Source: Siphonobacter curvatus
GTDB lineage: Bacteria; Bacteroidota; Bacteroidia; Cytophagales; Spirosomataceae
NCBI RefSeq assembly: GCF_002943425.1
Contig: NZ_PTRA01000001.1
Location: 2,790,001 to 2,854,000 of the forward strand
Length of the DNA stretch: 64,000 nucleotides
Direction: 5' to 3'
Of the stretch, positions 1 through 64,000 are shown piece by piece (positions within the stretch are counted from its first letter, which is position 1; the number at the start of each line of letters is the position of its first letter). The position numbers and the translations under genes are program-made. The notes under the pieces are model-generated. The model did not search any database. It saw nothing but the letters and a program-made list of their open reading frames with translations, and was not told the DNA's origin.

Positions 1-1
1 T

Positions 2-817
2 CGTGACATCGTCCGGATGGTACACGGCGTCAAATCAGGTCACCCCGGTGGATCATTAGGTTGTACGGACCTGCTGGTGAGTCTGTATTTCAAACACATG
101 GATTTGAAAACCGACGAAAACGGCCAAGTAGTATTTAACATGGACGGAAACGGTGAAGATCTTTTCTTCCTGTCCAACGGTCACATCTCCCCGGTTTTGT
201 ATTCCGTTCTGGCTCATCGCGGCTACTTCCCTCCCGCCGAGCTGGCTACCTTCCGTAAACTCGACTCGCGTTTGCAGGGTCACCCGGCAACGGCCGAGCA
301 TTTGCCCGGTATCCGCATCGCTTCAGGATCGCTGGGTCAGGGTCTTTCGGTAGCCATTGGTACGGCTTTAGGCAAGAAACTTAACGGTGATTCGCATCTC
401 GTGTACGTACTCATGGGCGACGGCGAGCAGCAGGAAGGCCAAATTTGGGAAGCGGCTACGTTTGCTCCCCACCACAAAGTGGACAACCTGATTGCGTTCG
501 TGGATTTCAACGGTCAGCAGATCGACGGTCCGACGGAGAAGGTCATGAACAACCGCGACCTCGGAGCTAAATATGAAGCTTTCGGCTGGACGGTTCTGCA
601 CATGGACGGCAACGATTACGACTCCCTGGATACGGTCCTCAGCGAAGCAAAAGGTCTGACGGGTCAAGGTAAGCCCATCGTGGTCATTACCAAAACCGAA
701 ATGGGTCAGGGTGTTGATTTCATGATGCACACGCACAAGTGGCACGGTACGGCTCCCAACGACGATCAACTTGCGAAAGCCCTCGCCCAACTCCCCGAAA
801 CTTTAGGTGATTACTAA
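2..817 (+). CDS. Transketolase, N-terminal (TPP-binding) subunit, 5'-partial
   Basis: Amino-terminal half of a two-gene transketolase, which moves two-carbon units between sugar phosphates in the cytoplasmic pentose phosphate pathway. The frame is open from base 2, so the first residues lie outside the window; the in-frame ATG at 17 is internal because coding sequence continues upstream (RDIVRM). GHPGGSLG and SNGHISP are present near the N-terminus, and the thiamine diphosphate/Mg signature begins with GDGEQQEGQ (nt 416-442) and ends about 25 residues later at VDFNGQQ. The product stops after about 270 residues, where the PP domain ends, instead of running to about 650 as in one-chain enzymes. 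The next gene supplies the missing pyrimidine-binding and C-terminal domains. Confidence 0.95.
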   Translation, partial: RDIVRMVHGVKSGHPGGSLGCTDLLVSLYFKHMDLKTDENGQVVFNMDGNGEDLFFLSNGHISPVLYSVLAHRGYFPPAELATFRKLDSRLQGHPATAEHLPGIRIASGSLGQGLSVAIGTALGKKLNGDSHLVYVLMGDGEQQEGQIWEAATFAPHHKVDNLIAFVDFNGQQIDGPTEKVMNNRDLGAKYEAFGWTVLHMDGNDYDSLDTVLSEAKGLTGQGKPIVVITKTEMGQGVDFMMHTHKWHGTAPNDDQLAKALAQLPETLGDY

Positions 818-820
818 GTA

Positions 821-939
821 GAGTTTGCCGTTTTGAGTTTTCAGTTTTGAGTTAATGCCGGTATACAAAAACGCTGGGTTAAACCAAGTGATAGCTGGTG
901 TCTGACTTACTGAAAAACGCTAAACACAAAACTCTCAAC
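821..939. repeat. Inverted pair of GAGTTTT-type tracts (copy 1)
   Basis: Left arm 821-853 is built of GAGTTT, GTTTTGAG and TTTTCAG units; right arm 910-939 is built of the complementary CTGAAAA, CTAAAC and AAAACTC units. A spacer of about 55 bases separates them. The pair fills most of the gap between the two transketolase genes and could form a long imperfect stem in the shared transcript. Confidence 0.7.
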
Positions 940-954
940 CAATAACTCATTCCA

Positions 955-1914
955 ATGAAACAATATCCCTATACCGATAAAAAAGATACCCGCTCGGGTT
1001 TTGGAGCGGGCATGACCGAACTGGGTCGTACCAATCCTGACGTCGTAACGCTGTGTGCCGACTTAGTAGGATCGCTCAAAATTGACACGTTCATCCAGGA
1101 AAACCCCGAGCGTTTCTTCCAGTGCGGTATTTCTGAAGCTAACATGATCGGCGTATCCGCAGGTCTGGCCATTACGGGCAAAATTCCCTTTGCAACGACG
1201 TTCGCCAACTTCGGTTCCAGCCGCGTATTCGATCAGGTACGCCAAGCGGTAGCCTATTCCAACAAAAACGTAAAGATCGCCGTCTCACACGCCGGTCTGA
1301 CGCTGGGCGAAGACGGTGCCACGCACCAGGTACTCGAAGATTTAGCCATGATGAAGGCTCTGCCCAACATGACGGTCATCAACCCCTGCGATTACAACCA
1401 GACGAAAGCGGCTACGATTGCTTCAGCCGCCTACGAAGGTCCCGTATACCTGCGTTTTGGTCGTCCGGTGATTCCGGTATTCATTCCCGAAGATATGCCC
1501 TTCGAGATTGGAAAAGCCATCACGCTGAACGAAGGTACGGATGTCAGCATCTTCGCAACCGGTCACCTGGTATGGGAAGCCCTGCAAGCCTGCCAAATGC
1601 TGGAAGAAGAAGGTATTTCGGCCGAAATCATCAACATCCACACCATCAAGCCGCTCGATACGGAAGCCATCCTGGCCTCGGTACAGAAGACGGGTTGCTG
1701 CGTAAGTGCGGAAGAACACCAGGTAAATGGCGGTTTGGGCGAAAGCATTGCTCATACGCTTATTACTAACTACCTAGCTCCGCAGGAATTCGTTGGCGTG
1801 AAAGATACGTTTGGCGAAAGCGGTACGCCCGATGAACTGATGACCAAGTACGGTCTGAAAGCAGCGAACATCGTAGAAGCGGCGAAAAAAGCTATCGCCC
1901 GCAAAACGAAATAA
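955..1914 (+). CDS. Transketolase, C-terminal (Pyr-domain) subunit
   Basis: Carboxy-terminal half of the split transketolase (319 residues). It carries the pyrimidine-binding domain, with the catalytic glutamate expected in GISEANMIG (about residues 58-66) and the following aromatic-rich strand around ATTFANF, then the C-terminal transketolase domain ending in GLKAANIVEAAKKA. The ATG at 955 gives the usual start (MKQYPYTDKKDTRSGFG). It follows the N-terminal subunit on the same strand with a 137 bp gap and ends just before a strong terminator, so the two genes probably form one transcript and one heterotetrameric enzyme. Homologous split pairs include DXS-like enzymes, but the paired subunits and motif set favour transketolase. 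Confidence 0.95.
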   Translation: MKQYPYTDKKDTRSGFGAGMTELGRTNPDVVTLCADLVGSLKIDTFIQENPERFFQCGISEANMIGVSAGLAITGKIPFATTFANFGSSRVFDQVRQAVAYSNKNVKIAVSHAGLTLGEDGATHQVLEDLAMMKALPNMTVINPCDYNQTKAATIASAAYEGPVYLRFGRPVIPVFIPEDMPFEIGKAITLNEGTDVSIFATGHLVWEALQACQMLEEEGISAEIINIHTIKPLDTEAILASVQKTGCCVSAEEHQVNGGLGESIAHTLITNYLAPQEFVGVKDTFGESGTPDELMTKYGLKAANIVEAAKKAIARKTK

Positions 1915-1931
1915 GGTGGCATTATTTCTTA

Positions 1932-1972
1932 AAGGCTAGTCCGAAGACTATTTCGGACTAGCCTTCTTTTTT
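1932..1972 (+). terminator. Intrinsic terminator after the transketolase genes
   Basis: A 14-bp perfect stem (AAGGCTAGTCCGAA paired with TTCGGACTAGCCTT) around a short loop, followed by CTTTTTTG. It closes the transketolase transcript and isolates it from the sigma-factor gene downstream. Confidence 0.92.
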
Positions 1973-2052
1973 GTTGATCCATGAAAAAGACCTATCTCGG
2001 TCGTTTTTTCACTGATTTTAACAATTTGGCCTTCGATTCGGGCTATTGGGGC

Positions 2053-2084
2053 TTGCATTGGAATCTTTCCATTCCCTATACTTG
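2053..2084 (+). promoter_or_regulatory. Candidate promoter of the ECF sigma module
   Basis: TTG at 2053-2055 and TATACTTG at 2077-2084 match the Bacteroidota -33/-7 arrangement (TTG, then TAnnTTTG with one mismatch, 24 bases apart). The expected start of transcription is near 2090, about 27 bases before the chosen ATG. Confidence 0.45.
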
Positions 2085-2116
2085 TTCCCTCATAAGTAGT
2101 ATTGAAAGTAAAATAC

Positions 2117-2656
2117 ATGTCTGATCAGGAACTGTTGGAAAAATTTGCGAATCCGGAAACGCGTAATTACGCGTTCAATCTGTTGATTCGTAAGTACCAG
2201 CATAAAGTATACAGCCTGATTCGGAAGATGGTTATCGATCATTCGGACGCTGATGATCTGACGCAGGAAACGTTCATCAAGGTCTGGCAACACCTGGCTG
2301 AGTTTCGTGGGGATTCGCAACTGTTTACCTGGATTTACCGCATTGCCAGTAATGAAACGTTCAATTTCCTGAATAAAAAACGTCGTCGTTTCTTTCTGCC
2401 CCTGGATGATGTTGACTACGAATTGGAAGCGAAAATTGATGCTGATCCCCAACTTTCCGGGGATGAGATTCAGAATAAATTACAAAAAGCCATCCTTCGC
2501 CTGCCCGAAAAACAACGCCTGGTTTTTCACTTACGATACTACGACGAAATGCCCTACGAGCAAATGTCCGAAGTAACCGGGACTTCCGAAGGAGCCCTGA
2601 AAGCCTCGTATCACCACGCCGTACGAAAAATTGAAGAATTTTTAAACGGAAATTAA
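2117..2656 (+). CDS. RNA polymerase ECF sigma factor (RpoE-like)
   Basis: Extracytoplasmic-function sigma factor of 179 residues. Region 2 spans about residues 20-90, including DHSDADDLTQETFIKVW, and region 4 with its helix-turn-helix spans about 120-175, including LPEKQRLVFHLRYYDEM and the recognition stretch TGTSEGALKASYHHA. The ATG at 2117 begins MSDQELL; an upstream in-frame TTG at 2102 is less likely. The next two genes encode a small single-span membrane protein and a periplasmic Spy-like protein, an arrangement often seen with Bacteroidota ECF factors, suggesting a signal from the envelope. No classical zinc-binding anti-sigma gene is adjacent. Confidence 0.93.
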   Translation: MSDQELLEKFANPETRNYAFNLLIRKYQHKVYSLIRKMVIDHSDADDLTQETFIKVWQHLAEFRGDSQLFTWIYRIASNETFNFLNKKRRRFFLPLDDVDYELEAKIDADPQLSGDEIQNKLQKAILRLPEKQRLVFHLRYYDEMPYEQMSEVTGTSEGALKASYHHAVRKIEEFLNGN

Positions 2657-2755
2657 ACTTTGCCGGGGCGAACTGTTCCAAGTTTCGAGTAAGCAATAAA
2701 CTGATCCTCAATGTTTTTTGAATAGTACAGTTTGTTGATTTTATAGGACGAAGAG

Positions 2756-3202
2756 ATGGAAAACAAAAAAATAAAACTGGAAGACATTCCGAAAATTAAC
2801 CCCTACTCTGCTCCTGATCCGTATTTCGACGACCTGCCGCAGCGTATCCAGGCTCGCATTCACGAACAACGGACACCCGAACGCGTATGGTCTCTGAACT
2901 GGTCCTGGCGACGGAGCTGGTTGTCGGCGGGAGCCGCGGCGGCGGTGGCCGTACTGATGTACGTCAGCTGGCCCGTACGGCAGGATTCCATCGGCGTAGA
3001 AACGCTGAGTCAGGTAGCTTCCGAAGATATTGTCCAGTATCTCCAGCAGCAGCCAAATGTTTCGGTACAGGACTTGTCCGAGTCGCCCAAAAACCGGCCC
3101 CTCATCGACAGCCTCAGTACCCAACCTCTGCAAAACCTGAAAGCGTCGAAGAAAGATATTCTGGATCAGATTCCGCTGGAAGATTTGGAAGATTTAATTT
3201 AG
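2756..3202 (+). CDS. Small single-span membrane protein, possible anti-sigma factor
   Basis: A 148-residue protein of unassigned family. The cytoplasmic N-terminus (about 60 residues) has a PYSAPDPYFDDLPQRIQARI motif, a pattern I recognise from many Bacteroidota proteins encoded beside sigma factors. A single hydrophobic span (about 61-75, AGAAAAVAVLMYVSW) follows, then a polar, acidic C-terminal part ending in leucine/aspartate-rich sequence. There is no HxxxCxxC zinc anti-sigma motif. Its place 99 bp after an ECF sigma gene and 49 bp before a periplasmic Spy-like gene suggests that it holds or regulates the sigma factor. That role is inferred from context only. Confidence 0.8.
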   Translation: MENKKIKLEDIPKINPYSAPDPYFDDLPQRIQARIHEQRTPERVWSLNWSWRRSWLSAGAAAAVAVLMYVSWPVRQDSIGVETLSQVASEDIVQYLQQQPNVSVQDLSESPKNRPLIDSLSTQPLQNLKASKKDILDQIPLEDLEDLI

Positions 3203-3251
3203 TACCATGCACCTACCCAATCGTTTGAACGATTGTTTTTTAAGAAAACGT

Positions 3252-3722
3252 ATGAAATTCTGGATCACTGGTAGTTTGTTTTTCTTGCTGACGGTAGTTT
3301 CCTACGCCCAGCAGCCTGCCAAAGAAGGCCAACCTAATAAGGAAGGTCAGCAACGCATCCGGGCCGCCAAAATTACCTGGATTACGAACCGGTTGAACCT
3401 GACACCTGATCAGGCTAAAGATTTTTGGCCGCTCTTTAATGAATGTGAAGATAAAAAACGGGAGATCCGTCACCGGCTGCGTCGGCTTAACGGAGAAACC
3501 AATAATTTGAACGCCAGCGACGAAACCATTCGTAAGAATTTGAAAGAAGTACTGGACCTGCGGCAACAGGAAGTAGACCTCGAACGCGAGTACCAGACGA
3601 AATACCTGAAAGTTCTGAATGTGAAACAGTTATCAGAATTGTACAAAGCGGATCAGCGATTTACCCAGATGTTGATCGAACGGTTAAATAACCGCCCTCA
3701 TAAGGAACAGGATCAGCATTAA
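3252..3722 (+). CDS. Periplasmic Spy/CpxP-like protein (ECF sigma sensor type)
   Basis: A 156-residue exported protein. The ATG at 3252 gives a clean signal peptide (MKFWITGSLFFLLTVVSYAQ) with cleavage after YAQ; an ATG at 3207 would add 15 charged residues before it and is less likely. The mature part is almost entirely helical and charged, with LNLTPDQAKDFWPLFNE resembling the LTxxQ motif of Spy/CpxP chaperones, then a long Arg/Glu-rich coiled-coil-like region. It is the third gene of the sigma module. Known Spy/CpxP proteins bind misfolded periplasmic proteins and tune envelope-stress signalling, so a sensor or chaperone role here is plausible. Confidence 0.85.
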   Translation: MKFWITGSLFFLLTVVSYAQQPAKEGQPNKEGQQRIRAAKITWITNRLNLTPDQAKDFWPLFNECEDKKREIRHRLRRLNGETNNLNASDETIRKNLKEVLDLRQQEVDLEREYQTKYLKVLNVKQLSELYKADQRFTQMLIERLNNRPHKEQDQH

Positions 3723-3740
3723 GCATACTCCATTTCGAGA

Positions 3741-3773
3741 AACAACGCATCAAAACTGGTGCGTTGTTTTTTT
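3741..3773 (+). terminator. Intrinsic terminator of the sigma module
   Basis: AACAACGCA pairs with TGCGTTGTT around a 10-base loop and runs into seven T residues. Confidence 0.88.
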
Positions 3774-3959
3774 ATGCCGTTCGAACTCAATACCTTACTA
3801 GCTGATCAATGCGTTCAAAAAGAACGGTCATTTTTTCAGTATACCAAGTCCGCTGGCACAAAACTTTCGTTCGTATTGATCAAATAAGCTGTTTAACCAT
3901 TCGTTTGTTCACCTATGTATCAGATCCCAGTAAAGTCCTATTTTAAATCCTTCAATCCT

Positions 3960-4613
3960 ATGCGTGCGTTCGTGCTGGCCCTGTGTCTCTGCTGGGCGGG
4001 CAGTGTATCTGCTCAACGAGAAAATATTTCTCTGGGACCCATGATCGGTGGATCATACTCCACCCTAACGAATACGCCGGAAGGTGTTCAAAACAAGTAC
4101 AAAGTTGGTCCGTCGGCGGGTGTTTTCATCAACTATAGTATCAAAGAGCACTTTGGTTTAACGGCCAACGTCTTATACTCCCGCTGGGGTACCGACTACG
4201 AAAGTTTCAACAACAGTACCAATGGAGCCTTCAAACTGAACCTGGACTACATTCACGTTCCAGTCTTGGCTACGTATTACTTCGGCAACGATATGGGTCC
4301 TGGAGCCATTCGTCCCAAGTTGTTTCTGGGGCCTTCCGTTAGCTTCATGGTCAGTAATAATGGCCTCGTTAACCAAAATTTTCAGAAAATTGACGTGGGA
4401 GCTACGGGTGGAGTAGGTATCAACATTGGTCTGGCTAAGCAACAGTGGATCAACGTGGACGTTCGTTATAACCTCGGGTTCAGTCAGGTCTACAAAAATG
4501 TACCGGGCTACGAGAATATCCACAACCAGTCCTTCTCGCTCAACGTAGGCTACAGCTTCCCCGTGGGCCAGTACGATAAGGGTAGTAACAAATTCAGCGG
4601 TAGACGACGCTAA
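3960..4613 (+). CDS. Outer membrane beta-barrel protein (PorT-like family)
   Basis: A 217-residue exported protein. From the ATG at 3960 the signal peptide reads MRAFVLALCLCWAGSVSAQ. A possible ATG at 3915 adds 15 residues, but lies only a few bases after a TTCGTTTG box (about 3900) that looks like the -7 element, so 3960 is preferred. The mature protein alternates aromatic and polar residues in strands typical of the OMP_b-brl_2 family (FGLTANVLYSRWGTDY, NLDYIHVPVLATYYFG, QSFSLNVGYSFPVG). The central YIHVPVLATYYF strand is characteristic of PorT-like barrels. It follows the sigma/Spy module on the same strand but after a terminator, so it may be regulated separately. Substrate unknown. Confidence 0.85.
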   Translation: MRAFVLALCLCWAGSVSAQRENISLGPMIGGSYSTLTNTPEGVQNKYKVGPSAGVFINYSIKEHFGLTANVLYSRWGTDYESFNNSTNGAFKLNLDYIHVPVLATYYFGNDMGPGAIRPKLFLGPSVSFMVSNNGLVNQNFQKIDVGATGGVGINIGLAKQQWINVDVRYNLGFSQVYKNVPGYENIHNQSFSLNVGYSFPVGQYDKGSNKFSGRRR

Positions 4614-4635
4614 GTCGACAATCCCTGGAAAATAC

Positions 4636-4668
4636 AAAGGCCGGACTATTTGTCCGGCCTTTATTTAT
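4636..4668. terminator. Hairpin terminator between convergent genes
   Basis: AAAGGCCGGAC pairs with GTCCGGCCTTT around TATTT, with T-rich sequence on the right and A-rich on the left. It probably ends transcripts of both the barrel gene and yqgE. Confidence 0.88.
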
Positions 4669-4687
4669 GCCCTACAAACGCTGAAAT

Positions 4688-5281
4688 CTAATTCAATCGG
4701 GGATCCGTCGGATAATGGGACAGCACCCGGTACGCTCCTCCCATATCCCGCAAGGTCGATCGCCAGAGCTGGTCCGTCGGACAATCAAAGAGCTGGCCAG
4801 GGCGGGTGTTGGAAACGATCCAGGAATCCCGGTTCAGCTCATCGTTTAGTTGGCCTTCTCCCCAGCCCGAGTACCCAATAAAAAAGCGGATATCTCCAGC
4901 GGGTAACGATCCCAGATTGAGCAGTTTCTTGATCTGTTCAAAGTCACCACTCCAGTACAGACCGTCCTGCAATTCCGTTGAACCTTCGATCAAATCCGGG
5001 CGGCGGTGAATGTAATGCAGCGTATTTTTCTCAACGGGTCCACCCACAAAGAGCGGTACGTCAGGATAGATATCGTCTTCAATCACATCATCCAGCAGCA
5101 ACTCCGTCGTTTGAGTCAAAACCAGCCCAAAAGTCCCTTGCTCATTGTGTTCACAAATCAGTACTACACTCCGCTCAAAATTTTCATCACCCAAAAACGG
5201 TTCAGCTAACAACAAACTGCCTCGGGTCACCTTCATTTGAGCATTGTTTTTTCCTGGAAGAAAGTCGCTCAATTCTCTCAT
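4688..5281 (-). CDS. YqgE/AlgH family protein (UPF0301)
   Basis: A 197-residue cytoplasmic protein of the YqgE/AlgH family. Family hallmarks are present: KVTRGSLLLAEPFLGDENFERSVVLICEHNEQGTFGLVLTQ near the N-terminus, the FVGGPVEKNTLHYIH strand, and IRFFIGYSGWGEGQLNDEL near residue 140. Length and order of motifs match the family. AlgH was described as a regulator of alginate synthesis in Pseudomonas, but the biochemical role of the family is unsettled. Transcribed alone toward the terminator at 4636-4668. Confidence 0.93.
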   Translation of the reverse strand: MRELSDFLPGKNNAQMKVTRGSLLLAEPFLGDENFERSVVLICEHNEQGTFGLVLTQTTELLLDDVIEDDIYPDVPLFVGGPVEKNTLHYIHRRPDLIEGSTELQDGLYWSGDFEQIKKLLNLGSLPAGDIRFFIGYSGWGEGQLNDELNRDSWIVSNTRPGQLFDCPTDQLWRSTLRDMGGAYRVLSHYPTDPRLN

Positions 5282-5417
5282 GGTCAGACTATTTGAAAAT
5301 CGTTGGATAAAGCTGCTAAGAGCAAGATAAACGATTTTTCTTCACAAACCAGCTTCTTTTCGAGAAAAAAACTACCTTTTTAAATATTTTTTACGCTTTT
5401 ACCTGCATTTCCTTCGG

Positions 5418-6176
5418 TTACCAGATTTCCACGCCTTTGTGATGATACGGTTCAAGTTGCTCCGTTGTCATGGCCGAAGAGGTTATGAGCAGGTCCAGGG
5501 CTTCGTAGGGACATACCCGGCACGTATCGGCCGTATCGAATTTATCCCGCCAGGCCGTCGCAATGACTTTTTGGGATACTTCTACCATTTTCTGTTTCAG
5601 CAAGGCTTCTTCCCAATACGGCGTCGTTACCCCCAACTCGTGATGAATGGAACATACGCCCACGATGCAAAAGTCCGGCCGTAACTGTTCGAGCGTATGC
5701 ATGACCCCAGCCCCCAGGGTGACCTGAGCCCGCTTGTAAACCCATCCTCCCATTAGGTGTACTTCCACGGAAGGATGCTCGCTAAGAATTTGGGCAATGG
5801 CCAAACTGTTGGTAAAAATCTGGGCATTCAGGTCCGTTGGGAGCCTTTGAGCAATGACCATGTTGGTGGAACCATTGTCCAGAATAATTGTCTGCCCATC
5901 CTTAAACAATGCGGTAGCTTTCCGGGCAATTTCTTCCTTCTCGTGCTGGGCGTAGGCAATGCGTTCGGTCATCTTGAGCGGAGCCGGTGCCCGGGGTACG
6001 CTGGGAATGGCTCCGCCGTGTACTTTCTTGAGTAAACCCTCTTCCGCCAGTTCATTGAGATCCCGACGAACGGTATCATCCGAAACTTTTAATTCCTGGC
6101 TTAATTCCACCGAACTTACCCGCTGGTGCTGCGTCAGTTTCTGAAGAATGTATTGGAGGCGTTCTTCGCGAAGCAT
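5418..6176 (-). CDS. DeoR/GlpR-family transcriptional regulator
   Basis: A repressor of about 252 residues. The N-terminal winged helix-turn-helix (LQKLTQHQRVSSVELSQELKVSDDTVRRDLNELAEEG, then the wing KVHGGAI) is the DeoR signature, and the C-terminal sugar-phosphate sensor fold has DNGSTN and GGWVYKRAQVTLGAG. The ATG at 6176 (MLREERL) is chosen over one at 6203, because a TATCTTTG -7 box on the minus strand occupies 6208-6201 and would overlap the longer start. It lies divergently next to a HAD phosphatase / nucleotidase / MFS operon, which it probably controls in response to a phosphorylated sugar. Confidence 0.92.
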   Translation of the reverse strand: MLREERLQYILQKLTQHQRVSSVELSQELKVSDDTVRRDLNELAEEGLLKKVHGGAIPSVPRAPAPLKMTERIAYAQHEKEEIARKATALFKDGQTIILDNGSTNMVIAQRLPTDLNAQIFTNSLAIAQILSEHPSVEVHLMGGWVYKRAQVTLGAGVMHTLEQLRPDFCIVGVCSIHHELGVTTPYWEEALLKQKMVEVSQKVIATAWRDKFDTADTCRVCPYEALDLLITSSAMTTEQLEPYHHKGVEIW

Positions 6177-6200
6177 TTCGTTTTTTTTCGTTTTATAACG

Positions 6201-6208
6201 CAAAGATA
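6201..6208 (-). promoter_or_regulatory. -7 promoter box of the DeoR gene
   Basis: TATCTTTG read on the minus strand, an exact match to TAnnTTTG. Transcription would begin around 6195, about 20 bases before the ATG at 6176. The flanking sequence 6209-6230 contains inverted TAATC/GATTA elements that could serve as operator for the divergent genes. Confidence 0.5.
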
Positions 6209-6272
6209 ATCTTAATCATGCGGATTATTTCGGTTTTTTACCGAATTTTGCAACATCACTAGCAATTAGCCT

Positions 6273-6962
6273 ATGAAATTGGTCATTTTTGATATGGATG
6301 GCGTACTCGTGGACAGCGAGCCGATTTACCATCATTTTCACCCCTATTTTTTTGAAAACCATTTGGGTATTCCCCTGACGCAGGAAGAAGTGGATGGCCT
6401 GACCGGTGTCGCTTCCCGTGAGATTTACAGTCGCTACAAAGCCCTGTATCCCAACCAGTTGCCTAATGCTCCGGAAGTATACGTGGAGCAGGAATACGAC
6501 CTGCTGATGGAGAAATTTGCGGCTCTCGAGCCCTTTCCCGTCATTCAGGGTATTCCCGAATTGCTGACCACCTTACAGGAGCAGGGGTTTAGAAGGTGCG
6601 TATCCTCCTCCAACCAGCGACGCATGGTGAATCTGTGCCTGGAGCGTTCGGGTTTGAAAAGCTATTTCGAGAACGTGTACAACGGCGAAGACGTTGCCCG
6701 GGCGAAACCCGATCCCGAGATTTTTATCAAGCAAAGTGTGTATTTTGGCGTAGCACCCGAGGAATGTCTGGTCATTGAAGATTCAACGAATGGATGCCGG
6801 GCCGCCAAGGCTGCTGGTATGCCCTGCGTCGGGTACGTCAATCCTAACTCGGGCAATCAGGATTTATCGCTGGCCGACTGGAAAATTGATGCCTGGGATA
6901 CAGCAGGTATTACAAAGTTATTAACCATTTTAAAAGCCACGAACCTGGAAACGGTTCGCTAA
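6273..6962 (+). CDS. HAD-superfamily sugar phosphatase / beta-phosphoglucomutase-like protein
   Basis: A 229-residue cytoplasmic HAD hydrolase. Motif I is FDMDGVLVDSEP, with nucleophile Asp7 and acid/base Asp9. A helical cap follows (residues about 18-85), then motif II around CVSSSNQR, the motif III lysine in RAKPDPEIF, and motif IV VIEDSTNG. This layout is shared by beta-phosphoglucomutases and small sugar-phosphate phosphatases, so the substrate cannot be told from sequence alone. It starts an operon with a nucleotidase gene (7 bp downstream) and an MFS transporter, and lies divergent from a DeoR regulator. Confidence 0.9.
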   Translation: MKLVIFDMDGVLVDSEPIYHHFHPYFFENHLGIPLTQEEVDGLTGVASREIYSRYKALYPNQLPNAPEVYVEQEYDLLMEKFAALEPFPVIQGIPELLTTLQEQGFRRCVSSSNQRRMVNLCLERSGLKSYFENVYNGEDVARAKPDPEIFIKQSVYFGVAPEECLVIEDSTNGCRAAKAAGMPCVGYVNPNSGNQDLSLADWKIDAWDTAGITKLLTILKATNLETVR

Positions 6963-6969
6963 GAAACGA

Positions 6970-7512
6970 ATGAAACGTATTTTGATTGACATGGACGATG
7001 TGCTGGCGGATGCTTCCGGCCGTTTTGTGGAATATTGCGTAAATCGGCTGGGACGATCCGTTACAAAAGATTTATTGAAAGGTCCTAACTGGGCGGCGGC
7101 TGTAGACATTCACGCAGATACGGTAAAAAGCTGGGTACACGAACCCGGCTTTTTCCGGGGTATGACCGTCATGCCCGACGCTCAGGAAGTGGTAAAAAAG
7201 CTTATGGAACAGTATGAAGTGTTCATCGTTTCAGCAGCGATTGAGTTCCCGAACTCTCTGAAAGAAAAAGTCGAGTGGCTGGCTGAATACTTTCCTTTCA
7301 TCGATTGGCGGTACATTGTTCTCTGTGGACACAAATGGATGATTGACGGCGATTATCTCATCGACGATCATGAGAAAAATTTGAGTACCTTTCGTGGTAC
7401 GCCGATTTTATTTGATGCTCCGCACAACCAAACCTTAGAAGGCTACCAACGCGTGCAAACCTGGCGGGACGTTGAACGCCTGCTGTTGCCGGAGCTGTTA
7501 CCGAATCCATAA
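6970..7512 (+). CDS. 5'(3')-deoxyribonucleotidase-like HAD phosphatase (NT5C family)
   Basis: A 180-residue member of the 5' nucleotidase, deoxy (pyrimidine) cytosolic type C family. Motif I is IDMDDVLADASG (Asp7, Asp9). Motif II is the serine of FIVSAAIEFP, and the C-terminal acidic motif is LIDDHEKNL. Known members remove phosphate from deoxyribonucleoside monophosphates; many bacterial members are uncharacterised. It begins 7 bp after the preceding HAD gene, implying translational coupling, and is followed by an MFS gene. Two phosphatases and a transporter under a DeoR neighbour suggest salvage or detoxification of a sugar- or nucleoside-phosphate. Confidence 0.88.
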   Translation: MKRILIDMDDVLADASGRFVEYCVNRLGRSVTKDLLKGPNWAAAVDIHADTVKSWVHEPGFFRGMTVMPDAQEVVKKLMEQYEVFIVSAAIEFPNSLKEKVEWLAEYFPFIDWRYIVLCGHKWMIDGDYLIDDHEKNLSTFRGTPILFDAPHNQTLEGYQRVQTWRDVERLLLPELLPNP

Positions 7513-7553
7513 CCCCAGGCAAGTCCGGATAGCCCAAAACGAACGCTTACTTT

Positions 7554-8714
7554 ATGCTCTCTCCTGAAGTTCCTCCACCGGCTCGCCTCAACTATACGGC
7601 GGCCCGGGTATCGGTCAGTACATTTTTCTTTTTGATGGGATTGAGCTTTGCGAGCTGGGCTTCACGTATTCCGGACATTCAGGAAAATCTGCATCTAAGT
7701 GCGGGTGAACTAGGTTCAATTCTGCTGGGAATGCCCCTGGGATCGCTGGTAGCACTGGCCCCGGCGGGTTGGCTGGTCACCAAACTAGGCAGTCGGAAAG
7801 TAACGTTATGGGCTCTGGTAGCCTACGTAGCGGCCTTACCTCTGCTGGGATTAATGACAAGTGGCTGGCAACTCGCAGTGGCCTTATTTCTGTACGGGGC
7901 CGCCGGAGACGTTTCCAATATCGCCGTCAACACGCAGGTGGTAAACGTGGAACGAGGCCTCGGCAAACCGATTATGTCTTCCTGTCACGGCTTGTTCAGC
8001 ATTGGAGCCTTCGCGGGGTCTGCTCTGGGAGGCATTGCGGTTTCCTTGCGAATATCGCCTTTGTACCACTTTCTGGCAGTCCTGTTTCTTTCCGTCGTCA
8101 TGGCTCTGGTGTCCGTCCGGGCTTTGCTTAGTCAGGATCATAAACAACAAACTTCGACGGAGAAAACACCCCTTTTCGTGTGGCCCGACCGAGCACTCTT
8201 ACTGCTCGGTCTCATTGCTTTCTGCTGTATGCTCACGGAAGGAGCCATGGCTGACTGGTCGTCCATCTATTACCGACAACGGGGCGGTGGCGTGGCGTCT
8301 TTAGGGTATACCGCTTTCACCATCACCATGGCTGCCGGACGCTTTATGGGTGACTGGCTTACCGTAAGACTGGGTATTCGAAAAATGCTTCAGATTAGTG
8401 GCCTAGGTATTGCCTTAGGTATGGCACTGGCCGTATCGGCTCCCTTTCCCTGGGCCGTCATCATTGGCTTTTTAATCATTGGTTTTGGCGTAGCCGTCGT
8501 TGTACCGCTGGTGTATTCGGAGGCAGGACGTTCCGAAACCATGTCAGCAGGCATTGCTCTGGCTGCCGTATCCACCGTAGGTTATACGGGCTTTTTAATG
8601 GGCCCTCCACTGATTGGATTTGTGGCGGAAGCCGCTACCCTCCGCATCGCCCTGAGTATCGTTATCATTCTGGGTTTTACGATCTGGTTACTAGCTCGTC
8701 GGGTGCGGCACTAG
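7554..8714 (+). CDS. MFS transporter (YbjJ-like)
   Basis: A 386-residue inner membrane protein with twelve predicted hydrophobic spans. The N-terminal half has the family-like FASWASRIPDIQ segment and the loop 2-3 motif GWLVTKLGSRKVTL, matching the MFS G-x-x-x-D-R-x-G-R pattern loosely. It resembles the E. coli YbjJ group, whose substrates are not settled. It is the third gene of the operon with two HAD phosphatases (41 bp gap) and ends before a bidirectional terminator. A role as sugar or nucleoside permease feeding the phosphatases, or as an exporter of their dephosphorylated products, is an inference. Confidence 0.88.
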   Translation: MLSPEVPPPARLNYTAARVSVSTFFFLMGLSFASWASRIPDIQENLHLSAGELGSILLGMPLGSLVALAPAGWLVTKLGSRKVTLWALVAYVAALPLLGLMTSGWQLAVALFLYGAAGDVSNIAVNTQVVNVERGLGKPIMSSCHGLFSIGAFAGSALGGIAVSLRISPLYHFLAVLFLSVVMALVSVRALLSQDHKQQTSTEKTPLFVWPDRALLLLGLIAFCCMLTEGAMADWSSIYYRQRGGGVASLGYTAFTITMAAGRFMGDWLTVRLGIRKMLQISGLGIALGMALAVSAPFPWAVIIGFLIIGFGVAVVVPLVYSEAGRSETMSAGIALAAVSTVGYTGFLMGPPLIGFVAEAATLRIALSIVIILGFTIWLLARRVRH

Positions 8715-8718
8715 CCCT

Positions 8719-8814
8719 ATGGAAAGCCTGACTCAGGATTCTATTCAAAATCGTATTGCTAAACGGAATCGGCGGGACATCCGTGTGCGTTCGCTGTTCC
8801 CTCTAACTGCTTAG
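8719..8814 (+). CDS. Possible 31-residue basic peptide
   Basis: An ATG 5 bases after the MFS stop opens a short frame (MESLTQDSIQNRIAKRNR..., 31 codons, TAG at 8812). The product is rich in Arg/Lys, with no hydrophobic segment. Its position suggests coupled translation with the MFS gene, but nothing else supports it and it may be chance. Confidence 0.2.
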   Translation: MESLTQDSIQNRIAKRNRRDIRVRSLFPLTA

Positions 8815-8840
8815 TACGCTCCACCCCCGGACCTCAATAA

Positions 8841-8869
8841 AAAACCTCCGCTCAAAGAGCGGAGGTTTT
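8841..8869. terminator. Bidirectional terminator
   Basis: AAAACCTCCGCTC and GAGCGGAGGTTTT pair perfectly (13 bp) around AAA. It lies between the MFS operon and the convergent porin gene. Confidence 0.9.
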
Positions 8870-8951
8870 AACCTTCCCACTATAAACTACTCTGATAAAA
8901 ATTCGAACCTTTGGTTTTCGCTTTCCCCTCGGTCAAACGCCACGGCAACGC

Positions 8952-10256
8952 TTAATTCCAGAACACCTGATACTGGAGCAGTACCGCTCCTTTGGTACCG
9001 ATGCGATCCGCGGTATTCGTTCCAGGTATATTCTGGAAAACGGGGCGGTTCTGGTAGGCCAGGGTGAGTTTCGAAGTTTGTCCTTTCAACAACCAGTTGA
9101 CACCGGCATCCCAGAATAGTACTGCCGCATTTAACCGCTCGTAACGGGCGTATTGCAGACTTGCGTAGGGCATTAGGGTAGTCTTACCCAGCAGATTTTC
9201 CCTACACTTATAGCCTACCTGCCCGTATAACAAGTGGCCCGTCCCGAAGGAAGGATAGCCGTTGCCACTTCCATTCACAATGTCCGTACGCGTAGTACCC
9301 GAGGCCGGATTCATGGTTGCCTGATTTCGCAGGTACCCCGGTCCGTAATCGGTATGCATGTACACGGCATACGCACTCAGAGCGGTACCTTTAGCTGAAT
9401 TCAGCGGCACGTCGTAAAATAGATCCACGGCAAAATTTCGCATGGCCGTCGAAACAGTATCCGTACCCACTAAGTGCCACTGAGCGGCGGGCTGGTATTG
9501 AAACCCGGCTCCTACGTTCAGGACCCGTTTGCTTCCCAGATACGTTCCGGCATTGTAACCCGTCACATTCGACTCCGGATCCAGGAATTGCCACTGGACG
9601 TACCCGTGCCACTGCATGCGGGTGGGTCGGGGCGAAAACGACGAGTTGCCGGATACGCCAGGCGTATAGCCCGCTGCTTTGGTGATGGACATCGGGTTAC
9701 TCATCACCAACCGATAGTCCAGCTTGCCCCATTTTCCTTTGGCGTACAAACTGAGTTTCCGCAGAAACTGATCCGTTACGTCATTGGTATTCTGCTCGAA
9801 CAGAGGAGCATCAATGCCCAGAATAGAACCGACGGCCGGAGCCGAAAACCGGGACAGTCCATTCCAGGCCGTGAGTCCGCCCCCAACGAACAATTTCTTT
9901 CGAACGACTTCATAATCCCCGTTGATGTCATGGATGAAAAACCCCGCTTTTCGATCCGACAAAGCATTAAAGTTGTTCATGCCGATTTGCGTATAAATAA
10001 ATACGCGATCGGCAATTTGCCCGAAAGCCTGCAAACGAGCCCGGCGAATCCCAATATCAGTTACATTCGTCTGAGCAAACCCATTCACTGTACTACCGGG
10101 ATTTAGCTCCGTATTTCGCAACCAGATTTGGGCATTCAGGGTCACTTTAAAATAATTGCTGCCGTCTTCGTTCAGCCACAGCTTGCCTTCTTTAAAAGTC
10201 TGAGCTTGCGAGGACAAACTCATACCTAACCATACAATACACCAACACTTCTTCAT
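8952..10256 (-). CDS. Outer membrane porin-like beta-barrel protein
   Basis: A 434-residue exported protein with signal peptide MKKCWCIVWLGMSLSSQAQ. The mature part begins with GKLWLNEDGSNYFKVTLNAQIWLRN, then IGIRRARLQAFGQIADRVFIYTQIGMNNFN, a pattern typical of phosphate-selective-porin-like (OprP/OprO) or related barrels in Bacteroidota. Many short amphipathic strands and a C-terminus ending in an aromatic residue (VFWN) fit an outer membrane barrel. No transporter gene adjoins it to suggest a substrate. It stands alone on the minus strand with a long AT-balanced upstream region. Confidence 0.8.
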   Translation of the reverse strand: MKKCWCIVWLGMSLSSQAQTFKEGKLWLNEDGSNYFKVTLNAQIWLRNTELNPGSTVNGFAQTNVTDIGIRRARLQAFGQIADRVFIYTQIGMNNFNALSDRKAGFFIHDINGDYEVVRKKLFVGGGLTAWNGLSRFSAPAVGSILGIDAPLFEQNTNDVTDQFLRKLSLYAKGKWGKLDYRLVMSNPMSITKAAGYTPGVSGNSSFSPRPTRMQWHGYVQWQFLDPESNVTGYNAGTYLGSKRVLNVGAGFQYQPAAQWHLVGTDTVSTAMRNFAVDLFYDVPLNSAKGTALSAYAVYMHTDYGPGYLRNQATMNPASGTTRTDIVNGSGNGYPSFGTGHLLYGQVGYKCRENLLGKTTLMPYASLQYARYERLNAAVLFWDAGVNWLLKGQTSKLTLAYQNRPVFQNIPGTNTADRIGTKGAVLLQYQVFWN

Positions 10257-10782
10257 AAAGCAGACTAAAAGGACCTTTTATCGCCCTAATATCGCTCCCT
10301 TCCCAGTGTTCACTCACGTAAAATCAGAATTCCGTTGAATTTCTGTGTCCCATGTTAGACTTTACTTTCGGCAAAAATGGAAGTATTCTTAGTCCGTTAG
10401 ATCATTCTTGATCTGAAAGTTAAGCTACAGGCATTGATTTTAAGGCCGTTTTAATATAGGCGTCCGTTTTTCCCTTGCTTGGGCTACCAAGACTTGTCAA
10501 ACCTGAATGCCTCAAGACTTGAAGAACGTTTCGTAATCGCTACTTCTCTAGTTGCCCAGAGTATCAGAACCAGCAAGCTGCCTTTGTAGAAAGGTTGTCA
10601 CGAACTCCATTCTTCGAAAGTCAACGAAAAACCGCCTTCCTATCACGCTGACAACAGCATTTCTGGCAAAATGTGTTGGTAACCGTTGAATAAAAAGTGT
10701 TCACAGATTCTGGATTCGCAGTTCCCGAGGGTAATGTAAAGCTTCCTGCGTCTTTCCAATGAAAGCAAGCCTTCTCATTTTG
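10257..10782. other. Gene-free intergenic region between divergent porin and exporter genes
   Basis: About 525 bases with stop codons in all frames I examined and no tRNA, no strong hairpin with a T tract, and no repeat shared with other spacers. It should hold the promoter and upstream control sites of the porin gene. Confidence 0.6.
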
Positions 10783-10790
10783 TAGCTTTG
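10783..10790 (+). promoter_or_regulatory. -7 promoter box of the EamA exporter gene
   Basis: TAGCTTTG matches TAnnTTTG exactly. The expected transcription start is near 10796, about 17 bases before the ATG at 10813. Confidence 0.5.
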
Positions 10791-10812
10791 CTTCGCTTTT
10801 TTCACTTCCCCT

Positions 10813-11736
10813 ATGAATCGTACGTCTTCGTTACAAATCTGGTCCGGACTCATTTACCTCTACTTAGCCTGGGGGAGTACTTACCTCGCTATTCATTACC
10901 TCATAGAAACCGTCCCGCCCCTCATGGCTTCGGGCGTACGGAACTTTACCGCCGGACTGCTCATGCTAGTCTGGGCTAAAGCCACGGAGCCGCGAGTATG
11001 GCCCAGTAGCCGGGCCTGGCTTACCTCAAGTATTGTGGGTATTTTGCTACTCGGCGTCGGCAATGGGGGCGTGAGTATTGCCGTGGCCTGGGTGCCCACG
11101 GGATATGCCGCTTTGATTGTGGCGGCGGTACCCATCTGGCTCGTTTTACTTCAACTGCTATGGCTACGCCAGATCCCGAGCCCGATGGTCATTGGAGGTG
11201 TTCTGACCGGTGTGGTAGGCGTTGGGTTGTTACTGGATTTTGATGCTTTTTCGCTCGAAGGAACGTCGGCAAATTTTACCTGGGGTATTCTGGCATTATT
11301 ACTGGCCACCTTCTGCTGGAGTCTAGGAATGGTGATTTCGCAGCGGGCTCAGCTCCCCTATTCCGCCGCCTACTTATCGGCGATGCAAATGCTGGGCGGT
11401 GGTATCGCCACGCTGCTGGTCAGCTCCGCAGTAGGTGAATTTTCAAAGGTGAATGTGGCCGGTTTTAATCATAGTACTTGGCAATCGTTTCTGTACTTAC
11501 TGAGTGTAGGGTCGTTGGGCGGATTTACGGTATTCAGCTGGCTGTCACAACGGACCTCTCCTACCTTGCTGGCCACGTATAACTACGTCAATCCGCTGGT
11601 AGCCCTGTTGCTGGGCTATGTATTTGTGGGCGAGCAACTCACCTTTAAAGTCGTTGTAGCCGCAGGGATTATTATTCTGGCGGTTGTCCTTATTACGGTT
11701 GGTCAACGCATGCAAAAACGAGCAGCGGCCCGTTAG
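10813..11736 (+). CDS. EamA-family drug/metabolite exporter
   Basis: A 307-residue inner membrane protein with ten hydrophobic spans arranged as two EamA repeats (about 10-140 and 155-300). The first repeat has YLAWGSTYLAIHYLIETVPPLMASGVRNFTAG, the common DMT opening, and the second ends YNYVNPLVALLLGYVFVGEQL, the family's closing motif. It resembles YedA-type exporters. Substrates of the family range from amino acids to purines and cannot be deduced. Transcribed from its own promoter; the secreted esterase gene follows on the same strand after 65 bp. Confidence 0.9.
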   Translation: MNRTSSLQIWSGLIYLYLAWGSTYLAIHYLIETVPPLMASGVRNFTAGLLMLVWAKATEPRVWPSSRAWLTSSIVGILLLGVGNGGVSIAVAWVPTGYAALIVAAVPIWLVLLQLLWLRQIPSPMVIGGVLTGVVGVGLLLDFDAFSLEGTSANFTWGILALLLATFCWSLGMVISQRAQLPYSAAYLSAMQMLGGGIATLLVSSAVGEFSKVNVAGFNHSTWQSFLYLLSVGSLGGFTVFSWLSQRTSPTLLATYNYVNPLVALLLGYVFVGEQLTFKVVVAAGIIILAVVLITVGQRMQKRAAAR

Positions 11737-11801
11737 CATCCACTATTTAATTGGAGAAAGTTTCAGATCTTTCTCACCTTTTCTAAACCTAACTATTAAT
11801 C

Positions 11802-12713
11802 ATGAAAAAACTTTGGTTCGTTGCTCTCATGCTTTCTTTTCAGACTCAAGCCCAGCAGGTAATTCCCTTGTACACGGGCAGTCCTATTCCAAACCAGGCT
11901 CCCAACGCTCCCACCAGCGACGAGATCGTAGACCCAGGCAAGAACGATGGCGTTTTACGAATTAGAAACGTAACCAAACCTAGTATCACCGTGTACAAAG
12001 CGGCTAAACCTAACGGTACGGCGGTCATTATTTGCCCGGGAGGGGGCTACCATATTTTAGCAGCTAGTCACGAGGGCTCCGACGTAGCGAAGGTGCTCAA
12101 CGAAGCCGGTGTAACTGCTTTTGTACTGAAATACCGACTGCCCTCTACCGAGAACCTGCTAGTGCAGAAAGAAACCGGACCGCTCATGGACGCCCAGCAA
12201 GCCATCCGGCTCGTGCGGTCACGGGCGAAAGAGTTCGGGATACAGCCCAACCGCATCGGGATCATGGGCTTCTCGGCGGGTGGCCACGTAGCCGCCACGG
12301 CGGGTACGCACTTTGAGAAACCCCTGGATGCGAGTTCAACCGTATCGGTACGGCCCGACTTCCTGATGCTGATTTACCCCGTCATCAGTATGACGCCGGA
12401 GTTGACCCACCAAGGCTCGCATGACGCGTTGCTGGGCAAAGATGCCAGTACTGAACGGGTAGATGCGTATTCGAATGAAAAGCAGGTAACCCGCCAGACG
12501 CCACCTACCTTTCTGGTTCACGCAGCGGACGACAAAGCTGTACCCGTCAATAATTCCATTGTTTTCTTCCAGGCGTGTCAAAAGAACGACGTTCCTGTCG
12601 AACTGCACGTCTATCCAAAAGGCGGTCACGGTTTTGGCCTTACCAACAAAACGACACCGGATCAATGGAGCGATCGGCTAAAGAACTGGCTGAGTACGCT
12701 TTTCAAAAATTGA
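11802..12713 (+). CDS. Secreted alpha/beta hydrolase, acetylxylan-esterase-like
   Basis: A 303-residue exported esterase (signal peptide MKKLWFVALMLSFQTQA). The oxyanion-hole motif CPGGGYHIL (about residue 75) and the nucleophile elbow GFSAGGHVA (serine about residue 155) define the BD-FAE/Axe-type family. The remaining triad members are likely Asp in HAADDKAVP and His in KGGHGFGL near the C-terminus. Known relatives remove acetyl groups from xylan or pectic polysaccharides in the periplasm or outside the cell. It ends at a strong terminator. The LacI regulator encoded convergently could be functionally related, but adjacency alone does not show this. Confidence 0.87.
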   Translation: MKKLWFVALMLSFQTQAQQVIPLYTGSPIPNQAPNAPTSDEIVDPGKNDGVLRIRNVTKPSITVYKAAKPNGTAVIICPGGGYHILAASHEGSDVAKVLNEAGVTAFVLKYRLPSTENLLVQKETGPLMDAQQAIRLVRSRAKEFGIQPNRIGIMGFSAGGHVAATAGTHFEKPLDASSTVSVRPDFLMLIYPVISMTPELTHQGSHDALLGKDASTERVDAYSNEKQVTRQTPPTFLVHAADDKAVPVNNSIVFFQACQKNDVPVELHVYPKGGHGFGLTNKTTPDQWSDRLKNWLSTLFKN

Positions 12714-12746
12714 TGGTTTCAACCAGGGATCGTCCGCTTAAGATTC

Positions 12747-12787
12747 AAACGAAAGGAGCAGCCTTCATTGGGCTGCTCCTTTCGTTT
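12747..12787. terminator. Bidirectional terminator with 17-bp stem
   Basis: AAACGAAAGGAGCAGCC pairs perfectly with GGCTGCTCCTTTCGTTT. It lies between the convergent esterase and LacI genes, and its right end includes the last two bases of the LacI stop codon. Confidence 0.92.
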
Positions 12788-13820
12788 ATACTTTCTGCGT
12801 ACGTTGCGAAGATCGCCGTACTACCAGATCTGTCTGTAGGATTCGGGTTTGGTACCGGATGGGTTTTCCTTTTTTCTCAATCATGTCGATCAGTAATTCC
12901 GCCGACTGCTGACCCATTTCAAAACCGGGTTGAGCGATCGAACTCAAGGGTGGATCAAGCAAGGGGGCAATGGGCGGATCCGAAAAGCCGATCAAAGCGA
13001 CTTCTTCGGGCATCTTCATACCTACTTCCCGAATCGCCAGGTGAGCCCCTAGGGCAATACTGGTACTGGCGGCCAGAATACCGTCGGGATGATCGCTTAG
13101 ATCGGCGAACAGTTCTTTCGTTAGCTGATTGCCGCTGTTTTGCCGAAACGGACCTTCGACGAGCCATTCCGCCCGTATGGGTAAATCATGCTTCTGTAAA
13201 GCGGCTTTAAAACCACCCGTACGCTGTTGAACAATGGGCAAATGCTGCGGCCCGGTCAAACAGGCCAGTTTTCGGCAGCCTTGCTCAATCAAATGTTCGG
13301 TCGCCCGAAAAGCTCCGTCAAAATCATCGACAATCACCTGGTGGGTTTGAAAATTTTCCACTTTCCGGTCGAAAAAGACGACGGGAATACCTTGTTCCTG
13401 AAGCGTTCGAAAATGGTCCAGATTGCGAATCTGACTGGCCGTGGAAACCACCAGTCCATCCGCTCTTCGCACCAGGATATTACGCACATCGGTTACTTCC
13501 CGATCCGAGGAGTCATGGCTTTGGTAAATCGTAATGTGATACCCCTGCCGGTAAGCCACTTCTTCAATTCCACTGATTACCGAGCCAAAAAATGAATTCG
13601 CAATTTCGGGTACGATGATACCGATGGTCTGGCTCCGGCTCCGTTGCAGACTCAACGCAATCGGGTTGGGCGTGTAGCTCAGTTCGCGAGCCAGCTCCAG
13701 TACCCGCTGTTTGGTTTCGGCACCAATTTCACTGCTGTCCCGTAAGGCCCGCGATACAGTCGATTTGGAAAGACCCAACCGACGGGCGATTTCTTTCAAG
13801 GTAATAATAGGCGTGTTCAC
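12786..13820 (-). CDS. LacI-family transcriptional regulator
   Basis: About 344 residues. The N-terminal helix-turn-helix (ITLKEIARRLGLSKSTVSRALRDSSEIG) and hinge (YTPNPIALSLQRSRSQTIGIIVPEI) are classical, followed by a periplasmic-binding-protein-like effector domain with GIPVVFFDR and GFSDPPIAPL. The start is taken as GTG at 13820 (VNTPIITLKEIA). A longer frame beginning at TTG 13853 would overlap a CAAAGTTT (minus AAACTTTG) promoter-like box at 13851-13858. Effector probably a sugar. It faces away from an ECF sigma gene across a region with a 12-bp tandem repeat that looks like an operator. Confidence 0.9.
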   Translation of the reverse strand: MNTPIITLKEIARRLGLSKSTVSRALRDSSEIGAETKQRVLELARELSYTPNPIALSLQRSRSQTIGIIVPEIANSFFGSVISGIEEVAYRQGYHITIYQSHDSSDREVTDVRNILVRRADGLVVSTASQIRNLDHFRTLQEQGIPVVFFDRKVENFQTHQVIVDDFDGAFRATEHLIEQGCRKLACLTGPQHLPIVQQRTGGFKAALQKHDLPIRAEWLVEGPFRQNSGNQLTKELFADLSDHPDGILAASTSIALGAHLAIREVGMKMPEEVALIGFSDPPIAPLLDPPLSSIAQPGFEMGQQSAELLIDMIEKKGKPIRYQTRILQTDLVVRRSSQRTQKV

Positions 13821-13942
13821 AAAACGTAGAGGTTGTTTCGCGGAATAGTACAAAGTTTCCTAGCCATGCTAAAAGTCCTCTGACGAGTCCGACGAACGCA
13901 AAAATTGAATTTTACCTAAAAAAAAGTGAAGTAAAGATAGTT

Positions 13943-13982
13943 CCGGGAACGGTTTCGGGAACGGTTGCGTAAAAATATTTTT
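13943..13982 (+). promoter_or_regulatory. Tandem 12-bp operator candidate overlapping a promoter
   Basis: CGGGAACGGTTT (13943-13954) is followed at once by CGGGAACGGTTG (13955-13966), each holding an AAC-G-GTT symmetric core like LacI-family half-sites. Eight bases further on, TATTTTTG (13975-13982) matches the -7 box exactly, so the repeats cover the -33 region. The nearest genes are the divergent LacI regulator and the ECF sigma gene at 14106. Confidence 0.5.
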
Positions 13983-14105
13983 GTGTACTCTTGGCGATGC
14001 GGTTCTATACGTTCTAATATCCCACCATCGTTTCAGCAGAATTTGAATCGGTAAAATTCAGATTTCCAGGAATAATCGTATGCGATAATCACTAAAAACA
14101 GATCT

Positions 14106-14717
14106 ATGAACAGTACGTCTCGCCGCTCTCCTCTCCGTACGAGCCCCGCCAAACCGAAGGTCTCTACGTCACAGTTGTTCGAACGTTTTATCCAAAACGC
14201 TGACGCTACGGCATTTTCTGATCTGTACCACCGCTACCACAAGCGATTACTCGTATACGCAACGAAGATTTTAAACTCCTCGGAACTGGCTGAAGAAGTA
14301 GTACTAGACGTGTTCATGCACTTCTGGCAACATCGTTCCCGGTTGCAGATTCACACTTCGTTTGAGTCATATCTGTTCCGTTCTGTACGTAACCTGGCCT
14401 TTGATTACCTCAAACATTACCGCCACGAACTACACCTGCACGAGATTACGCCCGAGGTTGCGAATTCCCTGCCCCTCTCGGAAGATCGCATCGCCGATCA
14501 ATACGATTACCAAATTGTCAGTCATTTTATTGAAAGCCATATTTCGGCTCTCCCCAAACGCTGTCGCCTGATTTTCCGGATGAGCCGGGAGGAAGGACTG
14601 ATGTACCGGGAAATCGCGGAAAAATTAAATCTTTCCATCAAAACGGTGGAAGCTCAGATGGGACGGGCCTTGAAGATGCTCCGTTCCGCCTACGAACAAC
14701 AATTTCAGGCCGTTTAA
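14106..14717 (+). CDS. ECF-type RNA polymerase sigma factor (FecI/sigma-70 family)
   Basis: A 203-residue sigma factor. Residues 1-22 are a basic, Ser/Pro-rich leader. Region 2 runs from LFERFIQNADATAFSDLYHRYHKRL to SYLFRSVRNLAFDYLKHYR, and region 4 contains ALPKRCRLIFRMSREEGLMYREIAEKLNLSIKTVEAQMGRAL, the motif set of the Bacteroidota FecI-like sigma group that usually drives SusC/SusD operons through an outer-membrane-signalling anti-sigma factor. Here no anti-sigma or SusC gene adjoins, and the gene ends at its own terminator, so its partner must lie elsewhere. Confidence 0.93.
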   Translation: MNSTSRRSPLRTSPAKPKVSTSQLFERFIQNADATAFSDLYHRYHKRLLVYATKILNSSELAEEVVLDVFMHFWQHRSRLQIHTSFESYLFRSVRNLAFDYLKHYRHELHLHEITPEVANSLPLSEDRIADQYDYQIVSHFIESHISALPKRCRLIFRMSREEGLMYREIAEKLNLSIKTVEAQMGRALKMLRSAYEQQFQAV

Positions 14718-14741
14718 GTACCAACCACCCACGTATACAAT

Positions 14742-14777
14742 AAAAGCGAGTCCTGGTGAAAACCAGACTCGCTTTTT
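14742..14777 (+). terminator. Intrinsic terminator after the ECF sigma gene
   Basis: AAAAGCGAGTCCTGGT pairs with ACCAGACTCGCTTTT with one bulged base around GAAA, followed by further T residues. It may also serve the convergent DUF2279 gene. Confidence 0.9.
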
Positions 14778-14803
14778 TAGTTAATCGCTAGGTTATGACA
14801 GAC

Positions 14804-15688
14804 TTAAAAATACACGGGGTGTACCTTGACTTTGAACTTAGGAGGCACTTTCGACACCCGGAATTCAATCGCCGGAGCCGGAATTTTCAGGCAATTCGCC
14901 AGGAATAACAGACTCTTCAGTAAATCAGAATGCGTAGGAATACGCGTCAGATCCAGGTCAGGCGAGATAAAAAACTGTCGAACGGGTCTTCTGCCTAAAG
15001 CGATACTTTTCTCGTAATCCGCAGCAATCATGTTGTCAATGCCATATCCAACGGCGATATTAAGTAGCTTGGGCCAGCGAACGGTACGTTCGTTGGGAGC
15101 CTGAAAGGAAGCCGGATTCATCGATAACCAGTACGTTTGCCCGTTGTAATCCTTCAGCCAGCTTTCACTCCAGCTACGACCCAACAGCTCCGGTCTTTCG
15201 CGAGCCAGTCGGGTTGGGTGAAAACTCCATTTGGGGGTAACCCGTACTTCTCCCCAAGCCAATTGCTGCGTTACCAAAATCGCCGGGCCGGTTAGATTCG
15301 CTACAACATCCCCAATTGAAAAGCCGTATTCGGGCGAAAAGCCGTCCAGAATTTCAATGGGTAACATGAATGTAACGCCGCTGGTAGCTCCGTACAAGGC
15401 GGACTGTTGGTTATTCATTCCAGCCCACTGGTACGCGGCCATACCCATACGAGCGATTTGATAGGCCGTGTAGGCGTGTCCGGCTTTATCCAGCTGCAAC
15501 CATTCTTTATTGTCGTTGAAAGTATGAAAATTCTTGAGCGGCTTTTTGTACCAGGCTTTACTCAGACCATAAATCGTTCCGGCGAAAACGGCTCCCTGGC
15601 CAATCAATAAGCCATTCAACCGGTCCTGCCGAATCTGGCCGAAAACCGTTGAATGGAGAAAGCCGAGAAGAAAAATCAGTTTACGCAT
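14804..15688 (-). CDS. DUF2279 family exported protein
   Basis: A 294-residue protein with signal peptide MRKLIFLLGFLHSTVFG from the ATG at 15688; a start at 15706 would place polar residues before it. The family features of DUF2279 (YfiM-like) are seen: LQLDKAGHAYTAYQIARMG, a conserved histidine helix, and EILDGFSPEYGFSIGDVVANLTG. The family occurs widely in Bacteroidota and its function is unknown. Its histidine/aspartate-rich core suggests a membrane-bound hydrolase-like fold, but I see no proven catalytic set. Confidence 0.85.
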   Translation of the reverse strand: MRKLIFLLGFLHSTVFGQIRQDRLNGLLIGQGAVFAGTIYGLSKAWYKKPLKNFHTFNDNKEWLQLDKAGHAYTAYQIARMGMAAYQWAGMNNQQSALYGATSGVTFMLPIEILDGFSPEYGFSIGDVVANLTGPAILVTQQLAWGEVRVTPKWSFHPTRLARERPELLGRSWSESWLKDYNGQTYWLSMNPASFQAPNERTVRWPKLLNIAVGYGIDNMIAADYEKSIALGRRPVRQFFISPDLDLTRIPTHSDLLKSLLFLANCLKIPAPAIEFRVSKVPPKFKVKVHPVYF

Positions 15689-15769
15689 AAGGTGCCAAAG
15701 GAGCACAAAGAAAGCAGATGCCCGCTTACGCCGCGTAACAGAAACAAGAAAGTTGTTTGGTCGGATACT

Positions 15770-17827
15770 TTAATAACTACCCAGGTATTTGCGGAAACCC
15801 CACTCCAAAGCAAGTAGCGTCAGCAGGATAAAGAAAATCCAGCGAAGATTGATGGGCTCCCGTAAGTCTTCCGTACTGGTTAGTTTGTCGGGCAAATCAC
15901 GGCTCAACAGGTTTTGTTCAAGCGTCTGTAGCTGGCTGGCGGTATAGAACTTACCGTTGGATTGCTGGCTCAGCTGGCGTAACAAATTGAAGTCAGCGGT
16001 CGTATTGGCCAGTTCCAGTTGTTCATCCCGAATAACGAATTCACCACTGGCCGTCTCATCCTTGCCCAACACTTTCGCCGTAGCCGCATAGCGATACACG
16101 CCAACGGGCAAGTTGCTGATCTCAAAACGACTAGCCGATGAGGTATACGTGTATTTGCGAGCCTGACCTTTCTCATCGGTAATGGTCAGCGTAACCTCGG
16201 GCCCGTAAATCCGTTCGTATAGTTCATTATAGATTTCGGTTTCGAACGCCACCCGATCTTCCAGTTGAAACTGATTCTGGGTGGGGTACACCCGCAGTTT
16301 GCGTTTGTCGTCTTTAGAAGCAAGAAACTGAATCAGCTTCGTCACCAGTTCATCAACCACCTCCTGCTTTTCCGTAAGTCGGTACTCTTCCAGTCGCCAT
16401 TCCCACAAGCCTTCGCCCAGCAACATAGCTCCGCGTTTAGGACTTGAATTGAGAATAAGTAATGGCTTACTGGTTTCAATCGTATTTTTCTTTTGAAACA
16501 GTACGACTTCCGAATTAGCCAAAGGTCGTACCTCACCAAAAGGCACGGACAGCGGCGGCAGTTTGCGTAACAATTCCATCTGTTCGGCATTCAGATTCAG
16601 ACGGGTGAAATTCCGGTTATAGAAAGCCGTAACTTTATCCAGTTGACCCGCCTGAGCCTGAATTTGAGCCACTTGCTGGGCATTATTCAGTGGATTGGTA
16701 CCCGTCTGACTCGCTACGATCCAGAACACGGGAGTACCCTGATCCATTAATCGTTTGAGATACGCTCCGGAAGAATTGAAAGCGTCGGGCTGCTGGTGGA
16801 AAATGAGGAGGTCGTATTTTTTGTCGGAAGGCTGGGGCGGCGTACTGGGATTTACGATCTGAAAGTCAAACTCGAAGTTGTCATTTTTTTCAATGATACT
16901 ACGCATGGCCTTGATGTCCGGGTGAGGAGCCGATGCAACGAGCAAAATCCGCTGGCGACCATCAATCACTTCCACGTACACATCTTTCCGGTTGTTTTGG
17001 GTGGTATGCTCCCCGGGTAAGGGTACGACTTCGACGACCAAATGTTGCAAACCTTTGGCCAGAGCCTGCGTAGTGAAGTTGACGGTAGCGAGAGCCCGTT
17101 CTTTGGGAAATTGTACCGTTTGCTGGGCAAGCGTTTGACCACCCCGTCGCAGCACTACCGTAGCCGTCCGACCCGCGTAGCCATCCGCCAGAATATCGGC
17201 CTGAATGGGAAACTGATTACCTAGGTACGCAATCTGGTTGGCCGTGATGGTTTTCAGATTTACATCCCGCTTTGGCGTGGTATCGCCTACGGCCAACGAA
17301 TGAATGGGAAAGGTAAAGGATTGAAATGTTGGCGATACGCCCTGATTTACGATGCCATCTGAAAGAAGCACGACATCGGTAACATTCCGTCCTTCCAGAC
17401 TGGTTTTAACGTTCGTCAGTAGAGCGGATAAATCGGTTGATTTCTGAGTGAAGCGGACGGAATCCAGACTGGATACGGGCGTAGCTCGTAACGTTTGTAC
17501 TTCAACGGCGTATCCTTTGTTTTCCAGAGCTTCTTGAAAGCTTTTCAGCCCACTGATCAGTCCCTGTCCCTGTTTCCCTACCGAAGCCGAGTTATCCAAA
17601 GCCAGTACCACCGTTTTCTTTTCGACGCGTACTTCCGTTTGGCGTAGTAACAGATTGAGTAGCAGAAAGCACAGTCCGGAAACTACGATGAACCGAAGGA
17701 CCGCCAGCGACCCGTTGGCCACTTTGCTCCAATTCGCTTTGGGCTGATAGAGAAGAAAAGCATAGAATCCACCCACCAAGAGGCAAAGCAGAATCCACCA
17801 CGGCGAAGACTGAAAAACGAAGTTCAA
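15770..17827 (-). CDS. Membrane protein with von Willebrand factor A-like domain (BatA/aerotolerance-like)
   Basis: A 685-residue protein anchored by two N-terminal spans (about 8-27 and 41-62, the first WWILLCLLVGGFYAFLLY) and one C-terminal span (LRWIFFILLTLLALEWGFRKY). Between them lies a VWA-like domain starting VVLALDNSASVGKQGQG, with a D-x-S-x-S metal site, and DVVLLSDGIVNQG. Ig-like or Rossmann-like segments follow (RILLVASAPHPDIKAMRSI). This N-TM/VWA/C-TM layout occurs in Bacteroidota BatA-type and related orphan proteins. No MoxR ATPase or other Bat genes adjoin it. Function unknown. Confidence 0.8.
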   Translation of the reverse strand: MNFVFQSSPWWILLCLLVGGFYAFLLYQPKANWSKVANGSLAVLRFIVVSGLCFLLLNLLLRQTEVRVEKKTVVLALDNSASVGKQGQGLISGLKSFQEALENKGYAVEVQTLRATPVSSLDSVRFTQKSTDLSALLTNVKTSLEGRNVTDVVLLSDGIVNQGVSPTFQSFTFPIHSLAVGDTTPKRDVNLKTITANQIAYLGNQFPIQADILADGYAGRTATVVLRRGGQTLAQQTVQFPKERALATVNFTTQALAKGLQHLVVEVVPLPGEHTTQNNRKDVYVEVIDGRQRILLVASAPHPDIKAMRSIIEKNDNFEFDFQIVNPSTPPQPSDKKYDLLIFHQQPDAFNSSGAYLKRLMDQGTPVFWIVASQTGTNPLNNAQQVAQIQAQAGQLDKVTAFYNRNFTRLNLNAEQMELLRKLPPLSVPFGEVRPLANSEVVLFQKKNTIETSKPLLILNSSPKRGAMLLGEGLWEWRLEEYRLTEKQEVVDELVTKLIQFLASKDDKRKLRVYPTQNQFQLEDRVAFETEIYNELYERIYGPEVTLTITDEKGQARKYTYTSSASRFEISNLPVGVYRYAATAKVLGKDETASGEFVIRDEQLELANTTADFNLLRQLSQQSNGKFYTASQLQTLEQNLLSRDLPDKLTSTEDLREPINLRWIFFILLTLLALEWGFRKYLGSY

Positions 17828-17980
17828 GCTGTTGAGTTTAGAGTTTAAAGCGGCCGTTGCCGCAGTTTAGCGTTTAGAGTTTTGAGTTGAGCGTTCAACT
17901 ACGAGTTTCCTTGATCTATAGACTAGCTAACAGGTCTCCTTTTTAAACACAAAACTCAAAACTCCCAACGCTAAACTCAT
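17827..17980. repeat. Inverted pair of GAGTTTT-type tracts (copy 2)
   Basis: Left arm 17827-17892 (GTTGAGTTTAGAGTTTAAAG, then GTTTAGCGTTTAGAGTTTTG units) and right arm 17943-17980 (AACACAAAACTCAAAACTCC and CTAAACTCA). It spans the entire gap between the vWA gene start (17827) and the fabG stop (17982), touching both coding sequences. Confidence 0.7.
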
Positions 17981-17981
17981 T

Positions 17982-18728
17982 TTAGGTCAGCAGTCCCCCA
18001 TTTACCTGGAGTACCTGACCCGTGATGTATTTAGACATATCCGAAGCCAGGAATATACAGGCATCGGCTATCTCTTCGGGCTGACCACCGCGTTTCATGG
18101 GAATTGAATTCATCCATTCTTCTACGGCCTTTTCGCTTACTTCGCCCGTCATTTCAGTAATGATAAAACCCGGTGCAATGGCGTTGGAACGTACATTGCG
18201 GCTCGCCAATTCCAAGGCTACGGATTTCGTAAAACCAATAATACCCGCTTTGGAGGCAGCATAGTTAGCCTGACCCGCATTACCCCGCACGCCTACAATA
18301 GACGTCAGGTTAATGATCGAACCACTTTTCGCCTTCATCATGGGGCGAGTGGCCGCTTTGGTCAGGTTGAATACCGACTTCAGGTTTACCCGAATTACTT
18401 CGTCCCAGGCTTCTTCCGTCATCCGCATCAGCAGGCCGTCCCGGGTGATACCAGCATTGTTGACCAGCACGTCCAGCGTACCAAAATCAGCAATGACTTG
18501 TGTAATCAGCTCTTCGGCGGCTTTATAGTCGGAGGCATCCGAACGGTACCCTTTGGCTTTAACGCCCAAAGCGGCTAATTCTGCTTCCAGAGCCTGACCT
18601 TTTTCAACACTCGACAGATACGTAAAGGCAACGGAAGCCCCTTCCTGAGCAAAGCGAGTGGCAATGGCCCGGCCAATCCCCCGGGAAGCACCCGTAACCA
18701 GGGCGACTTTTCCTTGTAATAAAGGCAT
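17982..18728 (-). CDS. fabG: 3-oxoacyl-[acyl-carrier-protein] reductase FabG
   Basis: A 248-residue short-chain dehydrogenase that reduces 3-oxoacyl-ACP with NADPH in fatty acid elongation. The ATG at 18728 (MPLLQGKVALVTGASRGIG) gives exactly the usual family length; an upstream frame opening at 18821 would add an unrelated hydrophobic leader. Visible motifs are TGASRGIG (nucleotide binding, residues 12-19), NNAGITRDGLLMRM, the catalytic serine in INLTSIVG, the YAASKAG catalytic pair, and the closing TGQVLQVNGG typical of FabG. A TATTTTTG box sits 29 bases upstream. Confidence 0.94.
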   Translation of the reverse strand: MPLLQGKVALVTGASRGIGRAIATRFAQEGASVAFTYLSSVEKGQALEAELAALGVKAKGYRSDASDYKAAEELITQVIADFGTLDVLVNNAGITRDGLLMRMTEEAWDEVIRVNLKSVFNLTKAATRPMMKAKSGSIINLTSIVGVRGNAGQANYAASKAGIIGFTKSVALELASRNVRSNAIAPGFIITEMTGEVSEKAVEEWMNSIPMKRGGQPEEIADACIFLASDMSKYITGQVLQVNGGLLT

Positions 18729-18756
18729 ACGAACAAAAATGTTTGGAGTACAAGCG

Positions 18757-18764
18757 ACAAAAAT
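18757..18764 (-). promoter_or_regulatory. -7 promoter box of fabG
   Basis: TATTTTTG on the minus strand matches TAnnTTTG. Transcription would start near 18750, about 22 bases before the fabG ATG; this supports the short start. Confidence 0.45.
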
Positions 18765-18837
18765 AACCGCAAATAGCGATAATACGGTGGTAAGTTGCGA
18801 GGATCGCTCCGGTAAAGTCAAGTTATTTTCGTGACGC

Positions 18838-20757
18838 TCACACGGTTACTGCCAGAACAACGTGGGTTCCTTTTTGAGGAGCGGAATGAATGTCAAGGGT
18901 TCCGCCAATGGCTTCGGCCCGTTCGCGGATGTTCCGTAGGCCCATCCCCTCTGGCAACTGATCGGCCTCAAAACCAACACCATCGTCGGTCACGGTAACC
19001 TGTAAAGTATCCTCCTTTTTCTCTACAACGATCTCAGCTAACAGAGCTTTAGCGTGTTTCAGAATGTTATTACAGAGTTCCAGACAGATGTTATACACAT
19101 TGAATTCAATGTCTTGCGAAAGCCGTTCCTCCAAGCCACTTACTCGCAGCGTAAACTGGGTTTGACTACGACTGTTATTCATAATGAGTACCAGTCGTTT
19201 TAACCCTGCTTCCAAGCCGTACTTTTCGAGTTCGACGGGTAGCATGTTATGGGAGATGAACCGAATTTCTTCGTACGCGTGCTTCATCATGGCCAATACA
19301 TCGTCGTAAATGACCTTTTCCTGCGAACTCAAATGTTCTGGATTCAGGGCCTGAATGGTCATGCGGGCCGCTGCTAATAACCCACCCAGGTTATCGTGTA
19401 ATTCCGCCGCTACGCGTTTACGTTCCATCGTCTGCCCAATCAGTAGGGCTTCCGAGATCTCCCGGTTTTTCTGGACTAACTCCCGGTTGGCTTTCTGTAA
19501 TTCGGCCGTACGCTCCTGTACTCGGATTTCCAAGGTTTCGTTTAACTGTTCAATTTCTCTGTTCTGGGCCTCAATTTTTCGCTGCTTCCGTCGTACCGAC
19601 TGATTGAGCCACACCAATCCTGCCCCAATGAGTAATAGTAATCCGGCTATTATCGTAATCCATAGTTTGTACTTTCGTTGGAAATTGGCCTCCTCCTCTT
19701 TCTCGGCCAGCTTTTCTCGTTTCAGTTCTACCATAATCTGATAGTAATCCTGCATACCCTTGCTTTTGGGCAAACTATCGGCCGTTGCTTTGTACCGTTC
19801 GTAATACGTTAATGCTTTCGCGTAATCTCCTCGCTGCTTGTACGCTTCATAAAGATATTGCCAGGCTTCCGCCCGATCCGATAGATTATTGTTTTCTAAA
19901 GAAGCGTATCGAAGGGCCAACTGGGCATTCATAATGATTTGCTCTGTCTCTTTACGATCCAGGTTCAGCTTCGCTAACAATAAGTGCCCGGCCGAACGGG
20001 TTACGGTACTACTATCCAGTCGAATCGCCCGCTGAATCATCGCTTCACCCCGTGTTGTATCGCCAGACTTGATATAGCTTTCACCCAGAAAATTCAAAGT
20101 CATCGCCTTTTCGTAAGTAGAGGTCTGGGCTAAGGCGAGTGATTTATACAGGTATTGGCGGGCCTGCGAATAGTTTTCAAGTTTCAGGTAACACAGACCA
20201 ATCTGCCGAAGCATAAACGACCGATCCTGCCGAGTTTTAGCAATTTTTTCCCCGACCATAAAATAGCCCATGGCTTTTTCATAATCTTCCAGCGTGTTAT
20301 ACTGAATCCGTCCCATGCGTTTCAGGCATTCATACAGATAGCGGCACCGCTCCACGGGATACTGGGAATAAATGTGATACGCCTGATAATTCGCTACGTA
20401 CGATTCCCGGTATTGCATCCTGAGGTGAGCCACCTTTCCCTTCAGCGTCAGGGCATCTGCCTCTGCCAGTTCGATTTGCAGAGCCTGAGCCGTTTCTAAA
20501 TAATGATTGACGAAGTACTGAGCAGAATCCAGCGTACGATCCTGACCATCATAGCTATCCGCATAGGCAATGTACAGATTGGTCAGTTTATCGTACAGCT
20601 CGAGTGCTTGGGGAGAATAATTGGTACCTGATGGACTTTGGGGAAGAGCCGCCAACTCAGTACGAGCTTTCGTGATAGCGGATTCATGCGTTTGGGCCTC
20701 CCCTTCCCGGCTCAATACTAACAGTCCGGTAAGCGTCAGTAGGAAAAGCGTTCGCAT
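18838..20757 (-). CDS. TPR-containing sensor histidine kinase (HisKA_3/NarL type)
   Basis: A kinase of about 639 residues. From the ATG at 20757 a signal peptide or span (MRTLFLLTLTGLLVLSREGEAQ) leads into a periplasmic region of TPR repeats (about 60-330), then one transmembrane span (KLWITIIAGLLLLIGAGLVWL), a coiled coil rich in Glu/Gln, the phospho-acceptor H box ELHDNLGGLLAAARM, an N-box-like CLELCNNILKHA, and the ATP-binding G boxes TDDGVGFEADQLPEGMGLRNIRERA. This is the common Bacteroidota TPR-kinase type that signals through LuxR-type response regulators. No response regulator is encoded nearby. Confidence 0.92.
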   Translation of the reverse strand: MRTLFLLTLTGLLVLSREGEAQTHESAITKARTELAALPQSPSGTNYSPQALELYDKLTNLYIAYADSYDGQDRTLDSAQYFVNHYLETAQALQIELAEADALTLKGKVAHLRMQYRESYVANYQAYHIYSQYPVERCRYLYECLKRMGRIQYNTLEDYEKAMGYFMVGEKIAKTRQDRSFMLRQIGLCYLKLENYSQARQYLYKSLALAQTSTYEKAMTLNFLGESYIKSGDTTRGEAMIQRAIRLDSSTVTRSAGHLLLAKLNLDRKETEQIIMNAQLALRYASLENNNLSDRAEAWQYLYEAYKQRGDYAKALTYYERYKATADSLPKSKGMQDYYQIMVELKREKLAEKEEEANFQRKYKLWITIIAGLLLLIGAGLVWLNQSVRRKQRKIEAQNREIEQLNETLEIRVQERTAELQKANRELVQKNREISEALLIGQTMERKRVAAELHDNLGGLLAAARMTIQALNPEHLSSQEKVIYDDVLAMMKHAYEEIRFISHNMLPVELEKYGLEAGLKRLVLIMNNSRSQTQFTLRVSGLEERLSQDIEFNVYNICLELCNNILKHAKALLAEIVVEKKEDTLQVTVTDDGVGFEADQLPEGMGLRNIRERAEAIGGTLDIHSAPQKGTHVVLAVTV

Positions 20758-20916
20758 GAATAAACTGGATTGGACATTCAAAATAAGCCTTTTTTGAACT
20801 ACTATCCATGCTTTCCCGGGTAAAACTACTCGATTCCGTGAATTTTATTACCTCATGATAGGTTTTAATCGAGCGAGCTTTTTAAAATGGATGAGGCCGC
20901 CTTGTCCGCTTTACTC

Positions 20917-20924
20917 TACCTTTG
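20917..20924 (+). promoter_or_regulatory. -7 promoter box of the Smr-domain gene
   Basis: TACCTTTG, an exact TAnnTTTG match identical to the boxes before rnpB, rpsP, the tRNA-like RNA and eboE. Start expected near 20930, 18 bases before the chosen ATG at 20948, which argues against the longer frame opening at 20855. Confidence 0.6.
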
Positions 20925-20947
20925 CTCGTATATCTGAACTAGTTTGT

Positions 20948-21889
20948 ATGAATATTGGAGACCGCGTTCGGCTGGTACACGGCCGTGAAGAGGGCATTAT
21001 CACCAAATTTTTACCCGGTGATTTAGTAGAAGTAGAAATTGAGGCTGGGTTTCGTATTCCGGTGCAACGGCGGGAAGTTTCACTGATTTCACCCGAGGAG
21101 AAAAATCGTTTTCGGGCTGTACCCGCCAGCGAAACGCCCAAAGCTCCCTCCTCTTCGGAGGTGTTTGCCAATCAGGGTTTGTATCTGGCTTTTGTTCCGG
21201 TTAACGATCGGGAACTGTCGATGTACATCATTAATAATACTGACTGGGACGTACCCTTTTCACTCATTAATGGATCAGAGCCGCATTTTAAAAGTCTAGG
21301 ATCGGGCTTATTAAAAGCCCGTAGCAGTCAAAAAACGGGTGACTGGCAAGTCAAAGACTTTGAAAACTGGGGCGTATTCACGGTTCAGGCTTTATTCTCC
21401 CGGCTGGCCTTCCGGAATGTACGTCCACCGCTGGAAAAGAAAATTCGCTTCCGAGCCAATTCGTTTTTCAAAACCAAACAACGCATTCCTGTACTCGATC
21501 AGGTCGGGCATCTGTTTCAGGTAGACGATGAAGCGATTCAACCGGAAAAAATCAAGGAAAGCCTAACGGAGCGAAAAGTGGAGGAGCCAAAGCCGGTCAT
21601 AGAGAAGCCCGAAACTACGGTGGATCTGCACATTGAGAAGCTCACGCGGCATTTTCTGGCGATGAATACCAGTGAGATGCTGGAACTTCAACTCAAGACA
21701 TTCAATACGGCTCTGGAAAACGCCATTGCCCACGGACTGGATGAAATCATTTTCATTCACGGTGTTGGGAACGGTACGCTGCGTACGGAAATCCACCGCA
21801 AACTGGGCAGGCATCCACACGTCGCTTTCTTCGCGGACGCTCAGAAAGAAAAATTTGGCTACGGAGCAACGCGGGTGAAAATTAAGTAA
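20948..21889 (+). CDS. DUF2027 / Smr-domain protein
   Basis: A 313-residue protein. The N-terminal part (1-60: MNIGDRVRLVHGREEGIITKFLPGDLVEVEIE) is a small KOW/SH3-like barrel and the middle is the DUF2027 domain, with repeated beta strands (YLAFVPVNDRELSMYIINNTD). The C-terminal 80 residues form a Smr domain with the VDLHIEKLT motif and IIFIHGVGNGTLRTEIHRKL, as in MutS2. Smr domains nick or bind nucleic acids, and recent work on MutS2 links them to collided ribosomes. The pairing with DUF2027 is common in Bacteroidota but unexplained. Confidence 0.88.
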   Translation: MNIGDRVRLVHGREEGIITKFLPGDLVEVEIEAGFRIPVQRREVSLISPEEKNRFRAVPASETPKAPSSSEVFANQGLYLAFVPVNDRELSMYIINNTDWDVPFSLINGSEPHFKSLGSGLLKARSSQKTGDWQVKDFENWGVFTVQALFSRLAFRNVRPPLEKKIRFRANSFFKTKQRIPVLDQVGHLFQVDDEAIQPEKIKESLTERKVEEPKPVIEKPETTVDLHIEKLTRHFLAMNTSEMLELQLKTFNTALENAIAHGLDEIIFIHGVGNGTLRTEIHRKLGRHPHVAFFADAQKEKFGYGATRVKIK

Positions 21890-21900
21890 GTTTCAGTCCT

Positions 21901-22060
21901 AGGTTTACCGTTTTCAGTTACTATTCCCTTTACATACGTCTCAACTGGGGTAATTTTCACCACAATACCAGCAAGGCATAAAGTTTCACTATAACATTTG
22001 ACTCCTCTACTCCGACGGAATCTATTACTGAAAACAGAAAATTGTAAACTTAAAACTGAA
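21901..22060. repeat. Inverted pair of GAGTTTT-type tracts (copy 3, degenerate)
   Basis: Left arm 21901-21920 (GGTTTACCGTTTTCAGTTA), right arm 22026-22060 (CTGAAAACAGAAAATTG and AACTTAAAACTGAA). The right arm runs up to the ATG of the DUF4403 gene at 22061, where it would form its 5' leader. Confidence 0.6.
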
Positions 22061-23506
22061 ATGCCTGATTATTTGTGCCGTATTCCCTTTTCCCGTAGTT
22101 TTTGGGCGGCAGTTGGTTTTGTATTCTTGATTTCATTGGAGGGCTGTCGGCCGAAAGGTTCCATATCCAGCAATCCGTCAGCCCCTAAGGAATCGTATCT
22201 CTACACGAAAAAACAAGTGGAAAGTCGTCGGTACCTATCAACCATCAACCTTCCGGTTGAAATCTCTCTTTCAGAAGTCGAACGTCAGATCAATGCCAAT
22301 CTTACGGACTTGATCTATGAAGATATGAGTTACGAAGATCAGGACGATATGATGGTTCGGGTCTGGAAACGTGGTACCATTCTGGTTACGCCGGGAGCCA
22401 GCGTCAATAATGAAAGTTCGCTGAATCTGAAGGTTCCTCTGAAAATCTGGATTCGGGCCCGATACAGTCTGCTTGGGCTTTCAACGGAACGAGAACTGGA
22501 TTTTGCCCTGGACGTGCGGCTTTCTACCCGATTCTCGATTGCTCCCAACTGGGAAGCTCATACCACGACAAAACTCGAAGGCTACGATTGGGTAACAAAG
22601 CCGGTACTCAAACTAGGGCCCGTTTCCATTCCTGTTGCGGGAATCGTCGGCAAAGCTCTGGATTCGAAGAAATCCACGCTGGAAAAAGGGGTGGACGATG
22701 CCGTGGCTAAAAACGTTGAAATCAAGAAATACGTTGTTCAGGCCTGGAATGCGGCGTTGCAACCGTATCAGGTATCGGAGCAGTACCGTACCTGGCTGAA
22801 AATAACGCCGGTAGGCATTCAGATGGCTCCGTTCCGTACGGTGGGGAAAACGATTCAGTCAACCATTGGTTTTCAAACCTATACGGAAACGGCTTTTGGG
22901 GATAAACCCGTCGTAAACGCAGTCAATCAGGTACCGAATTTGAAGATTGGCTCTGCCCCCTCGAATGAATTTAAAATTGGCTTGGTGAGCGAACTCTCGC
23001 ACGCCGAAGCCGAACGAATGGTAGCCGATACGGTAGTGGGACAGAAATTCAATTACGGTAAGTATGCCGTAGAAGTGACGTCCATCAAACTATACGGCGA
23101 TGCGAACATGCTGGCAATACGGGCCGGACTGAAAGGCAGCCTTGACGGATATATTTACTTCAAAGGCGTACCGTATTACGATCCCGTCACCAAGTCGGTT
23201 ACACTAAAAGACCTGGATTATGATCTGGATACGCGTAGTTTTCTGGTAAAAACCGCCAACTGGGTCTTGCAAAGTAAGCTACGCAAATCGCTGCAATCGG
23301 CCCTGACCTTCCCGGTTGGCGAACCCATTGACGAAGCAAAAAAGCAGTTACAGGCTCTATTGACCAATCGGCAAATTACGAAGGGTGTAACCTTATCCGG
23401 GAAAATTGATGCGATTACCCCCGATCAGGTTTACCTGACGCCTGGTTCGATTTACGCCGTAGTCTTTGCCAAGGGGAAAGTGAATTTGCACGTGGATGGA
23501 CTGTAG
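22061..23506 (+). CDS. DUF4403 family lipoprotein
   Basis: A 481-residue protein with a lipoprotein signal: a hydrophobic stretch followed by LISLEGC, so lipidation at the cysteine is likely. The ATG at 22061 is preferred over one at 21998 because the extra codons come entirely from the repeat tract. The body belongs to DUF4403: LPVEISLSEVERQINANLTDLIYED near residue 70, long amphipathic strands in the middle, and RSFLVKTANWVLQSKLRKSL toward the end. The fold resembles lipid-binding tubular domains, but no function is known. Probably faces the periplasm. Confidence 0.85.
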   Translation: MPDYLCRIPFSRSFWAAVGFVFLISLEGCRPKGSISSNPSAPKESYLYTKKQVESRRYLSTINLPVEISLSEVERQINANLTDLIYEDMSYEDQDDMMVRVWKRGTILVTPGASVNNESSLNLKVPLKIWIRARYSLLGLSTERELDFALDVRLSTRFSIAPNWEAHTTTKLEGYDWVTKPVLKLGPVSIPVAGIVGKALDSKKSTLEKGVDDAVAKNVEIKKYVVQAWNAALQPYQVSEQYRTWLKITPVGIQMAPFRTVGKTIQSTIGFQTYTETAFGDKPVVNAVNQVPNLKIGSAPSNEFKIGLVSELSHAEAERMVADTVVGQKFNYGKYAVEVTSIKLYGDANMLAIRAGLKGSLDGYIYFKGVPYYDPVTKSVTLKDLDYDLDTRSFLVKTANWVLQSKLRKSLQSALTFPVGEPIDEAKKQLQALLTNRQITKGVTLSGKIDAITPDQVYLTPGSIYAVVFAKGKVNLHVDGL

Positions 23507-23507
23507 G

Positions 23508-23718
23508 GAGTTTTCAGTTTTGAGTTGTTAGAATAGTACGCTTAAGGTATGATCGGGGTGGTAATGCGTTTGTTTTTTAGGGATTTAGTTCCCTATATTC
23601 TTACTAATAACCAATAACAATCAACGAATAATCCCTCAGGAATGCCCTTCATTTAGCTGAAATTGGGGTACTTGCTGAAGGCTAAAACTGAAAACGCAAA
23701 ACCGAAAACGCAAAACTC
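23508..23718. repeat. Inverted pair of GAGTTTT-type tracts (copy 4)
   Basis: Left arm 23508-23530 (GGAGTTTTCAGTTTTGAGTT) starts two bases after the DUF4403 stop. Right arm 23681-23718 (CTAAAACTGAAAACGC, then AAAACCGAAAACGCAAAACTC) ends five bases before the TACCTTTG box of rnpB. The spacer also holds AACCAATAACAATCAACG (about 23608), a member of the second, GTTGTTGG-type repeat family. Confidence 0.7.
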
Positions 23719-23722
23719 CACG

Positions 23723-23730
23723 TACCTTTG
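23723..23730 (+). promoter_or_regulatory. -7 promoter box of rnpB
   Basis: TACCTTTG directly upstream of the RNase P RNA. The expected transcription start (about 23735-23738) coincides with the 5' strand of helix P1. Confidence 0.7.
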
Positions 23731-23734
23731 CGGG

Positions 23735-24127
23735 AAGCAAGCCATCTTATCGCTTCCGGTGTAAGCAGGAAGAGGAAAGTCCGGGCAGCGTAGAGCACCG
23801 TGCTACCTAACGGGTAGGCAGTCAACTGGGGACGGTTGGCTGACAGCCAGTACCACAGAAAAAATACCGCTTTCCTTCTGGGAAAGTAAGGGTGAAAAGG
23901 TAGGGTAAGAGCCTACCGCTCAGGGGGTGACTTCTGAGGCAGGGTAAACCTCACGGGCTGAAAGACCAAATAAACCAGCGGTGTCCGCAAGGACCGAAGG
24001 GCTGCTCGTCCGGTGCTGGTGGGTAGGTCGTTAGAGACGGCAGGCGACTGCCGTTCTAGATAAATGATAAGACTTTTTACTGGTTCGCCAGTGAAAATGA
24101 CAGAACCCGGCTTATCGGCTTGTTTTT
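23735..24127 (+). ncRNA. rnpB: RNase P RNA, bacterial type A
   Basis: Catalytic RNA of ribonuclease P, which cuts the 5' leader from pre-tRNAs. Conserved blocks are all present and in order: GAGGAAAGTCCGGGC (about 23772), the ACAGAAA element (about 23855), the helix joining AGGGTAAGAGCCTACCG, AGACCAAATAAACC, GGCTGCTCGTCC, the GTGGGTAGGTCGTTAGAG stretch, CTAGATAAATGATAAG, and the 3' end ACAGAACCCGGCTTATCGG. Helix P1 pairs AAGCAAGCC (23735-23743) with GGCTTGTTT (24117-24125). Length about 393 nt is typical. It has its own promoter and lies before an OmpA-family gene. Confidence 0.96.
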
Positions 24128-24290
24128 ATTTCTATCGGCTGTTTTCAGTTTTAATTTACCGCAAAAGGTCGCCTTCGTACGCCTTTTTTGGTTTTCTTCA
24201 CGGGAAAACCTGAACTGTTTAACCACTACGCTGAAAACTTCTGAGCTAAAGCATTCTATCAACCGGAATTGCTTTCCACGTACTGTACCT

Positions 24291-25946
24291 ATGAAACGAA
24301 GCCTTCTGTCTATCTTTCTCGTTAGCATAAGTTTGGGGTCGCTCTGGGCCCAAACTCCCGATAAAAAATATCAAACTCCGATGACGCTGGAGGAACAAAA
24401 CCAGCAGAAAGTACTGGCCGAAGCCGAAAGCAAACGGTTACGTCGTTCGTACGAGGGGTTCAATAAAATGCATACGTGGTCGGTAACCGCTCACGGGGGC
24501 ATCAGCAAATTCTACGGAGATTTACAAACGGGTAACTTTTTCTCAACGGGGCCCGGGGAAAAAACACCCTTTTTCGGTGGACTTTCGGTCAACAAACAAC
24601 TGACGCATTTACTCGGTGTTTCGGCCAATTTTGGCTTCGGACAACTCAGTGGTAGCAAGGACCGATTCGTCTACATCGACCCACTTAATCCTTCAGCGGG
24701 TCTCTCCTATGGTCCGAGCTACTTCTTTTCGGATATTATGCAGGCCGGATTGAACGCCGACATTAACTTGAAATCCCTGTTTTTTGGTACCAAGAAACTT
24801 CGCCGCCTGAAGGTAGATTTTATTGCGGGCGTCGGGTATATGTACTACCGGACCAAGGTTTATTCCATCCGGAATTTTGAATACGAAAACTCGCTGGGCG
24901 AACCCAAAACGTATGCCGCGAAAGAACTGGTACGTTTCTCGAACGGACCGTTCAGTTCGACCACCGCGGGCGGCTGGACGGGTAGCGGCTCGAAATACAC
25001 GCGTGATCTGGTCATTCCTACGGGCATTCGGGTCTTGTACGAGTGGTCCAATCGGCTGGATATAGGTATTCACTATATGCTGAATCATACCTTCACCGAA
25101 AAGCTGGATATGACCCTGGGCGGCTACGACAACTCGCTTCCCAGCGAAATCTACGCCTCACCCAATGGCAATAACTCTTTCCGTCGTGGTGATTCGGCCT
25201 ATGATAAATACGGTACGCTGGCTTTTGAAATTACGTATAAGTTCGGAAAGCGGGCTTCGCAGGTAAGCGATCAGGGCAAATACTCCACGAAGAAAGGAGA
25301 AATGTATCATCTCCGCTGGACCGACCCGAAAGACCTGATTCCGGCTCCTTACAACCCAACGGTTGATACCGCTCTGGCCCGGGTTAAAGCAATTATGCCG
25401 GGTGAAGTGGATCCGCGTTTGTATACGGACTCCGATGGGGATGGCGTAGCGGATTTATACGATCAGGAACCCAATACGCCCGCGAACAGTATCGTGTCGG
25501 GTTCGGGCGTGGCGATGAATTTACAGCAATTGCTGCAACCTTTCGTAGATGCTAAAACGCCGAAAGAAACCTGCACGCAGATTTTCGGTAACGTAGAATT
25601 CAGAACCGATCAGGCCACGATTCAGCCCGAAGCTAAACGCCTGTTGGACGATGTTATCTCCTACCTCAACAACGCCACGGAATGCCGCGTCGTAGTAGTA
25701 GGTCACACGGACCGCCGGGCATCGGATTCGTACAATATGAAGCTGTCGAGAAGACGTACACAAGCCGTTAAAAAATACCTGACGCGGTATGGTTTGAAAG
25801 ATCCCAGCCGGGTGACGATCGAATGGTACGGTGAATTCCGGCCCATCGCCCCGAATGACAAGCCCAACGCAGGGATGCAACGCAACCGCCGCGTAGAGCT
25901 ACGGATCTTACCGCTGAATAACTGGAAGAATTACCCAGGAAATTAA
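24291..25946 (+). CDS. OmpA-family outer membrane protein
   Basis: A 551-residue exported protein. The ATG at 24291 (MKRSLLSIFLVSISLGSLWAQ) gives a typical signal peptide; the longer open frame from 24120 begins inside the 3' end of rnpB and is rejected. The N-terminal part is a beta-barrel-like region with Bacteroidota strand patterns (HTWSVTAHGGISKFYGDLQ). It is followed near residue 435 by a thrombospondin-3-like calcium loop (DSDGDGVADLYDQEPNTP), then an OmpA C-terminal peptidoglycan-binding domain (VEFRTDQATIQPEAKRLLD, VVGHTDRRASDSYNMKLSRRR). It likely tethers the outer membrane to the wall. Confidence 0.93.
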   Translation: MKRSLLSIFLVSISLGSLWAQTPDKKYQTPMTLEEQNQQKVLAEAESKRLRRSYEGFNKMHTWSVTAHGGISKFYGDLQTGNFFSTGPGEKTPFFGGLSVNKQLTHLLGVSANFGFGQLSGSKDRFVYIDPLNPSAGLSYGPSYFFSDIMQAGLNADINLKSLFFGTKKLRRLKVDFIAGVGYMYYRTKVYSIRNFEYENSLGEPKTYAAKELVRFSNGPFSSTTAGGWTGSGSKYTRDLVIPTGIRVLYEWSNRLDIGIHYMLNHTFTEKLDMTLGGYDNSLPSEIYASPNGNNSFRRGDSAYDKYGTLAFEITYKFGKRASQVSDQGKYSTKKGEMYHLRWTDPKDLIPAPYNPTVDTALARVKAIMPGEVDPRLYTDSDGDGVADLYDQEPNTPANSIVSGSGVAMNLQQLLQPFVDAKTPKETCTQIFGNVEFRTDQATIQPEAKRLLDDVISYLNNATECRVVVVGHTDRRASDSYNMKLSRRRTQAVKKYLTRYGLKDPSRVTIEWYGEFRPIAPNDKPNAGMQRNRRVELRILPLNNWKNYPGN

Positions 25947-26020
25947 GGGAGTTTAGAGTTTACGGTTTTCCGTTTTGGGTGGTCACCGCTGCAGTTTTGA
26001 ATTTTCTTAACATACCATAG

Positions 26021-26067
26021 AAAGGGTTTTAGGCTGGGTAAATCGGCTTGAAACCCTTTCTTTTTTT
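26021..26067 (+). terminator. Intrinsic terminator after the OmpA-family gene
   Basis: AAAGGGTTT pairs with AAACCCTTT around a 21-base loop and is followed by CTTTTTTTATTT. Confidence 0.75.
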
Positions 26068-26096
26068 ATTTAAGATTAGATCTACTCTCTGTTCCA

Positions 26097-26290
26097 GATT
26101 TGCAATTTGGAACCCGTCTGCTGTGCATTTATAATGCATGAGATTGCAAATCCCGGAGGGGTTCCATGTCATTAGCCGCGTATGCAATGCGGGGACTTGG
26201 CCAGCCCAGGTAGGCACAGCCTACCAACGTTTGCGTCCGTAGCAAATGCTACGGACAACCCGTCCCACTAACTTTAGCGGGTTTACTTCA
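26097..26290. repeat. Cluster of palindromic elements upstream of rpsP
   Basis: Several hairpins lie in a row: GATTTGCAAT (26097) with ATTGCAAATC (26143) enclosing TGCATT/AATGCA; CCGGAGGGGTTCC (from 26153); GTAGGC/GCCTAC (about 26209-26224); and TCCGTAGCA/TGCTACGGA (about 26237-26256). The CCGGAGGGGTTCC...TCATTAGCC segment recurs at 47436-47460. Confidence 0.6.
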
Positions 26291-26376
26291 TAGGTAACCG
26301 CAACGGCGGCCGCTAAAACTGAAAACTCAAAACAGAAAACCCTAAACTCAAAACTCAATTATTAAAAACTATTCCG

Positions 26377-26384
26377 TACCTTTG
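26377..26384 (+). promoter_or_regulatory. -7 promoter box of rpsP-rimM-trmD
   Basis: TACCTTTG, exact TAnnTTTG match. Start expected near 26390, leaving about 45 bases of leader before the rpsP ATG. Confidence 0.6.
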
Positions 26385-26434
26385 CATTCCAATTCGGAAA
26401 CCGGGGGACGGGTTCCCCCACAAACCCAACTACA

Positions 26435-26980
26435 ATGGTTAAAATTCGCTTAGCCCGTCGCGGTCGCAAGAAACATGCTATGTACGATGTCGTTGTTGCT
26501 GACGCTCGTGCTCCTCGTGACGGTCGTTTCATCGAGAAACTGGGAACGTATGATCCTAACACCCAACCTGCTACCATCGTTCTGAACGAAACAAGTGCAG
26601 TAAAATGGTTGTTGAATGGTGCTCAGCCTACGGATACCGCTCGTGCGATTTTGTCGTACAAAGGTCTGATGCTGAAAAAACACCTTCAAGTGGGTGTGAA
26701 CAAAGGAGCCATTTCTCAGGAGCAAGCTGATGAAAAATTTGCCAGCTGGAAGCAAACGAAAGATGCTCAGGTAACTGCAGCTACGGAAGGTATTGCTGGT
26801 AAAAAAGCTGATGACAAAAAAGCTCGTCTGGAAGCAGAATCTAAAGTAAATGCCGCTCGTGCAGAAGCTTTGGCGAAGAAAAATGCTCCGGTTGTAGAAG
26901 AAGCTCCCGCTGAAGAGGCTGCTGCTGAAGAAGCTCCTGCAGCTGAAGGTGAAGCTACGACTACTGAAGCAGCTGAATAA
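26435..26980 (+). CDS. rpsP: 30S ribosomal protein S16 with acidic C-terminal tail
   Basis: S16, needed for assembly of the 30S subunit body. The conserved core occupies residues 1-80: [42 protein letters not shown] and [21 protein letters not shown]. Beyond it the protein continues for about 100 residues, first a Lys/Ala-rich helical stretch, then a low-complexity run of [20 protein letters not shown]. Such tails are known from Bacteroidota S16 proteins; E. coli S16 has only 82 residues. First gene of a ribosome-maturation operon with rimM and trmD, an arrangement conserved widely in bacteria. Confidence 0.97.
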
Positions 26981-27117
26981 GCTCTTTTCGAGTAAAGATT
27001 TTTGGCAAGTCTGGCGGGTCTCCCGGCGGACTTGCTTCATTTTTAGGCGATTGATTCGGAGATTCCCTTCTATTTTTAACGGCTGTCAGCAACGAGCTAC
27101 GGCCCACCGCTACTGCT

Positions 27118-27687
27118 ATGAACAAAGAAGATTGTTATGAATTAGGACGGATTACGAAAGTGCACGGCCTGAAAGGCGAAGTGCAGCTACTTTTTGAAGT
27201 AGATGATCCGTTTGAATACGAAGACCTCGATAGCGTGCTACTCGAAGTCAAAGGGCAACTGATTCCGTACTTTATTGAAGACCTCAATATCCAATCCAAT
27301 AAAATCATTGCCAAATTTGAAGACATCACCTCCATCGAGAAAGCGACGCCGCTGGTAGGAGCCAAACTCTGGCTGACGCTGGATAACCTGCCGGAGCTGG
27401 ACGACGATCAGTTTTACTTCCACGATGTGATTGGTTACCAAGTGGTTGATACTAACGTGGGGCCATTAGGAACGGTACGCGAATTTGCCAGCTTCTCGCT
27501 CCAGGACCTGATGGTGATGGATTATGAAGGCAAGGAGGTACTGATTCCCGTCATCGACGAAATCATCGGCGAGGCCGATCACGAGGCTAAAACCCTCAGC
27601 GTTACGCTTCCCGAGGGCTTACTCGATATTTACATGAGCGAAGCCAAAGATTCGGAAGAACGGGATGATGCGGACGAGGAAGCGTAG
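27118..27687 (+). CDS. rimM: Ribosome maturation factor RimM
   Basis: A 189-residue 16S rRNA processing factor that binds S19 and helps mature the 30S head. The N-terminal barrel starts with YELGRITKVHGLKGEVQL, the typical G-x-I-x-K-x-H-G-L-x-G motif, and the C-terminal PRC-barrel has FYFHDVIGYQVVD and VLIPVIDEIIGEAD followed by LPEGLLDIY. An acidic 10-residue tail closes the protein. Sits between rpsP and trmD, as in many bacteria. Confidence 0.97.
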   Translation: MNKEDCYELGRITKVHGLKGEVQLLFEVDDPFEYEDLDSVLLEVKGQLIPYFIEDLNIQSNKIIAKFEDITSIEKATPLVGAKLWLTLDNLPELDDDQFYFHDVIGYQVVDTNVGPLGTVREFASFSLQDLMVMDYEGKEVLIPVIDEIIGEADHEAKTLSVTLPEGLLDIYMSEAKDSEERDDADEEA

Positions 27688-27764
27688 CCCTAGGCATTGA
27701 TCATTATTGATTTTGGTTTCATACGGTTCGGACTCTGTACCCGAACGGTTTTATTTATTCTGTC

Positions 27765-28439
27765 ATGCGTTTAGATATTATTAGTGCCGTACCGGAATTG
27801 TTGGATAGTTTTTTCCAGAACTCGATTGTTAAACGGGCTCAGGACAAAGGCCACGTGGAAGTTCACATTCATAACCTGCACGATTACGGCATTGGTAAGT
27901 ACAAACAGATTGACGATTATCCCTTTGGAGGCGGTGCCGGCATGGTTTTGATGATCGAGCCAATTGCTCAGTTGATTCGCCAGCTCCAGGCCGAACGCAC
28001 CTACGACGAAATCATTTATACCGCTCCGGACGGCGAACGTTTTAATCAGAAAACGGCGAATACGCTTTCTATGGCCGAAAATCTGATCATCCTTTGTGGT
28101 CATTACAAAGGCATCGACGAACGGTTGCGGGAGATTTTCGTGACGAAGGAAATCAGTATTGGCGATTACGTACTGTCGGGCGGAGAACTCGCCGCCTCGG
28201 TTATTTCAGATGCGATTATTCGTTTGCTGCCCGGCGTACTGGGGGACGAAACTTCGGCTCTGACGGATTCATTTCAGGATAATCTGCTCGCTCCGCCCGT
28301 GTATACGCGGCCTTCGGAGTGGGAAGGACATAGAGTTCCGGACATCCTACTCTCCGGTCACGACGCCAAAATTCAGGACTGGCGACACGAACAGGCCGTC
28401 GAACGCACCCAGCAACGACGCCCGGATCTGCTTTCCTAG
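27765..28439 (+). CDS. trmD: tRNA (guanine-N1)-methyltransferase TrmD
   Basis: A 224-residue SPOUT-family enzyme that methylates G37 of tRNAs using S-adenosylmethionine. The trefoil-knot motifs are clear: [28 protein letters not shown], and [22 protein letters not shown]. The C-terminal helical domain ends with [18 protein letters not shown], which contains residues used for tRNA binding. Third gene of the rpsP operon, ended by a long perfect hairpin. Confidence 0.97.
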
Positions 28440-28450
28440 CAAGACGAAAC

Positions 28451-28498
28451 ATACTAAAGCAAAAGCCCCGACAGGAATCGGGGCTTTTGCTTTAGTAT
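28451..28498. terminator. Terminator with 21-bp perfect stem
   Basis: ATACTAAAGCAAAAGCCCCGA pairs with the exact complement TCGGGGCTTTTGCTTTAGTAT around CAGGAA. The stem has A-rich left and T-rich right halves and can end transcripts from both trmD and the convergent GH105 gene. Confidence 0.93.
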
Positions 28499-28566
28499 AT
28501 AATAAAAAGGATCGCTGACGAAACCTCGCACCTCCTCCAACAACCACTAACAAACAACCATTAACT

Positions 28567-29694
28567 TTATTTCATCTTATACACTTCACTTCCCGCCAGC
28601 AGGAAACAGCCTAGTCCATAATCCTCAAAATCGGGCACGCTACTGACTGTTACGGGCTGACCATCCTTTGGTTCTTTCCCCGTTCCCTGCACGTAACCCA
28701 GAAAACCATTGGGTTGTACGGATTCTTTGATGAGAGCGTTCCAGGCTTTCACGACGATAGGTCGGTAGGTTTTCGCGGGAATAATGCCCTGATTAATGCC
28801 CCAGGCCATGCCATATACGAACAGCGAAGTACCTGTGGCTTCTTTTCCGCCGTAGTTATTCGGGTCGTGTAAGCTAGCATTCCAGAAGCCGTCCGTCCGT
28901 TGAATGGGAGCCAGTGCACTGAGCATATCGACCAGCATGGTTTGGTATTCCTGCCGATGCGGAGCGTCCTTCGGAATGATTTGCAGCACGCGTACCAGAG
29001 CTGCCACGACCCAGCCATTCCCCCGCGACCAGTAGCAGTCTTCGCCATTGGGTTCTTTGTAGGGCGGCACGAAATCCTTATCCCGCCACCAGAGTTTGTC
29101 CTGCGGATTGTACAGACCCTTGCCGCCTTCTACCTCTTTGGAGTGCTTGTACATTTCGTGCATCCGCTCGTAGTAGGCCGGATTCTTGGTGATTTGTCCC
29201 AGCTTGGCAAATACGGGCATGGCCATCTGAATGGCGTCAATCCAGGTCCAGTCGCTCACTTTCGACGTAGCCATCATACTATCGATGCTGGCTTTGATGT
29301 CGTGCATGCACTCCGTCTTCTGGGGATTCATTTCATACAAAGCCAAGTACGTCTGGCCGCAACACTGGTTATCGGCATTGCGGGTTTTGATGCCGCCACG
29401 CAATCCCCACTTATGCGATTCGCCCCAACTGTAGGCATAATCCAGGTACTCTTTCTTACGATCAATGTCGTGAAGAGCCAGTAGCCCTTCGTAGTACACG
29501 GCCCGGGTCCAGATGTTACTGGGACGAGCAATATTGGTTACAATTTCTTTGCCCGTATCCGGCCATTTTTTCTTGAAGTACGCATTGGCCCGCTGCATCG
29601 GCTCCAGAATATCTTTCGTTTTGGAAAGCTTCTGAGCCTGGAGGCCCGTACTGAAAAGAAATACGCCCAGAATGGGAAGGAATTTTAGCTTCAT
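28567..29694 (-). CDS. Glycoside hydrolase family 105, unsaturated rhamnogalacturonyl hydrolase
   Basis: A 375-residue exported enzyme (signal peptide MKLKFLPILGVFLFSTGLQAQ) of the GH88/GH105 group, which removes the 4,5-unsaturated galacturonic acid left by rhamnogalacturonan lyases. An (alpha/alpha)6 barrel is suggested by WTRAVYYEGLLALHDID, DNQCCGQTYLALYE, TWIDAIQMAMPVFAKLG, YWSRGNGWVVAALVRVLQ and KEATGTSLFVYGMAWGIN, the usual order of the family. Two rhamnogalacturonan acetylesterase-like genes lie directly upstream on the same strand, which supports a pectin role. Confidence 0.92.
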   Translation of the reverse strand: MKLKFLPILGVFLFSTGLQAQKLSKTKDILEPMQRANAYFKKKWPDTGKEIVTNIARPSNIWTRAVYYEGLLALHDIDRKKEYLDYAYSWGESHKWGLRGGIKTRNADNQCCGQTYLALYEMNPQKTECMHDIKASIDSMMATSKVSDWTWIDAIQMAMPVFAKLGQITKNPAYYERMHEMYKHSKEVEGGKGLYNPQDKLWWRDKDFVPPYKEPNGEDCYWSRGNGWVVAALVRVLQIIPKDAPHRQEYQTMLVDMLSALAPIQRTDGFWNASLHDPNNYGGKEATGTSLFVYGMAWGINQGIIPAKTYRPIVVKAWNALIKESVQPNGFLGYVQGTGKEPKDGQPVTVSSVPDFEDYGLGCFLLAGSEVYKMK

Positions 29695-29753
29695 ACAATC
29701 AACTGCGTTTAGAGTAAGACGGGCACTCCATCGGGTATCCCTCCTAGCCTGAC

Positions 29754-30542
29754 TTATTTTTTGATCAGATATCGGGTCAGTTTTAATCCTTTGGTGGCCC
29801 GTACCCCTTCTACGACCGCAGCGGCGTTGAGCTTCGCTCCGGCGAGTGAGGTGTGAGTATGGTCGACTTCGGTAAAATGCTCTTTTGTGACCCGCTCCTG
29901 CCCGATTGCTTCGTACTGCTTCGCTACGATTTCGTTGAGATCAATAAACTTGGCCCCCGTTTGCTCGGCTACCTGTTTCGCCCAAAGGCCGTAATCCTGC
30001 GATCCCCGGGCTACTTTTCCCTCTTTCCAGACGTTTCGCGGTACCAGCGAGAGCACCACCGGGATAGCTCCCTTAGCCTGAGCTTCGGTGATGTACTTTT
30101 TCATGTACCAGCCGTAGGTATGAACCGTTTCGGGACGTTTTTGAATGGGATTGTAAATGTCTTTGGTTTCCTCACCAATGCCCCGAATGGTACCACGAGC
30201 CCGGGCCGTATCATCCAAAGCTCCGGCATCGTTATGACCAAACTGCATCAGCACGTAATCGCCGGGTTGCAGGCGGGACAGAATTTTCTCCCAGCGGCCC
30301 TCGGTATGAAAGGTTCGGCTGGAACGCCCGCCAATGGCGTGGTTCTCGATGTGAATGCGGGTGGTATCAAAGAACTCGGGTAGGAAATGGCCCCAGCCCC
30401 AGAGGCCTTTATCGCCCTTATCGGACCCATTTTTTACGGTCGAATCACCAATCAGATACAGGGTTGGTTTGACCGTAGGCCGGGCAGCCAGAGCAACGAT
30501 AGCGACCAGAAATAGTAAGCAAAGCCGTTTGAGTGAAGTCAT
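29754..30542 (-). CDS. Rhamnogalacturonan acetylesterase-like SGNH hydrolase (CE12)
   Basis: A 262-residue exported esterase (hydrophobic N-terminus, cut after about residue 20). SGNH blocks are present: block I LYLIGDSTVKNGSDKG with catalytic serine, block II AIGGRSSRTF with glycine, block III MQFGHNDAG with asparagine, and block V FTEVDHTHTSLAGAKLNAAAVV with the Asp and His. This is the CE12 rhamnogalacturonan acetylesterase pattern. Acts with the GH105 gene immediately downstream, removing acetyl groups that block pectin backbone cleavage. Confidence 0.93.
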   Translation of the reverse strand: MTSLKRLCLLFLVAIVALAARPTVKPTLYLIGDSTVKNGSDKGDKGLWGWGHFLPEFFDTTRIHIENHAIGGRSSRTFHTEGRWEKILSRLQPGDYVLMQFGHNDAGALDDTARARGTIRGIGEETKDIYNPIQKRPETVHTYGWYMKKYITEAQAKGAIPVVLSLVPRNVWKEGKVARGSQDYGLWAKQVAEQTGAKFIDLNEIVAKQYEAIGQERVTKEHFTEVDHTHTSLAGAKLNAAAVVEGVRATKGLKLTRYLIKK

Positions 30543-30711
30543 CGTATTAGGTTATAGGTCATTAGGTATTGGTTGCATACGTAATGCAAGAATCCGTCGA
30601 GCTGCGTTTCGTTCCGTAGGTTTGCAACCTTCCGCAGGTACGACATTCATTTTTCTCTAGCCCAGAAAGATGTCTCCGTATGAGCATTGGGTGAAAAGCC
30701 TGTTAGCCCTC

Positions 30712-32013
30712 TTAATTCCCATCTGGTTTCACATTTTTAATGAAAGGACTGGCTGGGAATTTCCACCGTTCATAGGAGGTGGGTCGAGCCGGATCAAACG
30801 CCGGGGTATCCTCCGTCAGCTCACTGGCAATATCCAGTTGGGCCGCTTTAATACCACTGATGACACACTGAACCAGCAGGTACGCTCCGTAATTACTAAA
30901 GTGCGTATTGTCGTGAATATCCTTCGTCACGCCGGGCAAGGTCCCCGCTGCTACGTGGACAAAAGCTTTCTCCGAATCCTGCGGTCCCAGTGCTTCCCAG
31001 AGGGTTTTGCTCATCGCATTCAGGTCGATTAGCGGTACGTTTTCTTCCTTTGCCGTTTGTCGCATGGCCTCGGGAAAATCGCCGAGCGTATTGATGATAC
31101 GCCCCTGTTGGTCAAAGTTTCGCCGGTGCATGGATGTAACCAACACGGGTTTCGCTCCCTTTTCCCGAACCGCCTTGATGTACTGTTTGAGCAAGTCCTT
31201 ATACCCTACAAAGGGCTGTAAATCATTCTGCTTTTGATCGTTATGAGCGAACTCAATGAACAGATAATCATTGGGTTTGATTACGCTCAGGATTTTCGCC
31301 AGTCGTTTTTCCGCCAGAAAACTCCGCAGGGATTCCCCCGATTCGGCGTGATTGGCCACGACGATCTTTTCAGGCTTGAAAAAGCGGGGAATCATCTGAC
31401 CCCAGGCGGCGTAAGGTTCCTGGGCCTGATCGACTACGGTAGAATTTCCGGCCAGATAAATCGTCTGGGCCTTCGTATTCGGACGAATTTCCAAGGCGGC
31501 CACTTTCGGTAAAACGTCCGTAAATTCAAACGTAAGCTGGTCATCCCACTGGAAGTAATCTTTTTCACGCGGTTTCAGTCGTACCGAATCGGTATCCGTG
31601 ATTCGGGCGGTACGGACATTCACCGTGAACGTTTTCCAAACGAATTTCCGGGGTTTGGTTTCTACCTTTTCCAGCATCAACCGCCGGTTTTCTGCCTTAA
31701 CCGTCGTGTACGAAACATCTTTTTCATCCCCCAACAAAAGCTTTACGTCATACGTACCCTCAGGAAGCTTTACGGAGAAAAAGAAGGGCTGCGTACTCGT
31801 CACGTAATCGCGTATGTAGCGAACGGCGTATAAACCCTGTACCGGAGAACCCGGCAGAAATCCGTACCCCCGCTCAGGCGTGTACTGCATTTCGGGCGTC
31901 ACCTTCGTATAACCACGAGCCACCGGGCCCGCCCCAAAGTCAAAGCGGTACGATTGGGCCATTACCGTGGTAACACCGAGCGAAAGAATACCAAAAAAGG
32001 CTAATCGAAACAT
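30712..32013 (-). CDS. CE12 rhamnogalacturonan acetylesterase with N-terminal beta domain
   Basis: A 433-residue exported protein. The ATG at 32013 (MFRLAFFGILSLGVTTVMAQ) begins the signal peptide; a start at 32064 adds an unlikely leader. Residues about 20-160 form a beta-rich, galactose-binding-like domain beginning YRFDFGAGPVARGYTKVT with PEGTYDVKLLLGD. The SGNH esterase follows: IYLAGNSTVVDQAQEP, HAESGESLRSF, LFIEFAHNDQKQ, and the C-terminal block DNTHFSNYGAYLLVQCV. Such two-domain CE12 enzymes are common in Bacteroidota pectin systems. Its C-terminus is 170 bp upstream of the second esterase gene. Confidence 0.92.
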   Translation of the reverse strand: MFRLAFFGILSLGVTTVMAQSYRFDFGAGPVARGYTKVTPEMQYTPERGYGFLPGSPVQGLYAVRYIRDYVTSTQPFFFSVKLPEGTYDVKLLLGDEKDVSYTTVKAENRRLMLEKVETKPRKFVWKTFTVNVRTARITDTDSVRLKPREKDYFQWDDQLTFEFTDVLPKVAALEIRPNTKAQTIYLAGNSTVVDQAQEPYAAWGQMIPRFFKPEKIVVANHAESGESLRSFLAEKRLAKILSVIKPNDYLFIEFAHNDQKQNDLQPFVGYKDLLKQYIKAVREKGAKPVLVTSMHRRNFDQQGRIINTLGDFPEAMRQTAKEENVPLIDLNAMSKTLWEALGPQDSEKAFVHVAAGTLPGVTKDIHDNTHFSNYGAYLLVQCVISGIKAAQLDIASELTEDTPAFDPARPTSYERWKFPASPFIKNVKPDGN

Positions 32014-33024
32014 AGAAAAATGATAATGGATACAATGGTACATGCAAAAGCGATCCTTTAGCAACCCGTACTATCAGGGCTTGCTGGTTTTGGGTTTATC
32101 TAGACCTTTGGAAGTATACCTATGAAAAGCGTTGGACTGAACGGGTACAAAAATCCGTTTAATTACTTCAATAGCAACGTTTTCTTCGGGATTGAACGCG
32201 AGTATCTGCCAGTATTTTTCAGACAGTATACGAACTGCCTCCTTTTTCTGAACCGCTTTTCAATCGATCTACCCGTTTCGTTCAACTTTGGAAGCGTCCG
32301 TTTCAGTAACTGAAACGGCTTGTCAGTCTTTCTCTGGCATCCGAAGTCCTGCTGACAGCAACCCGTGCCCATGCTGAATCTTACCCAGCCATTTGGCATC
32401 AGTCGAACTTCGGCCCTTTGTATGGTTCATTGCAGATAAGCTCAGCAAGTATGGTTAACCGATTTCAGGTAAGTGACAGAGGCAAGATGTACTGGTGAGG
32501 AGTGAAAATGCGGAGGCAGGCAAGACCCTTTGGCGACCACTAACTTACGTTAAATCAAAGTCCACTGATCTACTTTTGCTAGGGCTTTCGATCTTCTTGC
32601 ATTCGAAAGAAAATTAATTAATCAGTGACTGACTTATGACCATTATTCAGAGCAACTATTGGGATTTTTTAATAGTCAATGTAATGACTATATCAATCTT
32701 TGCCAGATTAAGCTATCCCTTAACTTTGAAGAAAAATAAAGACAACTAAATTTAATTATCGTTTTTTCAATCAAAAGCCACCTATTATATAAATATATAA
32801 CTTCATTTAAATAAATAAGAAAAATTCCGTAATCTATTTTTAATTTAAATCAATTTTCACCAACTAATTCTTCATTAATAACAACTACTAATTTTACATT
32901 AATAAACGAAAAGTAAAATGTTTCATCGGTATATTAAAACTTCCTTATTCTACAATAGTTATACCTCTTACCTGTATTGCGGTTGTTAGTGTTTGAGAAC
33001 TACACCAACAACCGTGTAACTAAT
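32014..33024. other. Long gene-poor region with AT-rich half
   Basis: About 1 kb without a convincing gene. Short open frames at 32122-32313 (+) and 32163-32399 (-) overlap each other and match nothing I recognise. From about 32640 the sequence is clearly richer in A and T than its neighbours. Near the right end GGTTGTTAGTG (from 32981) and CACCAACAACC (33003-33013) form an inverted pair of the GTTGTTGG type. Confidence 0.55.
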
Positions 33025-33555
33025 TTAAAAACGATTTAAAAAATCCATGTACAGGGGCACGCTTCTCTCGACCCATTCCACCGAGGTATTATGCTCGATG
33101 CCGAAGTAAGCAAAAAACGGCTGATAATCTGCTTTCACGTATTCAAAAGTCAACTCGAATGGACGGGTTAGCTCTTCTAGTGTATATTTGTATCGCTCTC
33201 CCGGAGCGAATTCGTGCTCGTCACCCCCTAAGGAGATGGCTAGTGCCATTTTCTTACCTGAAACTTTGAACCCGCTTTTACTCCCATAAGCCCAGCCATG
33301 CGTCAAAACTTCGTCCAGCCATTTTTTGAAAAGTGGAGGAGAATTAAACCAGTAATAGGGAAACTGAAATATAATTTTATCGTACTTCTCCAGCATTTTC
33401 TGTTCGGCCTCAACATCAATTTTCTCATCCGGATAGCTTTCATATAACGAATGAACTACGTATTGTTCAGGAAATTTATTTAGCTCTTCAATCCATCGCT
33501 TATTGACAACTGAATGTTTAAGATCCGGATGAATAACGATCACTAGTGTTTTCAT
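33025..33555 (-). CDS. NAD(P)H-dependent oxidoreductase, flavodoxin-like fold
   Basis: A 176-residue cytoplasmic flavoprotein of the NQO/KefF/MdaB group. It begins MKTLVIVIHPDLKHSVVNKRW, with the FMN-phosphate loop; the YDKIIFQFPYYWFNSPPLFKKWLDEVLTHGWAYG segment is the family's most conserved block, and KKMALAISLGGDEHEF follows. These enzymes reduce quinones by two electrons. The divergent HxlR regulator starts 98 bp away, the same layout as in known quinone- or diamide-responsive pairs, so induction by electrophiles is likely. Confidence 0.92.
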   Translation of the reverse strand: MKTLVIVIHPDLKHSVVNKRWIEELNKFPEQYVVHSLYESYPDEKIDVEAEQKMLEKYDKIIFQFPYYWFNSPPLFKKWLDEVLTHGWAYGSKSGFKVSGKKMALAISLGGDEHEFAPGERYKYTLEELTRPFELTFEYVKADYQPFFAYFGIEHNTSVEWVERSVPLYMDFLNRF

Positions 33556-33653
33556 GAAAACTTTATTTTAAAATACCCTTGCAAAGTAAAGAGTAACTTA
33601 TTTAAGTCTGTACATCAACGCCCCATTGTGAGACACTATAAAAAATGTAAGTA

Positions 33654-34028
33654 ATGACCAAGGTTAAAGCAGCTTCAACCAATTTTGCGAATAAAACCGC
33701 TTTAGCAGAGGAATGCCCGGAGGTGTATGCCGCCAACATTATTGGCGGACAATGGGCACTGGTCATCTGTTCCTGGCTAATCAATGGTAAGCTGAGATTT
33801 AGCGAGCTCAAAAAACGGTTGCCCAACATCAGCGAACGAATGCTGACGCTACAACTACGAAAATTAGAGGAAGATCAAATGGTCACCCGAACCGTCTACG
33901 CCGAAGTACCACCACGCGTGGAATATGAGCTGACGCCCATTGGCTACGAATTGAAGCCCATCATTCAGCAACTCGAAAAATGGGGAGAGAAACACAAGCA
34001 ACTAAAGGATGCTACGGACCCTTTCTGA
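33654..34028 (+). CDS. HxlR-family transcriptional regulator
   Basis: A 124-residue winged-helix protein. The family core IIGGQWALVICSWLINGKLRFSELKKRLPNISERMLTLQLRKLEEDQMVTR and PPRVEYELTPIGYEL is complete. Cys21 lies in the EECPEVYAAN segment just before the first DNA-binding helix, the place where YodB/QorR-type relatives carry their redox-sensing cysteine. It is encoded divergently from an NAD(P)H oxidoreductase and probably represses it until quinones modify the cysteine. The link is inferred from the family and layout. Confidence 0.92.
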   Translation: MTKVKAASTNFANKTALAEECPEVYAANIIGGQWALVICSWLINGKLRFSELKKRLPNISERMLTLQLRKLEEDQMVTRTVYAEVPPRVEYELTPIGYELKPIIQQLEKWGEKHKQLKDATDPF

Positions 34029-34275
34029 CGCATGCATGCGGCAGTCGCCATTTCTGCCGATCCTGGTCACGCTCCGCTAAGCGACTGCGACGAAGCAAAG
34101 GAAATTCCTTTTACTGCGGAAATGATTCGTTTCCTGTAGTAGCCCGTTCTTTTTCGTTTCCAGCCACCCACTCGTAATCCAGATCACTTAGCCTAGTATT
34201 CCTTTTTAAACAAAAAGTAGTAGGCCCCGTTTATTTAGTAGCTATATATGACGTTTTCACACAAAGGACACACTA

Positions 34276-34902
34276 ATGGACATTAAACAAATTTTTACCA
34301 ACAACCAGGACTGGGTTCAAAAGAAGCTAGATATAGACCCATCCTATTTCAATGACCTATCGAAGGGACAAACGCCGGACATTCTTTACATTGGTTGTTC
34401 AGATAGCCGCGTATCCGCCGAAGAACTGATGGGTTTATCTCCGGGTGATGTCTTTGTGCTCCGGAACATCGCCAATATGGTTCCCAATACAGATTTAGGC
34501 GTAATGTCGGTCATTAACTATGCGGTGGATCATCTCAAAGTCAACCATATTGTCGTTTGCGGTCACTACTATTGCGGTGGGGTGCAGGCAGCTATGAAAT
34601 CCGCTGATTTGGGGATTTTGAACCCATGGTTAAGAAATATTCGTGATGTATACCGGACTCATAAAGATGAGCTCAACCAGATTGAAGACGAAGAAGCACG
34701 GTATAAGCGACTGGTAGAATTGAACGTAGAAGAACAATGCATCAATGTTCTGAAAACGGCCGAAGTACAGAGAGCCCGCCGGGATCGGGATCTTACGGTT
34801 CATGGCTGGGTCTTTGACGTACACTCGGGTAAACTGATCGATTTGGAAATCGATTTTATCAAGTTACTGGAAAATATCCGGGAGATCTATCATCTCGACT
34901 AA
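34276..34902 (+). CDS. Beta-class carbonic anhydrase
   Basis: A 208-residue zinc enzyme that interconverts CO2 and bicarbonate in the cytoplasm. The zinc ligands are visible: Cys41 in IGCSDSR, His97 and Cys100 in VVCGHYYCGG. The Asp43/Arg45 dyad (CSDSR) that activates the water is present as well. FVLRNIANMVPNTDLGVMSVINYAV matches the dimer core of the plant-type beta enzymes. No signal peptide. It stands alone between the HxlR gene and a terminator. Confidence 0.95.
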   Translation: MDIKQIFTNNQDWVQKKLDIDPSYFNDLSKGQTPDILYIGCSDSRVSAEELMGLSPGDVFVLRNIANMVPNTDLGVMSVINYAVDHLKVNHIVVCGHYYCGGVQAAMKSADLGILNPWLRNIRDVYRTHKDELNQIEDEEARYKRLVELNVEEQCINVLKTAEVQRARRDRDLTVHGWVFDVHSGKLIDLEIDFIKLLENIREIYHLD

Positions 34903-34987
34903 GGTAGATTGGATTGCCTACCTTCATAGCAACATCCCTCAAACAGCTCCATCATGATGGGGCTGTTTTTGGATTCAGGTCCTTACC

Positions 34988-35022
34988 AAACAAAAGCCCC
35001 GGCATCAACCGGGGCTTTGTTT
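34988..35022. terminator. Terminator between convergent genes
   Basis: AAACAAAAGCCCCGG pairs with CCGGGGCTTTGTTT around CATCAA. Its right end covers the stop codon of the GNAT gene on the minus strand. A weaker hairpin with a T run (AACAGCTCCATC/GATGGGGCTGTTTTT, about 34945-34972) precedes it for the carbonic anhydrase gene. Confidence 0.85.
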
Positions 35023-35470
35023 ATAAATCTACATGGCAGTTAATCCACTCGCCATCGAGCTTAGCTCCGAATTTCTTGTAGAATTCAATGGAAGGTTCGT
35101 TCCAGTCCAGCACCTGCCACATCAGGCCCGAGCACTGAGTTTGCCGGGCTTCTTCCACGGTGGCTTCGAGCAATCGCTTGCCTAAACCGTATCCGCGATA
35201 CGCTTCTTTGATGATCAGATCTTCGAGGTACAGGCGTTTGCCTTTCCAGGTCGAATAACGGTAGTAGTATAGTGACATGCCTACCACTTCACCATTTACT
35301 TCCGCTACAATGGTACCGTATAAGGGCTGTTCGCCAAAGCCGTCTTTCAGTAACTGCTCGGGTGTATTTTTGACTTCATGTAAAGCTTTTTCGTACTCGG
35401 CCAGCTCTACAATTAATTGATAAATGGAGGGTACATCTGCGGGCGTCGCCCGGCGAATAATCGTACTCAT
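35021..35470 (-). CDS. GNAT-family N-acetyltransferase (diamine acetyltransferase-like)
   Basis: A 149-residue acetyltransferase using acetyl-CoA. It opens IIRRATPADVPSIYQLIVELAEYEKA and has the acetyl-CoA-binding motif A (YLEDLIIKEAYRGYGLGKRLLEATVEEA, with the R/Q-x-x-G-x-G/A loop) and the C-terminal LMWQVLDWNEPSIEFYKKFGAKLDGEW. This close match to spermidine/spermine and thialysine acetyltransferases is typical, though substrates of bacterial members vary. It shares the minus strand with the rluA-like gene 168 bp upstream. Confidence 0.9.
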   Translation of the reverse strand: MSTIIRRATPADVPSIYQLIVELAEYEKALHEVKNTPEQLLKDGFGEQPLYGTIVAEVNGEVVGMSLYYYRYSTWKGKRLYLEDLIIKEAYRGYGLGKRLLEATVEEARQTQCSGLMWQVLDWNEPSIEFYKKFGAKLDGEWINCHVDL

Positions 35471-35476
35471 GGGAAG

Positions 35477-35638
35477 CGTTTAGGGTTTGCAGTTATTCAA
35501 TAGGCGTCGTCTTGAGTTTTCAGGTTTGATGGAGTTTTAGTTTTCAGTGTATTCGATGCCAAATGTTGCGTCAGATGGTGCCTGAACACACTTACAAGTC
35601 ACTGAAAGCTAAAACCGCTAAACTGAAAACTTAGAACC
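35477..35638. repeat. Inverted pair of GAGTTTT-type tracts (copy 6)
   Basis: Left arm 35477-35549 (GTTTAGGGTTTGCAGTT, CTTGAGTTTTCAGGTTTG, GGAGTTTTAGTTTTCAGTG) and right arm 35600-35638 (CTGAAAGCTAAAACCGCTAAACTGAAAAC, split here only by its own units). It fills the gap between the GNAT gene start and the pseudouridine synthase stop. Confidence 0.7.
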
Positions 35639-36661
35639 CTACCCCTGACTGTAGGCTTCCCATTTTTCCATGACGGCCACGATGTCCGGGGCCAGGTCGG
35701 AGTCAAATTGGAGCCATTCTTTAGTTTTGGGATGTTCAAAACCGATAGACTTGGCGTGCAAGGCCTGCCGGGAGCATAACGCGAAACAGTTTTCGACAAA
35801 CTGCCGGTATCGGGTAAAGATAGTGCCTTTCACGATCCGGTCACCGCCGTACATGGCATCGTTGAACAGCGGATGGCCCAAATGCCGCATGTGAGCCCGA
35901 ATCTGGTGCGTACGACCGGTTTCCAGATTGCATTGAACCAAACTCACGTACTTTAGGCGTTTCAGAACTTTGTAGTGGGTAACGGCAGGTTTTCCGTAAT
36001 CCCCATCGGGATACACATCCATCACTTTCCGATCCTTGGAACTCCGACCGATATGACCGCGTATTGTACCCGTGTCCTCTTTCGGTTCGCCCCAAACCAA
36101 CGCGTAATAGGTTCGTTCGATGGTGTGTTCGAAAAACTGTCGGGCGAGGTGACTCATGGCGTAATCGTTTTTGGCAACGACCATCAACCCCGAAGTATCT
36201 TTATCAATGCGGTGTACCAAGCCCGGACGAATCTCACCGTTTCGTCCCGTGGGCAGGTGTTGAAAGTGGTAAATAAGAGCATTCACCAAGGTGCCATCCC
36301 AGTTTCCGTACGCTGGATGAACGACCATACCCGCGGGTTTGTAAAGGACCAGTATATCGTCATCTTCGTAACGAATATCCAGCGGAATATCCTGCGGAAT
36401 CAGTTCGTTTTCAGCCCGTGGAGGCTTGGGTAAGGAAATGACAATCTCATCCAGCGGTTTAACTTTATAGCTGGGTTTGATTGGCTTGCCATTTATTTTG
36501 ACACCTTCCGCTTCAATACCCGCCTGAATTTTAGTACGGGTGGCATTCGGAATTTTCTCCGTCAGAAACTGATCAATACGGGTCAATTTCTGGCCCGCAT
36601 CCACCAGGATCCGGTGGTGTTCGTATAATTCGTCTTCTAATTCTTCGGGTTCAGTACTCAT
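35639..36661 (-). CDS. RluA-family pseudouridine synthase
   Basis: A 340-residue RNA-modifying enzyme that turns uridine into pseudouridine in 23S rRNA or tRNA. An N-terminal S4-like RNA-binding domain (LTRIDQFLTEKIPNATRTKIQAGIEAEGVKINGKP) is followed by the catalytic RluA core, with the active-site aspartate in HRIDKDTSGLMVVAKND. The later motifs GRTHQIRAHMRHLGHPLFND and CSRQALHAKSIGFEHP are complete. The domain pair matches RluD-type enzymes, but the exact target is not provable here. Transcribed downstream of sufB, separated by a terminator. Confidence 0.95.
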   Translation of the reverse strand: MSTEPEELEDELYEHHRILVDAGQKLTRIDQFLTEKIPNATRTKIQAGIEAEGVKINGKPIKPSYKVKPLDEIVISLPKPPRAENELIPQDIPLDIRYEDDDILVLYKPAGMVVHPAYGNWDGTLVNALIYHFQHLPTGRNGEIRPGLVHRIDKDTSGLMVVAKNDYAMSHLARQFFEHTIERTYYALVWGEPKEDTGTIRGHIGRSSKDRKVMDVYPDGDYGKPAVTHYKVLKRLKYVSLVQCNLETGRTHQIRAHMRHLGHPLFNDAMYGGDRIVKGTIFTRYRQFVENCFALCSRQALHAKSIGFEHPKTKEWLQFDSDLAPDIVAVMEKWEAYSQG

Positions 36662-36685
36662 ACCCCATCAAGTCTTTGGTAAAAC

Positions 36686-36715
36686 AAACCCCCGCCTTTG
36701 GAAAGGCAGGGGTTT
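36686..36715 (-). terminator. Terminator downstream of sufB
   Basis: AAACCCCCGCCTTT and AAAGGCAGGGGTTT pair with one mismatch around GG; on the minus strand the stem runs into TTTGTTTT. It probably ends the sufB transcript. Confidence 0.82.
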
Positions 36716-36810
36716 TTGATCTTTGTATCAGAAAAGAGCGTTAGTAATGCTCCTTACAATACGGTAAAAGGTCACTTTTATGATTCGTATTCCGTCGCTA
36801 TTTCTACAGA

Positions 36811-38274
36811 TTATCCTACGCTTCCTTCCAGGCTAATTTCGAGCAGTTTCTGAGCCTCTACCGCAAATTCCATGGGCAGTTGGTTCAATACTTCCTTGGC
36901 GTATCCGTTTACAATCAGAGCAACGGCGGCTTCGGAAGGAATACCACGTTGATTACAGTAAAACAACTGATCTTCTCCAATTTTAGAAGTAGTAGCTTCG
37001 TGCTCCACGGTCGCCGTGCTATTCTTCACTTCGATATACGGGAATGTGTGAGCTCCGCATTTATCACCCAGCAGTAACGAGTCACACTGGGAGAAGTTAC
37101 GAGCATTTTCGGCCCGCTTCATGACTTCCACTAAGCCCCGGTAGGAGTTTTGCGAGCGGCCAGCCGAAATTCCCTTCGAAACGATCCGTGATTTCGTATT
37201 CTTTCCGATGTGAATCATTTTGGTACCCGTATCCGCCTGCTGGAAATTATTCGTAACCGCTACGGAATAGAATTCACCAATGGAGTTATCCCCTTTCAGG
37301 ATAACCGAGGGGTATTTCCAGGTTACAGCCGAGCCCGTTTCCACCTGCGTCCAGGAGATTTTGGCGTTCGCACCATCGCAGATACCGCGTTTGGTTACGA
37401 AGTTATAAATCCCTCCTTTTCCTTCTTTATCGCCGGGGTACCAGTTCTGTACGGTTGAATATTTGATCTCTGCGTTTTCAGCAGCGACCAGCTCTACGAC
37501 AGCCGCGTGCAGCTGATTTTCGTCCCGCATCGGAGCCGTACATCCTTCCAGGTAACTAACGTAGCTACCTTCATCGGCTACGATCAGCGTCCGCTCGAAC
37601 TGACCCGTACCTGCCGCGTTAATCCGGAAATACGTGGACAATTCCATCGGGCAACGTACACCTTTGGGAATGTAACAGAATGAACCATCAGAGAACACAG
37701 CAGCGTTCAGGGCCGCAAAGAAGTTATCTTTCGCGGGTACTACAGAACCCAGGTATTTCTTGACCAGCTCGGGATGCTCATGAATGGCTTCCGTCATGGA
37801 ACAGAAAATGATCCCGCGTTCGGCCAGATCTTTCTTAAACGTCGTGGCAATAGAAACCGAATCAATAACGGCATCTACGGCTACACCCGAAAGACGCTCT
37901 ACTCCAGCGATCCGCTCCTGTTCTTTCAGAGAAATACCCAGGCGTTCGAAGGTACGGCGTAATTCCGGATCAATATCATCCAGCGACTCCACCGTTTTCT
38001 TCTGCTTGGGAGCCGAGTAATATTTAATGCTTTGATAATCTACTTTCTGGTAATCGACATTAGCCCAGTTAGGCTCTTTCATTTCCAACCACAGGCGGTA
38101 GGCCTTCAACCGCCATTCCAGCATCCACTCGGGTTCATTCTTTTTTGCCGAAATAAATCGTACAATATCTTCGCTAAGCCCAACCGGAGCTTCATCGGCT
38201 TCGATCAGGGTTTCAAACCCGTATTTATATTCGGAACTGGTGATTTCTTCTAGGATATCTGCTTCCTTCGCCAT
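36811..38274 (-). CDS. sufB: Fe-S cluster assembly scaffold SufB
   Basis: A 487-residue cytoplasmic scaffold protein of the SUF system. The N-terminal region ([30 protein letters not shown]) and the right-handed beta-helix core are typical. The cluster-assembly signature [27 protein letters not shown] lies near residue 400, and [21 protein letters not shown] is nearly unchanged from family consensus (here [10 protein letters not shown]). SufB normally works with SufC and SufD, whose genes usually follow. Here the next gene downstream is a pseudouridine synthase and the upstream neighbour an Lrp regulator, so sufB stands apart from the rest of its system in this window. Confidence 0.96.
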
Positions 38275-38345
38275 GTTTGCTTGTCAGAGATTTATGCAAA
38301 AATATAACAAAACCCGCGGTAGAACGTTCCTCCGGGAGGATAAAT

Positions 38346-38825
38346 TTACCCCTGCACGGGTTCGGCGAAGGGAACGGGCCTTGAAACGCTCTCTTCCAGC
38401 GATATAAACGTTTCGGTCCGCTGAATTCCGGCCACTTTCTGAATCTTATCGTGCAGAACTTCCCGCAAGTGTGTCGTATCCCGGCAAACGATTTTGGCGA
38501 AAATGGAATAAATCCCCGTCGTGTAATGAATATTGACGACTTCCGGAATCAGGGAAAGCTTTTCGGCAACTTCGGCGTACAGCGAGCTTTTATCCAGGTA
38601 AATGCCTAGGAAAGCAGAAATATCCCAGCCCAGTCGGGCATGATCAATCATGAGCGTCGAGCCTTTGACAATGCCCATTTGCTCCATTTTCCGCATACGT
38701 ACGTGTACAGTGCCACCTGAAACAAAAATTCGCTTCCCGATTTCGGTATAGGGCATAGTGGCATCCTGCATGAGCAGGCCCAGAATCTTCAGGTCTACGT
38801 TATCAATCTCGTAATTTCGATCCAT
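38346..38825 (-). CDS. Lrp/AsnC-family transcriptional regulator
   Basis: A 159-residue regulator. The N-terminal helix-turn-helix DLKILGLLMQDATMPYTEIGKRIFVSGGTVHVRMRKMEQMGIVKG is clear, and the C-terminal RAM domain (VVNIHYTTGIYSIFAKIVCRDTTHLREVLHDKIQKVAGIQRTETFISLEE) binds amino acids or related effectors and forms multimers. Its upstream region (38826-38900) is strongly AT-rich with repeated ATTAATTA elements, consistent with autoregulation by Lrp-type proteins. Targets unknown; it lies 71 bp upstream of sufB on the same strand, but after no visible terminator. Confidence 0.93.
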   Translation of the reverse strand: MDRNYEIDNVDLKILGLLMQDATMPYTEIGKRIFVSGGTVHVRMRKMEQMGIVKGSTLMIDHARLGWDISAFLGIYLDKSSLYAEVAEKLSLIPEVVNIHYTTGIYSIFAKIVCRDTTHLREVLHDKIQKVAGIQRTETFISLEESVSRPVPFAEPVQG

Positions 38826-38912
38826 CGGTTCAGTAATTTCATTAATAATTAATCAATAATACGATCTAAAAATTAATAATATCGTAAATTTTATAAATTT
38901 TTACTACAACTC

Positions 38913-38944
38913 TTGCAAAACGCTTCCTGATTACCGTACCTTTG
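38913..38944 (+). promoter_or_regulatory. Promoter of the tRNA-like RNA
   Basis: TTG at 38913-38915 and TACCTTTG at 38937-38944 give a near-ideal -33/-7 pair 24 bases apart. The start of transcription is expected around 38950, about 25 bases before the first paired base of the tRNA-like fold. Confidence 0.7.
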
Positions 38945-38974
38945 TCATGTCAAAAGCGACAAGCTGTTCCACAC

Positions 38975-39131
38975 TGTAGGGTGATGAAATTGGCAGCCAT
39001 GCCCTCCTGTCTCGGGGGTGAAGAGTTCGGGAAAAAATCAGTATAAAGCCGGGCAAGTCCGACTGGGGTTGACCACCAAATTTTGTGCTGTATCTAACCG
39101 CTTCGTGGAGGTTCGAATCCTTCTCCTACAG
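38975..39131 (+). ncRNA. tRNA-like RNA with about 88-nt insertion
   Basis: The sequence folds like a type II (Leu/Ser-like) tRNA. Acceptor TGTAGGG (38975-38981) pairs with TCCTACA (39124-39130), seven pairs including one G-T. T8 G9 are followed by a D arm, ATG/CAT around AAATTGGCAGC with G18G19. The anticodon arm pairs CCCTC (39002-39006) with GGGGG (39014-39018) around CTGTCTC. The T arm pairs GGAGG with CCTTC around the classical TTCGAAT loop (39112-39118). G73 follows, with no CCA. Between the anticodon and T arms lie 88 nt (39019-39106) instead of at most about 20. The nominal anticodon would be GTC (Asp), on a Leu-like body with a pyrimidine at position 37, so decoding is doubtful. Confidence 0.75.
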
Positions 39132-39171
39132 CTCTTAGTTCCATTTATTCCAATAACATTTCCAGGCATTT

Positions 39172-39204
39172 TTCTCACGGATCTTTCGTCCGTAAGAATT
39201 TTTT
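39172..39204 (+). terminator. Intrinsic terminator of the tRNA-like RNA
   Basis: TTCTCACGGA pairs with TCCGTAAGAA (one mismatch) around TCTTTCG and is followed by six T residues. It makes the RNA a unit of about 255 nt from the promoter at 38913-38944. Confidence 0.8.
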
Positions 39205-39281
39205 GCCTATATTATTCGGAATAGTTAAGAAATGGCAGTAGTTTTATTTGGTTTTTAGTTTGTTGATGAAGTGTAATTCTG

Positions 39282-39317
39282 ACACGCAACCTCGCTGGGG
39301 ATTGCGTGTTTTTTTTT
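39282..39317 (+). terminator. Second terminator downstream of the tRNA-like RNA
   Basis: ACACGCAA pairs with TTGCGTGT around CCTCGCTGGGGA, followed by eight further T residues. The stretch 39205-39281 between the two terminators holds no gene I can see. Confidence 0.82.
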
Positions 39318-39413
39318 AATCGAAAAATCTACGGTTTTTGGCTTTTGCCAAACGTTTACCAATGCTTTCCCTTTATTTCGCGTCTTTTATTTTTCCATTG
39401 TCCGCTTCATCTG

Positions 39414-40649
39414 ATGATTTCAAATTACGCCGTAGTACTGGGAATTCTGTGTGCCGTATTAGGACTCGTGTTTTATACTTCCACGTTTCCTTCCCTAAAA
39501 AAGTTTTACGAACTCGTCCCTCCCGTCTTACTGTGTTACTTTATTCCCGGCCTACTCACGACGGCAGGTGTATTCGCTCCGCAGGTTGTAGGTGATGAAT
39601 CAGCCATCTATCAGGTGGTTTCGCAGTATTTCCTGCCCGCCACGCTGGTCCTGTTCACGCTTTCCATGGATTTGAAAACGTTGAAACGATTGGGTTTGAA
39701 AACCGTAATGGTCTTTTTGGCGGGTATTGTGGGTGTGGTAATTGGCGGCCCCCTTGCGGTCTGGATCGTGAAACAGTTCTCTCCGGCAACCGTGGGTGGT
39801 GAAGGAGCGGATGCCGTATGGAAAGGTTTGGCCACGATTGCTGGAAGCTGGACCGGCGGCGGAGCCAATCAGGCGGCTCTGAAGGAAATATTCCGGCCCT
39901 CCGAAAAGCTGTTTTCGCAAAGCGTTGCGGTAGACATTATCATCGGTGAATTGTGGATGGCCGTGATGATCTACGGAGCGGGCAAAGCCTTGGCCATTGA
40001 CCGCCTGTTCAAAGCCGACGCTTCAGCCATCAAAGATGTACAGGTCCAACTCGAAACCTATCAGGCCCAAAACGAACGTATTCCGCAACTGCGGGATTTG
40101 CTGATGATTCTGGGCCTTGGTCTAGGGGTCACGGGACTGGCTCACGTGGTAGCGGATACCGTCGTTCCCATTCTGAAACAATACCCCGTTCTGGAACGCT
40201 TCAGTCTAACTTCCAAAGTTTTCTGGATCATATCTTTCGCTACCATCACCGGCATCCTATTGTCTTTCACCCCATTACGCCAGCTTGAACACGTAGGAGC
40301 GTCGCGGATTGGCAGCGTTTTTCTGTACATACTCATCGCTACCATTGGTCTGAAAATGGACCTTTGGGCTATCGCGGATAATCCGGGCCTGTTTGCCGTG
40401 GGTATCATCTGGATTTCCATTCACGGTCTATTCGTTCTAATAGCGGCCCGTTTCCTGAATGCTCCCTTTTTCTTCATGGCGGTGGGGTCGCAGGCGGCCA
40501 TCGGCGGACCCGCTTCGGCTCCCGTAGTGGCGGCGGCTTTTCACCCTTCCCTGGCTCCGGTAGGTGTATTGCTGGCCATTTTAGGGTACGCCATCGGTAC
40601 CTACTGTGGATATCTGACGGGATTACTGATGCAATGGGCAGCCTATTAA
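39414..40649 (+). CDS. DUF819 family membrane protein (YjcL-like)
   Basis: A 411-residue inner membrane protein with about ten to twelve hydrophobic spans. The ATG at 39414 (MISNYAVVLGILCAVLGLVFY) starts directly before the first span; the frame opening at 39306 would begin inside the upstream terminator. DUF819 features include LFTLSMDLKTLKRLG, the glycine-rich ATIAGSWTGGGANQAALKEIF, and the C-terminal GSQAAIGGPASAPVVAAAFHP, which mirrors the earlier motif and suggests two inverted halves, as in sodium-coupled carriers. The substrate of this family is not established. Confidence 0.88.
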   Translation: MISNYAVVLGILCAVLGLVFYTSTFPSLKKFYELVPPVLLCYFIPGLLTTAGVFAPQVVGDESAIYQVVSQYFLPATLVLFTLSMDLKTLKRLGLKTVMVFLAGIVGVVIGGPLAVWIVKQFSPATVGGEGADAVWKGLATIAGSWTGGGANQAALKEIFRPSEKLFSQSVAVDIIIGELWMAVMIYGAGKALAIDRLFKADASAIKDVQVQLETYQAQNERIPQLRDLLMILGLGLGVTGLAHVVADTVVPILKQYPVLERFSLTSKVFWIISFATITGILLSFTPLRQLEHVGASRIGSVFLYILIATIGLKMDLWAIADNPGLFAVGIIWISIHGLFVLIAARFLNAPFFFMAVGSQAAIGGPASAPVVAAAFHPSLAPVGVLLAILGYAIGTYCGYLTGLLMQWAAY

Positions 40650-40768
40650 GGGGTAAGCTGATAAAAGACCAAGCGTAGGTATTAGGCGAAATTTTGTACC
40701 TGCTCTAAGGGCTTGCCCTGAAAACAGGCATCTTTTAGGAAAGTGTATTCACTCCTATTTTACTTCCT

Positions 40769-42658
40769 ATGTTTCTTCGTCGTTTGGTACTAAGCATCCT
40801 TGGTACGGCACTGGCCCTGGGTACGTTCGCTCAGGAACCCTGGTCCGTGCGGATGGCTAACTCCATGCTCGCCCAAGCTGCTGATTCGTCTACGGTACAG
40901 GTTCTCAAATCCAACCACTGGAATTACGAACAGGGGGTACTGCTCAATGCCCTCAACCGGGTCTGGGAACGTACGGGCGATGGCAAATACTTTCACTACA
41001 TCCAGAAAAGTATCGATGCGTACGTCAACGATCAGGGCGACATTCGCACCTATAAATTCGACGACTACAACATCGATAATATTCCCACGGGGCGGCTTCT
41101 GCTAATGCTATACCAGCAAACGGGTAAGGAAAAGTATCTCAAAGCGGCTCAGTTTGTGCATAGTCAGTTGGAAACGCAACCCCGCACCAAAGAAGGGGGT
41201 TATTGGCACAAAAAACGCTATCCCAATCAGATGTGGCTGGATGGATTGTACATGGCTGAACCCTTTTCTGCTGAGTACGCCCTGATTTTTAAGGAGCCGA
41301 AACACTTCGACGACATTGCCAATCAGTTTATTTGGATGGAAAAGAATTCCCGTGATGAAAAAACGGGATTGCTGTATCACGCCTATGACGAAAGTCGCCA
41401 GCAGAAATGGGCGGATCCGAAAACGGGGAAGTCGCCGAACTTTTGGGGACGGGCCATTGGCTGGTACGTGATGGCTCTGGTGGACGTACTGGATTATTTT
41501 CCGATGGATCATCCGAAACGTCCGGAACTGGTGGCCATTTACAAGCGACTCATGCCCGCCGTAGTCAAGTATCAGGACCCAGCCAGTGGCTGCTGGTGGC
41601 AGGTAACTGACAAAGGCGGCAAGGAAGGAAATTATTTAGAAGCGTCGGCTTCGAGCATGTTTGTGTACGGCTTAGCCAAAGGCGTACGCACGGGCTTGTT
41701 GGATGCTTCGTACCTGAAAGCCGCTCAGAAAGGTTATGCGGGTATGCTGAAAGAATTCATTAAAACCGATGATAAGGGACTAGTACACCTCGATAAAACG
41801 GTGAGTGTGGGTGGCCTCGGCGGCGATCCGTACCGCGATGGCAGTTACGAATATTACCTGAGCGAAAAGATTCGGCTGGATGATTTGAAAGGCGTTGGTC
41901 CCTTCATTTTGGCCAGTATCGAAATGGAAACCATTCCCGAGCTTAGCATAGGTAAGGGCAAAACCGTAGGGCTGGATTACTTCTTCAACAACGAGCGGAC
42001 CAGCAAAGGGGAGCGTTTTCACTATACCTGGGAAGATTACCGCGACTCGGGTTATTCACTCTGGGGCAGCATTTTCCGGGATTACGGGGCCAAAACGGAA
42101 TCCGTACCCGAAGCACCAACGGTGGCTTCGCTCAAAAAACTGAACGTCTATATCATCGTTGATCCGGATACGAAAAAGGAAACGCCTCAGCCCAATTACA
42201 TGACCGAGGCTTACGCCAAAGTGATTGCCGATTGGGTAAAAGGAGGTGGTACGCTGGTACTGCTAGCAAATGACACGTCCAATGCCGAGATCAAAAACTT
42301 CAATATTCTGGCGGGTAAGTTTGGCATTCAATTCACCGACAAAAACGTCAACATGGTAAAAAACAACGTGTACGACCAGGGTAAATTTGTGTTTGAGAGC
42401 AATCATCCCGTATTCGGCGATACGAAAAAAATCTTCGTGAAAGAGGTCGTTACCCTAACGACGAAAGCCCCGGCCAAACCCGTACTAACCGCCAATGGCG
42501 ACCAGATTATGGCCGTAGCTGAAGTAGGCAAAGGCCGTGTCTTTGTTCTGGGCGATCCCTGGATTTACAACGAATACCTCAACGGCAAACGCCTGCCGAT
42601 GGAATTTGAAAACTTCAAAGCAGCGAAAGAGTTGAGTAAGTGGCTGTTGAAGAAATAG
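40769..42658 (+). CDS. GH105 unsaturated rhamnogalacturonyl hydrolase with C-terminal extension
   Basis: A 629-residue exported enzyme (signal peptide MFLRRLVLSILGTALALGTFAQ). Residues about 30-370 are the GH105 barrel (NHWNYEQGVLLNALNRVWERTG, NIDNIPTGRLLLMLYQQTG, GGYWHKKRYPNQMWLDGLYMAEPFSAEYA, FWGRAIGWYVMALVDVLDYFP, EASASSMFVYGLAKGVR). The remaining 240 residues form a separate module with YFFNNERTSKGERFHYTWEDYRDSGYSLWG, a conserved block often found in Bacteroidota GH105 proteins, then a Rossmann-like domain (YIIVDPDTKKETPQPNYMTEAYAKVIADWVKGGGTLVLLAND). Acts on pectin fragments in the periplasm. Confidence 0.92.
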   Translation: MFLRRLVLSILGTALALGTFAQEPWSVRMANSMLAQAADSSTVQVLKSNHWNYEQGVLLNALNRVWERTGDGKYFHYIQKSIDAYVNDQGDIRTYKFDDYNIDNIPTGRLLLMLYQQTGKEKYLKAAQFVHSQLETQPRTKEGGYWHKKRYPNQMWLDGLYMAEPFSAEYALIFKEPKHFDDIANQFIWMEKNSRDEKTGLLYHAYDESRQQKWADPKTGKSPNFWGRAIGWYVMALVDVLDYFPMDHPKRPELVAIYKRLMPAVVKYQDPASGCWWQVTDKGGKEGNYLEASASSMFVYGLAKGVRTGLLDASYLKAAQKGYAGMLKEFIKTDDKGLVHLDKTVSVGGLGGDPYRDGSYEYYLSEKIRLDDLKGVGPFILASIEMETIPELSIGKGKTVGLDYFFNNERTSKGERFHYTWEDYRDSGYSLWGSIFRDYGAKTESVPEAPTVASLKKLNVYIIVDPDTKKETPQPNYMTEAYAKVIADWVKGGGTLVLLANDTSNAEIKNFNILAGKFGIQFTDKNVNMVKNNVYDQGKFVFESNHPVFGDTKKIFVKEVVTLTTKAPAKPVLTANGDQIMAVAEVGKGRVFVLGDPWIYNEYLNGKRLPMEFENFKAAKELSKWLLKK

Positions 42659-42756
42659 TTATTGGTTGATTGTTGTAAGTTGTTGGTGGGTTTGTTGAGT
42701 AAAAGGGGTTCGATCGTATGGATCTACTAAGTTAATTAAACTACCAGTCCTTTAGT

Positions 42757-42796
42757 CCAAGAATCCGGAAGCGGTAGAGCTTTCGGATTCTTTTGG
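42757..42796 (+). terminator. Terminator before the ebo cluster
   Basis: CCAAGAATCCG pairs with CGGATTCTTTTGG, with an internal AGC/GCT pair and a T run in the right arm. It separates the GH105 gene from eboA. Confidence 0.75.
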
Positions 42797-42883
42797 TTTG
42801 CACCCTTCCCGGCTTCATCCCTCAAAAAACCTAGTTCAGTCGCATCAATGATATAAATCAAATAGAAACTCAAAAGGCTTTGG

Positions 42884-42891
42884 TATTTTTG
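42884..42891 (+). promoter_or_regulatory. -7 promoter box of the ebo cluster
   Basis: TATTTTTG, exact TAnnTTTG match, 40 bases before the eboA ATG. I see no clear TTG at -33. Confidence 0.45.
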
Positions 42892-42931
42892 CAGGAAATG
42901 ATTGAACCCGGCCCGACCGGTTTTTCTGCGT

Positions 42932-43798
42932 ATGACTGTGCCTCTTGATTCTATACGACTACTCCGACAAAGACTGGAGGAAATTCTGACTGAACAACTT
43001 CCCGAGAATGGCCGGCAATGGCTGTTTTCCCGCGTAGACCGCTCCAGTACTTCGGCCCTGCTCATGGCTTTTGTAGCCGCTCCCCGTTTCACGGGCAAAC
43101 AACCCGTATCACTCTCGGCTGAACGTCGGCAAGAACTGGCCGAACTCCGTCCCGGATTCCGGTTACTGGCCTGGCCGCTCGACCGGGTAACGCGGCTTTA
43201 TCTGTTACTACAGCTGCCTCTGGAGAATCGCGAAGCATTCATTCAAGCGGTCGAAACGCTTTTTGACACGGCGGAAATGAATGAACTGGTCGCCTTGTAT
43301 GCGTCATTGCCCGTACTGCCCTATCCCGAAGCCTGGCTGTTTCGGGCGACGGAAGCCGTTCGCTCCAATATGGGTCTGGTATTCGAGGCACTGGCCTTGG
43401 GAAACCCCTATCCGTCCGAACAATTTCCCGAACCCGCCTGGAACCAGCTGGTTATGAAAACCATTTTTAACGATAAATCCGTGGGTAGTATCGTTGGATT
43501 GGTGGAACGGAGCAATCCTAGCCTGGCCCGGATTCTGGTTGATTTTGCTCACGAACGCTGGGCCGCCGGTCGGTACGTACCTGCTCGGGCCTGGCAAATG
43601 GTCGTACCCTTTGTCAACGAATCGATGTTGCCCGATCTCCAGCGTTTGTTTACCTCCGACCGAGCAGTAGATCGGCAGGCCGCGGCTCTCCTTTGCAACG
43701 AAACTAACTTCGAACCGGCCCGTGCCTTAGGGCGACAATTTCCGATCGAACATGCGGAGCAACTGCGTTGGGAAAACGTAGATACACAACTGGCTTAA
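42932..43798 (+). CDS. eboA: EboA-domain protein
   Basis: First gene of the ebo cluster (288 residues from the ATG at 42932, MTVPLDSIRLLRQRL). The sequence is rich in Leu, Arg and Ala and predicted to be all-helical, with FRLLAWPLDRVTRLYLLLQLP, ALYASLPVLPYPEAWLFRATEAVRSN and YVPARAWQMVVPFV, blocks characteristic of EboA. No signal peptide, membrane span or catalytic motif is seen. EboA has no known biochemical role; in cyanobacteria the cluster is reported to be needed for export of the scytonemin monomer to the periplasm. The assignment rests strongly on the five ebo genes that follow. Confidence 0.9.
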   Translation: MTVPLDSIRLLRQRLEEILTEQLPENGRQWLFSRVDRSSTSALLMAFVAAPRFTGKQPVSLSAERRQELAELRPGFRLLAWPLDRVTRLYLLLQLPLENREAFIQAVETLFDTAEMNELVALYASLPVLPYPEAWLFRATEAVRSNMGLVFEALALGNPYPSEQFPEPAWNQLVMKTIFNDKSVGSIVGLVERSNPSLARILVDFAHERWAAGRYVPARAWQMVVPFVNESMLPDLQRLFTSDRAVDRQAAALLCNETNFEPARALGRQFPIEHAEQLRWENVDTQLA

Positions 43799-43843
43799 TG
43801 GCTTTTACTGTTTTATAATCGATTCTTCGGAATTGTACTGCTT

Positions 43844-44845
43844 ATGTGTCAGCACGAATTAAACCCCTCCCATTTCGAGGAAAATAAAGAAGAAATTACC
43901 CACAGCAATTTGCAGTGGAATCAGTACCGCGAGTCGATTCAGGGCATGAAGTTCTTCGACCCGCACGTACACATGACCTCGCGTACTACCGACGACTATC
44001 AGGCCATGGCCGACGCCGGAATCGTGGCACTGATTGAACCCGCCTTCTGGCTTGGGCAACCGCGTACGGGCGTAGCCTCGTTCAAGGATTATTTCAGTAG
44101 TCTGGTAGGTTGGGAACGCTTTCGTTCTTCGCAATTTGGCATCAAACATTATTGCACGATTGGTCTAAATTCCCGCGAAGCCAATAACGAAGCTCTGGCC
44201 GAGCAGGTGATGGAAGTTTTGCCTTTGTTCATTTACAAGGAAGGCGTGGTCGGCGTAGGCGAAATTGGTTTTGACGATCAGACGCCCGCTGAAGAAAAGT
44301 ACTACCGCCTCCAGCTCGAACTAGCGAAGGAAGCCAATCTTCCGGTACAGATCCATACACCGCACCGGGATAAAAAGCAGGGCACTGAACGCAGTATGGC
44401 CATTGCTCTCGAACACGGGCTGGATCCCGGCATGGTCATCATTGATCATAACAATGAGGAAACGGTAAAAAGTGTACTCGATCAGGGGTTCTGGGCAGCC
44501 TTTACCATTTATCCGTTTACAAAAATGGGCAATGAACGTATGGTTGAGGTAGTACGGCAATACGGTCCCGAGCGGATTATGGTCAATTCGGCCGCCGACT
44601 GGGGTATTTCCGATCCGCTGGCCGTTCCTAAGACGGCCGCGTTGATGAAAATGAAAGGTATTTCAGACGAAGCCATTCGCCTCGTGACGTACCAGAATGC
44701 ACTGGATGCTTTCGGCAAAAGCGGTCAGATTTTTGAAGAAGAATTCGGAGGCGAGATCGATCAAAGTCAGAAATTCAACGGCAATACGATCCTGCGCGGT
44801 GGACAGCAACCGCGGATTGACAAAGACTCGCTGTTTATTAACTAG
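43844..44845 (+). CDS. eboB: EboB, TatD-like metal-dependent hydrolase
   Basis: A metal-dependent hydrolase of the TatD/amidohydrolase fold. Metal ligands visible are His-x-His in FFDPHVHM, Glu in VGVGEIGFD, His in PVQIHTPHRD, His in VIIDHNNEET, and Asp in VNSAADWGISDPL. As written it has 333 residues; an internal ATG at 43946 (MKFFDPHVHM) would give 299, close to most EboB proteins, so the first 34 residues may be untranslated or an extension. Starts 45 bp after eboA. Substrate unknown. Confidence 0.9.
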   Translation: MCQHELNPSHFEENKEEITHSNLQWNQYRESIQGMKFFDPHVHMTSRTTDDYQAMADAGIVALIEPAFWLGQPRTGVASFKDYFSSLVGWERFRSSQFGIKHYCTIGLNSREANNEALAEQVMEVLPLFIYKEGVVGVGEIGFDDQTPAEEKYYRLQLELAKEANLPVQIHTPHRDKKQGTERSMAIALEHGLDPGMVIIDHNNEETVKSVLDQGFWAAFTIYPFTKMGNERMVEVVRQYGPERIMVNSAADWGISDPLAVPKTAALMKMKGISDEAIRLVTYQNALDAFGKSGQIFEEEFGGEIDQSQKFNGNTILRGGQQPRIDKDSLFIN

Positions 44846-44848
44846 GGG

Positions 44849-45082
44849 TCTTAAGTTGTTGGTTGGTAGTTGTTAGTAGGCTTTCATCAGAATAGCTTTT
44901 CGAAAAGCTTATTAGATTGTTTGTTATTTGAGGTACGTAAGACAAAACTAAACGCCTTTCCTAGGTATTCCTTGCCAGACGTTTCTTTCTGCATTGAATA
45001 CTGGGGAAAGGAGTTTCAGATTTTGTCATCTATTCTATTTATGTATCAACAACTCATAGCAATCAACCAACAACTATTTTCA
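44849..45082. repeat. Inverted pair of GTTGTTGG-type tracts inside the ebo cluster
   Basis: Left arm 44849-44881 (TTAAGTTGTTGGTTGG, TAGTTGTTAGTAGG) lies right after the eboB stop. Right arm 45047-45082 (TCAACAACTCATAGC, AATCAACCAACAACTA) lies 165 bases on. The 368-bp eboB-eboC gap holds no gene. Related single tracts lie at 42658-42696, 28534-28565 and about 23603. Confidence 0.65.
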
Positions 45083-45213
45083 AACCTTAAACTAAAGTTA
45101 AACTTCAAACCTCAAGCCGTTTATTTGTCAACCTTGTTGATTAAATTGCTAGCCTTTTCGGTTTGACCGTTTCGCATTTCATTCGATAATCCTATTCATA
45201 GCCTACTAAAGTC

Positions 45214-46089
45214 TTGACCATTAAGCCCTACCTCCAGTTGATGCGGCCCGCCAACATTGTTACGTCCATTGCGGATGTATGGGCGGGGGCCGCCATCGCC
45301 GGGGTACTTTCGACTGTATTCGACTGGCAACCTTTTCTTGCCCTGAGTGTTGCCACGATTGGTCTGTACGGCGGTGGCGTCGTTTTCAATGATGTATTCG
45401 ACGCCCAACTCGATGCCGTCGAGCGTCCCGAGCGACCCATTCCCAGTGGACAAGTACCCGTCGAAGCTGCCATTTTTCAGGGTACACTTTTGCATTTACT
45501 GGGCATCGCTGCGGCCAGTCTGTGCAGTACCGAAAGCGGTATTCTGGCGGCGGCCATTGCCGTACTTACCCTGAGTTACAATCGCTTCGCCAAACACGAC
45601 TCTATCCTTGGTCCCCTCAACATGGGCTTATGCCGGGGCTTAAATCTCCTGTTAGGGATTAGCATCATTCCCGATGCCATGTTTGAATGGTATGGGCTTG
45701 GATTTCTTCCCATTATTTTCATTGCAGCCGTTACCATGATCAGCCGGGGCGAAGTGCACGGCGGTCATTCGCGGACCATGTTATTCGCGGGAATTTTATT
45801 TGCCGTGGTAGAACTGGCTCAACTATACATCGGTTATAGCCAGGGACATGTACTGGAAACCGTACCGCTGGTTTTGTTACACGCCGTCATGGTATTCAGA
45901 CCTCTCCTTCGAGCGTATCAGAATCCCATTGGGCCCAATATTGGCAAGGCCGTAAAAGCGGGTGTACTCTCCCTTATTTTAATGAACGCGGCCTGGTGTA
46001 TGGCTTTCGGAGCCTGGCCCCTGGCCCTTGCTACTTTACTATTGTTACCATTCTCGTTACAACTAGCCAAATGGTTCGCCGTAACATAG
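45214..46089 (+). CDS. eboC: EboC, UbiA-like prenyltransferase
   Basis: A 291-residue integral membrane protein of the UbiA superfamily with about eight to nine spans. The first prenyl-diphosphate/Mg motif NDVFDAQLDAVERPERPIPSG is exact, and the second conserved loop lies around SYNRFAKHDSILGPLNMGLCRGLNLLLG. The only start that keeps the usual N-terminus (TIKPYLQLMRPANIVTSIADV) is a TTG at 45214; no ATG lies upstream in frame, so TTG initiation is likely. UbiA enzymes attach isoprenoid chains to acceptor molecules; the acceptor in the ebo pathway is not known. Confidence 0.93.
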   Translation: MTIKPYLQLMRPANIVTSIADVWAGAAIAGVLSTVFDWQPFLALSVATIGLYGGGVVFNDVFDAQLDAVERPERPIPSGQVPVEAAIFQGTLLHLLGIAAASLCSTESGILAAAIAVLTLSYNRFAKHDSILGPLNMGLCRGLNLLLGISIIPDAMFEWYGLGFLPIIFIAAVTMISRGEVHGGHSRTMLFAGILFAVVELAQLYIGYSQGHVLETVPLVLLHAVMVFRPLLRAYQNPIGPNIGKAVKAGVLSLILMNAAWCMAFGAWPLALATLLLLPFSLQLAKWFAVT

Positions 46090-46177
46090 CGAGTTGAGAG
46101 TTTATAGTTTAGGGTCTAGAGTTGAAAAAAACTCAGAACCCTGGACTCTAAACTCTAAACTCTATAATTTAAACTCA
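46090..46177. repeat. Inverted pair of GAGTTTA-type tracts (copy 7), near-continuous hairpin
   Basis: Left arm 46090-46124 (CGAGTTGAGAGTTTATAG, TTTAGGGTCTAGAGTT) and right arm 46131-46177 (CTCAGAACCCTGGACTC, TAAACTCTAAACTCTATAA) are separated by only a few A residues. The arms therefore make a long imperfect stem that starts at the eboC stop and ends five bases before the eboD ATG. Confidence 0.75.
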
Positions 46178-46181
46178 GTCC

Positions 46182-47330
46182 ATGGAAACCATTCAGCAGC
46201 GATTTGCAGTCACCTTTTCGTATCCGGTGATCTTCACGCAGCAGTTATTTGATCCCCAGAATCCAAAACTTCGGGATTTCCTCAGTCAATACGGCGAACG
46301 TGATTTTCGCAAAAAGATATTCTTCTGTATCGATTCGGGTGTCCTAGCGGCTCATCCGACCTTACAAAGCCAGATTACGCACTATTTCGAATCCGTACCC
46401 ACACTTTCACTGGTTCCCGAGTGGCTGGTTATTCCCGGCGGTGAAGCGGCAAAAAACGCTCCGGCTCTATTTGATCAGATCGTCGAGGCCGTCGATCAGT
46501 ACGGCATTGACCGGCACTCGTTCGTAGCAGCCATTGGAGGCGGTGCCGTACTCGATTTGGTGGGTTACGCTGCCGCCGTATCGCACCGGGGCGTCAAACA
46601 CATCCGGATTCCAACGACCGTCTTATCCCAGAACGATTCGGGAGTTGGCGTGAAAAACGGTATTAATTACCGGGGTAAGAAGAACTTTCTGGGCACCTTC
46701 GCTCCGCCCGTAGCCGTCTTCAACGATACGGCTTTTCTGCGTACGCTCGACGACCGCGACTGGCGTTCCGGTATTTCCGAAGCAATTAAGGTAGCTCTCA
46801 TCAAGGATAAAGTCTTTTTCGAATGGCTTGAAGCGAATGCCAAAGCACTGGCTCAACGCGACGAAGCGGCCATGCAATACCTCATTCACCGTTGTGCTGA
46901 ACTGCACATGCAGCATATCAGCGGTGGCGATCCCTTCGAGAGTGGTTCCGCCCGCCCCCTAGATTTTGGGCATTGGGCGGCTCACAAGCTGGAATACCTG
47001 ACCCATTTTGAAGTTCGTCACGGGGAAGCTGTAGCCATTGGCATAGCTTTGGATACCTATTACTCGCAATTGACGGGTCGTCTGTCCGAAACCGATACGC
47101 AACGCGTCATTCAGGTATTGCACGAACTGGGTTTCAAGCTATATCATCCCGCTCTGGCGGAACAGGATTCCGTCCATCTTATCAACGGATTACGGGAATT
47201 TCAGGAACACCTGGGCGGTCGCCTGACGATCACTCTACTCGATGCCATCGGCGTAGGCGTGGAGGTTCACGAAATGGATACTGTACTTATTCAGAAAGCC
47301 GTCGTGGTTTTACAGGGGGAAACGGTGTAA
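46182..47330 (+). CDS. eboD: EboD, 3-dehydroquinate synthase-like cyclase
   Basis: A 382-residue sugar-phosphate cyclase of the dehydroquinate synthase superfamily, which uses NAD and a metal to close seven- or six-carbon sugar phosphates. The NAD-binding GGGAVLDLVGYAAAVSHRG and IPTTVLSQNDSGVGVKNGINYRGKKNFLGTFAPP are complete. Metal ligands are expected at Glu in SGISEAIKVALI, His in DFGHWAAHKLE and His in VRHGEAVAIG. The ebo-type group is related to 2-epi-5-epi-valiolone synthase rather than to housekeeping AroB. Follows eboC after a 92-bp gap occupied by a repeat hairpin. Confidence 0.93.
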   Translation: METIQQRFAVTFSYPVIFTQQLFDPQNPKLRDFLSQYGERDFRKKIFFCIDSGVLAAHPTLQSQITHYFESVPTLSLVPEWLVIPGGEAAKNAPALFDQIVEAVDQYGIDRHSFVAAIGGGAVLDLVGYAAAVSHRGVKHIRIPTTVLSQNDSGVGVKNGINYRGKKNFLGTFAPPVAVFNDTAFLRTLDDRDWRSGISEAIKVALIKDKVFFEWLEANAKALAQRDEAAMQYLIHRCAELHMQHISGGDPFESGSARPLDFGHWAAHKLEYLTHFEVRHGEAVAIGIALDTYYSQLTGRLSETDTQRVIQVLHELGFKLYHPALAEQDSVHLINGLREFQEHLGGRLTITLLDAIGVGVEVHEMDTVLIQKAVVVLQGETV

Positions 47331-47540
47331 ATTAGGGTTTGCAAGTAGTGTGCCGTTTGAGAAGGTTTGATTGGTTTCAGGTTTGACGATTGTTTTACTT
47401 TTGAATCAACCATTCCCCTTCATCAATCACAAAACCCCGGAGGGGTTCCCTCTCATTAGCCAGGGGTGAAACCCCTGGTACCCCGGAACCCGGTACCTTT
47501 GCACCCCGACACTCTACCCAGTTCGAACCTCAAACCCAAA
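47331..47540. repeat. Spacer with GTTTGA-type arms (copy 8) and a CCGGAGGGG palindrome
   Basis: Left arm 47333-47400 (TAGGGTTTGCAAG, GGTTTGATTGGTTTCAGGTTTG), right arm 47518-47540 (CCCAGTTCGAACCTC, AAACCCAAAAAG). Between them lies AACCCCGGAGGGGTT (47433-47447) with TCATTAGCC, then CCAGGGGTGAAACCCCTGG (47460-47478) and GGAACC. The same CCGGAGGGGTTCC...TCATTAGCC sequence occurs at 26153-26177. Confidence 0.65.
47494..47501 (+). promoter_or_regulatory. -7 promoter box of eboE
   Basis: TACCTTTG directly after the palindromic element. Start expected near 47507, 44 bases before the eboE ATG. It suggests that eboEF have a promoter of their own. Confidence 0.5.
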
Positions 47541-47550
47541 AAGATAAGCT

Positions 47551-48762
47551 ATGAAAACTTCCCTGGGTCATCTGACGTACTGTAGCAATATTCACCCCGG
47601 CGAACGCTGGGACGATCATTTCTCGGCTCTGCAAACCAGTATTCCACTCATTCGCCAGGCCGTTGCTCCGGACAAAGCATTTGGTATGGGCTTACGCGTG
47701 GCGGGTCTAGCCAGCAAGGATTTACTGCTGGAAAGTAACCTGAAGCCCTTTCAGGAGTGGCTGACCGAGCAGAATGCCTACGTATTTACCATGAATGGCT
47801 TTCCCTACGGAGGCTTTCACGATACGCGGGTCAAAGAAGATGTTCACGCTCCCGACTGGATTCAACCCGAACGACGGGATTACACCATCCGGCTTTTCCA
47901 GATTCTCTCGCAGCTGTTGCCCGCGGGGATGCGGGGTGGTATCTCCACCTCGCCCCTCACCTATCGCCACTGGTGGCCAACGGAGCTGACACGAACCGAA
48001 GCCTTTCAGCAGGCTACGCACCATATGCTTGAAGTGGTGGTTGAACTGGTCCGCATCAATCAAACGACCGGGCAGGTGCTTCACCTCGACATTGAACCCG
48101 AGCCCGATGGCTTACTAGAAAATTCAGCGGAATTTATCGAATGGTTCAACGACCAGCTCATTTTTGAAGGCGTACCCTATCTCGTACAAAAAGCCGGATT
48201 GAGTGAAGCCGAAGCCGAAGCCGCCCTGCGAACGCATATTCAGGTATGTTACGACGTTTGCCATTTTGCGGTGGAATTCGAAAATCCCGACGAAGCCCTC
48301 AATCGTTTTGAAGCCGAAGGTATTGGCATTGGAAAAATCCAGATCAGTTCCGCTCTGAAAGTTGATTTTGAAAATTACGTTTCGGAGAAAATGGAGCTAT
48401 TGAGTCGGTTCGACGAGCCGACGTACCTGCATCAGGTGGTAGCCCAGCACCAGGGAACGCTCTTAAAATACCCCGACCTCAACGAGGCTCTGTGGGACGG
48501 TACGCCCACGGGCGAATGGCGGATTCACTACCACGTTCCGCTGTTTGTGGAGCAGTACGGCCTGCTGAATTCCACCCGCGACGACATTGTGCGGGTACTG
48601 AATCGGCAGCAACGCAAGCCCTTTACCGAACATCTGGAAGTAGAAACGTATACCTGGGGGGTTCTGCCACCCGAATCGCAGTTGCCCATCGAAGAGTCGA
48701 TCATCCGGGAACTGAAATGGACGCTCGCCCAGGTGGAAGGTAATGTACGTAATCTGAATTAA
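47551..48762 (+). CDS. eboE: EboE, TIM-barrel sugar-phosphate isomerase-like protein
   Basis: A 403-residue soluble protein of the xylose isomerase-like TIM-barrel superfamily. It begins with the EboE hallmark LTYCSNIHPGERW, and barrel strands bear likely metal ligands: Glu in LHLDIEPEPDG, Asp/His in QVCYDVCHFAVEFENP, and His in WRIHYHVPLF. The C-terminal ETYTWGVLPPE segment is also typical. The catalysed reaction is unknown; family members isomerise or epimerise sugars. Starts 220 bp after eboD behind its own TACCTTTG box and 24 bp before eboF. Confidence 0.93.
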   Translation: MKTSLGHLTYCSNIHPGERWDDHFSALQTSIPLIRQAVAPDKAFGMGLRVAGLASKDLLLESNLKPFQEWLTEQNAYVFTMNGFPYGGFHDTRVKEDVHAPDWIQPERRDYTIRLFQILSQLLPAGMRGGISTSPLTYRHWWPTELTRTEAFQQATHHMLEVVVELVRINQTTGQVLHLDIEPEPDGLLENSAEFIEWFNDQLIFEGVPYLVQKAGLSEAEAEAALRTHIQVCYDVCHFAVEFENPDEALNRFEAEGIGIGKIQISSALKVDFENYVSEKMELLSRFDEPTYLHQVVAQHQGTLLKYPDLNEALWDGTPTGEWRIHYHVPLFVEQYGLLNSTRDDIVRVLNRQQRKPFTEHLEVETYTWGVLPPESQLPIEESIIRELKWTLAQVEGNVRNLN

Positions 48763-48786
48763 GCGGATTCCTGTTTCAAGAAAATC

Positions 48787-50154
48787 ATGCAAAAAACCGT
48801 CGTAATTGATGTCGTAGGGCTTAGTCAGAGTGTGATTGGCGAGTATACGCCATTTCTGAGTAACTACCTCAAGACGAGAAACATACAAACCATTACCCCC
48901 GTACTACCTGCCGTTACGACGACTTCGCAAAGCGTGTACGTAACGGGAAAATGGCCGAGTGAAAATGGTATCGTTGCCAACGGCTGGTATGACCGCGAAG
49001 ACGCCGAAGTAAAGTTTTGGAAGCAGTCCAATCACCTGGTGAAAGGCGAGAAAATTTGGGAAGCCGCCCGTAAAGTGGATCCTTCGTTTACGGTTTCCAA
49101 GATGTTCTGGTGGTACAACATGTATTCCTCGGCGGACTGGTCTGTAACGCCCCGGCCCCAGTACCACGCCGATGGCGTGAAGGCTCCCGACTGTTATAGT
49201 TACCCACCCGAACTACGGGATCAGTTACAGGCCAAGCTCGGTCAGTTTCCGCTGTTTAGTTTCTGGGGACCAAACGCCAATATCAAATCCACGCAATGGA
49301 TTGCCGATGCCTCGTTATTCGTAGACGAGCAGCACAATCCTACGTTAACGCTGATTTACCTGCCGCACCTGGATTACTGTTTACAGAAATACGGCGTCGA
49401 TTTCTCAAAAATTCAGAACGAATTAGGCGAGATCGACCGCGTACTGGAACAGCTCATCACCCATTACCAGAAGAAAAACGCCCGCATCATTCTGCTTTCG
49501 GAATACGGCATCAATGATGTAAATCGGCCCGTCCACCTCAATCGTGTTTTACGGGAAGCGGGTTTGATTTCCGTTCGCCAGGAACGCTGGTATGAATTGC
49601 TGGATGCCGGAGTGTCTGAAGCCTTTGCGGCCTGCGATCACCAGATTGCTCACGTGTACGTGAAAGACAAATCCCGGATTCCCTTCGTGAAACAGCTACT
49701 GGAAAAAGTACCGGGCGTGAAATGGGTACTCGATGAGGCGGGCAAACGCGAACACCACATTGACCACGACCGGGCGGGTGATCTGGTCGTGATGGCCGAA
49801 ACCGATAGCTGGTTTACCTATTATTACTGGTTCGACGATAAAAAAGCCCCGGATTATGCTCATTTGGTGGACATTCACCGTAAACCCGGTTATGACCCGG
49901 TGGAGATGTTCATGGACCCGGCTAATCCACTCATTAAACTCCGGGCGGGCTACAAGCTGGCTCGTAAACTCATGGGCTTCCGGTATTTGATGGATGTTAT
50001 TCCGCTGGATGCTACGCTGGTGAAAGGATCACATGGAGCCGTACTGGCTCCTCAGGAGTTTCATCCGGTCCTTATTACGGATCAGCCCAGCGGCAAAGAT
50101 CAGCTCGTGGCTACGGATGTGTACGATGTTATCTGGCAACATTTGAACAACTAA
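48787..50154 (+). CDS. eboF: EboF, alkaline phosphatase / nucleotide pyrophosphatase-family protein
   Basis: A 455-residue cytoplasmic member of the alkaline phosphatase superfamily. The N-terminal metal-binding Asp in VVIDVVGLSQ, the nucleophile in PAVTTTSQSVYVTGKWPSENGIVANGW, and further metal ligands in LPHLDYCLQKYG, LLSEYGINDV and VKGSHGAVLA match the type I phosphodiesterase/NPP pattern. Last gene of the cluster and closed by a strong terminator. In the ebo pathway it presumably removes a phosphate or nucleotide from an intermediate; the substrate is not known. Confidence 0.93.
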   Translation: MQKTVVIDVVGLSQSVIGEYTPFLSNYLKTRNIQTITPVLPAVTTTSQSVYVTGKWPSENGIVANGWYDREDAEVKFWKQSNHLVKGEKIWEAARKVDPSFTVSKMFWWYNMYSSADWSVTPRPQYHADGVKAPDCYSYPPELRDQLQAKLGQFPLFSFWGPNANIKSTQWIADASLFVDEQHNPTLTLIYLPHLDYCLQKYGVDFSKIQNELGEIDRVLEQLITHYQKKNARIILLSEYGINDVNRPVHLNRVLREAGLISVRQERWYELLDAGVSEAFAACDHQIAHVYVKDKSRIPFVKQLLEKVPGVKWVLDEAGKREHHIDHDRAGDLVVMAETDSWFTYYYWFDDKKAPDYAHLVDIHRKPGYDPVEMFMDPANPLIKLRAGYKLARKLMGFRYLMDVIPLDATLVKGSHGAVLAPQEFHPVLITDQPSGKDQLVATDVYDVIWQHLNN

Positions 50155-50177
50155 AAGACTTTTATTTACGCTTTAGG

Positions 50178-50213
50178 AGTACCCCGGACCCATATTCCGG
50201 GGTACTTTTTTTG
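50178..50213 (+). terminator. Terminator at the end of the ebo cluster
   Basis: AGTACCCCGGA pairs with TCCGGGGTACT around CCCATAT, followed by seven T residues. Confidence 0.9.
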
Positions 50214-50300
50214 TGCGTTTAACTTAGAAGTCTAGCATAACTGGATAACTTTCTATAAAAAAATTACAAATAAACATTTCAAAAATCATAAAATTATTTC

Positions 50301-50308
50301 TATCCTTG
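50301..50308 (+). promoter_or_regulatory. Candidate -7 box of the VOC gene
   Basis: TATCCTTG differs from TAnnTTTG at one position, in an AT-rich stretch 40 bases before the ATG. Confidence 0.35.
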
Positions 50309-50347
50309 TATCTACTAAGCTGATCCTCAACTCTTACCCTTCGAGTT

Positions 50348-50746
50348 ATGGCACAAATCAAAGCATACCTTACGTTTGGTGGAAACTGTCTGGAAGCCAT
50401 GAACTTTTACCAGCAATGTTTCGGCGGTGATTTCGACTGTATGACGTACGAAAACTCACCCATGCAGATTCCAGACGAGGCAAAATCGAAGATCATGCAC
50501 TCCCGACTGGTGAGCGATACGCTGGAACTGATGGCCGCCGACGACGTTCAGCATAAATCGGTCCGCTGTGGTAATATGGTTACATTGAACGTTAACTGTA
50601 ACTCAAAAGATGAAATCAAACGCATTTTCAAAGTTCTAGCCCAGGGCGGTCGGGTAACCATGCCCTTACAGGATACCTTCTGGGGTGCGAAGTTTGGCAT
50701 GCTCACCGATAAGTACGGCATCAAATGGATGCTCAATTGTGATTAA
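50348..50746 (+). CDS. VOC-family protein (PhnB/glyoxalase-like)
   Basis: A 132-residue protein with the vicinal-oxygen-chelate fold. IKAYLTFGGNCLEAMNFYQQCFGGDF and the C-terminal GAKFGMLTDKYGIKWMLNCD are the standard ends of the PhnB-like group. KIMHSRLVSDTLELMAADD lies between them. Despite the name PhnB, these proteins are rarely shown to take part in phosphonate use and their ligands are unknown. The gene stands alone between two terminators. Confidence 0.9.
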   Translation: MAQIKAYLTFGGNCLEAMNFYQQCFGGDFDCMTYENSPMQIPDEAKSKIMHSRLVSDTLELMAADDVQHKSVRCGNMVTLNVNCNSKDEIKRIFKVLAQGGRVTMPLQDTFWGAKFGMLTDKYGIKWMLNCD

Positions 50747-50771
50747 GGGTTCATCTTCAACCTACGTTTCC

Positions 50772-50800
50772 AGCGATCAAGGCTCTTGATCGCTTTTTTT
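50772..50800 (+). terminator. Terminator after the VOC gene
   Basis: AGCGATCAAG pairs with CTTGATCGCT around GCT, followed by six T residues. Confidence 0.9.
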
Positions 50801-50904
50801 GTAATTCATTTACAATTAGACAAATTATTTATTCAAAAACAATCAAACAATGCACATATCAAGTCATTTTCGTATACATTTGAATACAAAACACATTCAA
50901 ACGT

Positions 50905-51945
50905 ATGGAGGATTACTTGAAAGGCCGCGGTGCTCAGCTCAATACAGCCAACCGTTTTCTGAAGCAACGCTACGAGGAAGAGCCCAGCGAAGTGCTGCAA
51001 CCATCTCCGCAAACGCAGTTTATTCCAGAGACGCCTAAGAAAATCATCAGTACGTTCAACAGCCCGGATTTACCCATGGGCAAATCCATCAACCCTTACC
51101 AGGGCTGCGAACACGGTTGCATTTACTGTTACGCCCGCAATTCGCACGAGTATTGGGGCTACTCGGCGGGACTGGATTTTGAAACGAAGATTATGGTGAA
51201 GCGGAACGCCGCCCCTTTGCTGGAAGAGCAGTTTCGAAAAGCGGCGTGGGTGCCCATGCCCATCGAACTTTCGGGTAATACGGACTGCTACCAACCCGCC
51301 GAACGCAAATTTGAGCTGACGCGAAGTCTACTTAAGGTCTTTGCCAAATACCGTAATCCCGTGAGCATGATTACCAAAAATGCTCTGATCTTACGTGATC
51401 TGGATGTACTCTCCGAACTGGCCGCTCACCGACTCGTCCACGTTTACATTTCGATTACTACGCTTAATGAAGAGTTACGGCAGGCCATGGAGCCGCGTAC
51501 GGTTACGGCTCAAAAACGACTACAGGTTATTGAACGACTGACGGCGGCGGGCGTACCCGTGGGCGTCATGACCGCTCCCATCATTCCGGGCCTCAACGAT
51601 CATGAAATTCCGAAGCTGATTGAATCGGCCGCAAACGCCGGAGCCCTTACGGCGGCCCTGACCGTCGTTCGGCTGAACGGAGCGATTGGTGAATTATTTG
51701 AGGACTGGATTCGGAAGACCTTCCCCGACCGGGCCGATAAAGTCCTGAATCAGATTCGGGATTGTCACGGCGGGCAACTCAACGACAGTCGCTGGAACGT
51801 ACGCATGATGGGCCAGGGTAAAATAGCCGAGCACATTCATCAACTCCACCGCATTTCGCGGCAACGGTACATGCCCAACCGTCAGATGCCTGCCTACGAC
51901 TTAACGCAGTTTCGGCGGGAAGGTATGCAGATGAAGTTGTTTTAA
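50905..51945 (+). CDS. Radical SAM protein, PA0069/SplB-like family
   Basis: A 346-residue radical S-adenosylmethionine protein. The 4Fe-4S motif is CEHGCIYC in NPYQGCEHGCIYCYARNSHEYWG (CxxxCxxC), and the SAM-binding GGE-like region and LSGNTDCYQPAERKF follow. VSMITKNALILRDLDVLSELAAH and GVMTAPIIPGLND are typical of the PA0069/Rv2578c family, which is related to spore photoproduct lyase but uncharacterised in non-sporulating bacteria. A role in DNA lesion repair is possible but unproven. The N-terminal MEDYLKGRGAQLNTANRFLKQRY is characteristic of this family. Confidence 0.92.
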   Translation: MEDYLKGRGAQLNTANRFLKQRYEEEPSEVLQPSPQTQFIPETPKKIISTFNSPDLPMGKSINPYQGCEHGCIYCYARNSHEYWGYSAGLDFETKIMVKRNAAPLLEEQFRKAAWVPMPIELSGNTDCYQPAERKFELTRSLLKVFAKYRNPVSMITKNALILRDLDVLSELAAHRLVHVYISITTLNEELRQAMEPRTVTAQKRLQVIERLTAAGVPVGVMTAPIIPGLNDHEIPKLIESAANAGALTAALTVVRLNGAIGELFEDWIRKTFPDRADKVLNQIRDCHGGQLNDSRWNVRMMGQGKIAEHIHQLHRISRQRYMPNRQMPAYDLTQFRREGMQMKLF

Positions 51946-51968
51946 TTACTAGCGGGTTGGGGCATAAA

Positions 51969-52000
51969 AAAGGCTACAAAACGGGTGTTTTGCAGCCTTT
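51969..52000. terminator. Terminator between convergent genes
   Basis: AAAGGCT-ACAAAAC and GTTTTG-CAGCCTTT pair around GGGT with one mismatch, flanked by A and T runs. Confidence 0.85.
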
Positions 52001-52022
52001 CGAACGTAATACCGAAATTTTG

Positions 52023-52550
52023 TTATCTAGGCTTTACATTAAATAGAAGGTAAGAGCCGTCGGGTAAAACTACGCCTTTCGCACCGGCCCGAACAATAAT
52101 CTCTTTGTCGAGTGCAGTCGGATTTTTAACATTGATAACGTATTTAAAAGTCGCCGAGTTATTATCTACGGCTTCTACATTATAGGTTAAAGTTCCACCT
52201 CCACCAGCTGATACCATTGTGATCGTTTTATTATCAGCACTCAAGGTCCAGGTACCCGTTGTTACGGAATTGGTATTGTCGATTTCGGACCGTTCAAATG
52301 TTCCGTCTGCTTTGAAAGTGACATAAAACTTTGAAAAATCTACGATGTCAGGAAGATTGTCCGTACGATTTCTTTTATAAACAGACAAATTAACCGGAGC
52401 GGCTACGCCTTTTACTTCATCCGCTTGCCATGACTTCTGTAGAGCTACTTTCGTACCGTTTGATCCACCATTATCCGTGTTATCGTCGTCCTTTTTGCAA
52501 CCAAAGATGAAGGCGGCTGATAAAGCCAGTAACATTAAGCTTTTTTTCAT
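52023..52550 (-). CDS. Lipoprotein with lipocalin-like beta domain
   Basis: A 175-residue lipoprotein: the signal MKKSLMLLALSAAFIFGCKKDDD places the lipidated Cys at residue 18, followed by a short acidic linker rich in Asp/Asn/Gly, as is typical for surface-exposed Bacteroidota lipoproteins. The rest is beta-rich, with FYVTFKADGTFERSEI, TGTWTLSADNKTITMVSAGGGGTLTYNVEAV and SYLLFNV, the repeating pattern of small lipocalin-like domains that often test as stand-alone proteins. Ligand and function unknown. Confidence 0.82.
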   Translation of the reverse strand: MKKSLMLLALSAAFIFGCKKDDDNTDNGGSNGTKVALQKSWQADEVKGVAAPVNLSVYKRNRTDNLPDIVDFSKFYVTFKADGTFERSEIDNTNSVTTGTWTLSADNKTITMVSAGGGGTLTYNVEAVDNNSATFKYVINVKNPTALDKEIIVRAGAKGVVLPDGSYLLFNVKPR

Positions 52551-52736
52551 GAGATTGTTTGTGTTCGGAAGTGGTTCCGTTTCTGGCGGATAAAACGATG
52601 GACTTCCTGGGTTTGTTTACAATGCGTTAATGGAGCTAAAAAACAGTACAAGAATGCGAGGGCAAACGCAGCAAACCGCCACGAATATACTTTAACTTCT
52701 GATGTTCAGGGGCGTATCGCTCCTAAATATCTTTGT

Positions 52737-55559
52737 TTAGTGAGCTTCCAGCCAGTTTTGCCCAACACCCATGCCTGTTTCCATTTTTACCGACAAGGGC
52801 AAGGCATGCACCATCAGCTCATTTACGTGCTCCCGCAGATAGTCGAGTTCGCTCTTATGAACGTCGAAAACCAATTCATCGTGTACGGTAAGGATCATTC
52901 GGGACTTTAATTTTTCCCGCCGAATAAAATCCTGCACTTTCACCATGGCGATTTTCATGATGTCCGCCGCCGTTCCCTGAATCGGAGCGTTGATGGCGTT
53001 TCGTTCGGCGTAACCCCGGTCAGTCTGGTTGCCTGAGTTGATATTCGGCAGGTACCGCCGACGGCCCAGAATAGTTTCAGCGTAGCCCGTCTCGCGTACC
53101 TTGGCCATGCTTTCATCCATGTATTCCTTTACCGCCGGAAATTCCCGGAAATAGTTATCAATCAATTCTTTGGCTTCGGTCCGGGATACTTCTACCTGTT
53201 GAGAAAGACCGAAGGCCGAAACGCCGTAGATGATCCCGAAATTGACCGTTTTTGCCTTACGTCGCATGTCGGCGGTGACTTCTTCTAACGGTACGTGGAA
53301 AACCTTGCTCGCCGTTGCCCGGTGTACGTCCAGCCCCTGATTAAAGGCTTCCGTCATACTGGCATCGCCCGAAAACGCCGCCATGATGCGTAATTCAATC
53401 TGCGAATAATCGGCGGACAAAATCACGTGATCCTCATCACGGGCAATGAAGGCCTTGCGAATTTCCCGGCCGCGTGGCGTACGAATCGGAATGTTCTGCA
53501 AGTTTGGATTTGTGGACGACAGACGTCCCGTAGCCGTTACCGCTTGGTTGAAACTGGTGTGCAAACGTCCCGTACGGGGAGAAAGCAAGGCGGGCAATGC
53601 ATCCACGTAGGTGGATTTTAGTTTCTGTAATTCCCGGAAATCCAGAATCTTTCGTACGATTTCGTGCTTTGATTCCAGTCCCAGCAACACGTCCTCGCCC
53701 GTCATGTACTGACCGGTTTTGGTCTTCTTTGCTTTGGGATCGAGGTGCAGTTTTTCGAACAGAATTTCACCCAGCTGCTTCGGTGAAGCGATATTGAATT
53801 CCTGTCCGGCCAGTTCCCAAGCCCGCTGCTGCGTATCCCGCAAATCCACGTCAAGTTGCTGGGAAAGCTCTTTCAGAAAACCGACGTCGAGTCGTACGCC
53901 TTCGGCTTCCACTTCAGCCAGTACGCGGGCCAGCGGCATTTCAACCGTTTCAAAGAGCGAAACTAGCTTCGGATTTTGCTGGAGAACGGGGTTGAGTACC
54001 TCCTTGAGCTGCAGGGTAATATCGGCATCCTCAGCGGCGTACTCCTTGATTTTCTCCATATCCACATCCCGCATATTTCCCTGATTCTTGCCTTTCTTAC
54101 CGATCAGTTCTTCAATGGCTACGGGCGTGTAATTCAGATACGTCTCAGCCAGAATATCCATGTTATGCCGTTTTTCGGGCTCAATCAGGTAATGGGCCAA
54201 CATGGTATCGTAGAGTTTTCCTTTGACTTCCACGCCGTAGTTGGCCAGAACCGTCAGATCGTATTTGATGTTCTGAGCGATTTTTTCGACGGCTTCATTT
54301 TCGAATACGGAACGAAAATCTTCCAGAATGACGAGAGCCGCCTCCCGGTTGTCCGGAACGGGCACGTAGAAAGCTTCGCCCACGCGGTACGAAAAAGACA
54401 TTCCGATCAAATCCGCTTCAATGGCCGACAAAGCGGTTGTTTCGGTATCGAAACAAATGGCATCCTGCAGATTGAGGTAATGGGCCAGTGATTTCCGTAA
54501 TTCCGGGGTATCGATTAACTGATAATCGTGAACCGTATCATGCACCGTCCGGCGAACCGTAGTGGTTTCCCACTGCCCCGCTACTTCCGACGTCGCTATG
54601 GCGGCTACTGGAGCGGCTCCGAACAAATCCATCTGAGCCGTTGGGGCTTTGGATTTGGCCGTTTTTGGGGTCTCGGCGGGTGCTGGTTCTTCGCCCAGCA
54701 AGCGTTTGCGAAGCGTACGGAATTCCAGTTCATCGAGTAAGGCTGACAGCGTTTCGCGGTTGGGCTCGCAGAGTTCCAGAGCTTTTTCATCGAATTCAAT
54801 CGGCACATTCTGCTCAATCAGGGCCAGTTCTTTGGACAACAGACCCTGCTCGGCAAATGCCCGAACGTTTTCAGCCATTTTGCCCTTCAACTGGTCCACG
54901 TTGGCAATCAGGTTTTCGACTGAACCGTATTCAGCGATCAGTTTCACCGCCGTTTTTTCGCCAATACCGGGAATACCCGGAATATTATCGACGGCATCGC
55001 CCATCAGTCCTAGCAAATCCACGACCTGATCGACATTACTAATGCCCCAGCGTTCGCAAACCTCTTTGGGACCCATGATCTCCACGTCTTTCCCCATAAA
55101 AGCGGGCTTATAGAGCTTCACGTGTTCCTCTACCAGTTGTCCGTAATCCTTGTCGGGGGTCATCATGTACACCTCGTATCCACCCGTTGCGGAAGCCTTT
55201 TTGGCCAGCGTACCAATGATGTCGTCGGCTTCGTAGCCTTCCATAATCAGTACTGGAATGCACAGAGCTTCGCACAACCGCTTGACGTACGGAATAGCAA
55301 TCGTAATATCTTCGGGCTGTTGTTGCCGCTGAGCCTTGTATGCCTCAAAACGGGTATGGCGGAACGTGGGTTTCGCCGTATCAAAAGCCACCCCTAAATG
55401 CGAGGGATTTTCTTTGCGTAATACTTCGAGAAGCGTATTTGTAAAGCCAAAAACAGCACTGGTATTCAGTCCGGTAGACGTAATACGGGGCGTTTTGGCA
55501 AAAGCGAAGTGAGCCCGGTAAATGAGGGCCATCGCGTCCAGGAGAAATAGTTTTTTCAT
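52737..55559 (-). CDS. polA: DNA polymerase I
   Basis: A 940-residue repair and Okazaki-fragment polymerase. The 5' nuclease domain (residues 1-about 290) begins FLLDAMALIYRAHFAF and includes MMTPDKDYGQLV and GIPGIGEKTAVKLI. The 3'-5' exonuclease appears active, since its acidic residues are in CFDTETTAL, IAQNIKYDLTVL and YAAEDADITLQL. The polymerase domain shows motif A LSADYSQIELRI, motif B RRKAKTVNFGIIYG and motif C ILTVHDELVFDV. Length and layout are normal. Stands alone on the minus strand. Confidence 0.97.
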   Translation of the reverse strand: MKKLFLLDAMALIYRAHFAFAKTPRITSTGLNTSAVFGFTNTLLEVLRKENPSHLGVAFDTAKPTFRHTRFEAYKAQRQQQPEDITIAIPYVKRLCEALCIPVLIMEGYEADDIIGTLAKKASATGGYEVYMMTPDKDYGQLVEEHVKLYKPAFMGKDVEIMGPKEVCERWGISNVDQVVDLLGLMGDAVDNIPGIPGIGEKTAVKLIAEYGSVENLIANVDQLKGKMAENVRAFAEQGLLSKELALIEQNVPIEFDEKALELCEPNRETLSALLDELEFRTLRKRLLGEEPAPAETPKTAKSKAPTAQMDLFGAAPVAAIATSEVAGQWETTTVRRTVHDTVHDYQLIDTPELRKSLAHYLNLQDAICFDTETTALSAIEADLIGMSFSYRVGEAFYVPVPDNREAALVILEDFRSVFENEAVEKIAQNIKYDLTVLANYGVEVKGKLYDTMLAHYLIEPEKRHNMDILAETYLNYTPVAIEELIGKKGKNQGNMRDVDMEKIKEYAAEDADITLQLKEVLNPVLQQNPKLVSLFETVEMPLARVLAEVEAEGVRLDVGFLKELSQQLDVDLRDTQQRAWELAGQEFNIASPKQLGEILFEKLHLDPKAKKTKTGQYMTGEDVLLGLESKHEIVRKILDFRELQKLKSTYVDALPALLSPRTGRLHTSFNQAVTATGRLSSTNPNLQNIPIRTPRGREIRKAFIARDEDHVILSADYSQIELRIMAAFSGDASMTEAFNQGLDVHRATASKVFHVPLEEVTADMRRKAKTVNFGIIYGVSAFGLSQQVEVSRTEAKELIDNYFREFPAVKEYMDESMAKVRETGYAETILGRRRYLPNINSGNQTDRGYAERNAINAPIQGTAADIMKIAMVKVQDFIRREKLKSRMILTVHDELVFDVHKSELDYLREHVNELMVHALPLSVKMETGMGVGQNWLEAH

Positions 55560-55695
55560 GCAACCGCTGCGTTTCTTGCCCGCAAGTTAACGCTTCGTGG
55601 CAGGCTTTCGTCACTGGTACGATTATTGCGAAAGAGGAATTTTCGTTAGATTGGATGATTGTTTCAGCCTCATCCGTTTACCTACGTTTTGCTCC

Positions 55696-56229
55696 ATGGA
55701 AAAACCGTATCAGATCCTAGCCATTTCGGGCAGCCTGCGGGCCGCCTCGACCAATACACAAATTTTAGAGAAAATTTCCCAGTGGGTACCTGATACCGTT
55801 TCGTGGCAGATCTACGAAGAGCTGGCTCAAATTCCTCCCTTTGATCCGGATTATACAGAATATCCGGTGGCCGTCGAGCAGTTTCGTACGCACTTGCTGG
55901 CGGCAGATGCACTCGTCTTTTGTTCTCCGGAATACGTATTCGGCGTACCGGGAGTTTTGAAAAACCTGCTCGACTGGACCTCGGCGTTCTCTTCCGGCGA
56001 ATGGCATGAAAAACCTACGGCGGTGATTACGGCTTCGATACTGGGTGAAAAAGCCCACGAATCGTTGCGACTCACTTTAGGCATCTTGGGAGCCCGCATT
56101 CTGGAAAATACCAGTTTACTCATTTCGCACGCCCGTACGAAGATGGATAAGCCGGAAACTGAAGCTGATCTGAAAGCCGTATTAAACGCTCTGCTGCAGG
56201 AACTCACGGAAAAACCCGTTTTGCAGTAA
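55696..56229 (+). CDS. NAD(P)H-dependent FMN reductase
   Basis: A 177-residue flavoprotein. The ATG at 55696 begins MEKPYQILAISGSLRAASTN, the FMN-binding loop, so the longer frame from 55597 is not used. PEYVFGVPGVLKNLLDWTSAFSSGEWHEKP is the family's second conserved block (usually P-E-Y-N-x-S-x-P-G-x-L-K-N-x-L-D-W). These enzymes reduce FMN, quinones or azo compounds with NAD(P)H. Divergent from polA, ends at a strong terminator. Confidence 0.92.
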   Translation: MEKPYQILAISGSLRAASTNTQILEKISQWVPDTVSWQIYEELAQIPPFDPDYTEYPVAVEQFRTHLLAADALVFCSPEYVFGVPGVLKNLLDWTSAFSSGEWHEKPTAVITASILGEKAHESLRLTLGILGARILENTSLLISHARTKMDKPETEADLKAVLNALLQELTEKPVLQ

Positions 56230-56246
56230 GTTTTCAATAGCCTATA

Positions 56247-56285
56247 AAAAGCCCCAACGAATGGCATTCGTTGGGGCTTTTCTAT
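56247..56285. terminator. Terminator between convergent genes
   Basis: AAAAGCCCCAACGAAT pairs with ATTCGTTGGGGCTTTT around GGC, with A and T runs at its ends. Confidence 0.92.
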
Positions 56286-56296
56286 TTTCTTGCTCG

Positions 56297-56470
56297 TTAG
56301 TTCACTTTCTGGATGGGAGGCAGCTTGGACTCGTCGAATTTAATCGCTCCGCAGGACCCGCAACCTTTGGCACAACCGCCGGTTTTTCGCAGGCTGAACT
56401 GCTTTCTGAACTGATTCCCCAAGTACGCCAGGGCACCGACGAATAACATTCCGATGACGAGTGTTTCCAT
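56297..56470 (-). CDS. FeoB-associated Cys-rich membrane protein
   Basis: A 57-residue protein. It opens with a single transmembrane helix (METLVIGMLFVGALAYLGNQ), followed by a basic stretch and a cysteine cluster GGCAKGCGSCGAIKF (Cys33, Cys37, Cys40), and ends in a proline-containing polar tail. This is the pattern of the small Cys-rich membrane proteins commonly annotated beside the ferrous iron transporter FeoB. No feoB or feoA lies in this window. The neighbouring inositol phosphatase ends 53 bp upstream-side on the same strand, so the two may share a transcript. Confidence 0.8.
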   Translation of the reverse strand: METLVIGMLFVGALAYLGNQFRKQFSLRKTGGCAKGCGSCGAIKFDESKLPPIQKVN

Positions 56471-56523
56471 GCTTTCTTCTGTCTTTGGGCGTATAACGCT
56501 GAAGTCAAACCTTTTTGTTCGGA

Positions 56524-57324
56524 CTAGGCCATACTTTCGCTAATCATGTCAATCAATTCCTGATGAATGCGACCGTTGGAACTGATGATTTCGCCGCCGA
56601 AGAGGTAGTTTTCTTCACCTTTGAAATCAGTAACCGTACCACCGGCTTCCTGTACCAGCAAGATTCCTGCGGCAATATCCCAACTATTGATGTTGTATTC
56701 AAAATAGCCTTCAAACCAGCCCCGAGCCGTATACGCCAGATCAAGGGCGGCCGAGCCGATTCGCCGGAATCCGTGCGATTCTTTCGTAATCCGCAGAATC
56801 ATGTTCATGTACGCTTCGGTCTTCTGATTCTGACGACTTGGGAAACCACAGGCCAGCAAACTGCTCTGTACGCGGTCTACTTTGGATACCGACAAGCGTT
56901 CTTTGTTCAACCAGGCTCCGCCGTCTTTCCAGGTATAAAACATTTCGTCCCGGAAGGGTTCGTAAATGATACCCGCTACGGGTTTGCCGCCCTGCAACAG
57001 GCCAATGCTGGTGCAGAATTGCGGATAGGCATGCAGAAAGTTCGTCGTGCCATCCAGGGGATCGATTACCCAGACAAATTCCTGATCAGTGGCCTGCTCT
57101 ACCGTACCTTCTTCGGTAATAAAACCCGAACCCGGCAACAACCCTGAAAGTCCTTCCACCAGCCGACTTTCCGTTTCCTTATCGACGTACGAAACCAGAT
57201 TGAAATTTTCGCCGTATTTGTGCTCGATTTTTGTGGGATCGAAGTGTTTGAGTTCTGCCAGCATAAATTCACCGGCAGCTTTCGCTAATTGGGTTACTTC
57301 GAGGGTAATTTTCTCAAAACTCAT
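56524..57324 (-). CDS. Inositol monophosphatase-family protein
   Basis: A 266-residue Mg-dependent phosphatase. From the ATG at 57324 (MSFEKITLEVTQLAKAAGEFML), motifs are GFITEEGTVEQ, the metal-binding VWVIDPLDGTTNFLHAYP (WxxDPxDGTxNF with small changes) and INSWDIAAGILLVQEAGGTVTDF. This matches the IMPase/SuhB group; SuhB homologues also bind RNA polymerase, so a regulatory role is possible. The in-frame ATG at 57354 adds ten residues before the conserved start. Transcribed toward the small Cys-rich protein gene. Confidence 0.93.
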   Translation of the reverse strand: MSFEKITLEVTQLAKAAGEFMLAELKHFDPTKIEHKYGENFNLVSYVDKETESRLVEGLSGLLPGSGFITEEGTVEQATDQEFVWVIDPLDGTTNFLHAYPQFCTSIGLLQGGKPVAGIIYEPFRDEMFYTWKDGGAWLNKERLSVSKVDRVQSSLLACGFPSRQNQKTEAYMNMILRITKESHGFRRIGSAALDLAYTARGWFEGYFEYNINSWDIAAGILLVQEAGGTVTDFKGEENYLFGGEIISSNGRIHQELIDMISESMA

Positions 57325-57538
57325 GCGGTCATTTGGTTTAGCTACAGGAGCCACGCAAGATTAGGCGATTTGCGATTGAGGCGTCCTTTGACAAAGTAAC
57401 ACTTATTCGTACGAACATTTTTGCTGGAAGAAAGCATTTCTTTGCGTCAAATAAGCTTTTATGCAGTCTTTTAGTAAATAGGGCATTATTTTTTTAAGAC
57501 CTCCTGCATTTGCACGCAGCATTTCACCCCTTCAATGT

Positions 57539-58642
57539 ATGGCTTCTATTTACACCCCCAAACAGCAGCGTTATCTGCTCGTTTTTAGCCTTGTAGTAAT
57601 TACAGGCTTTATCATCGCCGGTTTACGGCAATACATTACGGCTTTTTTCGGAGCTGGTATTTTATATGTCATTTTTCGTCCCTGGTTTACGACGCTGGTT
57701 CATAAAAAGAATTTCAATCGGACACTCGTCACAATCGGCTTACTGCTATTTTCCATCATTGTCATCATCATTCCTTTTCTGGTCCTAAGCTTGCTGCTGA
57801 TTGGGCGGGTTCGCTATTATAGTCAGAATTACCAGGATATTCTCAAGCTGGTGAAACGGCTGGAAGACATGACGGGCTTTTCCATTACGGACGAAGACAA
57901 TATCCAGTCTCTCATTCAGCAGGGAGCCAGTTGGGCCAGTCAACAGTTTCCTTCCATCATCGGCGGTACCCTCGACGTGCTGATTATTCTGGGTTTGCTG
58001 TTTTTTACTATGTACTACATGTTTCAGCAGGAAGAACAATTTTTGGGCGGACTGCGGCGGTACCTGCCCTTCGATAACGATACGGACGATGAACTGGGCG
58101 AAAGTCTCAAGAATATGGTGAACGCCAATATCCTGGGTCAGGGTCTGATTTCTTTGATTCAGGGCGTATTGACGGGACTTACGCTTTGGATTTTCGATAT
58201 TCCGGACGCGGCGTTCTGGGGTACGGTTTCGTTCTTTCTGAGTTTTATTCCGGTACTCGGTACCCCACTGGTCTGGGGCCCGGCCGGATTGATTGCTCTT
58301 TCCCAAGGCAATACGGGTCAGGGCGTGGGTATTCTGCTCGTTGGACTTATCGTTTTGACCAATGTCGATAACGTACTGCGGATTGTACTGGCCAAACGGA
58401 TGGGCGATGTACACCCCCTGATTACGCTGGCGGGGGTAGTACTCGGCGTTCCGTTATTCGGGATTCTGGGTCTGGTCATTGGTCCGTTACTCATTGCCTA
58501 TCTGATCGTACTCTTCAAGGTGTTTGAACGCACCAACAAGCAATTGATTAAAGAAGAGAAACAGGAAAATAAAATCATCCAGCAGCAGGCTACGCTTGAA
58601 CAGCCCGATACGCCCATCATTTCTGATTCCAAACTTTTGTAA
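57539..58642 (+). CDS. AI-2E family transporter (PerM/TqsA-like)
   Basis: A 367-residue membrane protein with about eight spans in the family's order: two near the N-terminus (LVFSLVVITGFIIAGLRQYITAFFGAGILYVIFRPW), a pair around residues 60-80, one at about 150, and a final block including GTVSFFLSFIPVLGTPLVWGPAGLIAL and PLFGILGLVIGPLLIAYLIVLF. The long hydrophilic middle region is typical. The family was named for one member linked to autoinducer-2, but most members have other or unknown substrates. Ends at a terminator. Confidence 0.92.
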   Translation: MASIYTPKQQRYLLVFSLVVITGFIIAGLRQYITAFFGAGILYVIFRPWFTTLVHKKNFNRTLVTIGLLLFSIIVIIIPFLVLSLLLIGRVRYYSQNYQDILKLVKRLEDMTGFSITDEDNIQSLIQQGASWASQQFPSIIGGTLDVLIILGLLFFTMYYMFQQEEQFLGGLRRYLPFDNDTDDELGESLKNMVNANILGQGLISLIQGVLTGLTLWIFDIPDAAFWGTVSFFLSFIPVLGTPLVWGPAGLIALSQGNTGQGVGILLVGLIVLTNVDNVLRIVLAKRMGDVHPLITLAGVVLGVPLFGILGLVIGPLLIAYLIVLFKVFERTNKQLIKEEKQENKIIQQQATLEQPDTPIISDSKLL

Positions 58643-58648
58643 ATACCT

Positions 58649-58695
58649 CAGCAGTCACCTCACGCAATGATCGGCCCGGTGACTGCTGTTTTTTT
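58649..58695 (+). terminator. Terminator after the AI-2E-type gene
   Basis: CAGCAGTCACC pairs with GGTGACTGCTG around an 18-base loop, followed by TTTTTTTC. Confidence 0.82.
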
Positions 58696-58716
58696 CTATC
58701 CTTCCCTAACTACCGC

Positions 58717-59163
58717 ATGAAACCATTTCTTGTCTTACTATCCTTTACTTTGATTACCCTCATTGGCGTGTGGCTCTCGTCGGGAGCCTGGCACCTGCGT
58801 TTTGCGGCCAATGTGGGCATGAGTGTCATGTTACTATTTACGGCTCTGGGCCACTTCGTCTTTTGGAAAGGAATGTCCCTGATGTTACCTCCGTTCATTC
58901 CCTTTCGAAAGGTTATTGTCTGGGCAACGGGGGTTCTGGAAATAGCCGCCGCTATGGGTTTGCTCTTCCCTACCTTTCGCCATACGACGGCCGTTTGGCT
59001 CATTATCTTCTTTATCCTAATTTTTCCGGCCAATGTGTATGCGGCCCTACAACGAGTGGATTACCAGAAAGCAACCTACACCGGGCCCGGTACTGACTAT
59101 CTCTGGTTACGGACGGCTTTACAATTTTTCTTTATTGTCTGGGTCTGGTTTTTCAGTTGGTAG
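58717..59163 (+). CDS. DoxX-like small membrane protein
   Basis: A 148-residue membrane protein with four predicted spans. HFVFWKGMSLMLPPFIPFRKVIVWATGVLEIAAAMGLLFP resembles the DoxX/DoxX-like family, where a helical core of four spans binds small molecules or quinones. The C-terminal YLWLRTALQFFFIVWVWFFSW is strongly aromatic. The family's functions range from thiosulfate oxidation partners to unknown; nothing nearby clarifies it. It follows the AI-2E-type gene after a terminator. Confidence 0.8.
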   Translation: MKPFLVLLSFTLITLIGVWLSSGAWHLRFAANVGMSVMLLFTALGHFVFWKGMSLMLPPFIPFRKVIVWATGVLEIAAAMGLLFPTFRHTTAVWLIIFFILIFPANVYAALQRVDYQKATYTGPGTDYLWLRTALQFFFIVWVWFFSW

Positions 59164-59211
59164 CCGTTTTCGCATGAAGTCGATCCATAAGGCTACTATC
59201 TAGTATAAATG

Positions 59212-59247
59212 AAAAAGAGACGCGATCTGTATATCGCGTCTCTTTTT
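59212..59247. terminator. Terminator between convergent genes
   Basis: AAAAAGAGACGCGAT pairs with ATCGCGTCTCTTTTT around CTGTAT, with A and T runs at the ends. Confidence 0.93.
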
Positions 59248-59249
59248 CA

Positions 59250-61382
59250 TTATTTAACCTTCCACTCCAGGGAAAGATTGGGTAGTTGTAAATCCCGGTG
59301 CGGCGTGGGCGGCTCGCGTAATTGCCAACTTAACGTATTACTGGGTTCTAGTTTTATCCGCTGGAGTCGTTTGCGGTACATGACCTGCGGAACCTGATCG
59401 CTGATGAAAACGGGTACCTGATCGTGGTAGCGGTTGTAGAGTTTGACCAATAACTGATTCGTACCCGGCCGTATTTTCAGTAGCACCACATCCCGCGTCG
59501 AATCCGTTTTTTCGGGATTGTTGTGCAGTAACAGCGGTTGTCCGTTCAGCCAGACGCCTACCGCATCCCCACTTTTAATCTCTACCAGTACGGGCTGAGC
59601 TTTATCCGCCGAAATCTCCTGGAGTACAAACCAGCTTTGGGAAGGCTGAGCGGGTAGCTGATGAGCCTCGCCTTTTTTCCAATCCGTCGCCTGCCAGGGT
59701 TTTCCACTGGCGGACCAGCTTCGCGAAGGATCAATGGGGATGACGCTCGTCCAGCCAATGCCGGTATTGGCCACTTGATTCAGATAAATCGGTCCCCAGG
59801 TCAGCTTGCCCGTCTGCGGAATAGACACTTCTTCTGCTTCATCCAGAATAACGGGTTGCGATTCACCATTGACCTGCAAATCAATACTACGGCCTTTTTC
59901 TTCCTCGGTGAATACCATCGTAGGGGTTACCGAAGTAGCTTTGGGAAGTTCGATCTGCCAGGAATCTTTCACGACCGTTCGGTAATACGTATTATAGTCC
60001 ACTCCACCCATGCTGTAGTGATGTTCGGCGTTATCGTGCTGGAGTATTACCGTCTTCTGCGTTGGATCTACCGTCAGTACCTGGGCAGGCGGTACGCTGT
60101 AGCCGTTCGCAAATTCCAGCATGAGCACCGGAACGTCTTTCACCGATTTGATTTCAGCTGGTAACATGATTTGAATATTGTTCCCCATTCGCTTGTACGA
60201 AGCCGTTTGTTGCGGCTGACCCAGTACGTGAATGATCTTGACCGCCCCGGTGATATTGGGTAGCGTAATGGTACGGCTGGTGGGCATTTGCAGCAGCGAC
60301 AGGTACAGTTTATTCGTTCCCGAAGCCGTTACCTCCCCCCATTTGAAGGGCGTAGGAAAAGGATCGGGACTGGTGCCGTATACGGCTTCTCCGTTCTGCC
60401 GGAGCCATTTACCGATCTTAAGTAATACGTCCCGTTCAAATTCCACGACGGTGCCATCGCCCCGTGGACCGATGTTCAGCAGATAATTTCCACCGCGACT
60501 GACTACTTTCAGTAAACTAGCCAGTTTTTCTCGGGCCTTATCCTCCACCGAACCGTGTTCCTGCCAGGAGCGGTACCCCCAGGTTTCGTCGTAGATGGAA
60601 GCAGGGGTTTGCCAAGGCGTAGCGATTTTGTAGTTGGGATATTCATTGTCACCCATGACACAGAAATCACCCGCCTCGTTGCCCAGTCGTCCGCTAACCA
60701 TACAATCGGGTTGCAATTGGTGAACCAGCTCCCGGAGCTCGCGACTTTGCTGAGGCGTTTGCGAACCCATATCAAACCAGAGTTCGGAAATGGGTCCGTA
60801 ATTGGTGAGCAGTTCGCGAATCTGATTTTTGTTGTATTCGTGGTGAGCCGCCGGAATCGGATCGGAATTACTACTGGAAATGGGGTACGCCGCTGGAAAA
60901 TGCCAGTCGATAACCGAGAAATACAGTCCGAATTTAAGTCCGTTCCGCTGACAGGCCTCGGCCATTTCTTTCACGACATCGCGGTGATAAGGCGTGGCAT
61001 CTACCATATTGAATTTCGTGTAGGCCGATTTGAATAGGCAAAAGCCATCGTGGTGCTTCGAGGTCAGTACAATGGAACGCATGCCCGCCGCTTTTGCTAG
61101 CAGGGCTACCGAATCCGGATTCCAGAGTTTAGGATCGAACGTTTTAGCGACATTCTCGTACGTATCGCTGTATAGACCCGCGGCATGAGCCCGAATTTGC
61201 TCGCTGTAACCTCTGGACACGGGCTTACCTTCCCAAACCCCGCCCAAAACGGAGTACACCCCCCAGTGAATGAACATGGAGTACTTATCGTTCTTCCAGG
61301 TTTCCAGGGCTTTAGAAGGCTGTTGAGCTAGACTGGCAAGTGTGGTACAGAAGCTAATGAGTATTAGGTACAATCGTTTCAT
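59250..61382 (-). CDS. Alpha-L-fucosidase, glycoside hydrolase family 29
   Basis: A 710-residue exported enzyme (signal peptide MKRLYLILISFCTTLASLAQ). The GH29 catalytic domain covers about residues 25-380: YSMFIHWGVYSVLGGVW, SIVLTSKHHDGFCLF, YFSVIDWHFP, and the nucleophile aspartate in ELWFDMGSQ (consensus WFDG). GNYLLNIGPRGDGTV marks the end of the barrel. A C-terminal beta domain (about 520-700) with QVNGESQPVILDEA and LLVKLYNRYHDQVPVFIS may bind carbohydrate. It removes alpha-linked fucose from glycans or plant pectin side chains. Confidence 0.94.
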   Translation of the reverse strand: MKRLYLILISFCTTLASLAQQPSKALETWKNDKYSMFIHWGVYSVLGGVWEGKPVSRGYSEQIRAHAAGLYSDTYENVAKTFDPKLWNPDSVALLAKAAGMRSIVLTSKHHDGFCLFKSAYTKFNMVDATPYHRDVVKEMAEACQRNGLKFGLYFSVIDWHFPAAYPISSSNSDPIPAAHHEYNKNQIRELLTNYGPISELWFDMGSQTPQQSRELRELVHQLQPDCMVSGRLGNEAGDFCVMGDNEYPNYKIATPWQTPASIYDETWGYRSWQEHGSVEDKAREKLASLLKVVSRGGNYLLNIGPRGDGTVVEFERDVLLKIGKWLRQNGEAVYGTSPDPFPTPFKWGEVTASGTNKLYLSLLQMPTSRTITLPNITGAVKIIHVLGQPQQTASYKRMGNNIQIMLPAEIKSVKDVPVLMLEFANGYSVPPAQVLTVDPTQKTVILQHDNAEHHYSMGGVDYNTYYRTVVKDSWQIELPKATSVTPTMVFTEEEKGRSIDLQVNGESQPVILDEAEEVSIPQTGKLTWGPIYLNQVANTGIGWTSVIPIDPSRSWSASGKPWQATDWKKGEAHQLPAQPSQSWFVLQEISADKAQPVLVEIKSGDAVGVWLNGQPLLLHNNPEKTDSTRDVVLLKIRPGTNQLLVKLYNRYHDQVPVFISDQVPQVMYRKRLQRIKLEPSNTLSWQLREPPTPHRDLQLPNLSLEWKVK

Positions 61383-61558
61383 ACAGACCGGTTGAAGGGG
61401 TTAGTGTTTCTCTAGCAATAATCGAAAGGCCCAATGTTTGTTTTGATTAGGCCGTGAATTACTGATTTATTTCCGGGGATTGGAATATTTCTTTTCGCGT
61501 TTGATACGCACCTTATTGACTAGTAAGGTCTCCCAAAGCTGTCTTTTCTGTCCTACGT

Positions 61559-62521
61559 ATGAAACGCATTAGTATTTTTTTGCTGCTAATCTTTAGCGTC
61601 TTGCTTCCTTCATTGACTGTCGCTCAGTCGGTTGAATATCCGTATCCTGTTCAATATATCAACCTCCATCAGGAACAGAAAACGTTTCGTATGGCCTACA
61701 TGGACGTACCGCCTGTGGGCAAAATGAACGCTAAGACGGCCCTACTTTTTCACGGAAAGAACTTCAACGGCGTGTACTGGCGGGATGTTATTGCTTTTCT
61801 ACGAAAAGCTGGCTATCGGGTAATCGTACCCGATCAGGTAGGTTGGGGTAAATCCGATTTTCCGGACCTGCATTACAGTTTTCATGCCCTGGCCGCTAAC
61901 AACAAACGGTTGTTGGATTCGCTCGGTATTGATCAAGTCACCCTGATTGCTCACTCAATGGGCGGCATGCTGGCGACGCGGTTTACGCTAATGTATCCGG
62001 AAACGGTACGCGAACTGATTCTGGAAAATCCAATCGGGCTGGAAGATTACCGCACCATTGTCCCTTACCTACCCCTCGACGAAGCTTACCAGAACGAACT
62101 TGCCGCCACGTATGAATCGTACAAGAAGTACCAGCAGAGTTATTATCCGCAGTGGAAGCCCGCGTATGAAGCATGGGTACAGGTGCAAGCTGCCGCTCTG
62201 AAAGACCCGCGATTCAAACAGATTGCCTGGGTCAATGCCCTCACCTATCAGATGATTTATGAACAGCCGGTTTGTTATGAATTCAAAAATATCCGCGTAC
62301 CGACTTTACTGATTATTGGTCAGGAAGATCGCACTATTGTGGGTAAGAACCGAGTTCCCAAAGATCGGGTGAATCAGTATGGTCAGTACCCGGCGTTGGG
62401 AAAACGTACGCAACAGCAAATACCGGGCAGTAAGCTCATCGCTCTGCCCGGCGTAGGACATATTCCGCACGTACAAGCACTGGAGGCGTATCAAAAAGCT
62501 GTATTGGACTTTGTGAAGTAA
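61559..62521 (+). CDS. Exported alpha/beta hydrolase
   Basis: A 320-residue hydrolase with signal peptide MKRISIFLLLIFSVLLPSLTVAQ. Key motifs are the oxyanion loop LLFHGKNFNGVYW, the nucleophile elbow AHSMGGMLATR, and a C-terminal catalytic histidine in GVGHIPHVQALE; the acidic residue is probably in IGQEDRTIVG. The VPDQVGWGKSDFP segment shows it belongs to the haloalkane dehalogenase / peroxidase-like branch of the fold. Its substrate is unknown. It faces away from the GH29 gene across 176 bp. Confidence 0.9.
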   Translation: MKRISIFLLLIFSVLLPSLTVAQSVEYPYPVQYINLHQEQKTFRMAYMDVPPVGKMNAKTALLFHGKNFNGVYWRDVIAFLRKAGYRVIVPDQVGWGKSDFPDLHYSFHALAANNKRLLDSLGIDQVTLIAHSMGGMLATRFTLMYPETVRELILENPIGLEDYRTIVPYLPLDEAYQNELAATYESYKKYQQSYYPQWKPAYEAWVQVQAAALKDPRFKQIAWVNALTYQMIYEQPVCYEFKNIRVPTLLIIGQEDRTIVGKNRVPKDRVNQYGQYPALGKRTQQQIPGSKLIALPGVGHIPHVQALEAYQKAVLDFVK

Positions 62522-62604
62522 CCTACCATCCAGCAATGTCACCCCATTACAGGTCATCTAAAAACCCCCGAGGGGTTATTAGGTGATTCCTTACGAGAAG
62601 GTCA

Positions 62605-63153
62605 TTAATTCTTTTTAGTTGCCGGATCGAAAACCATTCCTGTACACAAGCAGTACCGCCCTTCCGTCCGGTCCAGAACGTCGTGGTTCTTACAAGCCTG
62701 ACATCCTTTCCAGAAGCGACCATCGTGGGGCAAAGCCTCGAAGGCTACGGGTTGGAAGCCTAAGCGGGTATTTACTTTCATGACCGCTGTCCCGGTAGTA
62801 ATTCCGAAGATTTTAGCCTGTGGAAATAGTTTTCGACATAATCGAAACAGTTTCCGTTTGAGCTTTTCGGCCAGTTTCATGCCCCGAAATTCCGGAGCGA
62901 CGATGAGGCCGGAATTGGAAACAAACTTTCCTTCTTCGTACACGTCCCAGTAACAGAAACCGGCCCAGGTGCCATCGGCGTACGTCGCTACGATACCTTC
63001 GTGTTCCTGCATTTTGGTCCGGATGTACTCTGGCGAACGTTCGCCGATCCCCGTACCCCGAGCCTCGGCACTTTCCTTCATGGCGATGCAGATCGTGTCG
63101 GCGAAGGCGGCGTGCCGGGCCGAGGCTACTTCAATTTTAAACGTATCTTTCAT
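62605..63153 (-). CDS. GNAT acetyltransferase with Cys-rich C-terminus
   Basis: A 182-residue protein. The ATG at 63153 (MKDTFKIEVASARHAAFADTI) starts the acetyltransferase domain; a longer frame from 63288 overlaps the upstream gene and is rejected. Motif A is LIVAPEFRGMKLAEKLKRKLFRL, and the C-terminal strand is VNTRLGFQPVAFEAL. After the domain come four Cys in GCQACKNHD and YCLCTGM, a pattern that could bind zinc. Similar proteins are found in Bacteroidota, sometimes beside arginine genes, which are not in this window. It starts 4 bp after the stop codon of the DUF7674-like gene, so the two form an operon. Confidence 0.88.
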   Translation of the reverse strand: MKDTFKIEVASARHAAFADTICIAMKESAEARGTGIGERSPEYIRTKMQEHEGIVATYADGTWAGFCYWDVYEEGKFVSNSGLIVAPEFRGMKLAEKLKRKLFRLCRKLFPQAKIFGITTGTAVMKVNTRLGFQPVAFEALPHDGRFWKGCQACKNHDVLDRTEGRYCLCTGMVFDPATKKN

Positions 63154-63157
63154 GACC

Positions 63158-63520
63158 TTAGGGCAGCGAATTGGAAATCTGTCGAATGTATTCACTACGT
63201 AATTGTAAGGGCATGAGGTGAATGAGCACTTCCGCACTTTCATCGTGCCGATCCAGCAATGAGGCCAGACCGTATACGTAATTGGCACAAACCGCGTTTC
63301 TAATCTGATGGCTCCCGTCAGCGAGCAGTTCGTCCGCGGCTACAAAACAATGTTTGACGGCGATAAAATCGTGGTGGTCCGCAAATCGATGCGTCAGCTC
63401 GCTCAGCAGAGCCATCACTTTACAAGGGCCTAGTTCGGGCGAAATCCTCGCCAGATCGCCCTGAGCTTCGGGTACCCGGGTCCGCACCAGCGGAACCAGA
63501 TCGGCATTGCGTATTTCCAT
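63158..63520 (-). CDS. DUF7674-like small helical protein
   Basis: A 120-residue protein. No signal peptide or membrane span. ALLSELTHRFADHHDFIAVKHCFVAADELLADGSHQIRNAVCANYVYGLASLL resembles the core of the DUF7674 family, whose members I recall as short helical bacterial proteins of unknown function, some encoded in small toxin-antitoxin-like or stress loci. It overlaps no other gene and precedes a GNAT acetyltransferase by four bases on the same strand. The family assignment is from memory of the pattern. Confidence 0.75.
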   Translation of the reverse strand: MEIRNADLVPLVRTRVPEAQGDLARISPELGPCKVMALLSELTHRFADHHDFIAVKHCFVAADELLADGSHQIRNAVCANYVYGLASLLDRHDESAEVLIHLMPLQLRSEYIRQISNSLP

Positions 63521-63696
63521 ACTTTAGGTAAGTTTTGCCTTTCTGGATACCAAACCAGTACCAGCCGATCAGCCTTTTTCCGAAAAAGCTGATCGTCAGC
63601 CAATTATTCAAAGAAGTACTACCTTCGCCTTTCCACTTTGATAGGATGAAATTTTCAAAATGAAAAAAAAGCGTGGCTCGACTTCCCAATCGTGGC

Positions 63697-63704
63697 TACT
63701 TTTG
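63697..63704 (+). promoter_or_regulatory. -7 promoter box of the M28 peptidase gene
   Basis: TACTTTTG, exact TAnnTTTG match, 27 bases before the GTG start. Confidence 0.45.
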
Positions 63705-63730
63705 AAGTTTGTACGTAACGTCTCATTCCC

Positions 63731-64000
63731 GTGAAAAAACTCTTTGCTCTGCTCTGCCTATTCAGTTCTGCTCCCCTCTTTGCTCAGGACTATCTTCCCT
63801 CCGTCGAACGCATTTCCAGCCATATTCATACGCTGGCTTCCGATCAAATGAAGGGCCGGGGTACGGGCAGCAGGGAAAACGATAAAGCCGCTCAGTACAT
63901 CACCAAAGAATTTCGCAAACTCGGTCTGCTACCGATGGGCTCCGAAGGATACTGGCAACCCTTTACGGCTAAAGTGAAGCGAGTCGTTGTAACGGACAGC
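63731..64000 (+). CDS. M28-family zinc aminopeptidase, 3'-partial
   Basis: First 90 codons of a peptidase cut off by the window end. It begins with GTG at 63731 and a signal peptide (VKKLFALLCLFSSAPLFAQ), followed by HIHTLASDQMKGRGTGSRENDKAAQYITKEFRKLGLLP, the typical entry into the M28/PA domain of secreted Bacteroidota aminopeptidases. The zinc-binding residues lie further downstream and are not visible. A GTG rather than ATG start is supported by the position of the signal peptide and the absence of an upstream ATG. Confidence 0.85.
   Translation, partial: MKKLFALLCLFSSAPLFAQDYLPSVERISSHIHTLASDQMKGRGTGSRENDKAAQYITKEFRKLGLLPMGSEGYWQPFTAKVKRVVVTDS

Follow-up and report, generated by a model that had tools for sequence, protein, structure and literature searches.

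We identified by sequence comparison a tRNA-shaped RNA of a conserved family, encoded at 38975-39131 of a 64,000-nucleotide stretch of the Siphonobacter curvatus genome (the window, to which all coordinates without a contig name refer). It is likely, in our judgement, that this dedicated, non-decoding tRNA-like RNA is a carrier on which asparagine is made. Across many Bacteroidota the members of the family seem unable to read codons and look built to carry aspartate. On a more specific form of the proposal our opinion is evenly balanced: AspRS and GatCAB would dock on the giant variable arm of the RNA as an RNA-scaffolded transamidosome and make the cell's free asparagine under AsnC-type control, and the RNA would replace asparagine synthetase across much of Bacteroidota. 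No prior report of this RNA was found in the literature searched, which covered titles and abstract openings and left most subscription journals and preprints outside.

A conserved tRNA-shaped RNA with a giant variable arm

All tRNA arms lie where a preliminary description of the window had drawn them (acceptor strands 38975-38981 and 39124-39130, G73 at 39131; Table 1), and the 88 nt that it counted between the anticodon and T arms (39019-39106) and the loop CTGTCTC are likewise as stated. In the RNA this loop reads CUGUCUC (39007-39013), with the nominal anticodon GUC and U37. C74 is encoded at 39132, directly 3' of G73, and the acceptor pairs U1-A72, G2-C71 and U3-A70 are almost invariant across the family. 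The giant variable arm runs from an outer stem through an internal loop to an inner stem, with GGGGUUGACCACC at its apex. The T stem of the window RNA is uninterrupted; 29/99 distinct relatives have a pyrimidine bulge of 1-2 nt there.

Table 1. Features of the RNA gene and its surroundings in the window.
Feature	Position	Strand	Basis
AsnC-like regulator gene, divergent from the RNA	38346..38825	-	NCBIfam, Pfam and PDB matches
Promoter-like TTG-N21-TACCTTTG	38913..38944	+	sequence; motif enriched 5' of relatives
tRNA-like RNA, U1 of acceptor to discriminator G73	38975..39131	+	covariation, n = 45 sequences; covariance model R1
Acceptor stem, 5' strand UGUAGGG	38975..38981	+	pairs with 39124-39130
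D arm, Leu-like loop (AAAUUGGCAG), G18 G19 kept	38984..39000	+	alignment comparison
Anticodon arm	39002..39018	+	stem covaries
Giant variable arm	39020..39104	+	alignment, sequences, pair counts
T arm, loop UUCGAAU	39107..39123	+	sequence comparison
Terminator-like hairpin ACGGA/TCCGT and T tract	39177..39203	+	one found, chance mean 0.5; weak alone

Folding of the single sequence alone is uninformative (z = -0.21, with 78/200 shuffles folding at least equally well). The support for the structure comes from comparison instead. An alignment of the window RNA with 44 relatives (A1, 45 sequences of 108-175 nt) has near-invariant bases in the D, anticodon and T loops. Over 34 named pairs, 94.0% of the cells are paired and 23 pairs show two-sided changes, compared with 13.2 ± 1.4 in shuffles and 8-13 when the partners were slid by 1-3 columns; the compensatory changes that had been named as a check are thus present. 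For a second set of 103 distinct rows the values were 96.7% and 23 pairs, in an alignment that had been fitted to the model. Each of the seven helices shows paired changes. In the giant variable arm, the outer, middle and inner stems covary around a conserved internal loop (GAUAAA-like in the family and GAAAAA in the window, facing CUAA). The apical GGGGUUGACCACC is found in the window and many relatives and is missing from the shorter members. Long and short forms, with and without the GGGUUGACCAC tip, are neighbours in one locus (L097, L098), so the tip of the variable arm looks like an optional module.

Several readings can be judged on these observations. Chance or a pseudo-tRNA is ruled out by the covariation together with the wide spread described below. 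The suggestion of an insertion or unusual intron is disfavoured, as the extra region is a conserved, covarying variable arm in all members aligned. Allo-tRNAs have acceptor/T arms of 8+4 or 9+3 bp, and with 7+5 bp here that candidate is not supported either.

ARAGORN called no tRNA gene and no tmRNA in the window. Rfam at its gathering thresholds had no match at the RNA and only RNase P elsewhere in the window (bacterial class A RNase P RNA, 23734-24130), and with E up to 5 it had nothing credible at 38975-39131; a match to a known family, named earlier as an outcome that would refute the reading, was thus not obtained. With no Rfam or ARAGORN tmRNA match, tmRNA was set aside. Across the whole genome, the tRNA-like RNA is absent from the 46 Rfam matches. 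A separate 119-nt stretch (L155, G000:C1:2692189-2692307) gives a weak Rfam tRNA match of 40 bits; it has a Leu-like D arm and an odd anticodon region, and behind it comes what appears to be the 3' half of another tRNA.

The upstream motif of the window, TTG-N21-TACCTTTG, is one that we take to be a promoter of Bacteroidetes type. The earlier claim of a promoter gains from the relatives: TTG-N17-21-TAnnTTTG occurs within 130 nt upstream in 84/196 distinct upstream stretches taken from family members, whereas first-order random controls average about 2. The claimed downstream hairpin with its T tract is indeed present, but at a chance mean of 0.5 it is weak on its own, and six-T runs within 150 nt downstream are only modestly enriched (125/196 versus 92 in random sequence).

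Distribution across Bacteroidota

Whole members of the family score above about 85 bits with covariance model R1 and are 108-196 nt long. The window RNA scores 160 bits, being itself among the training sequences of R1. Weak matches, typically of 76-87 nt and under 70 bits, resemble ordinary tRNAs of the Leu/Ser type and were excluded as members. A DNA search of the organism's own genome returned one place only, that in the window, and a DNA search of 59 genomes gave matches in 45, the own genome included. By hand count at E ≤ 1e-20, the RNA is present in 170/241 genomes of the order (G167 lies on the line) and in 31/296 genomes sampled over the phylum, two of another class among them. A pattern scan yielded at least 120 stretches; 79 of the 80 loci listed were searched with the model, which matched all 79. 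Tandem or multi-copy arrays are common, with up to six copies among the matches listed (G068). Spirosoma, Dyadobacter, Chitinophaga, Pedobacter, Mucilaginibacter, Algoriphagus and Cyclobacterium are among the genera in the pattern-scan matches listed, as are Saprospiraceae and an Ignavibacteriales bacterium.

The anticodon loop departs from decoding tRNAs

The fold is that of a decoding tRNA, with a cloverleaf containing G18 and G19, a T loop of the TTCRANY type and a 7-bp acceptor. The anticodon loop is where the family parts from the tRNAs of its host. Position 37 in the 99 distinct rows of alignment A2 is U in 94, C in 5 and a purine in none; at position 33, 84 rows have U and 15 another base. 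The control set of 41 distinct host tRNAs has U33 in 41/41 and a purine at 37 in 41/41. Alignment A3 adds 97 distinct rows new with respect to A2 (of 105 rows), most of them from loci picked by a pattern demanding G34 U35 C36 Y37 C38 and hence biased at those bases; here position 37 is U in 83, C in 10 and G in 4 (pyrimidine in 93/97), with 84 U and 13 non-U at position 33. On these loop sequences the RNA is probably no decoder.

That it is nevertheless a real decoding tRNA, either an unusual isoacceptor for Asp or a tRNA that mistranslates GAC/GAU by inserting another residue, we regard as extremely improbable. The nominal anticodon GUC and a C74 like that of the host tRNAs speak for it. Against it stand the bases at 33 and 37 just described and the two ordinary tRNA-Asp(GTC) genes (loop CTGTCAC) that the host already has beside a broad tRNA set, which also disfavours a missing isoacceptor; moreover, if GatCAB acts on the RNA, decoding would place asparagine at Asp codons, which would be harmful.

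Signals for aspartate charging and amidation

The bases that the family keeps include Asp identity bases. U35, C36 and C38 do not vary in any of the 196 rows of A2 and A3, and G34 is found in 193 (three rows lack it), with the A3 selection bias applying to these positions. G73 is present in all rows that extend to the 3' end (98 in A2, 97 in A3), and U1-A72 in 97/97 rows of A2 and 96/97 of A3 (193/194 together). A C follows G73 in 105/105 A2 rows that reach that base, as in the host tRNAs, and CCA addition is therefore likely. Among the 41 host tRNAs, U1 occurs in tRNA-Asn and tRNA-Gln only, and host tRNA-Asn also has U1-A72.

The bacterial Asp identity set, in the available part of PMC9976931, includes G73, G34, U35, C36 and C38 and also G10 and G1-C72. 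The RNA family carries the first five and departs from the other two, having U1-A72 in place of G1-C72 and mostly A10, with G10 in a minority. The available parts of PMC9976931 and PMC4206432 describe amidotransferases as picking their substrates by the U1-A72 pair, and this GatCAB-substrate signal is present in the family. The D loop is Leu-like with extra bases, the numbering of which is ambiguous. Extra D-loop bases are signals against GatCAB.

With a loop that breaks the decoding rules family-wide while identity and amidotransferase signals are kept, the idea of a tRNA mimic used outside decoding is the one of the candidates first put forward that agrees with the data. The remark that a GTC anticodon does not fit a Leu-like D arm was also right; the mismatch would be explained if AspRS, and not the ribosome, reads GTC. 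Charging with serine, suggested by the long variable arm and G73, was set aside, since it would leave the conserved anticodon loop to be accounted for separately.

GatB accompanies the RNA

We profiled 80 genomes, hand-picked across families and cut from 171, 40 with the RNA (best R1 E < 1e-20) and 40 without it (best R1 E > 1e-14). They were chosen prior to seeing any gene profile. Genomes in between (G047, G170, G190, G248 and G258 among them) were left out, as was G049, in which two contig ends each carry part of the copy; absence of the RNA was judged by the model with stricter filters, which miss copies cut by a contig end such as that one.

GatB was over its cut-off in 40/40 genomes with the RNA and 25/40 without it. 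AsnRS was over its cut-off in 78/80, including all those with the RNA, and GlnRS in 44/80, all 44 of which also have AsnRS. GatB is found in 36/36 genomes that lack GlnRS, and such genomes need it for tRNA-Gln. Where GlnRS and AsnRS occur together (44 genomes), GatB is found in 25/25 cases when the RNA is present versus 4/19 when it is not (Fisher 1.7e-8, kinship ignored), and the contrast recurs within three families (f14, f23 and f24). GatB is thus present exactly where GlnRS is absent or the RNA is present, with four exceptions in 80, namely RNA-less genomes with GlnRS that keep GatB (G092, of the window's own family, G297, G477 and G440). The 25 RNA-bearing genomes with GlnRS and AsnRS therefore do not need GatCAB for charging tRNA-Gln or tRNA-Asn. 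In one RNA-less genome with GlnRS (G119), the gatB-like sequence found is limited to short N-terminal fragments that score well below the cut-off (contig C99:8068-8395).

Enzymes for making asparagine were surveyed in the same sample. The E. coli type of AsnB (at least 66% identity to the query) was found in 0/40 genomes with the RNA and 10/40 without. An AsnB-like protein exceeded the TIGR01536 cut-off in 34/40 RNA-bearing genomes, mostly as frames of about 600-690 aa; because of these paralogues TIGR01536 is a poor test of asparagine synthetase, and the protein query was used instead. AsnA was over its cut-off in 4/80 genomes, one of them with the RNA (G064), and an RNA-bearing genome (G045) lies just below it. 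The window's own genome lacks AsnA, and none of its proteins passes the cut-off for AsnB.

An AsnC-like gene (at least 54% identity) occurs in 39/40 genomes with the RNA, G041 being the one where no match was found, and in 8/40 without. Each of these eight has another plausible route to asparagine: five have AsnB (G224, G255, G269, G385 and G051), three have an archaeal-type asparagine synthetase encoded divergently from asnC (G224, G189 and G264), and G101 has a GatB-AspRS fusion. The fusion is a 1126-residue frame (contig C6, L335) joining GatB to an AspRS-like protein, in a genome without an RNA match, and is possibly a one-chain transamidosome.

The retention of GatCAB by many Bacteroidota that have GlnRS and AsnRS was pointed out in 2014 (PMC4206432, in the part available). 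Alperstein et al. suggested there that AspRS charges tRNA-Asn in bacteria, Bacteroidetes included, that have AsnRS, GlnRS and GatCAB but lack an asparagine synthetase. On this account GatCAB is retained because ordinary tRNA-Asn receives Asp from a non-discriminating AspRS, and it has nothing to do with the RNA; beyond the proposal itself, as given in that part of PMC4206432, the U1-A72 of host tRNA-Asn is in its favour. It leaves unexplained both the close tracking of GatB and the RNA in genomes with GlnRS and the presence of U1-A72 and Asp signals on the RNA.

The AspRS sequences also bear on this account. Bacterial AspRS enzymes that are non-discriminating have His at position 30/31. In the 29 RNA-bearing genomes examined of the 40, this residue is K in 22, L in 3, F in 4 and the expected His in none, which disfavours the usual tRNA-Asn route; His was found in G268, G277 and the G101 fusion. 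No statement of the His rule was found in the literature searched. Overall we consider it very unlikely that the tRNA-Asn route accounts for the retained GatCAB.

An AsnC-like regulator is divergent from the RNA

The gene upstream of the RNA encodes a protein with Pfam AsnC ligand-binding and HTH domains. Its best NCBIfam family is AsnC at 159.7 bits, below the cut-off of 227 (the next family scores 76.6), and its best PDB match is E. coli AsnC (2cg4). An Lrp/AsnC-type regulator lies divergently and directly upstream of the RNA in 63/77 loci, and the RNA occurs without one in 14/77. In the pattern-scan loci the divergent AsnC is present in 51/79 and absent from 28/79, four of which have too little sequence. 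A search for an AsnC operator found AT-rich blocks upstream of the promoter and no discriminating motif; AAATATT occurs in 78/123 loci with adjacent AsnC versus 16/36 without. Downstream of the RNA is a gene for a DUF819 membrane protein (39306-40649 in the window), whose cluster follows the RNA in 18/77 loci. The protein may be a transporter with a part in the pathway, or the arrangement may be mere local synteny.

In E. coli K-12 the layout is the same, with asnC divergent from asnA. Three RNA-less genomes (G224, G189 and G264) have an archaeal-type asparagine synthetase divergent from their asnC-like gene; the family NF005054 is over its cut-off for the one tested (L179, in G224), and the synthetases of the other two (L181 and L182) are 69-70% identical to it. 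These make up 3/9 of the RNA-less asnC loci examined, and no asparagine synthetase was recognised in the remaining six, nor in nine loci from RNA-bearing genomes with asnC away from the RNA. No AsnC homologue was seen beside asnA or asnB in 17 loci from RNA-less and a few RNA-bearing genomes (about 3 kb per side, less at contig ends).

This neighbourhood bears on two other uses of a charged or chargeable RNA. In one, the charged RNA is an aminoacyl donor that modifies envelope, lipid or peptide with Asp or Asn and is not a source of free asparagine. A non-decoding loop with charging signals suits a donor, and the link with GatCAB suits Asn as the donated residue. The use of tRNAs outside translation has known precedent, which also favours it. 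The loci point elsewhere: the AsnC-like gene is the only neighbour common to most of them (63/77), no transferase was recognised among the neighbour clusters listed, most of which carry no annotation, and the slot adjacent to asnC holds an asparagine synthetase in E. coli and in the three RNA-less relatives, which points to asparagine itself. We consider a donor role unlikely.

The other use is regulatory, with a tRNA mimic that senses Asp, Asn or charging and acts on AsnC, AspRS or an mRNA through its GUCUC loop. The adjacent regulator (63/77 loci) is what one would expect of this, and the near-invariant loop bases could serve as a pairing seed. It sits poorly with the tie to GatB in genomes with GlnRS, with the retention of a full tRNA elbow and C74, and with arrays of up to six copies among the matches listed (G068), which suggest a need for mass and not for control; we find it distinctly unlikely.

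A proposed route to asparagine

In the carrier proposal, the RNA would mature like a tRNA through RNase P, 3' trimming and CCA addition. The ordinary AspRS would charge it with Asp through G34, U35, C36, C38 and G73, as its identity elements suggest, and GatCAB, recruited through U1-A72, would amidate Asp to Asn on the RNA, a step to which U1-A72 and the co-occurrence with GatB point. The altered anticodon loop, perhaps with the variable arm and the T-stem bulge, may keep the product off the ribosome, and the asparagine would then be released and used by AsnRS or elsewhere. From its position and family, the divergent AsnC-like regulator is predicted to tune the supply to asparagine. The RNA family, its structure, identity signals, synteny and phylogenetic profile are established here; the weak points of the carrier view are release, flux, the departures at G10 and G1-C72, and the AsnB-like proteins in 34/40 genomes with the RNA. 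Spontaneous hydrolysis seems too slow for a bulk supply of asparagine.

The proposed chemistry, Asp on a U1-A72 RNA followed by amidation by GatCAB, is that of tRNA-dependent asparagine synthesis in Deinococcus, Thermus, Bdellovibrio and S. aureus, where a non-discriminating AspRS and GatCAB act on tRNA-Asn. Here, however, Asp would be loaded onto a separate RNA that does not decode, carries Asp signals and has a giant variable arm. No relaxed specificity would be required of AspRS, and the product would be free Asn and not Asn-tRNA-Asn. As in the E. coli asnC-asnA divergon, an AsnC-type regulator would stand divergent from an asparagine-making partner, but the partner is an RNA gene and not a synthetase gene. 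The RNA resembles class II tRNAs such as tRNA-Leu in having a Leu-like D arm, a long variable arm, a 7-bp acceptor and the T loop; unlike tRNA-Leu, it has a variable region some 40 to 130 nt long (88 in the window RNA) that contains an internal loop and often an apical element, as well as a GUC loop and G73, and it is missed by ARAGORN. Staphylococcal peptidoglycan uses a non-proteogenic tRNA-Gly, which is likewise the product of a tRNA gene with a dedicated job outside translation; those tRNAs are near-normal, whereas the RNA here has been extensively remodelled and is tied to the synthesis of an amino acid.

The work adds a large covarying RNA family that was missed here by ARAGORN and Rfam. 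If the carrier proposal is true, it would explain why many Bacteroidota retain GatCAB beside GlnRS and AsnRS, and RNA-dependent amino-acid synthesis would be testable in named isolates of Spirosoma, Dyadobacter, Pedobacter, Chitinophaga and Mucilaginibacter. It would also mean that a tRNA can be remade to serve metabolism as a dedicated cofactor, in this case for amino-acid synthesis, and this would be the first RNA that is solely a biosynthetic carrier.
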